A stretch of DNA of 36,325 nucleotides, from contig CANROK010000009.1 of the NCBI GenBank assembly GCA_947632205.1, forward strand, positions 1 through 36,325, read 5' to 3'. A program made the translations under genes and the position numbers. Below the pieces are notes generated by a model. It searched no databases. It was given only the letters and a program-made list of their open reading frames with translations, and had not been told where the DNA came from. Origin of the DNA: an uncultured Bacilli bacterium (GTDB lineage Bacteria; Bacillota_I; Bacilli_A; RF39; UBA660). How positions within the stretch are numbered: position 1 is the stretch's first letter; every line of letters starts with the position of its first letter. Shown here piece by piece: positions 1 to 36,325 of the stretch.

Positions 1-60
1 ACCTAAATTTTGATTTTCTTCAATTTCTTTTTTTAACTCTTCACACATATTTTTAGACAT
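1..60 (-). CDS. N-terminal fragment of an unidentified leftward gene
   Basis: Reading leftward, an ATG at 58-60 opens a frame that stays open for 20 codons to the window edge (MSKNMCEELKK..., rich in Lys and Glu). AAGGTAGG lies just upstream of the ATG, and an extended -10 (TG-A-TATAAT) lies about 20 bases further up. Only the start is visible, so no family can be named. It is divergent from the gene at 207. Confidence 0.5.
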   Translation of the reverse strand, partial: MSKNMCEELKKEIEENQNLG

Positions 61-79
61 CCTACCTTTTTATGGTAAT

Positions 80-88
80 ATTATATCA
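80..88 (-). promoter_or_regulatory. Extended -10 promoter for the leftward gene
   Basis: The minus strand reads TGATATAAT, a perfect TATAAT (80-85) preceded by the TG of an extended -10. It sits about 20 bases before the leftward ATG. No good -35 is visible. Confidence 0.5.
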
Positions 89-151
89 AATTATCTTTGC
101 GAAGAAATTTTTTTATAATTTACTCTTTTTTGCTGATTTAGTAGGTTATTA

Positions 152-181
152 TTGACATATCCTTTACTTAAATGGTATAAT
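152..181 (+). promoter_or_regulatory. Sigma-A promoter of the 227-aa gene
   Basis: A perfect TTGACA (152-157) and a perfect TATAAT (176-181) are separated by 18 bp, with TG before the -10 (TGGTATAAT). This is the best consensus promoter in the window. The start of transcription would be near 188, giving a leader of about 19 bases before the ATG at 207. Confidence 0.85.
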
Positions 182-206
182 ATTATTCCTTGAGTGGGGT
201 GTTATA

Positions 207-890
207 ATGGATAATAAAACAATATATAATTTAGTTGTTCAATATCAACTAGGTAATTATGAAGTTATAGATTTAAATGAATTAAGTGACTCAATGAATT
301 TACAAAGAACCTATGATTTAAATACATCATTAGCAAGCATTGATTCATTTACTAGTAAATATACAGCTAAAGAATTAACAGACTTTATCGTACAAGCTAA
401 TATGACTACTAAGAATTTTAATCAAGATCAATTAAGAATAATTAGTAATCATAAACATAATCATTCTGTTATGACTAAAGAAGTTTTAGATAATGTTAAA
501 GAATTTAGAGCTAGTGAAGAAGCAATTGATGTAATAACTAGTGATGGACTTAGAACAAAAGATGTATTAAGAGGTAAATTTAATAATATTATTGATAAAA
601 AATTTGATAAAATTATAGAAACTGAATATATAAATAAATTAAATGCAGCTATAGGAGATAGTGTAAAAGATATATTAAAATATGCAGTTGATAAACAAAA
701 AGTTATTAAAGATTTATTTAATAGATTTTTAAAAGTAGATAGTAGATATGGTATATGTATAATGATAAAATGTTTACCATATGAAATGGCTAGAACTCTA
801 TATTTTGTAATGAATCATGATATTATAATGCGTAAGAAAGATTCATTTGATAATACGAGAAATTTAAAAAAAGTAAATGATATTGCATAG
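207..890 (+). CDS. Unidentified 227-aa cytoplasmic protein
   Basis: This is a complete ORF with ATG at 207, a GGGGTG-like ribosome site and a strong consensus promoter. The protein is soluble, with no signal peptide or membrane segment. It is probably mostly helical and rich in Asn, Asp, Lys and Ile like its neighbours. The middle (about residues 105-170) is charged and looks helical; the end carries a Cys-containing hydrophobic stretch (YGICIMIKCLPYEMA). I recognise no family or catalytic motif. It ends inside its own terminator, 32 bases before the recombinase gene, which has its own -10, so co-transcription is not implied. It is real as a gene; its function is unknown. Confidence 0.75.
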   Translation: MDNKTIYNLVVQYQLGNYEVIDLNELSDSMNLQRTYDLNTSLASIDSFTSKYTAKELTDFIVQANMTTKNFNQDQLRIISNHKHNHSVMTKEVLDNVKEFRASEEAIDVITSDGLRTKDVLRGKFNNIIDKKFDKIIETEYINKLNAAIGDSVKDILKYAVDKQKVIKDLFNRFLKVDSRYGICIMIKCLPYEMARTLYFVMNHDIIMRKKDSFDNTRNLKKVNDIA

Positions 891-906
891 TCATTTACTT
901 TTTTTT
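866..906 (+). terminator. Intrinsic terminator overlapping the 227-aa gene end
   Basis: The arms AAAAAGTAAATGA and TCATTTACTTTTT pair around a 10-base loop that contains the TAG stop codon. A run of T follows. The last codons of the gene therefore double as the left arm. Confidence 0.85.
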
Positions 907-910
907 GTAG

Positions 911-916
911 TATAAT
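911..916 (+). promoter_or_regulatory. -10 box giving a probable leaderless recombinase mRNA
   Basis: A perfect TATAAT ends 6 bases before the ATG at 923, so transcription should begin at or next to the start codon. No Shine-Dalgarno sequence is present, and there is no clear -35. Confidence 0.6.
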
Positions 917-922
917 TTGGTT

Positions 923-1816
923 ATGAAAATAGATGATGCAATAGAAAAATTTTTAGAATATATTGTTAAAGAATTAAATTATTCTATGATTACAATGGAA
1001 GATTATAGAAGTGATTTAATATTGTATAAAGAGTATATAGATAATAATAAAATTAATTATTTAAATATTACTAAATTAGAAATAATAGAATATTTAAAAT
1101 ATTTAGATAATATCAAATATTCTAATAAATCTATTTCAAGACATTTAAGTAGTTTAAGAAGTTTTTATAATTATTTAGTTGAAATTAAAATATTAGATAA
1201 TAATATTTTTAGAAGTATTAGAAATCCTAAAGTAGAAAAGAAACTACCTAATTATTTAAGTATTGTTGAAGTAGAAGAGATACTTTCTAATATTAAAAAA
1301 AATAGTAATAATGATATAAGAGATAAATGTTTATTTGAACTATTATATTCAACGGGGATAAGAGTTAGTGAAGCTTCTAATATGAGTATAAAAGATATTG
1401 ATACAAATAATAAGAGTATTAGAGTTATCGGTAAGGGTAATAAAGAAAGAATTGTTTATTATGGTTCTTGTTTAGGAGATATTTTACATAAATATTTAAA
1501 AATAAGAGATGAATTTAATATTAATAATTTAGATTATCTATTTATTAATCAAAAGGGTGGTAAATTAAGTAGAGAATCAATTGAATATATAATTAAGAAA
1601 ATAAATAAAAAATATTTAATTAAACATAAAATTAGTCCGCATACCTTAAGACATTCTTTTGCTACTCATTTACTTGATAATGGGGCTGACATAAGAAGTG
1701 TTCAAGAATTACTAGGGCATGAGTCACTTAATACGACGGAAGTATACACTCATGTTAGTAATGAAAGACTTCGTAATGTATATTTGAAGTGTCATCCTAA
1801 TAAAAAACGTCAATAA
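923..1816 (+). CDS. Tyrosine recombinase, XerC/XerD family
   Basis: This 297-aa protein has the two-domain layout of Xer recombinases: an N-terminal SAM-like DNA-binding domain (about 1-90) and a C-terminal catalytic domain. All six catalytic residues are visible: R147 (STGIRVSE), K171 (GKGNKER), H240 and R243 (HTLRHSFATHLL), H266 (LGHESL) and the nucleophile Y275 (TEVYTHV). The length is typical. In the family it resolves chromosome dimers at dif near the division site. XerC and XerD cannot be told apart here, and a lone Xer is possible. An in-frame TTG at 917 lies inside the -10 region, so I chose ATG 923. No integrase cargo or att repeats flank it, which argues for a housekeeping role. Confidence 0.9.
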   Translation: MKIDDAIEKFLEYIVKELNYSMITMEDYRSDLILYKEYIDNNKINYLNITKLEIIEYLKYLDNIKYSNKSISRHLSSLRSFYNYLVEIKILDNNIFRSIRNPKVEKKLPNYLSIVEVEEILSNIKKNSNNDIRDKCLFELLYSTGIRVSEASNMSIKDIDTNNKSIRVIGKGNKERIVYYGSCLGDILHKYLKIRDEFNINNLDYLFINQKGGKLSRESIEYIIKKINKKYLIKHKISPHTLRHSFATHLLDNGADIRSVQELLGHESLNTTEVYTHVSNERLRNVYLKCHPNKKRQ

Positions 1817-1822
1817 AATGTC

Positions 1823-1854
1823 AAAAAAACGTGTTTTTGTAAACATGTTTTTTT
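1823..1854 (+). terminator. Intrinsic terminator after xer
   Basis: AAAAACGTGTTT pairs with AAACATGTTTTT (one G-T pair) around a short loop, followed by a T run, seven bases after the stop codon. Confidence 0.8.
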
Positions 1855-1887
1855 ATATATGTTAGAATATTGGATAGGAGGCATTTT

Positions 1888-4530
1888 ATGGCAAAAAAAT
1901 ATGTTTATTTATTTAGCGAAGGAAACAAAGACATGCGTGAACTTCTTGGTGGTAAAGGTGCTAACTTAGCTGAAATGACTAATTTAGGATTACCAATTCC
2001 TCAAGGTTTTACAGTTACTACTGAAGCATGTACAGATTACTATAATAATGGTAAGGTTATTCGTGAAGAAATTATTGATGAAATCCTTGAAGCTTTGAAA
2101 AAACTTGAAGGTATGGAAGGAAAAACATTTGGTGATGAAAATGTTCCTTTACTAGTATCAGTAAGAAGTGGTGCAAGAGCTAGTATGCCAGGTATGATGG
2201 ATACTATTCTTAACTTAGGTCTTAATGATAAATCAGTTGAGGGCTTTGCAAAGAGTACAAATAATCCAAGGTTTGCATATGATTCTTATCGAAGATTTAT
2301 TCAAATGTACTCAGATGTAGTTATGGAAGTTAATAAATCTTTCTTTGAAAAGATTATTGACGAATTAAAGAGTGAAAAAGGTATCACATATGATACAGAA
2401 ATGACTACAGAAGATTTAAAAGAATTAGTTAAAAGATTCAAAAAAGTATACAGTGATCATATGAATGGAGAAGAATTCCCACAAGACGTTAAAGAACAAT
2501 TAATGGGAGCAGTTAAAGCTGTGTTCCGTTCATGGGATAATCCAAGAGCTATTGTATATCGTAGAATGAATGATATTCCAGGCGATTGGGGAACTGCTGT
2601 AAATATTCAAGCAATGGTATTTGGTAATATGGGTGAAACATCTGGAACAGGTGTTGCCTTCACAAGAAATCCTGCTACTGGTGAAAAAGGTATTTATGGT
2701 GAATATTTAATTAATGCTCAAGGTGAAGATGTAGTTGCAGGTGTTAGAACTCCTCAACCTATTACTCAACTTGAAAAAGATTTACCTGATTGTTATAAAC
2801 AATTCATGGAACTTGCTCAAAAATTAGAAAATCACTATCGTGATATGCAAGATATGGAATTTACTATTGAAAATGGTAAATTATACTTCTTACAAACAAG
2901 AAATGGTAAGAGAACTGCTCATGCTGCAATTAAAATTGCTTGTGATTTAGTTGATGAAGGAATGATTACTCCAGAAGAAGCTGTTTTAAGAATTGAAGCT
3001 AAGAGCTTAGATCAATTACTACATCCAACATTTGATAATGCTGCTTTAAAGAAAGCTGAAGTTATTGGTGAAGGACTTCCTGCATCTCCAGGTGCTGCTG
3101 CTGGTAAAGTTGTATTTACTGCTGAAGATGCTAAATGTCAAGGTAAAGGTGGCAATGGTGAAAGAGTTGTATTAGTTAGACTTGAAACTACACCAGAAGA
3201 TATTGAAGGTATGGTAGCTAGTCAAGGTATTCTTACTGTAAGAGGTGGAAGAACTAGTCATGCTGCTGTTGTTGCTCGTGGTATGGGAACATGTTGTGTA
3301 GCTGGATGTGGTGCAATTAAAATAGATGAAGAAAAGAAAGAATTTGAACTTGGTGGATATACATTCCATGAAGGTGACTATATTTCTATTGATGGAAATA
3401 CTGGTAAAATTTATAAAGGCGATGTAGAAACTAAAGAAGCATCAATTTCTGGTGACTTTGGTAGAATAATGGATTGGGCAGATAAATATCGTAAACTAAG
3501 GGTTAGAACTAATGCTGATAATCCAAGAGATACAAAGAAAGCTGTTGAATTAGGTGCTGAAGGAATTGGTTTATGTCGTACTGAACACATGTTCTTTGAA
3601 GAAGAAAGAATTCCTAAAATTAGAAAAATGATTTTAGCTGATACAGTAGAAGAAAGAGAAAAGGCCTTAAATGAATTAATACCATTCCAAAAAGGTGACT
3701 TTAAAGCAATGTATAAGGAATTAAAAGGTCTACCTATGACAGTACGTTATTTAGACCCACCTCTACATGAATTCTTACCTAATACTGATGAAGAAATTGA
3801 AGCATTAGCCAAAGATATGGGTGTATCTGTTCAAAAGATTAAAGATAAATGTAGTGAACTTCATGAATTTAACCCAATGATGGGTCATAGAGGTTGTCGT
3901 TTAGCTGTTACTTATCCAGAAATTGCTAAGATGCAAACTCGTGCTTTAATGGAAGCTGCTATTGAAGTTAAAGAAGAAGATGGATACGATATTGTTCCTG
4001 AAATCATGATTCCATTAGTTGGTGAAGTTAAAGAACTTAAATTTGTTAAAGATGTAGTTATTGAAACTGCTGAAGAAGTTAAGAAAGAGAAGGGTAGCGA
4101 TATGGAATATCATATTGGTACTATGATTGAAATTCCAAGAGCAGCATTAACTGCTGATAAAATTGCTGAAGAAGCTGAATTCTTCTCATTTGGAACTAAC
4201 GACTTAACACAAATGACATTTGGTTTCTCAAGAGATGATGCTGGTAAATTCTTAGATGCTTATTATCAAAATAAGATTTATGAAATTGATCCATTTGCTA
4301 AACTTGATCAAACTGGTGTTGGTGCATTAATTAAAATGGCTGCTGAAAAAGGTAGAGCAACTCGTCCAAATATCAAACTTGGTATTTGTGGTGAACATGG
4401 TGGTGAACCAAGTAGTGTAGAATTCTGCCATAAAGTTGGCTTGAATTATGTATCTTGTTCTCCATATAGAGTTCCTATTGCAAGACTTGCTGCTGCTCAA
4501 GCTGCACTCAACAATGAAAGTAAAAATTAA
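1888..4530 (+). CDS. ppdK: Pyruvate, phosphate dikinase
   Basis: This cytoplasmic enzyme interconverts pyruvate + ATP + Pi and PEP + AMP + PPi. The protein has 880 aa, the usual length. Domains in order are the N-terminal ATP-grasp region (GGKGANLAEM near residue 20; SVRSGARASMPGMMDT near 95-110), the swivelling phosphohistidine domain with GGRTSHAAVVARG (catalytic H458) and the C-terminal PEP/pyruvate barrel (LGICGEHGGEPSS). AGGAGG at 1876-1881 fixes ATG 1888 over an upstream in-frame TTG. The gene stands alone between two terminators. No PPDK regulatory protein gene is adjacent. It uses more GCT, CTT and CCA codons than its neighbours, as expected for high expression. In anaerobes with PPi-linked glycolysis it often works toward pyruvate; that direction is inferred here. 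Confidence 0.97.
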   Translation: MAKKYVYLFSEGNKDMRELLGGKGANLAEMTNLGLPIPQGFTVTTEACTDYYNNGKVIREEIIDEILEALKKLEGMEGKTFGDENVPLLVSVRSGARASMPGMMDTILNLGLNDKSVEGFAKSTNNPRFAYDSYRRFIQMYSDVVMEVNKSFFEKIIDELKSEKGITYDTEMTTEDLKELVKRFKKVYSDHMNGEEFPQDVKEQLMGAVKAVFRSWDNPRAIVYRRMNDIPGDWGTAVNIQAMVFGNMGETSGTGVAFTRNPATGEKGIYGEYLINAQGEDVVAGVRTPQPITQLEKDLPDCYKQFMELAQKLENHYRDMQDMEFTIENGKLYFLQTRNGKRTAHAAIKIACDLVDEGMITPEEAVLRIEAKSLDQLLHPTFDNAALKKAEVIGEGLPASPGAAAGKVVFTAEDAKCQGKGGNGERVVLVRLETTPEDIEGMVASQGILTVRGGRTSHAAVVARGMGTCCVAGCGAIKIDEEKKEFELGGYTFHEGDYISIDGNTGKIYKGDVETKEASISGDFGRIMDWADKYRKLRVRTNADNPRDTKKAVELGAEGIGLCRTEHMFFEEERIPKIRKMILADTVEEREKALNELIPFQKGDFKAMYKELKGLPMTVRYLDPPLHEFLPNTDEEIEALAKDMGVSVQKIKDKCSELHEFNPMMGHRGCRLAVTYPEIAKMQTRALMEAAIEVKEEDGYDIVPEIMIPLVGEVKELKFVKDVVIETAEEVKKEKGSDMEYHIGTMIEIPRAALTADKIAEEAEFFSFGTNDLTQMTFGFSRDDAGKFLDAYYQNKIYEIDPFAKLDQTGVGALIKMAAEKGRATRPNIKLGICGEHGGEPSSVEFCHKVGLNYVSCSPYRVPIARLAAAQAALNNESKN

Positions 4531-4786
4531 GAATATCAAAGAAGCCAGTATTTAAGGCAAAAATGGGAATTTGTATAAAAACATAAAGTTTATTTCTAAC
4601 CATTATTTATTGATATTTATGTATGAATTAAAGACTAAAATGACTGATTATGTCGTATATTTTAGTCTTTTTTGTATTATTTGCGATAAAGACATGGATT
4701 AAAAGATATATAGAGCAATATATTATCAAATGAAAGGAATAGTAGTAAATTTAACTTGGTAAATATCAAGTAATCAATGGGTATGG
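4531..4786. other. Intergenic stretch after ppdK, no gene seen
   Basis: Apart from the ppdK terminator, this holds only very short frames without ribosome sites. A weaker dyad, ACTTG(N8)CAAGT at about 4754-4771, lies just upstream of the operator of the next operon and could be a further regulator site. Confidence 0.5.
4630..4673 (+). terminator. Intrinsic terminator downstream of ppdK
   Basis: AAAGACTAAAAT (4630-4641) pairs perfectly with ATTTTAGTCTTT (4659-4670) around a 17-base loop, followed by T residues. It lies 100 bases after the stop codon. Confidence 0.85.
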
Positions 4787-4847
4787 TAATTCCATACCCA
4801 AAATGTTATAATGTTTATATATTTACAATATTTTGGGTGTGGAATTA
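4787..4847 (+). promoter_or_regulatory. Promoter flanked by an 18-bp inverted repeat, putative operator
   Basis: TAATTCCATACCCAAAAT (4787-4804) returns in inverted orientation at 4830-4847 with one mismatch. Between the arms lies the extended -10 TG-T-TATAAT (TATAAT at 4807-4812). The left arm is also half of its own palindrome, GGGTATGG(N5)CCATACCC at 4779-4799, which covers the -35 position. Transcription should start near 4819, so the left arm is not in the RNA. The symmetry therefore most likely serves a DNA-binding regulator and not an RNA hairpin. The regulator is not evident in the window. Confidence 0.7.
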
Positions 4848-4862
4848 TTGGAGGTACAGTAT

Positions 4863-7376
4863 ATGATTGAACTTAAAAATGTAAGTAAAATTTATAAAAG
4901 TAAATCAGAGAATATTACTGCAACTGATAATATTAATTTGTCATTTCCAAGTACAGGGCTTTATGTTTTACTCGGTAAAAGTGGAAGTGGTAAATCTACA
5001 TTACTTAATTTAATCGGAGGATTAGATAATCCTACTGAAGGGAAAATAATTGTTAATAGTAATGATTTATGTGAAATGAATCAAGATGAGTTAGCCAATT
5101 ATCGAAATGAAGTAGTAGGATTTGTCTTTCAAGAGTATTATTTGTTAGAAAAATTAAATGTTTATGAAAATATAGAAATAGTATTAGAATTATTAAATAG
5201 AAAAGATAAGCATAAAATTGATATCTTAATGAAAGAACTAGATATTTACGATTTGAAATCTAGAAAAATTAAGGAATTATCGGGTGGACAAAAAGCAAGA
5301 GTAGCGATTGCTAGAGCTATTGTAAAAAATCCTAAGATAATTTTAGCCGATGAACCAACTGGTAATCTTGATAGTTCAAATTCTGAAATAATTTGGAAAA
5401 TTTTCAAAAAATTAAGTAAAGAATTTTTAGTAATAATTGTTACTCATGATGAAGATATGGCTAATAAATATGCTGATGATATAATCCTTATTGAAAATGG
5501 AAAAACTAATAAAAATATACTAGATGATAAAAAGGCAATAGAATATCCAATAAAAAAAGATAAAATAAAATTTAGTAATTTATTTAAGGTAAGTAAATAT
5601 ATTTTCAAATCTAATATTATTCGTAATTCAATAATTAGTATTATTTTTTTAGTATTTTTATTTTTATATTCTTTTCTAATTAATTTAACGAAGTTTGATG
5701 TTAATAAATCTCATGTTGAGGCATTACAGCTTAACTTCAAAAATGATTATAATATTCACTTAGTTAGAAATTCTGTAGATGGTTACCATAGTTGGCAATT
5801 TAAGAAAAATGAAATAGACGATATAACAAATTATTTAGATAAAAATAATATTAAATATGAAATTGAGAATACAATAACTGGTAATTATCAAAACATGGTA
5901 ATTCAATTTGCTAGTAAAATAATAGAAGAAACATCTGAAAGTTATGGTATAGTATGTAATAAATTAATGAACTATGTTAAATCATTTATAGAAGTTAAAA
6001 AAGAGAATTTTGATAAAAAATATATTGGCAGTTATCCTAATGGTAAAAATGAAATTTTAATTTCCAATTTATTTGCAAGATTTATTATAGAACATGGTTT
6101 AATTGACAAAAATGGAAATGAGTACTATCCAAAAAGTTATGATGAAATTATTAATGATGGGATATTTATTCAATTAGATCCTACAATTAATGTATACTTT
6201 AAAATAACCGGTATTTATGATTTAGATTATGACATAGATACCTTTAAGAATAAAAGTGTTAAATATGTAAAAAATGAATTTGGCACTGATACTGTTGTTT
6301 TTGATGAAGAATTGAGATATTTTTATAACAAAACCTTTGTTATTTATGTTAATGATAATTTCTTTGATACATTAGATATATCTCAAAATAATTCAATAAA
6401 TAATGAATTGTTTAAAAGTTATCTTTTCGTAGATAATGAATATAAGTTTATTGATTATAATAGTAGTGCTTGGACAATACCATATTATTTAAATAATATA
6501 TATCAATTAAATGATAATGAAATAGTTCTTAATAAATATTTATTAAATTTATTATCTAAAAACGATTTTGAGAATAAATTTAGTAATCAAACAGAATTAT
6601 CAGAAAGAGATTTTGCTTTATTATATATGAAAGATAATGGTATATTGAATGAAAATATTGATTTATTTATTGCTGATCCTTATGATTATTCTTTTGCTAA
6701 TGATATGGAAAAATATAGGGTTAAAATTGTTGATTATATTTCTTCAATAGACAATGGTCAATTTCATTCCAATTCTTTTTTGGTATCTAACAATGTTTTA
6801 GAAAACTATCTTATTAATACAAATAATGTCGATACAATAGAAATAACAGAGAAAAATAATGATAAATTAATTTTTCTTCTAAATAATTTTACAAATAATG
6901 ATAAATATAGTATATTTACGGTATTATCTGATGAAATAAATCCTATGATTGATACAATTAATAAGACTTCAACATTTGCTAAATATAGCTCAATAGTTAT
7001 GTTAGTATTTTTAATCATCTTAATGTTGTTAATTAATTTAATTATATTGTTTTCTAATAAAAAAGATTTTGGAATTATGAAATCTTTAGGTTTTAAAAAT
7101 AAAGACATTATAAAAATATATAGTTTATTAATATTAATGTTAACATTTATTCCTTTTATAATAGTTATAATTTGTCTATTACCAGGTTCTTATTTAGTTA
7201 ACAATTATATATCAAAAGAAATAGGGTTTAAAATTAATTTGATTTATCAAAATTGGTATCTTTATCCTAGTATAATATTATCTTATTTTATTATTTTATA
7301 TGTTTCAGCCATATTACCAATTAAAAAACTTTTAAAGTTAAATCCAATAGACATAATAAAAAAGGAAAAAGATTAA
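4863..7376 (+). CDS. ABC half-transporter, ATPase fused to FtsX-like permease (pair 1, first)
   Basis: This 837-aa fusion protein is of the MacB/FtsX superfamily. The N-terminal ATPase has Walker A GKSGSGKST (38-46), a Q-loop (FVFQEYYLL), signature LSGGQ (139-143), Walker B ILADEP (D163, E164) and the H-loop H195. A first membrane segment follows at about 252-278, then a large extracytoplasmic domain (about 285-690) and three further membrane segments. This is the four-segment FtsX layout. The motif GSYPNGKNEILISN resembles the core of MacB-type ectodomains. GGAGG at 4850 fixes ATG 4863. Only one base separates it from the similar next gene, so the two probably form a heterodimer. Substrate unknown; such machines handle lipoproteins, peptides or antibiotics, or transmit force across the membrane. 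Confidence 0.9.
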   Translation: MIELKNVSKIYKSKSENITATDNINLSFPSTGLYVLLGKSGSGKSTLLNLIGGLDNPTEGKIIVNSNDLCEMNQDELANYRNEVVGFVFQEYYLLEKLNVYENIEIVLELLNRKDKHKIDILMKELDIYDLKSRKIKELSGGQKARVAIARAIVKNPKIILADEPTGNLDSSNSEIIWKIFKKLSKEFLVIIVTHDEDMANKYADDIILIENGKTNKNILDDKKAIEYPIKKDKIKFSNLFKVSKYIFKSNIIRNSIISIIFLVFLFLYSFLINLTKFDVNKSHVEALQLNFKNDYNIHLVRNSVDGYHSWQFKKNEIDDITNYLDKNNIKYEIENTITGNYQNMVIQFASKIIEETSESYGIVCNKLMNYVKSFIEVKKENFDKKYIGSYPNGKNEILISNLFARFIIEHGLIDKNGNEYYPKSYDEIINDGIFIQLDPTINVYFKITGIYDLDYDIDTFKNKSVKYVKNEFGTDTVVFDEELRYFYNKTFVIYVNDNFFDTLDISQNNSINNELFKSYLFVDNEYKFIDYNSSAWTIPYYLNNIYQLNDNEIVLNKYLLNLLSKNDFENKFSNQTELSERDFALLYMKDNGILNENIDLFIADPYDYSFANDMEKYRVKIVDYISSIDNGQFHSNSFLVSNNVLENYLINTNNVDTIEITEKNNDKLIFLLNNFTNNDKYSIFTVLSDEINPMIDTINKTSTFAKYSSIVMLVFLIILMLLINLIILFSNKKDFGIMKSLGFKNKDIIKIYSLLILMLTFIPFIIVIICLLPGSYLVNNYISKEIGFKINLIYQNWYLYPSIILSYFIILYVSAILPIKKLLKLNPIDIIKKEKD

Positions 7377-7377
7377 A

Positions 7378-9636
7378 ATGATAAAAATAAAGAATGTAAG
7401 TAAAATATATGAAACTAAATATGAATTAGTTAAAGCTTTAAATAATATTAACATAACATTACCAGATACAGGATTAGTTTGTTTGCTTGGCAAAAGTGGA
7501 AGTGGCAAATCTACATTACTTAATTTAATTGGTGGCTTAGATTATCCTACTGAAGGAGATATTTTCTTTAATAATATATGTTTAAATAATTTAAGTAGTG
7601 ATGAAATTGCTAATTACCGAAATGAAGTAGTAGGATTTGTCTTTCAAGAATTTAATTTATTAGAAAATTTAACAGTTTATGAAAATATTAAAATTGTCTT
7701 AGATATGCAAAATAAAAAAGATGAGGAAAAAATAAATAATATTTTAAATGAATTAGACATTATGGAATTAAAAAATCGTAAAATAGATGAATTATCGGGT
7801 GGCCAAAAGGCAAGAGTAGTAATAGCAAGAGCCATAGTAAAAAACCCTAAAATAATTTTAGCTGATGAACCAACGGGTAATTTAGATCAAAAGAATTCAG
7901 ATGAAGTATGGAAATTATTAAAAGAAATAAGTAAAACTAAATTAGTAATTGTCGTAAGTCATGATAAAAAGAGTGCAACGAATTATGCTAATACTATTTT
8001 AGATATTGTGGATGGAGTAATTAAAGATAGTAACTTTGATGTAAGTGAAAACAATAACTTTGATTTAAAAAATTATGAATATAGCAATAATTTAATAAAA
8101 TTATTATATAAAAAAGTTTTTAATACGAAAAGAAATTTGTTTATATTAGCCGTTATAACAATGACTATGGCAATGTTTTTCTATGGCTTTTCTATAATGC
8201 TTACTAAATTTGACATAAATGAATCTCATGCTGAAGCTCTTGTTAATAACCATAAAAATAATATATCAATTATAAAAAATGATGATAAAAATAGTTATAC
8301 GATGGGCTTTAATGTTTCAGAAATGAATTATTTTTCATCCCTTATACAAAATTATGATTATTATTATGGAAGTAATCTAATAGTTAATAATGAGATATTT
8401 ACTTTTAATTTTAATAATACTAACGATATAACTGAATATTATAAATTTTATAGAAATAGTGATTTTAATACTAATATATTTGTTGATTTAAAAGAAAATA
8501 AATTTGATTATTTAGGTAGATATCCAAGTGAGGCAAATGAAATCATGATTTCTAATTTTTTAGCTGACTATATTATTCGTTTGGGAGTAAACAATATTGA
8601 TAATCAAGCATTAGAGGTATTTAATTATAATGATTTATTAAACAAAGAAATTTTAGTTAATAATGTTAGTTTTAAAATAACGGGAATTTATTTAGTTGAT
8701 GAAGAGATAAAAAATAAAAATACTATTAATATTGATGACGAAAGTTTAATATTACAATATTTATATAGATATTACATTAATCCTAATTTTTTTGAAATAT
8801 CTAATTTTAACAAGAATAGTTATACTAATATGACTTTAGGATTAAAATATAACAATAATGTAACTGTTAATTATCTCAAAGACGAGAATATAAATTTAAA
8901 TCAAATAATTGTTGGTGAGGATTTAGCCGATAATGAGTCTATAACAATAGGAGATAAAATAAAAATTCAACCATATGATTTATATGACTTATATAATATT
9001 AAAGAATTAAATTATGAATTGGAAGTAATTTCTGTTGGTAATATAACGACGATTAATAGTGAATTACTAAAAAATATTAATTTAAGTCATCAATTGGTGA
9101 AAGAAATATACATTAATAATGCTAGTAAGACACAATTAAATAATTTGCTTTCGATTAATAAAGAACATATTGAATTTAAAACTGCATATAGTGAAGATAT
9201 TGCTAATATTAAGATATTAGTTAATCAAGTTAAAACAATATTTACTTTTTTAGGGTATTTATTTAGTATAGTAAATATTTTAATAATAAGTATTTATATT
9301 CATTTTATGTTTAAGAGTAATACAGAAAAAATAAATACTTTATATTCTTTAGGAATAAAAGATGCAATCATAAAAGAAATATTTTTTATTAAAACTTTAT
9401 CGATAGGAATAATAACTCTTATAATTACTTATATTATGATTACTACCTCAACTATTTTAGGAAATTTAATAATATCTTATAATTTAGGTTATTCAATAAA
9501 TATAATTAAGTTTAATTATAGCTCATATTTATATCCTTGTTTATTAATTATTGTAATTTTATTATATTCTATAATTTTTCAAATGTTAAAGATTAAAAAA
9601 ATATTTATAAAAAATATTCCAAAAATTAAAATTTAA
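7378..9636 (+). CDS. ABC half-transporter, ATPase fused to FtsX-like permease (pair 1, second)
   Basis: This is a paralogue of the preceding gene (752 aa) with the same order: ATPase (Walker A at 38-46, LSGGQKARVVIARA, ILADEPTGNLD, VSHD), membrane segment, ectodomain and three C-terminal membrane segments. Both partners share LTKFD-(V/I)-N-(K/E)-SH-(V/A)-EAL directly after the first membrane segment, and a YPxxxNEI(L/M)ISN stretch. The ectodomain is about 85 residues shorter than its partner's. The start codon is one base after the upstream stop, with AAGGA at 7363, so translational coupling is likely. All ATPase motifs look intact in both, so both sites of a heterodimer could be active. No terminator is seen immediately downstream. 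Substrate unknown. Confidence 0.9.
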   Translation: MIKIKNVSKIYETKYELVKALNNINITLPDTGLVCLLGKSGSGKSTLLNLIGGLDYPTEGDIFFNNICLNNLSSDEIANYRNEVVGFVFQEFNLLENLTVYENIKIVLDMQNKKDEEKINNILNELDIMELKNRKIDELSGGQKARVVIARAIVKNPKIILADEPTGNLDQKNSDEVWKLLKEISKTKLVIVVSHDKKSATNYANTILDIVDGVIKDSNFDVSENNNFDLKNYEYSNNLIKLLYKKVFNTKRNLFILAVITMTMAMFFYGFSIMLTKFDINESHAEALVNNHKNNISIIKNDDKNSYTMGFNVSEMNYFSSLIQNYDYYYGSNLIVNNEIFTFNFNNTNDITEYYKFYRNSDFNTNIFVDLKENKFDYLGRYPSEANEIMISNFLADYIIRLGVNNIDNQALEVFNYNDLLNKEILVNNVSFKITGIYLVDEEIKNKNTINIDDESLILQYLYRYYINPNFFEISNFNKNSYTNMTLGLKYNNNVTVNYLKDENINLNQIIVGEDLADNESITIGDKIKIQPYDLYDLYNIKELNYELEVISVGNITTINSELLKNINLSHQLVKEIYINNASKTQLNNLLSINKEHIEFKTAYSEDIANIKILVNQVKTIFTFLGYLFSIVNILIISIYIHFMFKSNTEKINTLYSLGIKDAIIKEIFFIKTLSIGIITLIITYIMITTSTILGNLIISYNLGYSINIIKFNYSSYLYPCLLIIVILLYSIIFQMLKIKKIFIKNIPKIKI

Positions 9637-9708
9637 TTATTTTAATAACTATAATTTTAAAAATAACATAATAACAATATAAAATAGCAAAGATTATGTT
9701 TATATTAG

Positions 9709-9964
9709 AAAATAAAGGAATCAGTATCAGATGTTGCTATTGAAGATTTTTATAGTGGATATAAAATATCTAAAGGTAAATACTTTAATATACTGACTTG
9801 CTATAATTTGGATTATAGAACTTATCAAGAATATATTACAGCTTTAAATATAAAGTTAAATAAAAATGGTTGTAGGGTAGTTTATAAAGTAAGATTAAAA
9901 TAATAAAATTAGAATACTTACTGAAGAAGAAACCTTTGGTAAAAACAAACTAGATATTTTATAA
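9709..9964 (+). pseudogene. Possible remnant of a broken gene
   Basis: One frame is open from 9709 (just after a TAG) to a TAA at 9901-9903, 64 codons without any ATG (...DVAIEDFYSGYK...). In another frame 9902-9961 reads on as NKIRILTEEETFGKNKLDIL before a TAA at 9962. The amino-acid content looks coding, and joining the two needs a frameshift. No start codon, ribosome site or promoter is seen. I do not recognise the family. Chance open frames in AT-rich DNA remain possible. Confidence 0.35.
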
Positions 9965-10050
9965 TATATTATTTGTAGGATATTTAAATTACTTTAAAAA
10001 ATAATATTATCATAAAATAAAATACATTATATAATGTTTAATATAGATTG

Positions 10051-10070
10051 AGAACCTAGGGTTCTTTTTT
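10051..10070 (+). terminator. Small intrinsic terminator
   Basis: AGAACC pairs with GGTTCT around a 3-base loop and six T residues follow. It lies about 415 bases after the ABC pair and may end that transcript. Confidence 0.6.
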
Positions 10071-10116
10071 CTTTAATGTCAAATATAAATAAAAACTTTC
10101 AATATAAATAAAAGTA

Positions 10117-10125
10117 TGATATAAT
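10117..10125 (+). promoter_or_regulatory. Extended -10 promoter of the WG-repeat-like operon
   Basis: TG-A-TATAAT, with TATAAT at 10120-10125, lies 25 bases before the ATG at 10151. AGGGTGAT near 10140-10147 serves as ribosome site. The -35 is weak. Confidence 0.65.
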
Positions 10126-10150
10126 TTTGAATAGAATATAGGGTGATATA

Positions 10151-12208
10151 ATGAACGAATATAATGCTGACGATGAAATTATTGAGTTAACTAGTGAAGA
10201 AAACTATCAAAATGTAGTTAATAATATTGAAGGTACGATTGATGGCTTAGAAAAAAGAGTTTATTTAGATAATCAAGAAGATACTGAAGAAGAAATAACA
10301 AAAGATGATACAATAACAGAAAAAAGGGAAGAAAAATATCGTAAAAAATCATTAAAAGAGAAATGGAATGAGTTAGAAAAGAAAAAGAAAATACTAATTA
10401 TAGTGGCATTAGTATTAATATTAATAGTAATAATTGGGTTAATTATTTATTTCGTTTTATTTAAAAATCCAAATCAAGATAATTCTGAAAAAGAACCAAA
10501 TGAAACTTTAGTAATAGAAAAAGATAATTATAAGTATACTGATGGTAAATTAATATTTTTAGATAGTGAAGAAAAAGAGATCGGCACATATGAATGTATT
10601 AATAAAGATGATACGAAATGTATGATTAAAAAAGTAGATAATGCCAATGATACTTTTGATAGAATAAAAAATGTTGATTCAACAGGAACTGAAATTATTA
10701 AAAATACTCCAATTTACTTTAATAAATATGTCTTTATTGAAGATGGTGAAGATAAATTATTATATGATATAGTTAATAAAGAAAGTATATTTCAAATTAA
10801 AAGTGTTAAAGTATATGATAATAAAGATAATTTAGCTATAATTGAAGATACCAATAATCGTTTTGGATTATTAAAAATTAGTGAAGAGGGTTATGAATAT
10901 CAAATAAGACCTTCTTATGATTATCTTGGTTTAATTAATTCCGATATTAATTGTTTACTTGCTAAAGATAATAATAATTCATATATAATTGATTTTGATG
11001 GTAAAAAACTAAGTAGCAATATAAAAGCTGATATTAAGAGTGTTAACCAAGATTTTATAGTAGGAAAAGTAGCCAATAATTATAATTTATATGATTATAA
11101 ATTTAATGAATTAGTTAGTGAGTTTGATTATATTGCTTTTTATGATAACATTATAGCCCTTGTTGATGCTAATCGCTTATATTTACTAAATAGTAATTTA
11201 AATAAATTAAATGAAGATGGTTTAAGATTAAGCAATATTAATAATTTGGTTCAAGTTAATGTATATGAAAATAATAAGTTAAAAGAAGTATTAGCGGCTT
11301 TTAATATCAATGTAAAAGATAATAAAGTATATGTTAATGTTCAAGATGAAATATATGAAGTAAATATTCTTGAAGGAGAGTTAAGTAGTAATTATGAAAC
11401 CGTTAGTTACTTTGATGGTAAGTTATATTTTTATTCAGATAATAGTAAAAATAATTTAATTGGTGTTTATAGCTGTACTAATAAAAATATTTTAAATAAG
11501 AAAGAAGATACTCTTAATAATTGTTATGTTTATAAAGTAGGAGAATCTTATAGTAGTGTTTATAATAATGAATATGTTTTTATCTATGATAATTTATCGA
11601 ATGGTACTAATAATATATATTTATATGATTTAAAAACTAATAGAGTAAGAAGTACTTATACCGATGTAAAAATATTAAAAGATAATGAACTTAATAATGA
11701 TGTTAAAGCTGTTTATACTAGTTTATCATATATTATTGCAAAATCAGCTACAGGAAGTAATGCTGGAAATTATGGTGTTCTTGAAATAAATAGTGATGGT
11801 ATTAAAGGTTTAATTGATTTTAAATATAAAAATATAACTAAAGATAATGGCTATTATGTTTTCTTAAATAATAATAATGAGTATAGTATATATAATACTA
11901 ATTTTGAAAAAATAAGTGATGATTTTGCTTATGTTAAATTATATGCCAATTATTATGCTGGAGTTATCGCTGGTAAACTTAATATTTATCGCTATAATAA
12001 TTTATTAAGTGTTTTAAGCCAATCTATTGATGTTCCAAACAATGAATTTAATGTTGATTTTACAGATGGCTTTGTTATCACAGTAGGGGAAAATGTTTAT
12101 AAATTTGATAGTAATGGTAAAGAAATAAAAGAAGAAAATGACAAAGAAAATAAACCAACAGAAGAAGATAAAGAAGGAACGGAAGACAAAGAAGAAAATG
12201 GAGAATAG
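10151..12208 (+). CDS. Membrane-anchored WG-repeat-like surface protein, 685 aa
   Basis: An acidic then lysine-rich N-terminal part (1-77), probably cytoplasmic, precedes one strong membrane segment at about 78-107. The rest (about 115-660) should lie outside and looks like beta strands. It repeats units such as NRFGLLKI...YDYLGLI and GNYGVLEINSDG, which resemble WG/KWG repeats and suggest a propeller-like fold. The C-terminal tail (about 660-685) is a low-complexity run of Lys, Glu and Asp. There is no signal-peptidase site, LPXTG or lipobox. The next gene overlaps by 11 bases and encodes a shorter relative. Function unknown; such anchored beta-repeat proteins may bind partners or envelope material, but nothing here shows which. 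Confidence 0.75.
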   Translation: MNEYNADDEIIELTSEENYQNVVNNIEGTIDGLEKRVYLDNQEDTEEEITKDDTITEKREEKYRKKSLKEKWNELEKKKKILIIVALVLILIVIIGLIIYFVLFKNPNQDNSEKEPNETLVIEKDNYKYTDGKLIFLDSEEKEIGTYECINKDDTKCMIKKVDNANDTFDRIKNVDSTGTEIIKNTPIYFNKYVFIEDGEDKLLYDIVNKESIFQIKSVKVYDNKDNLAIIEDTNNRFGLLKISEEGYEYQIRPSYDYLGLINSDINCLLAKDNNNSYIIDFDGKKLSSNIKADIKSVNQDFIVGKVANNYNLYDYKFNELVSEFDYIAFYDNIIALVDANRLYLLNSNLNKLNEDGLRLSNINNLVQVNVYENNKLKEVLAAFNINVKDNKVYVNVQDEIYEVNILEGELSSNYETVSYFDGKLYFYSDNSKNNLIGVYSCTNKNILNKKEDTLNNCYVYKVGESYSSVYNNEYVFIYDNLSNGTNNIYLYDLKTNRVRSTYTDVKILKDNELNNDVKAVYTSLSYIIAKSATGSNAGNYGVLEINSDGIKGLIDFKYKNITKDNGYYVFLNNNNEYSIYNTNFEKISDDFAYVKLYANYYAGVIAGKLNIYRYNNLLSVLSQSIDVPNNEFNVDFTDGFVITVGENVYKFDSNGKEIKEENDKENKPTEEDKEGTEDKEENGE

Positions 12209-13127
12209 AAAATACGCATTAGTATTAATAATATTGTTATTAATCATATTTGTACCTCTAACTATAGTAGGATTTATTGTAAACTTTAATAAGCAACCAG
12301 TTGAAGAAAATCCTAATCATGAATTATATTATGAAGGTAGTTTATGGTTTTATGATAATAATGACAAATTATTAAATAAATATGAATGTAAAACAGAAAA
12401 GTGTGATTTGGCTAATGTTATGATTGATGATGATGAATATGGTATTAATTATTATAAAGATGGTAATTTAGATAAAATTGAATATTCTGGTTCATCTCAT
12501 ACTTTTATAACTGATGGAGATAATACAAGTTTATATGATATTGTTGGGAATAGAACGCTTTTAGAAATTGAAGGTGTTAAAACTTACAATACTAAACTAA
12601 GTAATAATTTATATATAATTAAGAGTAAAAATAAATGGGGTGTTGTTAGAATTGATAATAAAGGAATAAACGATTTTCGAACAATCATTCCAATAGAATA
12701 CGATTTTATTGGTTTAAAAAATAACGAATTAACAGAAGATACATTGAATGCTGATATATTTATAGTAAAACAAAATGCTGAATGGTATTTAATGAATAGT
12801 TCAAAAGTATTTATTACTAATAGTATAAGTACGCCAATCATTAATTACAATAATAATTATTTAGTAAGTAAAGATGCTGATAATTATATAATATATAAAT
12901 ATGATGGTGAAAGATACTATAACAATTATATTATTACAAATTATGCATTAAGTGGCGAATATATAGCCATTGTGACTAATAATGTTTTAGCTATATTTAA
13001 AGATACTACTCTTTTAAATACTTATCCTTTAACTGATGTTAATGCTAAAATAGAATTAGTAAATGATGAATCTAATTTAACTATTAAAGTTGATGAAAAT
13101 ATAGTAGGAACTATTGCAATTAATTAG
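12198..13127 (+). CDS. Membrane-anchored WG-repeat-like protein, 309 aa
   Basis: This is a shorter paralogue of the preceding protein. A six-residue cytoplasmic head leads into one membrane segment (about 7-30), followed by an extracytoplasmic beta-rich region. The opening of that region matches the upstream protein (a glycine and D/N-rich turn, then KYEC...C). A clear WG-type unit follows: NKWGVVRIDNKG...IIPIEYDFIGL. I chose ATG 12198 because it gives a normal anchored start. An ATG at 12138 in the same frame would add 20 very lysine-rich residues and overlap the upstream gene by 71 bases. Ribosome site weak (AAGAAGAA), so translation probably depends on the upstream gene. Function unknown. 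Confidence 0.7.
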   Translation: MENRKYALVLIILLLIIFVPLTIVGFIVNFNKQPVEENPNHELYYEGSLWFYDNNDKLLNKYECKTEKCDLANVMIDDDEYGINYYKDGNLDKIEYSGSSHTFITDGDNTSLYDIVGNRTLLEIEGVKTYNTKLSNNLYIIKSKNKWGVVRIDNKGINDFRTIIPIEYDFIGLKNNELTEDTLNADIFIVKQNAEWYLMNSSKVFITNSISTPIINYNNNYLVSKDADNYIIYKYDGERYYNNYIITNYALSGEYIAIVTNNVLAIFKDTTLLNTYPLTDVNAKIELVNDESNLTIKVDENIVGTIAIN

Positions 13128-13142
13128 TTAATTTGATAAAAT
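13114..13142 (+). promoter_or_regulatory. Probable valS promoter
   Basis: TTGCAA (13114-13119) and TAAAAT (13137-13142) are 17 bp apart. The -35 lies in the last codons of the upstream gene. Transcription would begin near 13149, directly ahead of the T-box leader. Confidence 0.5.
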
Positions 13143-13148
13143 AAAGAA

Positions 13149-13345
13149 AATTTATAAGTTTATACGTTGAAATTGAGGAATATATTTAAGTATATTTAAG
13201 AGAGTTAGTGGTTGGTGAAAACTAATAATAAAAAGAATATATTTGTTGCAAGTGGAGTATAAAAGCAGAAATGCGTTATAATTTAGAGAAAAAATAAAGG
13301 TGGTACCGTGGGTATATTACTCACCCTTTGGTATTACCTTTTTTA
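13149..13345 (+). promoter_or_regulatory. T-box leader (tRNA-Val sensing) of valS
   Basis: Stem I carries the conserved AGAGAG (13199-13204) and GGTTGGTGAAAAC (13210-13222) elements. The T-box core AAGGTGGTACCG spans 13297-13308. AAAGGTGGTACC (13296-13307) also pairs along its whole length with GGTATTACCTTT (13330-13341), with two G-U pairs. A T run to 13344 completes the terminator that competes with the antiterminator. Uncharged tRNA-Val should stabilise readthrough. GTT at 13245-13247 is a candidate specifier codon and fits valine, but I could not resolve the specifier loop with certainty. Confidence 0.93.
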
Positions 13346-13364
13346 TATGGAAGGAATGAAGAAA

Positions 13365-15890
13365 ATGTTAGATACAAAATATAATCATAAATTAGTTGAA
13401 GAAGGAAGATATGAAAATTGGTTAAATCATCATTATTTTGAATGTGGTGATACATCTAAAAAGCCATATTCGATTGTTATTCCCCCTCCTAATGTAACAG
13501 GTAAATTACATTTAGGACATGCTTGGGATACAACCATACAAGATATAATCATAAGATTTAAAAGAATGCAAGGTTATGATGTATTATGGGTGCCTGGAAC
13601 TGATCATGCAGGTATTGCTACGCAAGCCAAAGTTGATGCTAAACTTAAAAGTATGGGGTTAAATCCAAGAAAAATGGAACGAGAAGAGTGGTTAAAATAT
13701 GCTTGGGAATGGAAAGATGAATATCACGATAATATTAAAAGACAATGGGCAAAGTTAGGACTTAGTTTAGATTACACTAAAGAAAGATTTACTTTGGATA
13801 AGGGTTTAAGTGATACAGTTAAGCATGTGTTTGTTACACTATATAATGAAGGGCTTATTTATCGGGGGGAAAGAATTATCAATTGGGATCCTTTAGCCAT
13901 GACAGCACTTTCTAATGAAGAGGTTATTTATAAAGATGTTAAAGGAGCATTTTATCACATTAAATATATGTTAAAGGGTAGTGATGATTACTTAGAGGTT
14001 GCTACAACAAGACCAGAAACATTATTTGGCGATACAGCAGTTGCAGTTAATCCAAATGATGAGAGATATAAGCATTTGATAGGTAAAATGGTTATATTAC
14101 CAATTGTTAATAAAGAAATACCTATTATTGGTGATGAACATGCTGACCCTGAATTTGGTACAGGTGTGGTTAAAATTACTCCAGCCCATGATCCCAATGA
14201 CTTTGAAGTTGGTAATAGACACAATCTAGAACGCATTGTTGTAATTAATCCCGATGGAACAATGAATTGTGCTTGTGGCAAATATGAAGGACTAGATCGC
14301 TTTGAATGTCGGGAAAAATTAGTTGCTGATTTAAAAGAACTTGGTTTATTAATTCAAGTAGAAGAAATAACCCATTCTGTTGGTCACTCTGAAAGAACAG
14401 ATGTTATGGTTGAACCATATTTATCAAAGCAATGGTTTGTAAAAATGCGTCCTTTAGCCGATAAAGTTTTAGAAAATCAAAAAAATAAAGATACAAAAGT
14501 AAATTTTATTCCTCCTCGTTTTGAAAAAATAATGAATCATTGGATGGAAATAACTTATGATTGGTGTATTTCCCGTCAACTTTGGTGGGGACATAGAATT
14601 CCTGCTTGGTATAAAGGGAATGAAATATATGTTGGGGTTAATCCCCCAGATGCTTCCATGGGTGATGGTTGGGTTCAAGATCCAGATGTCCTTGATACGT
14701 GGTTTTCTAGTGCCTTATGGCCATTTAGTACCCTAGATTATTTAGAAAATAGTCCATTATATCAAAGATATTATCCTAATAATGTTTTGGTAACTGGTTA
14801 TGATATTATTCCATTCTGGGTAAATCGTATGACTTTCCAAGGATTACATTTTACTGGCAAAAGACCATTTGAAAAATGTTTAATACATGGTTTAATTCGT
14901 GATAAACAAGGTAGAAAGATGAGTAAATCGTTAGGTAATGGGGTAGATCCAATGGATATGATTGAAATATATGGAACTGATGCTTTAAGATATTATTTAA
15001 CAACAACTTCATCTTTAGGAATGGATCTTCGTTTTGATGAAGAAAAATTGAAATCAACATGGAACTTTATTAATAAACTTTGGAATGCTTCCCGTTTTGT
15101 TTTAATGAATATAACGGGAATAGAAGAAATAAAATTAGAAAATTTAAATAAGCAAGATAAATGGATTTTAAGTAAATTAAATCATACTATAAAAGATGTA
15201 ACTAAATACATGGAAAAGTTTGAATTTAATAATGTTAATACGGTTATTTATAGTTTCATCTGGAATGATTTTTGTGATAACTATATAGAAATGGCTAAAT
15301 TTACAAGTAGTGAAGAAAATACTAAAAGTACCCTTTTATATGTACTAACATGCATACTTAAAATGTTACATCCATTTATGCCATATGTTACTGATGCCAT
15401 TTATGAAGAATTACCAATTAAAGAAGAAAATATTATGATAAGTACTTATCCAATTTATGATAAAAAACTAGTATTTAAAGAAGAAGAAAGTAATATTGAC
15501 GAAGCTATTGAATTTATAAAAAACTATCGTAATACTTTAAAAGAAAATAATATATTTGGTAAATATCAAGTAAAAGTTAATTTTGATGATGAAATAATTA
15601 TTAAAATGCTTAAGCTGCAAGATCATCTAGTAATAGAAGAACCAAATATAACAGCTTTTAAAGTAACAACTAAGAATAAAGAAGCTATAATTTATTATGA
15701 AAAAGAAATTACCGAAGAAGATAAAATAATTAAGCAAAAGCAAATTGAAGAATTAAAATTATCGATAAGTAAAAGAGAAAACTTATTAAATAATGCTAAC
15801 TTTGTAAATAAAGCACCAAAAGAATTAGTTCAAAAAGAGAAAGATAAATTAGCTGAAGAAAAAGAAGAATTACAAAAATTATTGAATTAA
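13365..15890 (+). CDS. valS: Valyl-tRNA synthetase
   Basis: This class I synthetase charges tRNA-Val with valine. In its 841 aa the HIGH-type motif is HLGH within [15 protein letters not shown] (about residues 40-55) and the KMSKS motif is [11 protein letters not shown] (about 530). Between them lies the CP1 editing domain with [15 protein letters not shown]. An anticodon-binding helical domain follows, and the last 60 residues form the charged tRNA-binding coiled coil typical of ValRS. It is somewhat shorter than the usual 870-950 aa. Several in-frame starts exist from GTG 13308 on. ATG 13365 is chosen because GGAAGGA at 13349-13355 is correctly spaced and upstream starts fall in the T-box terminator. 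Expression is controlled by the T-box. Confidence 0.97.
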
Positions 15891-15914
15891 GATACGTAAA
15901 AGTATCTTTTTTTT
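15890..15914 (+). terminator. Intrinsic terminator of valS
   Basis: AGATAC pairs with GTATCT around a 6-base loop, followed by eight T residues. The stem begins on the last base of the stop codon. Confidence 0.8.
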
Positions 15915-15918
15915 AAAG

Positions 15919-15947
15919 TTGTATAATTAATTAATCTAGTATATAAT
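15919..15947 (+). promoter_or_regulatory. Promoter of the serine hydrolase gene
   Basis: TTGTAT (15919-15924) and a perfect TATAAT (15942-15947) are 17 bp apart. The predicted leader is about 20 bases. Confidence 0.5.
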
Positions 15948-15973
15948 TTAAATAGAAAGAATTGAGTAGTATA

Positions 15974-16957
15974 ATGAGAAGAAGATTAAAAAAGAAGGTA
16001 AAAATTTTTGCATTTATTGTAATAATAGCTATTATTACCTTTATTTTATTAGATGGTAATAAAATAAACTTTAAAGATAAATTAGAAAAAAATGTCGAAG
16101 AAAAACCAGTCGAAGTAGATAATACTTTATATTATGAGTGTTTAAAGAAGCCCTTTGCGGAAGAAGAACTTACAACTGAATTAAATGAAGAAATAAATAG
16201 TATTAATACTTTAATAGAAAATAATAAGTATCGAGTTTCCGTAAAATATGAAGATTTAACAACGGGATTTTCTTATAATTATGATGAGAATAAAGTATAT
16301 TATGGGGCTAGTTTAATAAAAATAGTGGATGCGATATATTTAATTAATAAAGCCATTAATGGGGAAATTAATTTAGATACCGAAACTGTAACATATACGA
16401 AAAATTATGTTAAGGCAAGTAGTAAAGGGATGGAAACAAGAACACTTGGGGAAAAAATTACTTTAAGAGATTTAATTACTTATGCTATAACTGTTTCTGA
16501 TAATTCAGCTCACCATATGTTAATTGATTATATTGGTTTTAATAATTTGCAAAATTATGGTCGAAGTTTAGGAGCTAAAGTTATATTACAAGGAACTGAT
16601 AAATTTGGTCATCAAACGGCAAGTGATACGAATATTTATTTAAAAGAAGCTTATAAAATTATTACCGAAAATGAAGAATATGGGCCATTTTTAAAAGAGA
16701 TAATGGGTAATGATTATCGTAATAGTTATAATACCGATACTATAAAAATTTATCATAAATATGGAAGTTGGGATGCTAATTATCATGATATTGGTTTAAA
16801 TTTAGATATTGAATATCCTTATGCTATATCAATTTTGACGCTTCATGAAGGTGGCAATTATAAAGAAGTTATTCAAAATATTCATGCAAAAATTATTAAT
16901 TTACATAATTCTTTTCATGATAGGCGCTTAAAAGCTTGTGAATCTTTAAAAAAATAA
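15974..16957 (+). CDS. Membrane-anchored serine hydrolase, class A beta-lactamase-like fold
   Basis: This 327-aa protein has a basic head (MRRRLKKK) and an N-terminal membrane anchor (about 9-28), so the enzyme domain lies outside. It has the S-x-x-K motif SLIK (S113, K116), S-D-N (175-177) and, in place of the usual K-T-G, K-Y-G (262-264). This matches the beta-lactamase2/PBP-like serine hydrolase family, which includes lactamases and cell-wall peptidases. I see no clear Glu166-type deacylation residue, so antibiotic hydrolysis is not implied; a cell-envelope peptidase or esterase role is as likely. Start uncertain: ATG 15974 is used, but TTG 15962 in the same frame is possible and neither has a strong ribosome site. 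Confidence 0.8.
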   Translation: MRRRLKKKVKIFAFIVIIAIITFILLDGNKINFKDKLEKNVEEKPVEVDNTLYYECLKKPFAEEELTTELNEEINSINTLIENNKYRVSVKYEDLTTGFSYNYDENKVYYGASLIKIVDAIYLINKAINGEINLDTETVTYTKNYVKASSKGMETRTLGEKITLRDLITYAITVSDNSAHHMLIDYIGFNNLQNYGRSLGAKVILQGTDKFGHQTASDTNIYLKEAYKIITENEEYGPFLKEIMGNDYRNSYNTDTIKIYHKYGSWDANYHDIGLNLDIEYPYAISILTLHEGGNYKEVIQNIHAKIINLHNSFHDRRLKACESLKK

Positions 16958-16989
16958 AATTAACACTTTCTAAATAAAATACTTTAGAG

Positions 16990-16995
16990 TATAAT
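16990..16995 (+). promoter_or_regulatory. -10 box giving a probable leaderless recD2 mRNA
   Basis: A perfect TATAAT ends 6 bases before ATG 17002, exactly as upstream of the recombinase gene. No Shine-Dalgarno sequence lies between them and no convincing -35 is visible. Confidence 0.6.
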
Positions 16996-17001
16996 GAATT
17001 T

Positions 17002-19188
17002 ATGAGCGTAATTGAAGGAAAAATTAAAAGTACAATATTTTATAATGATACTAATGGTTTTTTAGTAGCACTTTTTCGTGTATCTAAAAGTGATGATAAA
17101 AATCTTTTAAAGAAAACAATAACCATAACTGGTAATATTTTAGATTTGAAAATGGAAACTTTAACGGTTTTAAATGGTGAATTTATTAATCATGAGAAAT
17201 TTGGAAAACAATTTAAATTTGATAGTTATGAATATATTATACCTAGTGAGAGTGATGATATTGTAGAGTTTTTAAGTAGTTCATTTATTAAGGGTTGTGG
17301 TAAAGCTACTGCTAAAAAAATAGTCGATGTTTATGGTAATAAAGCCATTGATATAATTAAAGAAAATAAGTATGCTTTAGATAATATTGATGGAATGAAT
17401 GAAAGTAAAAGAGATAAAATATATGATGCCATTATTAATTATTCTAAGAGTTCAGATTTAATTTTAAAATTAAAAAATATGGGTTTTTCTATTGAAGAAG
17501 CTGGAAAAATTTATTTAAAATATAAAGGAGATTTAGAAGATATAATTAATAATAATATTTATTTATTAAATGATATTGTAGATTTTAAAAGATTAGATAA
17601 TATATTTTTAAATAATTATAAAGATAAATTAGATAAAAGAAGAGTAAAGGCCTGTTTAATTGAAACGATGAAATATATATCTATTAATAAAGGTGATATT
17701 TATTATGATCGTAGTTTAATATATGAAGTATTAGGAAATTTATATAGTATTCATATAGATAGTGATATATTTAATAATTATTTAAAAGAATTAGAAGAAG
17801 AACAATTAATAGTAGTGGAAAATGAACGTTATTATTTACAAAATAATTATGAAGATGAAATTAAAATAGCCGAATTGTTAAAAAAAATAGATAATAAAAA
17901 AATAACTAAAAATAATTATGATTTAGAAATTAGTGCTTTAGAAAACAAATTAAATATTACTTATAATGATGATCAAAAAAAAGCCATTACGAATGCTCTT
18001 AATAATAATATAACGATAATATTTGGTGGACCGGGAACAGGTAAAACAACAATAATTAATGCAATAGTTAAATTATATATCAAACAAAATCATTTAAATG
18101 AACTTGGGATAATTGAAAGTATTGCTCTATTAGCTCCCACAGGAAGAGCTAGTAAAAAGATGAGTTTAGCAACATCTTTAGGAGCATCCACTATTCATAG
18201 ATTTTTAAAATGGAATAAAGATACAAATAGTTTTGGCATTAATGAAAATTATCGTAATCCCCAAAAATTAATTATTGTTGATGAAGTTAGTATGATTGAT
18301 AATTCACTATTTGCCTCACTTTTAAAAGGTATTAATAGTTATGTTAAACTAGTTTTAGTTGGTGATATTAACCAACTTCCTGCTGTTGGCCCTGGTCTTG
18401 TTTTAAATGATTTAATTAATAGTGATTTATTTTCTTATATACCTCTTAATTTAATATATCGTCAAAGTGATAATTCTTATATACCTTATTTAGCCAGAGA
18501 AATAAAAAATAAAGAATTAAGTGAAAAATTTATAACAAAGAAAGATGATTATAATTTTTTACCTTGTAATAATGAAGATATTATTAAAACAATTACATCA
18601 ATAATTAAGGCAGGAATAGAAAAAGGGTATGATGAAAATAATTTACAAGTATTAGTACCAATATACAAAGGGGAAAATGGAATAGACAATCTTAATAAAA
18701 TTTTACAAGATATTTTTAATAAAGAAACAAGTAAGAGCATTGAATATGGTGATATTACTTATAAAAATAATGATAAAGTATTACAATTAGTTAATGATAC
18801 AGATAACAATGTTTTTAATGGCGATATTGGTTTTATTATTGATATTAAAACTATTTATTTACCTCGAAAAAAAGAAATAATTGTTATTGATTTTGATGGT
18901 AATATTGTAAATTATGAAAAGAAAGATTTAAATAATATTCGGCATGCTTATGCTATAAGTATTCATAAAAGTCAAGGTAGTGAATTTGACCATGTTATTA
19001 TGCCTATAACTTTTCAATATGGGCAAATGCTTTATAATAAACTTCTTTATACTGGTGTTAGTAGGGCTAAGAAAAGTTTAATTCTAGTTGGTGATCCTAA
19101 GGCCTTCTATAAAGGAATAAATAATGAATATGGTAATAGTAGGTTAACTACTTTAAAAGAAAAAATTATTGAGATATTTAATACATAA
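17002..19188 (+). CDS. recD2: ATP-dependent DNA helicase RecD2
   Basis: This SF1B 5'-3' DNA helicase of the RecD2/TraA type has 728 aa. The N-terminal part (about 1-330) includes the OB-like start (GKIKSTIFYNDTNGFLVALF) and the helix-hairpin-helix region (FIKGCGKATAKKIVDVYG). The motor begins with Walker A GGPGTGKTT (342-350, K348). It continues with Walker B LIIVDEVSMID, motif III LVGDINQLPAVGPG, and the C-terminal HKSQGSEFDHVIMP and YTGVSRAKKSLILVG. The N-terminal extension separates it from RecD of RecBCD, and no recB or recC is nearby. In the family it acts in repair and replication-fork maintenance. Confidence 0.95.
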   Translation: MSVIEGKIKSTIFYNDTNGFLVALFRVSKSDDKNLLKKTITITGNILDLKMETLTVLNGEFINHEKFGKQFKFDSYEYIIPSESDDIVEFLSSSFIKGCGKATAKKIVDVYGNKAIDIIKENKYALDNIDGMNESKRDKIYDAIINYSKSSDLILKLKNMGFSIEEAGKIYLKYKGDLEDIINNNIYLLNDIVDFKRLDNIFLNNYKDKLDKRRVKACLIETMKYISINKGDIYYDRSLIYEVLGNLYSIHIDSDIFNNYLKELEEEQLIVVENERYYLQNNYEDEIKIAELLKKIDNKKITKNNYDLEISALENKLNITYNDDQKKAITNALNNNITIIFGGPGTGKTTIINAIVKLYIKQNHLNELGIIESIALLAPTGRASKKMSLATSLGASTIHRFLKWNKDTNSFGINENYRNPQKLIIVDEVSMIDNSLFASLLKGINSYVKLVLVGDINQLPAVGPGLVLNDLINSDLFSYIPLNLIYRQSDNSYIPYLAREIKNKELSEKFITKKDDYNFLPCNNEDIIKTITSIIKAGIEKGYDENNLQVLVPIYKGENGIDNLNKILQDIFNKETSKSIEYGDITYKNNDKVLQLVNDTDNNVFNGDIGFIIDIKTIYLPRKKEIIVIDFDGNIVNYEKKDLNNIRHAYAISIHKSQGSEFDHVIMPITFQYGQMLYNKLLYTGVSRAKKSLILVGDPKAFYKGINNEYGNSRLTTLKEKIIEIFNT

Positions 19189-19229
19189 AATAATTTTATA
19201 TATCCATAATATTGATAGAGGTGGAAAAA

Positions 19230-19385
19230 TTGAAAAAAACAGGTATGGTTGGTTTTGCTTTAGGAATGATGAGTGCCCTTCCTATTTCTTATATGATTTT
19301 AAATAAAAATAAAATAAAAGCCAACAAAATTATGAATAATATAATGAATAAAGCTGAAGAATTGACAAATAATATGACTAAATAA
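19230..19385 (+). CDS. Small membrane protein, 51 aa, TTG start
   Basis: The frame begins with TTG at 19230, preceded by AGAGGTGG at well-suited spacing, and ends with TAA at 19383-19385 inside a terminator stem. The product starts MKKTGMVGFALGMMSALP. It has one short N-terminal hydrophobic segment (about 5-24) and a charged amphipathic tail rich in Asn, Lys and Met. It is small enough to be missed by automatic calling. It resembles the many small one-helix Firmicutes proteins of the YtxH type in layout only. It lies 41 bases after recD2 and shares its direction. Function unknown. The ribosome site and the fitted terminator are the main support. Confidence 0.65.
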   Translation: MKKTGMVGFALGMMSALPISYMILNKNKIKANKIMNNIMNKAEELTNNMTK

Positions 19386-19402
19386 TAAATTAGTCATTTT
19401 TT
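19374..19402 (+). terminator. Intrinsic terminator after the 51-aa gene
   Basis: ATGACTAA pairs with TTAGTCAT around an 8-base loop that contains the TAA stop, followed by T residues. Confidence 0.75.
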
Positions 19403-19428
19403 AATTATCTTTTTAGATACTTCTGTAG

Positions 19429-19434
19429 TATAAT
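19429..19434 (+). promoter_or_regulatory. -10 box of the AI-2E exporter gene
   Basis: A perfect TATAAT (19429-19434) predicts a start near 19441, leaving a leader of about 10 bases that carries AAGGATG. No good -35 is seen. Confidence 0.5.
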
Positions 19435-19450
19435 TATATTAAGGATGTGA

Positions 19451-20584
19451 ATGCATATGAAAAATAAAATAGATAAAGATATTAATAAACATGCATTAAA
19501 TGAAGTTATTGAACTTACAAAAAGAATCTTAAAAATATTATATATTGTTTTTATTGCTTGTTTAATTCTTGCTTCTATAATAGCTATCCAAAAATTACAT
19601 TTATTAGGAATATTATTAGAATTTATATCTGTTATTAGTCCTTTCTTTATTGGTTTTGTGGTAGCATGGCTTCTAAGGCCAATTGTTCTTAAATTAAATA
19701 AAAAAATTAAGAATAATACTTTAAGTTCAATTATTGTTTTTGCGACATTTGTTATTATATTTATTGGACTTTTATATATATTTATTCCTACAGTATATGA
19801 TGAAGTAAATGAGATAGTTGGTATGTTACCTGGTTTTGTAGAACGGATAACTTTAAAAATTAATAACATCTTTACATCTCTTGAGAGTAATGGCCTTAAT
19901 TTAAAAGATTTTCAAAGTAAATTACTTGATACTATAAATAATTATAGTAGTGATATTGCTAGTGATTTACCAAATACAATAATTAATATTGTGATGACTT
20001 TATTTAGTGGGGTTGGAACATTTGTAATGGGAACTATTATTGGTATTTATCTTTTAATAGATTATGAAAATATTGGTCGTTATTTTAAAAAAATTATTCC
20101 GGCAAATATTAGAGATGATGTTAATTATTTGGCTGTAAAGATGGGAACAGAAGTTAGAAAATGTGTCAATGGTACTTTTGTTGTTGCATTTATGGTTTTA
20201 ATATGTGATTCAATTGGTTTTGCTCTTGTTGGTTTAAAAGCTCCTATTTTATTTGGATTAATATGTGGTCTTACTGATTTAATTCCTTTTATTGGACCAT
20301 ACATTGGCGGTGGTATAGCAGTTATGATTGGACTTACTCAAGATCCGTTAATTGGTATTGGGGCTCTTATAATATGTGTTATAGTTCAAACAGTAGAAAA
20401 TTATATTTTACAACCAATTGTTATGAGTAAAGCTAGTCAAACGCATCCAGTTATAATTATTATTGCCTTATTAGTTTTTGGCCATTTCTTTGGTATTATT
20501 GGTATGATTTTAGCCGCACCAATTTTAACAATATTAAGAGTTATATTAGAATATACTATATCTAAAATAAAAAAAGAAGTATAA
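19451..20584 (+). CDS. AI-2E family transporter (UPF0118/PerM-like)
   Basis: This integral membrane protein of 377 aa has about seven or eight membrane segments. They are two near residues 30-95, one near 96-115, one around 180-200 after a long soluble loop, and a cluster from about 235 to the end. The conserved family block CGLTDLIPFIGPYIGGG is present near residues 275-290, and the C-terminal ILAAPILTILRVILEY also fits. Members have been linked to autoinducer-2 export, and others to Na+ or Li+ antiport, so the substrate cannot be read from sequence. ATG 19451 is chosen by spacing to AAGGA at 19441; ATG 19457 is an alternative. It is monocistronic between two terminators. Confidence 0.9.
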   Translation: MHMKNKIDKDINKHALNEVIELTKRILKILYIVFIACLILASIIAIQKLHLLGILLEFISVISPFFIGFVVAWLLRPIVLKLNKKIKNNTLSSIIVFATFVIIFIGLLYIFIPTVYDEVNEIVGMLPGFVERITLKINNIFTSLESNGLNLKDFQSKLLDTINNYSSDIASDLPNTIINIVMTLFSGVGTFVMGTIIGIYLLIDYENIGRYFKKIIPANIRDDVNYLAVKMGTEVRKCVNGTFVVAFMVLICDSIGFALVGLKAPILFGLICGLTDLIPFIGPYIGGGIAVMIGLTQDPLIGIGALIICVIVQTVENYILQPIVMSKASQTHPVIIIIALLVFGHFFGIIGMILAAPILTILRVILEYTISKIKKEV

Positions 20585-20589
20585 AAGAT

Positions 20590-20617
20590 GAGATGTGATG
20601 CATAAACATCTTTTTTT
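20590..20617 (+). terminator. Intrinsic terminator of the AI-2E exporter gene
   Basis: AGATGT (20591-20596) pairs with ACATCT (20606-20611) around a 9-base loop, followed by seven T residues. Confidence 0.7.
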
Positions 20618-20687
20618 ACTAAAGTATTTAAAAAAATTTTGAAATATGGTATATTATAGTTACTTTAAAAAAGTTATTGGAGGAAGT

Positions 20688-21221
20688 ATGAAAATATTTT
20701 TAATAGCAGGTAAGGCCGGCAGTGGCAAAAGTGAAATTGCTAAAATGATTAAAGAATATTATATTTATAAATTACAAAAATGTGCTATTACACAATATAG
20801 TAAATTTATTAAGTATTTTGCTTTAGAATTAACAGATTGGGATGGCAATCCTAATACAAAACCAAGAGCTTATTTACAACAAATAGGGGATAAGATAAGA
20901 AATTATGATGATAAATATTTTACTAATCGAATGATTGAAGATATAAATATATATGCAACTTTATGTGATGTTTTAGTTGTAAGTGATGTAAGATTTCCTA
21001 ATGAAATTGAAGAAATTAAATTGAATTATGACAATGTTTATTCAATTTATATTGAAAATCAATTTGCAAATAGTCCATTAACTATTGATGAACAAATGCA
21101 TATATCAGAAACTGCCTTAGAAAATTACAATGATTTTGATTATATAATTGTTAATGATAAAGATATAAATGTCTTAAAAGAAAAAGTATTTAAAATTTTA
21201 GAAGGATTAGAGAAAAAATGA
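20688..21221 (+). CDS. Deoxynucleoside monophosphate kinase-like P-loop protein
   Basis: This 177-aa P-loop kinase starts MKIFLIAGKAGSGKSEIA, with Walker A GKAGSGKS at residues 8-15. Further signs of the phage-T4-gp1-like dNMP kinase family are YLQQIGDKIR in the middle, the strand VVSDVRFPNEIEEI and the C-terminal MHISETALE. Such enzymes phosphorylate dNMPs to dNDPs in the cytoplasm. The exact substrate is not shown by sequence, so a dephospho-CoA-kinase-like or other nucleotide role remains open. GGAGGA at 20679-20684 fixes ATG 20688 over an upstream in-frame ATG at 20646. Its stop TGA overlaps the ATG of alaS by four bases, so the two are translated together. A -10-like TATTAT lies at 20652. 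Confidence 0.75.
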   Translation: MKIFLIAGKAGSGKSEIAKMIKEYYIYKLQKCAITQYSKFIKYFALELTDWDGNPNTKPRAYLQQIGDKIRNYDDKYFTNRMIEDINIYATLCDVLVVSDVRFPNEIEEIKLNYDNVYSIYIENQFANSPLTIDEQMHISETALENYNDFDYIIVNDKDINVLKEKVFKILEGLEKK

Positions 21222-22966
21222 ATAATTTAAAAGATTTATACATTAATTTTTTTATAAGTAAGGGACATAAACAAATTCCTAGTGCTCCAGTTGTACCCGA
21301 AAATGATCCATCAGTATTATTTAATACGGCCGGAATGCAGCCATTAATTCCTTATTTAATGGGTGAAAAACATCCATATGGAACGAGGATTTGTGATTAT
21401 CAAAAATGTATTAGAACAAATGATTTGGATGCTGTAGGAGACACTACTCATCATACATTTTTTGAAATGTTGGGTAATTGGTCACTTGGGGATTATTTTA
21501 AAGCTGAATCAATTACATGGAGTATGGAATTTTTAACACAAGTTTTAAATATTCCCAAAGAAAAACTAGCAGTAACAGTTTTTGCTGGAAATGATACTAT
21601 TCCATTTGATGCTGAAAGTTATAATAAATGGTTAAGTTTAGGAATTCCTGAAAGTAAAATAGCTAAAACAGTAGATGATAATTTTTGGATAGCGGGTGAA
21701 ACGGGACCTTGTGGTTCTGATACGGAAATTTTTTACTTTCGAAGTGATGAACCAATCCCAGAAAAATTTGATCCAGAAGATGAGCGTTATGTAGAAATAT
21801 GGAATAATGTTTTTATGCAATATTATAAAGATGCTAAAGGCAATGTTACAGAATTACCTAAAAAGAATGTTGATACTGGAATGGGAGTAGAAAGAACAAC
21901 AGCAATAATTGAAGGAGTAAATGATAATTATCAATCAAGTATTTGGATAAATGTTATTAAAAAGATTGAAGAAATTACTCATCTATCTTATGAAGGCAAT
22001 GAAAATTCGATGCGCATTATTGCTGATCATTTAAGAACGGCGGTATTTATCAGTGCTGATCCGGCTTCAATTAAACCAAGTAATACTGATCAAGGTTATA
22101 TTTTAAGAAGATTAATAAGAAGAGCCATTAGACATGCTAAGAAGTTAAATATCGATATTAATAGTAATTGGGAAGAAGAAATTGCAAGAATAATTATTAA
22201 TCAATATAAAAATTATTATCAAGAATTAATTGATAATGAAAATGTTGTTTATGAAGTATTAAAAAATGAAAAAATAAAATTTAATCGAACACTTGAAAAA
22301 GGATTAAAAGAATTTGAAAAAGCCACTAAGGATAATCAAGATATTGATGATTTAACGGCATTCCATTTATATGATACTTTTGGTTTTCCAATTGAACTTA
22401 CAATAGAGCTTGCTTCTGAGAAAAATTTAAAAGTTGATATTGAAGGATTCAAAAAAAGATTTAAAGAACATCAAGAATTATCTAGAAAAGAATCAGCTGG
22501 TAAGTTTAAAGGTGGACTTGCTGGTAATGGAGAGATAGAAACTAAATATCATACGGCAACACATTTACTAAACGCGGCGTTAAAAATTGTTGTCAATAAA
22601 GACGTTCATCAAAAAGGTAGTAATATTACAAGTGAGAGAATGCGTTTTGATTTTAGTTGTGATCATAAATTAAGTGAAGAAGAACTAAGAGAAACTGAAG
22701 ATTTAGTTAATAAGTGGATAAATGAGGGTTTAGATGTTACAGTTAAAGAAATGGCTAAAGAAGATGCAATTAAAAGTGGAGCCGAATGTATGTTTATTGA
22801 AAAATATCCTGATATTGTAACAGTTTACTCTATTGGTAATGTTTCTAAGGAATTATGTGGCGGACCTCACGTTAAAAATACTAAAGAATTAGGTCATTTT
22901 AAAATTCAAAAAGAAGAATCATCAAGTGCAGGTGTAAGAAGAATAAAAGCGATTTTAGAAAGTTAG
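21218..22966 (+). CDS. alaS: Alanyl-tRNA synthetase, short form
   Basis: This class II synthetase charges tRNA-Ala with alanine. Motif regions are intact: FNTAGMQPLIPYLMG, THHTFFEMLGNWSLGDYF, the GETGPCGSDTE loop and GMGVERTTAI. The editing site keeps its four metal ligands, H445 and H449 (HTATH) and C547 and H551 (CGGPH). At 582 aa it is far shorter than the usual ~870. The beta-barrel that normally precedes HTATH (with the ESGGQ motif) is missing, and the protein passes from FKGGLAG directly to KYHTATH. The C-terminal DHHA1/C-Ala part is absent too. The gene ends cleanly in a terminator, so this is a compact architecture and not a truncation by mutation. Similar short AlaRS occur in some reduced bacteria. 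It is co-translated with the upstream kinase. Confidence 0.95.
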   Translation: MNNLKDLYINFFISKGHKQIPSAPVVPENDPSVLFNTAGMQPLIPYLMGEKHPYGTRICDYQKCIRTNDLDAVGDTTHHTFFEMLGNWSLGDYFKAESITWSMEFLTQVLNIPKEKLAVTVFAGNDTIPFDAESYNKWLSLGIPESKIAKTVDDNFWIAGETGPCGSDTEIFYFRSDEPIPEKFDPEDERYVEIWNNVFMQYYKDAKGNVTELPKKNVDTGMGVERTTAIIEGVNDNYQSSIWINVIKKIEEITHLSYEGNENSMRIIADHLRTAVFISADPASIKPSNTDQGYILRRLIRRAIRHAKKLNIDINSNWEEEIARIIINQYKNYYQELIDNENVVYEVLKNEKIKFNRTLEKGLKEFEKATKDNQDIDDLTAFHLYDTFGFPIELTIELASEKNLKVDIEGFKKRFKEHQELSRKESAGKFKGGLAGNGEIETKYHTATHLLNAALKIVVNKDVHQKGSNITSERMRFDFSCDHKLSEEELRETEDLVNKWINEGLDVTVKEMAKEDAIKSGAECMFIEKYPDIVTVYSIGNVSKELCGGPHVKNTKELGHFKIQKEESSSAGVRRIKAILES

Positions 22967-22998
22967 AAACAAATTAATTATTTCTAACTTTGTTTTTT
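22959..22998 (+). terminator. Intrinsic terminator of alaS
   Basis: AAAGTTAGAAA (22959-22969) pairs perfectly with TTTCTAACTTT (22981-22991) around 11 bases, followed by a T run. The TAG stop codon lies in the left arm. Confidence 0.9.
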
Positions 22999-23018
22999 TA
23001 GGGATAGATAAATTATAA

Positions 23019-23047
23019 TTGATTAATAAGCAACTTTAAGTTATAAT
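23019..23047 (+). promoter_or_regulatory. Promoter of the pseudopilin operon
   Basis: TTGATT (23019-23024) and TATAAT (23042-23047) are 17 bp apart, with a second TATAAT at 23048-23053. AGGGTG at 23054-23059 is the ribosome site for ATG 23066. Confidence 0.65.
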
Positions 23048-23065
23048 TATAATAGGGTGTAGATA

Positions 23066-23632
23066 ATGAATAAAAAAGGTTTTGTTTTTATTGAAACAAT
23101 AGTTGTTATAATTATATTGACTAGTTCCTTATTACTATTATATTCAACTTTTTTTAATATTCTTCAAACAGAGAAGACCTTAATATATTATGATGACATT
23201 AATTATATTTATAGGGCAATTCATGTAAGAAATGAATTAATGAATTATGATTTATATAATTCGTTGGGTAACTTTATCAATGATAGTGATACTTTAGTCA
23301 AAGTAATTGGAACGGATAATTTGGTATTTAATAATACCTATGATAAAGATTATTATCAAGGATTAATAAATGATTTGGAAGTTAATCAAATTTTAATATT
23401 AAAAAATGATGATAGGGCTTCAAAAAAAATTAAGGAATGTGTTAGAAGTAATTCATATGGTAATGATGAATGTAACGATTTATATTTAGTAGCTAGTGAT
23501 GATATGATAAGTTATATTAAATCAATGTATGTAAGTGTTCCTGCTAATTATGTTATGTTATTTGAATTTAATTCATGTGATAAAAATAATCATTGCCGTA
23601 ATTATTATACATGGATAAAGGTGGATTTATGA
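23066..23632 (+). CDS. Prepilin-like protein 1 (type IV pilin-type N-terminus)
   Basis: This 188-aa protein starts MNKKGFVFIETIVVIIILT. It is a class III-type signal with KKG before the cleavage point, Phe at +1, Glu at +5 and a hydrophobic helix of about 20 residues. A prepilin peptidase would cut after Gly5 and methylate the new end. The rest is an exported domain with two cysteine pairs near the end (KECVRSNSYGNDEC and NSCDKNNHC), possibly disulfides. It is the first gene of a three-gene operon; its TGA overlaps the next ATG by four bases. No assembly ATPase, platform protein or prepilin peptidase gene lies in the window, so these parts must be elsewhere. Candidate roles are competence-like, secretion or adhesion filaments. 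Confidence 0.8.
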   Translation: MNKKGFVFIETIVVIIILTSSLLLLYSTFFNILQTEKTLIYYDDINYIYRAIHVRNELMNYDLYNSLGNFINDSDTLVKVIGTDNLVFNNTYDKDYYQGLINDLEVNQILILKNDDRASKKIKECVRSNSYGNDECNDLYLVASDDMISYIKSMYVSVPANYVMLFEFNSCDKNNHCRNYYTWIKVDL

Positions 23633-24516
23633 AAAAGAATGGATTTATATCGACAACTTTAATTTATACATTTTTTACAACGTTTTTATTATTATTAGTA
23701 TTTTTACTAAATTCTTATGCTCGAACTGATTTTATTACCGAGCAAATTAAAGAAGAAATAAAAAACGAACCAAAAGATTTGTCTAATGATGTTAATTTAA
23801 GTGTTTGTATTCGCAATTTAAATAATGATGATTGTAAACCAGTTAGTGAAATTCCCAATGGACCTTTTAAATTAAAGACAGCATCTTGTGATAATAAAGT
23901 GGCTCAAGATTCGATTACTTATGAAAATGGTAAAATATCTTTTACTGCAAATGATAAAGTCAATTGTAGTGTTGAATTAATTCAAGAATTACTTGATATT
24001 AATATTAATATTTTTATTAATAATAAAGATAAAAATAAAGAAGCCAAAGAGGTTTCTATGGACAATTTTGAACAAGTTTATAATATGCCCAATAAAACTT
24101 ATACCTATTTAGAAGCTTTAACTAAATGTACAACTTTAGCGGGAGTAACTCTTGATTCAACAAATTATAATCTTACTTTAAATGAAAGTGCTAATCCTAG
24201 AGAATTTGAGTTACAAACTGATGAACAAATTATTTGTAATACTTATTTCGTAAGAAAAAGTGCAGATATCGAATTACATATTTTTAAAGAAGATTCAAAT
24301 GGTACAAACTTGTTAAATGATACAGGGAAAAAATATTTAAAAGTAAATAGTGTTAACGAGATACCTACTAATTTTACATTTGATAAAATTAATAATCGTG
24401 TTTGCACCCCTCCAGTAGATGAAGAAAATTTTATTTATAATAGTAGTAGTAGAACTTTTGAAATATATGCTACAGAGAAAACGGAATGTTCAGTTTATTT
24501 TAATAGTCCTAGTTAG
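23629..24516 (+). CDS. Prepilin-like protein 2 with paired-cysteine repeats
   Basis: This 295-aa protein starts MKKNGFISTTLIYTFFTTF, a basic head and Gly-Phe junction before a long hydrophobic helix, as in prepilins. Position +5 is Thr instead of Glu. The exported part carries four cysteine pairs: C60/C69, C87/C113, C167/C203 and C259/C287. The last three sit in similar beta-type units that run from a first Cys through a Tyr-Asn/Glu-x-x-x-x-x-Phe strand to a final polar-Cys-x-(V/T)-(E/Y) strand. Such units could be disulfide-locked Ig-like modules on a filament or tip. AAAGGTGG at 23615-23622 selects ATG 23629 over ATG 23611. Family not known to me by name; similar N-termini occur in uncharacterised gut Firmicutes proteins. 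Confidence 0.7.
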   Translation: MKKNGFISTTLIYTFFTTFLLLLVFLLNSYARTDFITEQIKEEIKNEPKDLSNDVNLSVCIRNLNNDDCKPVSEIPNGPFKLKTASCDNKVAQDSITYENGKISFTANDKVNCSVELIQELLDININIFINNKDKNKEAKEVSMDNFEQVYNMPNKTYTYLEALTKCTTLAGVTLDSTNYNLTLNESANPREFELQTDEQIICNTYFVRKSADIELHIFKEDSNGTNLLNDTGKKYLKVNSVNEIPTNFTFDKINNRVCTPPVDEENFIYNSSSRTFEIYATEKTECSVYFNSPS

Positions 24517-24524
24517 GAGGATTT

Positions 24525-25145
24525 ATGAAGTTAAATAAAAAAGGAATATCATTAATGGAATTATTGATTAGTATAATATTAATTAGTGTTGTTTTATTAT
24601 TTATCTTTCAATTATTAGTAGATGTTGAAAATGAAACAGATAGTAATAATTATAGTTATAATAATCAAATTAATAGAATAGAAGCTCTATATGCAATTGC
24701 GAATGATATCAATAATATCAATAATGAATTAGTAGCCATTATTAATAATAATCCAGTATCAAGTAATACTATTTTGGATTTAGACTTTAATTATAAAAAT
24801 CATGATGTAAATCCAAAATTAACTATTACTAAAGAAGAAAATGGTGATTATGATAGGTATTATTTAAATTATCTTGATTATAATGGTAACCAAAATCGTT
24901 ATGAAATGAAAGACGTTATTATTGATCCTTGTATATCTTATATATCTAAAAGACACACTAATGGTAAATATTATTTTCGTTTAAATGTTAACGTTTATAA
25001 TTATCCAGATCATGAAAGAAATAATAAAAATTATAATAATTTAGTAGATGATTTGGAAATAGAAGCACTTGGATATGTTAATGATTTAAATCCAACAAAT
25101 AATTTATTATATAAAGATAGTGGTTATATAAATTGTTCTACATAA
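24525..25145 (+). CDS. Prepilin-like protein 3 (type IV pilin-type N-terminus)
   Basis: This 206-aa protein starts MKLNKKGISLMELLISIIL, a near-perfect class III prepilin signal with cleavage after Gly7, Ile at +1 and Glu at +5. The hydrophobic helix runs to about residue 30. The exported part (about 35-206) is rich in Asn, Asp and Tyr and contains Cys residues near 145 and the end. AGGAGG at 24515-24520 gives a strong start, 8 bases after the previous gene. The coding end overlaps tail-to-tail by 8 bases with the leftward ylbJ-like gene, so no terminator separates the two convergent units. A role as a minor or major pilin cannot be decided. Confidence 0.8.
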   Translation: MKLNKKGISLMELLISIILISVVLLFIFQLLVDVENETDSNNYSYNNQINRIEALYAIANDINNINNELVAIINNNPVSSNTILDLDFNYKNHDVNPKLTITKEENGDYDRYYLNYLDYNGNQNRYEMKDVIIDPCISYISKRHTNGKYYFRLNVNVYNYPDHERNNKNYNNLVDDLEIEALGYVNDLNPTNNLLYKDSGYINCST

Positions 25146-26061
25146 TAATAAATATTATAATATAGATAATACTAGCAATTAAAAAGTGAAGAATACGTCC
25201 AACAAAAAAATAATGGTATTTAACTTTGCTATTGGAAAGCATTGTTAAAACTTGGGTATGAATGGATAATCCTCCAAAAGATATAAAAGAGATAGCTAAT
25301 ATCTCTTTTATTATGCTTATATTATTTAAATGGGGTAAATATGCCAAAAATTGCGTTATTTCTAATATGGCTTTTAATATGGCTGTAGTAAAACTATTTA
25401 ATGTTAATTCATGCAGTAATAAATTAGTTATAATCATGTAAAAAGAAATAGTCCCTAAAATAATTAGTAAAGTATTAATACTATTTTTTATTGAACTGGG
25501 TAGAACTTGAAAAAAATTAGTATTTACAATATTTTTTTCTAAATTTGAATTATATTCATTTTCTTTTTTATTTCTATATAATAATCCAATAATAATATTA
25601 GAAAAATAATGAATAATAATAATTTTAATAAAAATAAATTTATTAAATAATAAAGATAAAATATTATATAAAAATAGGGGATTAGAAAAAAATGTAAACA
25701 TCATTAATTTATTTGCATCATTTAAAGTTATTTTATTTTTTTCATACATTTTTAAGATAATATAACTACTTGTAGGGGTACCACAAATTATGGATAATAA
25801 AAATATTTCACCACTTTGTTTGGTAGTATTAAATATATAATTAAAAAAATAGTTAAAGTACTTACTGATATTCTCTAAAAGATTAAGATTTATAATAATA
25901 TCGCTTAAAACAAACATAAAAAATAATGAAGGAAATATTTTATGAAGCCATAAATCAAATGCTTCATTTATCGTATTTTCTAAAGTATAATTATATCTAA
26001 ATAATAAATAAATGAAGAAAAATAATAAAAATATTGTGAAAACTCGTTTTATTTTATTCAT
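25138..26061 (-). CDS. ylbJ: YlbJ-like integral membrane protein
   Basis: This leftward, very hydrophobic 307-aa protein has about eight membrane segments. The pattern LWLHKIFPSLFFMFVLSDI...LLSIICGTPTSSYI...LMMFTFFSNPLFLYNI matches the YlbJ family (nucleoside-recognition/Gate domain), named in Bacillus as a sporulation membrane protein. A GAGGTAA ribosome site precedes the ATG at 26059-26061. In Bacillus subtilis ylbJ is close to ylbL; here the ylbL/sepM-like gene is also adjacent but divergent, which supports the family call. Nothing in the window suggests sporulation, so the protein may have a general transport or envelope role. The family assignment is by pattern and should be treated as likely, not certain. 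Confidence 0.7.
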   Translation of the reverse strand: MNKIKRVFTIFLLFFFIYLLFRYNYTLENTINEAFDLWLHKIFPSLFFMFVLSDIIINLNLLENISKYFNYFFNYIFNTTKQSGEIFLLSIICGTPTSSYIILKMYEKNKITLNDANKLMMFTFFSNPLFLYNILSLLFNKFIFIKIIIIHYFSNIIIGLLYRNKKENEYNSNLEKNIVNTNFFQVLPSSIKNSINTLLIILGTISFYMIITNLLLHELTLNSFTTAILKAILEITQFLAYLPHLNNISIIKEILAISFISFGGLSIHTQVLTMLSNSKVKYHYFFVGRILHFLIASIIYIIIFIIM

Positions 26062-26085
26062 AATGTTACCTCAAAGTGTTATAAT
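26057..26085 (+). promoter_or_regulatory. Compact divergent promoter region between ylbJ and the protease gene
   Basis: Rightward, TTCATA (26057-26062) and TATAAT (26080-26085) are 17 bp apart, and AGGTGA follows at 26091-26096. Only 41 bases separate the two start codons, so the leftward promoter must overlap the same AT-rich core, and the rightward -35 lies on the ylbJ start codon. Confidence 0.5.
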
Positions 26086-26102
26086 GTATTAGGTGACTTA
26101 GT

Positions 26103-27113
26103 ATGTTCAATAAAATATATGAAAAAGGAAAGAAATTTTTAAAAGAAAATTATAAATTTTTAATTTCTATATTTTTAATTATTTTTATATTTAATTATGA
26201 ATTTCCTTATATAATATACCGAAGTGGTGGCGTTATTGATTTAAAAGATCGCTTAGAAATTGATAAAGATTTTGAACAAAAGGGCTCTCTTTCAATGAGT
26301 TATGTTACGGCGATGAAAGGAACATTACCATTTATTTTGCTTTCATATGTTATACCAGATTGGGATTTAATGCCTCTTGATGAGATAACTAATGAAAAGG
26401 ATTATGATAAGGTTATTGAGGCAGGTAAAGTATATTTAAATGAAGGTATTGATAACGCTAAAATGGCTGCTTTTAGTTTATCAGATTATGATGTAACAAT
26501 AACTAAAACTATTAATTCAGTGTTATTTATTAGTGATAAAGCCAAAACTGATATTTTAATTGGTGATGAAATATTAAGTGTTGATGGTAAAAGCATAGAT
26601 TCTCTAGATGATTTAAAAGAATATATTAATACTTTAAAAGAAAAAGATAAAGTAACAATAAAAGTTAAACATAATGATAAAGAATATAGTAGATATGCTT
26701 ATGTCTATTATGAAGAAGAGGATGATTCATTAAAAATAGGTATTGCCTTTAAACCATATTATGAATATGAAACTGAAATACCAGTTAATATTAAGATGAA
26801 AAATAATGAATCTGGTAGTAGTGGTGGTCTTATGATGGCGTTACAAATATATAATGCCTTAACAGAAGAAGATATTACTAAAGGATATAAGATAGCAGGA
26901 ACTGGTTCTATTAATAGTGACGGTACTGTTGAAGAAATTGGTGGCATTAAATATAAAGTTTTAGGAGCTAGTAAAAAAGGAATAGAAATATTCTTATGTC
27001 CAAAAGCAAACTATAAAGAAGCTATGGATATTAAAAAGAAAAGGGATTTAGATATTGAAATAGTTAAAGTTAATACGTTAGTAGATGCCATCAATTATTT
27101 AAATAATTTATAA
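26103..27113 (+). CDS. Membrane-anchored PDZ protease, SepM/YlbL type (S16 family)
   Basis: This 336-aa protein has an N-terminal membrane anchor (about 17-37) and an extracytoplasmic region. A PDZ domain spans about 135-205 (ILIGDEILSVDGKSIDSLDDL), followed by a Lon-like S16 protease domain. The Ser-Lys dyad is visible: S240 in SGSSGGLMMAL and K285 in GGIKYKVLGA. This is the layout of YlbL and of streptococcal SepM, which trims a signalling peptide outside the cell; the substrate here is unknown. AGGTGA at 26091 sets the start. The gene is divergent from ylbJ and ends in its own terminator before rnc. Confidence 0.9.
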   Translation: MFNKIYEKGKKFLKENYKFLISIFLIIFIFNYEFPYIIYRSGGVIDLKDRLEIDKDFEQKGSLSMSYVTAMKGTLPFILLSYVIPDWDLMPLDEITNEKDYDKVIEAGKVYLNEGIDNAKMAAFSLSDYDVTITKTINSVLFISDKAKTDILIGDEILSVDGKSIDSLDDLKEYINTLKEKDKVTIKVKHNDKEYSRYAYVYYEEEDDSLKIGIAFKPYYEYETEIPVNIKMKNNESGSSGGLMMALQIYNALTEEDITKGYKIAGTGSINSDGTVEEIGGIKYKVLGASKKGIEIFLCPKANYKEAMDIKKKRDLDIEIVKVNTLVDAINYLNNL

Positions 27114-27118
27114 TAAAT

Positions 27119-27143
27119 AGGAAGTAAATAATACTTCTTTTTT
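27119..27143 (+). terminator. Intrinsic terminator of the PDZ protease gene
   Basis: GAAGTA (27121-27126) pairs with TACTTC (27132-27137) around AATAA, followed by six T residues. Confidence 0.75.
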
Positions 27144-27157
27144 ATTTAAATATTTGC

Positions 27158-27163
27158 TATAAT
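27158..27163 (+). promoter_or_regulatory. -10 box of the rnc-smc operon
   Basis: A perfect TATAAT lies 17 bases before ATG 27181, with GGTGAT at 27172-27177 as ribosome site. The -35 is weak. Confidence 0.5.
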
Positions 27164-27180
27164 TTTAATATGGTGATTAT

Positions 27181-27831
27181 ATGAAATTTATAAAAAAATA
27201 TAATTTAGAAAATATAGATAAAAAATTACTTGATGAAGCACTTACACATAGTAGTTATTCTAACGAACATAAAGATATAAATAATTATGAAAGATTAGAA
27301 TATTTAGGTGATGCTATCCTAGAATTTATTACCAGTGAATACTTTTATAAAAATACTAATTATAAAGAAGGTATTATGACTAAAAAGAGAGCTAGTTTTG
27401 TTTGTGAACAAGCCCTTGCTCATTATGCAAAAGATATTGGTTTAGATAAATATATTAAAGTAGGTCATGGTCAAGAAGGAAATATTAATGATACGATAAT
27501 AGCTGATGTTTTTGAAAGTGTTTTAGGGGCTATTTATTTATCATTTGGTATAGATTTTGCTAAAGATTATATTTATAAAATTGTTATTCCTTATATAGAA
27601 AAAGATTTTGTTTTCTTTGGCGATTATAAGTCTTTATTACAAGAATATGTTCAAACCGATAAAAAATCACTTGAATATATTTTAGTTAATGAATATGGTA
27701 TGGATCATGATAAAACTTTTGAAGTAGTAGTTAAGATTGATAATATAATCTATGGTAAAGGTATAGGTAAGAGTAAAAAGGAAGCTGAACAAAAGGCCGC
27801 ATTTGATGCTTATAAAAAGTCAGTAAAATAA
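27181..27831 (+). CDS. rnc: Ribonuclease III
   Basis: This double-strand-specific endoribonuclease processes rRNA precursors and cuts structured RNAs. In its 216 aa the N-terminal catalytic domain has the signature NYERLEYLGDAILEF (E37, E40, D44) and the second metal-binding part DVFESVLGA (D109, E112). The C-terminal dsRNA-binding domain covers about 147-216 (DYKSLLQEYVQ ... GKSKKEAEQKAAFDAY). The size is typical. smc follows after 9 bases, the rnc-smc order found in many Firmicutes, so they form an operon. The ftsY gene that often comes next is absent here. Confidence 0.97.
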   Translation: MKFIKKYNLENIDKKLLDEALTHSSYSNEHKDINNYERLEYLGDAILEFITSEYFYKNTNYKEGIMTKKRASFVCEQALAHYAKDIGLDKYIKVGHGQEGNINDTIIADVFESVLGAIYLSFGIDFAKDYIYKIVIPYIEKDFVFFGDYKSLLQEYVQTDKKSLEYILVNEYGMDHDKTFEVVVKIDNIIYGKGIGKSKKEAEQKAAFDAYKKSVK

Positions 27832-27840
27832 AGGTGTATT

Positions 27841-30777
27841 ATGTATTTAAAGAGTATTAGATTAGAGGGATTTAAATCGTTTGCCAATAAAACGATATTT
27901 GAATTTAATAAAGGAATTACAGCAATTGTTGGCCCCAATGGTAGTGGTAAAAGTAATATAGTTGATGCTGTTCGTTGGGTTTTAGGCGAACAATCATTAA
28001 AGTCACTTAGAGGTGGCAATAATATGAGTGATGTTATCTTTAGTGGTTCTGATTATAAAGAGGGCTTAAATAAAGCAGCAGTTACATTGACGTTCGATAA
28101 TAGTGATAAATATTTAAATAGTGAATTTTCGGAAATTGAAGTAAAAAGATGTGTTTATAAAAGTGGCGAAAGTGAATATTATTTAAATAATACAAAAGTA
28201 AGATTAAAAGATATAACAGATTTATTCATTGATACGGGTGGAGGTATGGATGCCTTTAATATTATTTCCCAAGGAACAGTTACTGATATTGTTAACTATA
28301 AACCCAATGAAAGAAGATGGATTTTTGAAAGTGCTGCAAGAGTATCTAAGTATAAAAAAAGAAAAGAAGAATCTTTAAGAAAACTAGAGAAAACCCAAGA
28401 TAATTTAGATAGTGTTAATTTAGTTATTCAAGAATTAGAAACTAGTTTAGAGCCCTTAAGAGAACAAGCCGAAGTAGCTAAAAAATATTTACAATATAAA
28501 GATGAACTTAAAAATAATGAAATATCTTTAATAACAAATGATATTACAACTCTAAATAAAGAATATACAACGCTAAAAGATAGAGAAGAAGAGTTAAAAA
28601 CAAAGCTTGATTCGATGCAAAAAGCAGTTAATAACGAAAATATCGATAAACTTAAATTAGAAATATATAAAATAGATGATGAATTAAGTACGAAAAATAG
28701 ACAATTATTAAATTTAACAGAAGAAATAAGTAAACTTGATAGTGAAAAAAGAATTACTATTGAAAGAACTAAATATGAATATAGTGAAGATAAAATAAAA
28801 AATAATTTAATTAATTTAAGAGAAGAAGAATTAAATTTAATTAAAGAAATAGAAATATTAAATAATGAAATAGATAATTTAAATCAAAATATTAAAGATA
28901 AAAATACTAATTGTTCTAATATTAATTTAGAATATAAAAATATTAATTTAAGAAAAATTACTTATAATAGAGAATTAGAAGATTTAAATAAAGAAAAATA
29001 TAATATTGAAAATAAAATAGATATCTTAGAAAGTAATATTTTAAATAATGAAAAATTACCATTAAGTGTTAAGAATATTTTAAATAATGATCGCTTAAAG
29101 GGTATTCATAATACGATAGGTAATATTATTAGTGTTAAAGATGAATATTTAATGGCTTTAGATGTTATTTTAGCATCATCTTTTAATTTCATTGTCGTAG
29201 ATAATGAAGAATGTGCGAAAAATGCGATTAATTATTTAAAAGAGAAAAATATTGGTAGAGCTACTTTTTTACCTCTTAATATTATTAAATCACGTTATTT
29301 AGATGAATATACCATAAATAAATTAAGTAATATTAATGGCTATGTTGGAGTGTTATCTGATTTAGTAAGTTATGATAAGATATATCAAAATATTATAGAA
29401 AATCAACTTGGTAATGTCATTGTTGCAAATACGATTGATGATATGAATAATATAGCCAAAGTTATGGATTATAAATATCGTGTAGTATCCCTTGATGGTA
29501 GTATTATTTATTCTGGTGGTATTATAAGTGGTGGTACTAATAGAAAAAATACTAATATTAATTTAAAGAAAGAATTAGAAGATAATAAGAATAAATTAGA
29601 TAGTTTAATTAAAAAGATTAATACTAGAGTTAATGAATTAAAAACATTAGATGATGATTATGTAATTATTAGTAATAATTTAAATAATATTAATTTAGAA
29701 TTAGTAAATTTAAATACTACTAAAGAAAGTAAAATGAATAATTTACATACTTTAGAAGATAAATTAAAAATTACGAAAAATGATATTGAAGGTATGACTA
29801 ATTTACAAGGAAATGTTATTGATAAAGCATTAGATAATATCATGGAACAATTAAATAATTTAAATATAGAAAAAGAGAAATTAGAAGATAACGTTGAAGT
29901 ATTAAAAGAAAAGAAAAATGATTATAATAATGAATTAGATATTTTAGAAAAAGAAAATACTAAAGTTAATAGTGAATATAAAAGTGTATCAAATGAACTT
30001 AATACTGTTAGTGTCGATGTAGGTAAACTTAATGTTAAACTAGATAGTTTACTTCTTACTTTAAATGAAGATTATAGTATGACTTATGAATATGCTAAAG
30101 AAAATTATGATTTAGATATTGATGTTGATCTAACAAGAAAAACAGTTAATAAATTAAAAAATGAAATTAAAGCTTTAGGAGAAGTAAATACAGGTAGTAT
30201 TAGTGAATTTGAAAGAATTAATACAAGATATGAATTCTTAGTTAATCAAAAGAATGATTTAGAAGTGTCAATGCAAAATCTTCATAATATTATTGCGGAT
30301 ATGGATAATATTATGGTTGAAAAATTTAAAGATACCTTTAATAAAGTTAGTGAAGAATTTAGTAAAGTATTTAAGATTATGTTTCAAGGTGGTATGGGTA
30401 AGTTAGAATTAACTGATCCAAGTGATTATTTAAATACAGGAATTGATATGATTGTTGTACCACCAGGTAAAAAGATTCATAATACCCAAAGTTTATCGGG
30501 TGGTGAAAAATCTCTTACCGCGATATGTTTATTATTTGCCATTCTTAATGTTTCAACAGTGCCATTTATTATTTTAGATGAAGTTGAAGCAGCCCTAGAT
30601 GAAGCCAATGTTGATTTATTTGGCGAATACTTAAATAAAAAGAAATTAGATAGTCAATATATTTTAATAACTCATAAAAAGAGAATGATGGAATATGCTG
30701 ATGTTCTATATGGTATAACAATGCAAAATGCTGGTATCAGTAAAGTGGTAGGAGTAGAACTTGAAAATATTAAGTAA
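27841..30777 (+). CDS. smc: Chromosome partition protein SMC
   Basis: This ATPase organises and separates chromosomes together with ScpA and ScpB. In its 978 aa the N-terminal head has Walker A GPNGSGKSN (31-39), with a coiled coil from about 165 to 400. The hinge covers about 405-565, with its GG-(N)5-GG-type end GGIISGGT, and the returning coiled coil about 565-820. The C-terminal head has the signature LSGGEKS (from L885) and Walker B FIILDEVEAALD. The arms are each about 100 residues shorter than in Bacillus subtilis SMC (about 1186 aa), as in Mycoplasma SMC of similar length. All ATPase motifs are intact. AAAGGTG precedes ATG 27841, and the gene shares the rnc transcript. Confidence 0.97.
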   Translation: MYLKSIRLEGFKSFANKTIFEFNKGITAIVGPNGSGKSNIVDAVRWVLGEQSLKSLRGGNNMSDVIFSGSDYKEGLNKAAVTLTFDNSDKYLNSEFSEIEVKRCVYKSGESEYYLNNTKVRLKDITDLFIDTGGGMDAFNIISQGTVTDIVNYKPNERRWIFESAARVSKYKKRKEESLRKLEKTQDNLDSVNLVIQELETSLEPLREQAEVAKKYLQYKDELKNNEISLITNDITTLNKEYTTLKDREEELKTKLDSMQKAVNNENIDKLKLEIYKIDDELSTKNRQLLNLTEEISKLDSEKRITIERTKYEYSEDKIKNNLINLREEELNLIKEIEILNNEIDNLNQNIKDKNTNCSNINLEYKNINLRKITYNRELEDLNKEKYNIENKIDILESNILNNEKLPLSVKNILNNDRLKGIHNTIGNIISVKDEYLMALDVILASSFNFIVVDNEECAKNAINYLKEKNIGRATFLPLNIIKSRYLDEYTINKLSNINGYVGVLSDLVSYDKIYQNIIENQLGNVIVANTIDDMNNIAKVMDYKYRVVSLDGSIIYSGGIISGGTNRKNTNINLKKELEDNKNKLDSLIKKINTRVNELKTLDDDYVIISNNLNNINLELVNLNTTKESKMNNLHTLEDKLKITKNDIEGMTNLQGNVIDKALDNIMEQLNNLNIEKEKLEDNVEVLKEKKNDYNNELDILEKENTKVNSEYKSVSNELNTVSVDVGKLNVKLDSLLLTLNEDYSMTYEYAKENYDLDIDVDLTRKTVNKLKNEIKALGEVNTGSISEFERINTRYEFLVNQKNDLEVSMQNLHNIIADMDNIMVEKFKDTFNKVSEEFSKVFKIMFQGGMGKLELTDPSDYLNTGIDMIVVPPGKKIHNTQSLSGGEKSLTAICLLFAILNVSTVPFIILDEVEAALDEANVDLFGEYLNKKKLDSQYILITHKKRMMEYADVLYGITMQNAGISKVVGVELENIK

Positions 30778-30804
30778 GTAATTTAATTGACTTACTTATT
30801 TTTT
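30771..30804 (+). terminator. Intrinsic terminator of smc
   Basis: TAAGTAAGT (30771-30779) pairs with ACTTACTTA (30790-30798) around 10 bases, followed by six T residues. The TAA stop of smc is inside the left arm. Confidence 0.85.
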
Positions 30805-30815
30805 GCCAAAATAAT

Positions 30816-30828
30816 GACAAGTTTTGTC
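30816..30828 (+). promoter_or_regulatory. Small dyad upstream of ABC pair 2, possible regulator site
   Basis: GACAA(GTT)TTGTC is a perfect dyad about 75 bp before the -10 of the next operon. A second imperfect dyad, TTGCAA ... TTGTAA, covers 30836-30858. Function is a guess; no T run follows, so it is not a terminator. Confidence 0.3.
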
Positions 30829-30902
30829 GAAAGTATTGCAATTTCAATAAATTTGTAATTAAATAGCATTTTAAGAAAGTTTAATTATATTTATAGTTAT
30901 AG

Positions 30903-30908
30903 TATAAT
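30903..30908 (+). promoter_or_regulatory. -10 box of ABC pair 2
   Basis: A perfect TATAAT (AGTATAAT) lies 20 bases before ATG 30928, with GAGGTGG at 30915-30921 as ribosome site. The -35 position (TTTAAT) is poor, which is compatible with activator control. Confidence 0.55.
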
Positions 30909-30927
30909 TAAAATGAGGTGGAAACTT

Positions 30928-33105
30928 ATGTTAAAACTTAAAAATGTATCCAAATATTATTATCAAGATGGGGTAATTGCCTCAGGTATTAATAAAGTTA
31001 ATTTAGAATTATTTTTAGGTGAATTCGTGGTTATTACGGGTGAATCTGGAAGTGGTAAATCAACGCTTTTAAATGTTTTATCGGGTCTTGATACTTATGA
31101 AGATGGAGAAATGTACATAAATGGGGAAGAAACTAGCCATTATACAGAAAAAGATTATTTAGAATATCGAAAAAAATATGTTAGTAATATTTTTCAAAAT
31201 TTTAATTTAGTTAATAGTTATACAGTATATCAAAATATTGAACTAGCTATGCTTATGAATGGGTGTAATAAAAAAGATATTAAAAAGAAAGTTAATGAAT
31301 TAATAAATAAAGTTGGTTTACAAAAATATCGTAATACAAGAGCATCTAAGTTATCTGGTGGGCAAAAACAAAGAGTAGCTATAGCTAGAGCCCTTGCTTA
31401 TGAAACACCCATTATTGTTTGTGATGAACCAACTGGAGCCCTAGATAGTAAAGCATCAACAAGTATTTTAGAACTACTTCATGAAGTATCAAAAGATAAA
31501 CTAGTAATTGTTGTTACCCATAACAAAAGTGAGATTTTAAAATACGCGACAAGATTAATTAGAATGCATGATGGTAATATTTTAGAAAATAGAGTAGTTA
31601 AAGAAGTTAACTTAGATAATCAAATAGAAATAAAAGAAGTTAAAAATATTAATTATTTATCTAGAATTCGTTTAGGTATTAGAAATACTTTTAATTTAGT
31701 TGCTAAGTTTTGTCTTATGATAGCCATATTCTTACTTATAGTTATATCTTTAATTAGTAATTATGGTAGTATGAAAAATAGTGAATATGAAGAATCAGTT
31801 AATGCTTATAGTGAATATTTTCAAAATAATAGTGATTTAAGAATTATTTTTAATAAACAAGATAAAAGTATTATTAGTGAAGAAGAGTATGCAAAAATTA
31901 AAGAAATTGAGAGCGTTGATTATGTAGTAAATAATGATTTAAGTAATGATTATATACTATTTATAAGTAGTGATAATATTTTTATAGATGGTAGTATTTA
32001 TACTAAAAGTTTAACTAAAGTAGATAAAGGAAGATTACCAGATAATGATAATGAAATAGTATTAATAGTAAATAAAAATAATGAATATATAAATTATGTA
32101 AATGATGAATTATTTAATACAGAATTTAGGATGGAAAAAATAGATGATCCCATTAAAATAGTAGGTATTTATTATAGTGATGAATATAATGATTATTCTT
32201 ATGGATTATATTTAAATAATGATTTAAATAAGAAAGTATTAAATACAATGTATGAAGAATATATTAAAAGTAGTGCTAAACTAAATGATAAAATTTTAAA
32301 TACTTATTATGAAATAAAAATTAATTATAATTTAAAGGAAAATGAAGCATATATTAAAGATATTAATAATGGTTATTGTAAAAATTATAATTGTCAAAAT
32401 AAAGATTTAGTAATTAGTACTAGTAGTATTTATGGCACTAAAGAATTAAATTTAAATATTAAAAGTGTTTATGATAAAAATAATGCTAAAAGACTATTAG
32501 ATGAAAATTATGATGAGATTGATAATGTAATTTATATAAGTGAAATAGATTATAATAAATTATTTAATTTAAGTAATTATCAAGGTAGTGTTTTTGTCAA
32601 AGATATAAAAGATTTAAATGAAGTAGAAAAAAGTTTAAAAAGTATGAATTTTAATACTTTAAAACTTAGAGATGCTAAAGTAAATAGTTTAGCTATCTTT
32701 GAACAAATATATAAAATAATAAAATTAATTGTTACAATTATCTTAATAGCTACTTTATTCTTTATTACTTACTTTATTATAAAAATAATTTATAAATCAA
32801 GAAATAGTTATTTTGCTACTTTAAGAAGTTTAGGAGCTAGTTTAAAAGATTGTGTTAGTATCTTAAGAAATGAAATTATAACATTTGCGACTATTAGTTA
32901 TCTTTTTATCATTACTTTAATTACTTTAGCCAATAAAAATATTATCATAATAAAATATTTTACTGATATGACAAAATATTTAAATATTGGCGAATATTTA
33001 TTAGTTTATTTAATTTTAATTATTTTAGCTATTCTAATATCTTATCGTTATGGTAGAAAAATATTTTCCACATCAATTATGAAAAATTATGGAGAAAGGA
33101 TATAG
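30928..33105 (+). CDS. ABC half-transporter, ATPase fused to FtsX-like permease (pair 2, first)
   Basis: This 725-aa fusion has the same architecture as the genes at 4863 and 7378. The ATPase has Walker A GESGSGKST (38-46), Q-loop IFQNFNLV, signature LSGGQKQRVAIARA, Walker B IVCDEPTGALD and VTHN. A membrane segment lies at about 260-280. The ectodomain (about 285-590) contains GRLPDNDNEIVL. Three membrane segments follow: around IIKLIVTIILIATLFFITYFII, ITFATISYLFIITLITL and YLLVYLILIILAILISY. The ectodomain has a close cysteine pair (GYCKNYNC). GAGGTGG selects ATG 30928 over ATG 30913. The second partner starts 3 bases after this gene. Substrate unknown. Confidence 0.9.
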   Translation: MLKLKNVSKYYYQDGVIASGINKVNLELFLGEFVVITGESGSGKSTLLNVLSGLDTYEDGEMYINGEETSHYTEKDYLEYRKKYVSNIFQNFNLVNSYTVYQNIELAMLMNGCNKKDIKKKVNELINKVGLQKYRNTRASKLSGGQKQRVAIARALAYETPIIVCDEPTGALDSKASTSILELLHEVSKDKLVIVVTHNKSEILKYATRLIRMHDGNILENRVVKEVNLDNQIEIKEVKNINYLSRIRLGIRNTFNLVAKFCLMIAIFLLIVISLISNYGSMKNSEYEESVNAYSEYFQNNSDLRIIFNKQDKSIISEEEYAKIKEIESVDYVVNNDLSNDYILFISSDNIFIDGSIYTKSLTKVDKGRLPDNDNEIVLIVNKNNEYINYVNDELFNTEFRMEKIDDPIKIVGIYYSDEYNDYSYGLYLNNDLNKKVLNTMYEEYIKSSAKLNDKILNTYYEIKINYNLKENEAYIKDINNGYCKNYNCQNKDLVISTSSIYGTKELNLNIKSVYDKNNAKRLLDENYDEIDNVIYISEIDYNKLFNLSNYQGSVFVKDIKDLNEVEKSLKSMNFNTLKLRDAKVNSLAIFEQIYKIIKLIVTIILIATLFFITYFIIKIIYKSRNSYFATLRSLGASLKDCVSILRNEIITFATISYLFIITLITLANKNIIIIKYFTDMTKYLNIGEYLLVYLILIILAILISYRYGRKIFSTSIMKNYGERI

Positions 33106-33108
33106 TCT

Positions 33109-35541
33109 ATGATAAAGTTAGAAAAAGTTAATAAATATTTTAATCGGCATAAAAAGAACCAAATTCATGTTATAAATGATACGACTTTGGAATTTAATGC
33201 AAATGGTTTAGTAGCAATTCTAGGTCCATCTGGCTGTGGTAAAACAACTCTTTTAAATACTATTGGTGGTTTAGATAATATAACAAGTGGGCAAATTTAT
33301 ATTGATGGGGAAAAAATTACTAGAAGAAGTGTTAATAAAATTGATGAGATAAGAAACTTAAATATTGGTTATATATTTCAAGATTATAAATTAGTTGATA
33401 ATTTATCAGTCTTTGATAATGTTGCTCTTTCTTTAAAATTAATTGGTATAAAAGATAAAGATGAAATAAATAAAAGAGTTATGTATACTTTAGAAAAAGT
33501 AAATATGGCTAGATATAAAAATAGACCCGCAAATATGTTATCAGGTGGCGAAAAGCAAAGAGTAGGAATAGCAAGAGCATTAGTTAAAAATCCTAAAATT
33601 ATTTTAGCTGATGAACCAACTGGTAATCTTGATAGTAAAAATAGTTTAGAAATAATGAATATTATTAAAAGTATATCTTCTAAATATTTAGTTATTTTAG
33701 TTACTCATGAGGAAGAGTTAGCGCGTTTCTATGCCACAGATATAATTGAACTTAAAGATGGAAACGTCGAAAAAATATATAAAAATAATAATGATAAAAC
33801 TTTAAATTATGAAGTAGAAAATCATATATATTTAAAAGATTTTAAAGATATTAAGAAAATAGTTGATGCTAATATTAATATTGATATTTATCGTAATAAT
33901 GAAGAAGATTTAAATATTAAAATAGTTATTAAAAATGGTAATATTTATATTGAAAATAATAATCATCATAAAATAGAAGTTGTAGATAATAATTCGAATA
34001 TTGAATTAATTGATGATCATTATAAAGAATTAAAAAATGTACCAATTAATACTGATTTTGATATTGAAAAGATAAGTAATAATTCTAAATTAAAATATAG
34101 TAGTATATTTAAACTTGGTTCATTTATTAGTTATGGCTTTAAAAAGATTCTTGATTATCCAACTTTAAAAAAGATCTTGTTATTTGGTTTTCTTTTATCC
34201 GGAATGTTTATCTTTTATGCTTTTTCTTCTATTATGGCTGCAATTAATATTGAAGATAAAGATTTTATTAGTATTAATAAAGAATATTTAACTTTAAGTA
34301 ATAATTTAACTATTAATGATTATCTAAATTATGAAAAGATGGATGATATAAATTATTTATTACCAGGTGATAGTCAAATTAATTTAAGAATACCTTATGA
34401 TAAATATTTACAAACTAGTTTGGATAGTGGTGTTATTAAAGGATCACTTTCTGATATAAATATGTTAAATAGTAACGATTTACTTTTAGGAAGAATGCCA
34501 ACAAATGCATATGAAATTGTTATTGATAAAATGGTCCTAGAAGATTTTATTAAAACTTATGATACTAATAGTGTTGGTTTATTTAGTATTGATGATTATT
34601 TAAATCATGAAGTATATTTAAATAATATGGCTAAATTTATAATTGTTGGTATTACCAAGTTAGATGAACCAAATATATATGCAAGTAGAGATTTATTTAT
34701 AAATATGCTTGCTAATAGTAATGATGAATATTCATATTATGAATATGATTATAACTATAAAAGTAATAGTACTTTTATTGATTATAGTTTACTTAAAGAT
34801 ACAATTAAATTAACTAAAGGTAAATATCCCGTTAATGATTATGAAGTAATTATTAATAAAGATAAAGAATATGAATATGATATTGGCGATAAAATTGATT
34901 TAAAAATTAATGATACTAAATTAAAAGTAGTTGGTTATTATGAAGTAATTAGTGATAATTATTTAGATAGTTATTTAGTTAATAATAATATGATAAAATA
35001 TAATTTAATTAATAATAACAATAAATTTACTATATATAGTAAAAATAAGGGTAATACTTTAAAATACTTTGAAAATTTAAAAATGAATATCAAAGATTCT
35101 TATGATTATAGTAAAAGTATGTATTTAGATTCAGTTACTGATTTAATTATTGGTACTCTTACTGTTTCCTTTGCTATTTTAATAATTTCTTTAGTAGAAA
35201 TTATATTAATGATCAGATCATCATTCTTATCAAGAATAAAAGAAGTTGGTATTTTTAGAGCAATTGGCGTAAAAAAGAAAGATATATATAAAATGTTTTC
35301 TGGAGAAATTTTAGCGATAACAATAATCTTTAGTATTCCAGGTATATTATTTATGAGTTATATATTGCATTGTTTAAGTAATATTGAAATACTAAAAGAT
35401 GCTTTTATGGTAAATTCATTTACCATTATTATAAGTATCCTAACTATATTAATATTTAATCTTGTTGTAGGCCTTATTCCTGTTTATAATACAATTAGAA
35501 AAACACCAGCGCAAATCCTTTCAAGAAATGATGTCAATTAA
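33109..35541 (+). CDS. ABC half-transporter, ATPase fused to FtsX-like permease (pair 2, second)
   Basis: This 810-aa partner of the preceding protein has Walker A GPSGCGKTT (39-47), IFQDYKLVDNL, signature LSGGEKQRVGIARA, ILADEPTGNLD and VTHEE. After the ATPase comes an unusually long charged linker (about 225-340) before the first membrane segment (KKILLFGFLLSGMFIFYAF, about 350). In the ectodomain the MacB-like motif appears twice: GRMPTNAYEIVI and GKYPVNDYEVII. Three C-terminal membrane segments end in the cytoplasmic RKTPAQIL typical of FtsX permeases. AAAGGATA lies before the ATG, and the gap to the upstream gene is 3 bases, so a heterodimer is likely. It ends in a bidirectional terminator. 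Confidence 0.9.
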   Translation: MIKLEKVNKYFNRHKKNQIHVINDTTLEFNANGLVAILGPSGCGKTTLLNTIGGLDNITSGQIYIDGEKITRRSVNKIDEIRNLNIGYIFQDYKLVDNLSVFDNVALSLKLIGIKDKDEINKRVMYTLEKVNMARYKNRPANMLSGGEKQRVGIARALVKNPKIILADEPTGNLDSKNSLEIMNIIKSISSKYLVILVTHEEELARFYATDIIELKDGNVEKIYKNNNDKTLNYEVENHIYLKDFKDIKKIVDANINIDIYRNNEEDLNIKIVIKNGNIYIENNNHHKIEVVDNNSNIELIDDHYKELKNVPINTDFDIEKISNNSKLKYSSIFKLGSFISYGFKKILDYPTLKKILLFGFLLSGMFIFYAFSSIMAAINIEDKDFISINKEYLTLSNNLTINDYLNYEKMDDINYLLPGDSQINLRIPYDKYLQTSLDSGVIKGSLSDINMLNSNDLLLGRMPTNAYEIVIDKMVLEDFIKTYDTNSVGLFSIDDYLNHEVYLNNMAKFIIVGITKLDEPNIYASRDLFINMLANSNDEYSYYEYDYNYKSNSTFIDYSLLKDTIKLTKGKYPVNDYEVIINKDKEYEYDIGDKIDLKINDTKLKVVGYYEVISDNYLDSYLVNNNMIKYNLINNNNKFTIYSKNKGNTLKYFENLKMNIKDSYDYSKSMYLDSVTDLIIGTLTVSFAILIISLVEIILMIRSSFLSRIKEVGIFRAIGVKKKDIYKMFSGEILAITIIFSIPGILFMSYILHCLSNIEILKDAFMVNSFTIIISILTILIFNLVVGLIPVYNTIRKTPAQILSRNDVN

Positions 35542-35566
35542 AAAAGATTCCGTTTGGAATCTTTTT
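35541..35566. terminator. Bidirectional terminator between ABC pair 2 and the 93-aa gene
   Basis: AAAAAGATTCC pairs perfectly with GGAATCTTTTT around GTTT, and T runs follow on both strands. It begins on the last base of the rightward gene and overlaps the leftward stop codon. Confidence 0.85.
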
Positions 35567-35846
35567 ATCTACTATGATTGATATTTTCTAGATACTGTGG
35601 AAATTTTTGAAGTGCTTCTTCTAATTTTGCATCATAATCCGCTATAACTTGATCTCTTAAATCATAATCGATATCATCAATACGATTTGTACCAAATAAT
35701 TCAATTGTATTTTTAATTAAATTATTCATATGTTGAATGGTATCTTCTTTATTAGTACCCCATAGAACTTGAATAGAATAAGCAATATCTTCTTCACATA
35801 GGGCAAGTTGTCTTCTTAATTCATAAGCTTTTTCTAAGACAGTCAT
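35565..35846 (-). CDS. Unidentified 93-aa cytoplasmic protein
   Basis: This leftward ORF has AAGGAGAG in front of its ATG (35844-35846) and ends at the bidirectional terminator, which supports it as real. The protein has no membrane segment or signal and is acidic and probably all helical (MTVLEKAYELRRQLALCEEDIA ... LRDQVIADYDAKLEEALQKFPQYL). One Cys is present. I recognise no motif or family. Upstream on the same strand are two tRNA genes, but these have their own terminator at 35931-35952, so the gene is probably expressed on its own; TATACT at 35863-35868 is a possible -10. Confidence 0.7.
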   Translation of the reverse strand: MTVLEKAYELRRQLALCEEDIAYSIQVLWGTNKEDTIQHMNNLIKNTIELFGTNRIDDIDYDLRDQVIADYDAKLEEALQKFPQYLENINHSR

Positions 35847-35930
35847 TATTAATCTCTCCTTTAGTATAAGTATAGCAATAAAATAAGTGGATGACTAGTA
35901 AAGTGATAAAACTTGACAAAATTAAACATT

Positions 35931-35952
35931 AAAAAAACTAGCATTTGCTAGT
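35931..35952 (-). terminator. Terminator of the leftward tRNA operon
   Basis: Leftward, ACTAGC pairs with GCTAGT around four bases (35937-35952) and is followed by seven T residues, a few bases after the tRNA-Glu CCA end. Confidence 0.85.
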
Positions 35953-35963
35953 AACTTACTTAT

Positions 35964-36040
35964 TGGTGACCCGTACGGGATTTGAACCCATGAATGCATG
36001 CGTGAAAGGCATGTGTGTTGAACCACTTCACCAACGGGCC
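35964..36040 (-). tRNA. tRNA-Glu (anticodon TTC)
   Basis: The cloverleaf folds on the minus strand. The acceptor GGCCCGT pairs with ACGGGTC, and the anticodon stem CATGC/GCATG encloses CTTTCAC with TTC as anticodon. The T-arm contains GGGTTCAAATCCC, and the terminal CCA is encoded. It is the second gene of a two-tRNA leftward operon. Confidence 0.95.
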
Positions 36041-36050
36041 ATAACTTAAA

Positions 36051-36127
<77 letters not shown>

Positions 36128-36147
36128 ATTAAGCTGTGACATAAAGA

Positions 36148-36176
36148 ATTGTATAATAAAAAGGATAAAAAAGCAA
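36148..36176 (-). promoter_or_regulatory. Promoter of the tRNA-Ile/tRNA-Glu operon
   Basis: Leftward, TTGCTT (36171-36176) and TACAAT (36148-36153) are 17 bp apart, about 20 bases before tRNA-Ile. Confidence 0.55.
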
Positions 36177-36259
36177 GTCTTTTTAGAAAAAAATAATATA
36201 ATTTGTCAATTTTTTCAATAAAAATAGCTTTTTGAGTCAGTGCTCTGTTTTGAAATATC

Positions 36260-36288
36260 TTGCATTTTCCAAATATATAAGGTATAAT
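36260..36288 (+). promoter_or_regulatory. Promoter of the rightward tRNA gene(s)
   Basis: TTGCAT (36260-36265) and a perfect TATAAT (36283-36288) are 17 bp apart. Transcription would begin near 36295, about six bases before the mature tRNA 5' end. Confidence 0.75.
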
Positions 36289-36300
36289 CATATTGTTGTT

Positions 36301-36325
36301 GGTTCCTTAGCTCAGTTGGTAGAGC
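36301..36325 (+). tRNA. 5' part of a rightward tRNA, cut by the window edge
   Basis: GGTTCCTTAGCTCAGTTGGT then AGAGC gives a 7-base acceptor strand, TA and a complete D-arm (GCTC ... GAGC). The anticodon lies beyond the window, so the amino acid cannot be named. Confidence 0.85.

Follow-up and report, generated by a model that had tools for sequence, protein, structure and literature searches.

In the Com pilus and the type II secretion system (T2SS), the minor pilins stack in the order H-J-I-K, with a K-type subunit (ComGG, GspK) that has no glutamate at position 5, Glu5 (PMC10790768, PMC8727766). A K-type pilin of this kind fits the very tip of the filament because Glu5 neutralises the N-terminus of the subunit above (PMC10790768, PMC8727766). 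A subunit without Glu5 need not be K-like. In S. sanguinis the one that lacks it, PilA, is I-like (PMC9934059), and the tip of the type 4 pilus (T4P) of this species consists of the Glu5-less PilA together with the modular, adhesive pilins PilB and PilC (PMC9934059, PMC8179133). Across the type 4 filaments studied, binding at the tip is set by minor pilins, PilY1-like proteins or modular pilins. The tail of ComGG has no known role (PMC12153270). For the bacteria considered here, we found nothing specific in the literature on pili.

The DNA analysed, which we call the window, is a stretch of 36,325 nucleotides from an uncultured Bacilli bacterium. It is contig C9 of a draft genome of 1.42 Mb that comprises 115 contigs and is 89% complete.

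Three adjacent prepilin genes

An earlier note, made from the letters of the window alone, had described three adjacent plus-strand genes with overlapping or nearly touching ends, each beginning with a prepilin-type segment. We find these genes, here P1, P2 and P3, at the same positions, with a corrected start for P2. The features of the locus and its downstream neighbours are as follows.

22959..22998, plus strand: terminator-like hairpin and T run after alaS (AAAGTTAGAAA...TTTCTAACTTT, then T-rich), read directly in the sequence
23019..23047, plus strand: possible promoter 5' of P1 (TTGATT-17-TATAAT), weak evidence
23066..23632, plus strand: P1, Glu5-bearing minor prepilin of 188 aa, I- or J-like candidate
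23629..24516, plus strand: P2, modular prepilin without Glu5, candidate cap subunit, 295 aa (301 aa from 23611)
24525..25145, plus strand: P3, Glu5-bearing minor prepilin of 206 aa, with AGGAGG upstream
25138..26061, minus strand: convergent gene for a YlbJ-like membrane protein, a conserved neighbour with no known filament role
26103..27113, plus strand: gene for a SepM-family PDZ/Lon-type serine protease, a conserved neighbour

The hairpin stands between alaS and the trio; our hairpin scan missed it because its loop is 11 nt long. Promoter-like sites are no more frequent in this AT-rich window than in shuffled versions of it. P2 most likely starts at 23629 rather than at 23611: the ATG at 23629 has AAAGGTGG upstream, a good Shine-Dalgarno sequence, it forms an ATGA overlap with the stop codon of P1, and the same start is kept in relatives.

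The translated reading frames begin MNKKG-FVFIE (P1), MKKNG-FISTT (P2, if started at 23629) and MKLNKKG-ISLME (P3), the hyphen following the predicted Gly-1. All three show the features of class III signal peptides, namely a short charged leader, Gly-1 and a hydrophobic alpha1, and together they display the K-type pattern, with P1 and P3 carrying Glu5 and P2 lacking it. A strict prepilin pattern (a basic or polar residue and Gly, then an uncharged core of 16 residues) was passed by 3 of the 37 reading frames of at least 60 aa in the window, and these are the three adjacent genes. Pfam N_methyl matched P3 barely above its cut-off (21.5 versus 21.2 bits); Pfam gave no significant match for P1 or P2.

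More specific models added little. None of the trio reached the cut-off of the ComGE, ComGF, ComGG or GspI/J/K models, whose matches cover the N-terminal helix only: P1 had weak N-terminal matches to ComGF and ComGE, the best of them, to ComGF, scoring 20.2 bits against a cut-off of 80, and the ComGG model did not match P2. In profile searches of PDB sequences, P3 matched pilins at the N-terminus only, and P1 and P2 gave no useful match. Foldseek and VIA gave no confident match for P1 or P2; GspI/J/K did not appear in their lists, an absence that is uninformative either way. AlphaFold predicts for P1 a long N-terminal helix (residues 3-40) and an alpha/beta head, with a mean pLDDT of 88.

The relatives available for comparison are metagenome assemblies, mostly deposited as 'uncultured Bacilli bacterium'; going by their names, many come from rabbit gut and some from other animals. 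A search with P3 in 60 genomes gave matches in 33 of the 36 other genomes of the same genus. The earlier note had left open whether the order of the trio is conserved, and it is: P1, P2 and P3 are contiguous and in order at 30 of the 33 same-genus loci, two of the 33 being cut by a contig end (L062, L069). The difference in Glu5 that the note had read from a single sequence is likewise fixed in the genus. Gly-1 and Glu5 are present in every same-genus sequence examined of P1 (31/31) and P3 (34/34), while P2 has Gly-1 in 33/33 and Glu5 in none.

In the genus, the trio is usually preceded by a kinase gene and alaS and followed by ylbJ (minus strand) and sepM. The short alaS (582-593 aa; window positions 21218-22966) splits into sequence classes within this one genus, with identities to the window copy of 90% and 69-70% in a few genomes and 53-55% in most; the other flanking genes lack this split, and alaS was possibly replaced in place. 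At the remaining one of the 33 loci, on contig C1 of genome G017 (L161, L165), P1-P2 is followed by about 12 kb with ftsW/rodA-like, comEA and comEC genes, and then by P3.

Assembly and DNA-uptake genes of the genome and the family

Genes outside the window were located by profile searches and in named stretches, an approach that genes without a good profile may escape. Contig C10 carries one PilB-type ATPase (416 bits in the profile search), one PilC with two T2SSF domains and one prepilin peptidase (PilD) with both its N-terminal and its peptidase domain, close to dnaG, rpoD and trmK (the last three named from sequence). This PilB and this PilC are the only ones of their type in the genome. 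The earlier note had remarked that no assembly genes lie nearby, and held that the lack of any prepilin peptidase or assembly ATPase throughout the lineage would speak against a filament. Its remark applies to the contig of the window only: peptidase, PilB and PilC are all present in this genome on C10, which counters the proposed refutation, and in other genera PilB stands beside P1-P3.

Other prepilins of the genome are on contigs C13 and C15, so that trio and machinery, split over C9, C10, C13 and C15, do not form one operon; in other genera they are partly joined. ComEA and ComEC genes are adjacent on C76, ComEA being named from its SLBB and helix-hairpin-helix sequence. Throughout the genus, PilC is found in 36 of 38 genomes and ComEC in 35 of 38. 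No PilT candidate was seen in the 89% complete draft genome, and PilM_2 gave only partial, FtsA-like matches in the genus. We rejected these as evidence of PilM, as they are short, lie in frames of FtsA size and also occur in the B. subtilis and Lactococcus controls. Partial PilM matches and no visible PilT would fit a minimal Com-like filament.

Several further genes of this genome were noted in passing. Among the prepilin genes of C13 sit three tandem paralogous secreted proteins of 284, 252 and 245 aa (L035:5655-8270; LLVAVVGATFAYYS) that resemble TasA/camelysin-type proteins. An S41 (CtpB-like, PDZ) protease of 381 aa on C15 (L036:11820-12965) begins MQKSNG-FNLIELIIIMIITALVSIIATGVIML, a prepilin-like segment with Glu5 where an ordinary signal anchor is usual. 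Contig C23 holds a Tad-like locus (L037:1977-6034) with a TadA/T2SSE-family ATPase of 367 aa; its other members, without a Pfam match, are what we take to be a CpaB-like protein of 267 aa and two TadB/TadC-like membrane proteins.

A profile of P1 matched 17 of 19 genomes of the same family; among 140 other genomes of the class it had a single match, a weak one at the N-terminus. Among 78 family genomes, each representing a different genus, 56 had a P1 match and 74 a T2SSF match. The order [PilC-PilD]-PilB(-)-P1-P3 occurs at nine loci in eight genera (L149, L152-L159), and also at L126; at most of the PilB-linked loci ylbJ(-)-sepM comes next, exactly as in the window. Since P1-P3 stands beside PilB in eight other genera, we regard these genes as minor pilins of the ordinary type 4 filament of the lineage. 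The same synteny indicates that the assembly genes became separated from the trio in the genus of the window, most likely by the splitting of an older cluster. At three other loci (L110:1013-7618, L114:1212-7612, L117:1023-8157), P1/P3 genes lie behind a ParA-TadA-TadB-TadC-like operon and not PilB-PilC-PilD.

A conserved stem and a variable array in P2

P2 has a feature that the earlier note did not report, an array of beta domains that varies among relatives. Its stem of about 50 residues, with the consensus KxGFIS..[LIV]IY[ST]FF and no Glu5, is conserved across genera. Behind it, in the genus of the window, come beta domains of about 65-80 residues, all of which contain a Cys pair and end in a CxxYF-like motif. 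The window copy has three, given here with residues of the 301 aa reading frame and the value from the repeat HMM.

23782..23976, plus strand: domain D1 of P2, residues 58-122, 2e-10
23995..24180, plus strand: HMM-covered part of domain D2 of P2, residues 129-190, 1e-4
24256..24504, plus strand: domain D3 of P2, residues 216-298, 8e-9

AlphaFold predicts for P2 a helix (residues 5-46) and three beta domains at moderate confidence (mean pLDDT 82, pTM 0.56). Single domains show weak similarity, with Z of 2-3.6, to domains of surface adhesins and sortase-assembled pilins. Single copies of the Cys-pair domain are present in a few other proteins that look secreted.

Counted with one HMM, the array has no domain in 2 sequences, one in 12, two in 5, three in the window, four in 2, five in 3 and six in 8; the P2 copy of G017, outside this count, has one domain by eye. 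With few exceptions, the domains of short forms are nearest to the same-numbered domains of the six-domain forms, as is D3 of the window, whose nearest match is D3 of the six-domain relatives. Most short forms therefore look truncated on the C-terminal side, at domain borders. The exceptions are L043/L044, which lack D2, L060/L061, which consist of D2-D3, and D1 of the window, which is ambiguous. On a genus tree of YlbJ and SepM, in which several deep branches are weakly supported, at least 11 changes of domain number are needed. Across these sequences, the helix of P2 is near-invariant, and the number of domains has changed many times among relatives.

Related genera extend this range. A bare stem of 55-70 residues is found in L113, L144, L145 and L150, and within the genus of the window in L115, so that P2 lengths in this one genus range from some 60 residues, for a bare helix, up to about 490. 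Elsewhere the stem carries other modules: a DUF6273-like one matches Pfam above the cut-off in L105 and L118 and below it in L098, and Pfam gave no significant match for the modules of L100, L134 and L143. The literature on DUF6273 pilins yielded nothing specific. The homologue at L143:4107-6176 (minus strand) is 689 aa long, the part without a significant Pfam match lying behind its prepilin stem. P2 is thus a modular protein, a pilin moiety with 0-6 C-terminal modules behind a conserved stem, three of them in the window.

A candidate tip module among known type 4 filaments

We think it likely that the trio makes up the minor-pilin (tip) module of the filament built by PilB, PilC and PilD of this genome, and that this filament is most likely a Com-like DNA-uptake pilus working with ComEA and ComEC. 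The prepilin signatures, the conserved operon, the presence of the machinery and of ComEA/ComEC, the PilB-PilC-PilD linkage in other genera and the telescoping domain array are all observed; processing, complex formation, tip location, DNA uptake and adhesion we infer, mostly from known type 4 filaments. PilD would cleave the P1, P2 and P3 prepilins after Gly, the Glu5-bearing P1 and P3 (I- and J-like, in either order) would assemble with P2, and the P1-P2-P3 complex would start a filament to whose base PilB and PilC then add major pilins. Without Glu5, P2 would not be expected to carry another subunit above it. The earlier note's comparison of the middle gene with a GspK-like tip subunit agrees with the cap subunits GspK and ComGG (PMC10790768, PMC8727766), and by analogy with these P2 would cap the P1-P3 complex and display its domains outward. 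The tandem beta domains would then extend outward from the tip, forming a stalk or an adhesive fibre whose length depends on the lineage. As some species have a domain-free P2, the stem alone may suffice for the cap role, and the domains would be an optional functional layer. Against this reading, a subunit without Glu5 need not be K-like, no member of the trio reaches a ComG or Gsp model cut-off, P1 has no confident fold match, and no gene of the draft genome could be assigned as a fourth minor pilin of the H/ComGD type. ComEA and ComEC speak for the DNA-uptake potential of the genome, but do not by themselves tie it to the pilus of the trio, which may serve it.

A filament that mainly serves gut adhesion or motility, takes up DNA as a side role at most and has P2 as an adhesin like PilB and PilC of S. 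sanguinis would account for a modular ectodomain that varies by lineage and is swapped for other modules in other genera, and for the faint resemblance of single domains to those of surface adhesins and sortase pilins. These similarities are too weak for assigning adhesion, however; several species have a P2 without any domain, no PilT candidate was seen in the draft genome, and ComEA-ComEC is present there, as ComEC is in nearly all genomes of the genus. We consider this explanation unlikely. The earlier note had suggested that the genes may form a distinct small filament system of the lineage; as a rival, this would be a filament or pseudopilus independent of the PilB/PilC/PilD genes. The operon is indeed separate, unlike comG in order, and on a contig without an ATPase or platform gene. 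Synteny largely refutes this proposal, with P1-P3 directly beside PilB in eight other genera, at several loci with PilC-PilD, and again at L126; the genome has a single PilB and a single PilC of this type, and its Tad-like ATPase belongs to a locus of its own. We therefore see an independent system as very unlikely. A further possibility, that P1-P3 and P2 work for the Tad-like system found in many of these genomes, is highly improbable: the Tad-linked P1/P3 loci and the locus on C23 are in its favour, whereas the link to PilB-PilC-PilD recurs in more genera and agrees with the ylbJ-sepM neighbours of the window, and both leaders and Glu5 pattern correspond to PilD/ComC substrates.

There remain ordinary membrane-anchored proteins that look like prepilins by chance, as the missing Pfam prepilin matches of P1 and P2 might suggest. 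This we find hardly credible and reject, given a Gly-1 that is invariant in all three proteins, a Glu5 that never varies in the P1 of 31 and the P3 of 34 genomes and persists in distant genera, co-location with PilB/PilC/PilD, and a strict pattern that only the three adjacent genes pass.

If the trio is a Com-like tip module, a dispersed pilus of the competence type has been retained in a widespread family of gut Bacilli, and its minor pilins mostly escape current family models. Within one genus, the presumed cap subunit itself varies while stem and partners stay constant, and with this natural length series the requirements of a cap subunit and the function of its projecting part could be tested directly. 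More speculatively, the Glu5-less cap pilin of a competence-type filament might be an evolvable scaffold, a fixed docking helix with a free end that is lengthened, shortened, exchanged or deleted, such that a DNA-uptake pilus doubles as an adjustable gut adhesin.

Among described systems, the Com pilus (T4dP) with ComGD-ComGE-ComGF-ComGG shares with the trio a monoderm host, small prepilins encoded together of which exactly one lacks Glu5, and a genome with PilB/PilC/PilD-type genes and ComEA-ComEC and, as far as the draft genome shows, without clear PilM or PilT. It differs in having four genes instead of three; in the trio the Glu5-less gene is in the middle, in this genus the trio is encoded apart from ATPase, platform and major pilin, its sequences stay under every ComG cut-off, and P2 has a variable beta-domain array where ComGG has a short head and tail. 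GspI-GspJ-GspK of the T2SS and PilI-PilJ-PilK of T4aP are likewise adjacent minor pilins with a Glu5-less K-type subunit expected to cap the filament. Beyond alpha1, however, no sequence similarity between them and the trio was detected, nor a confident fold match for P1 or P2, and P2 shows no GspK-like head and in some species no head at all. PilB, PilC and PilA of S. sanguinis also belong to a monoderm pilus, with minor pilins in an operon, one without Glu5, and extra modules grafted C-terminally onto a short pilin moiety in PilB and PilC (PMC9934059, PMC8179133). There, the subunit without Glu5 (PilA) has no extra modules, and PilC, which does, retains Glu5; the modules of P2 are tandem, variable in number and neither vWA nor concanavalin-like lectin domains. 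Glu5-less cap subunits and modular pilins are both known; what is new in P2 is that one protein would be both.
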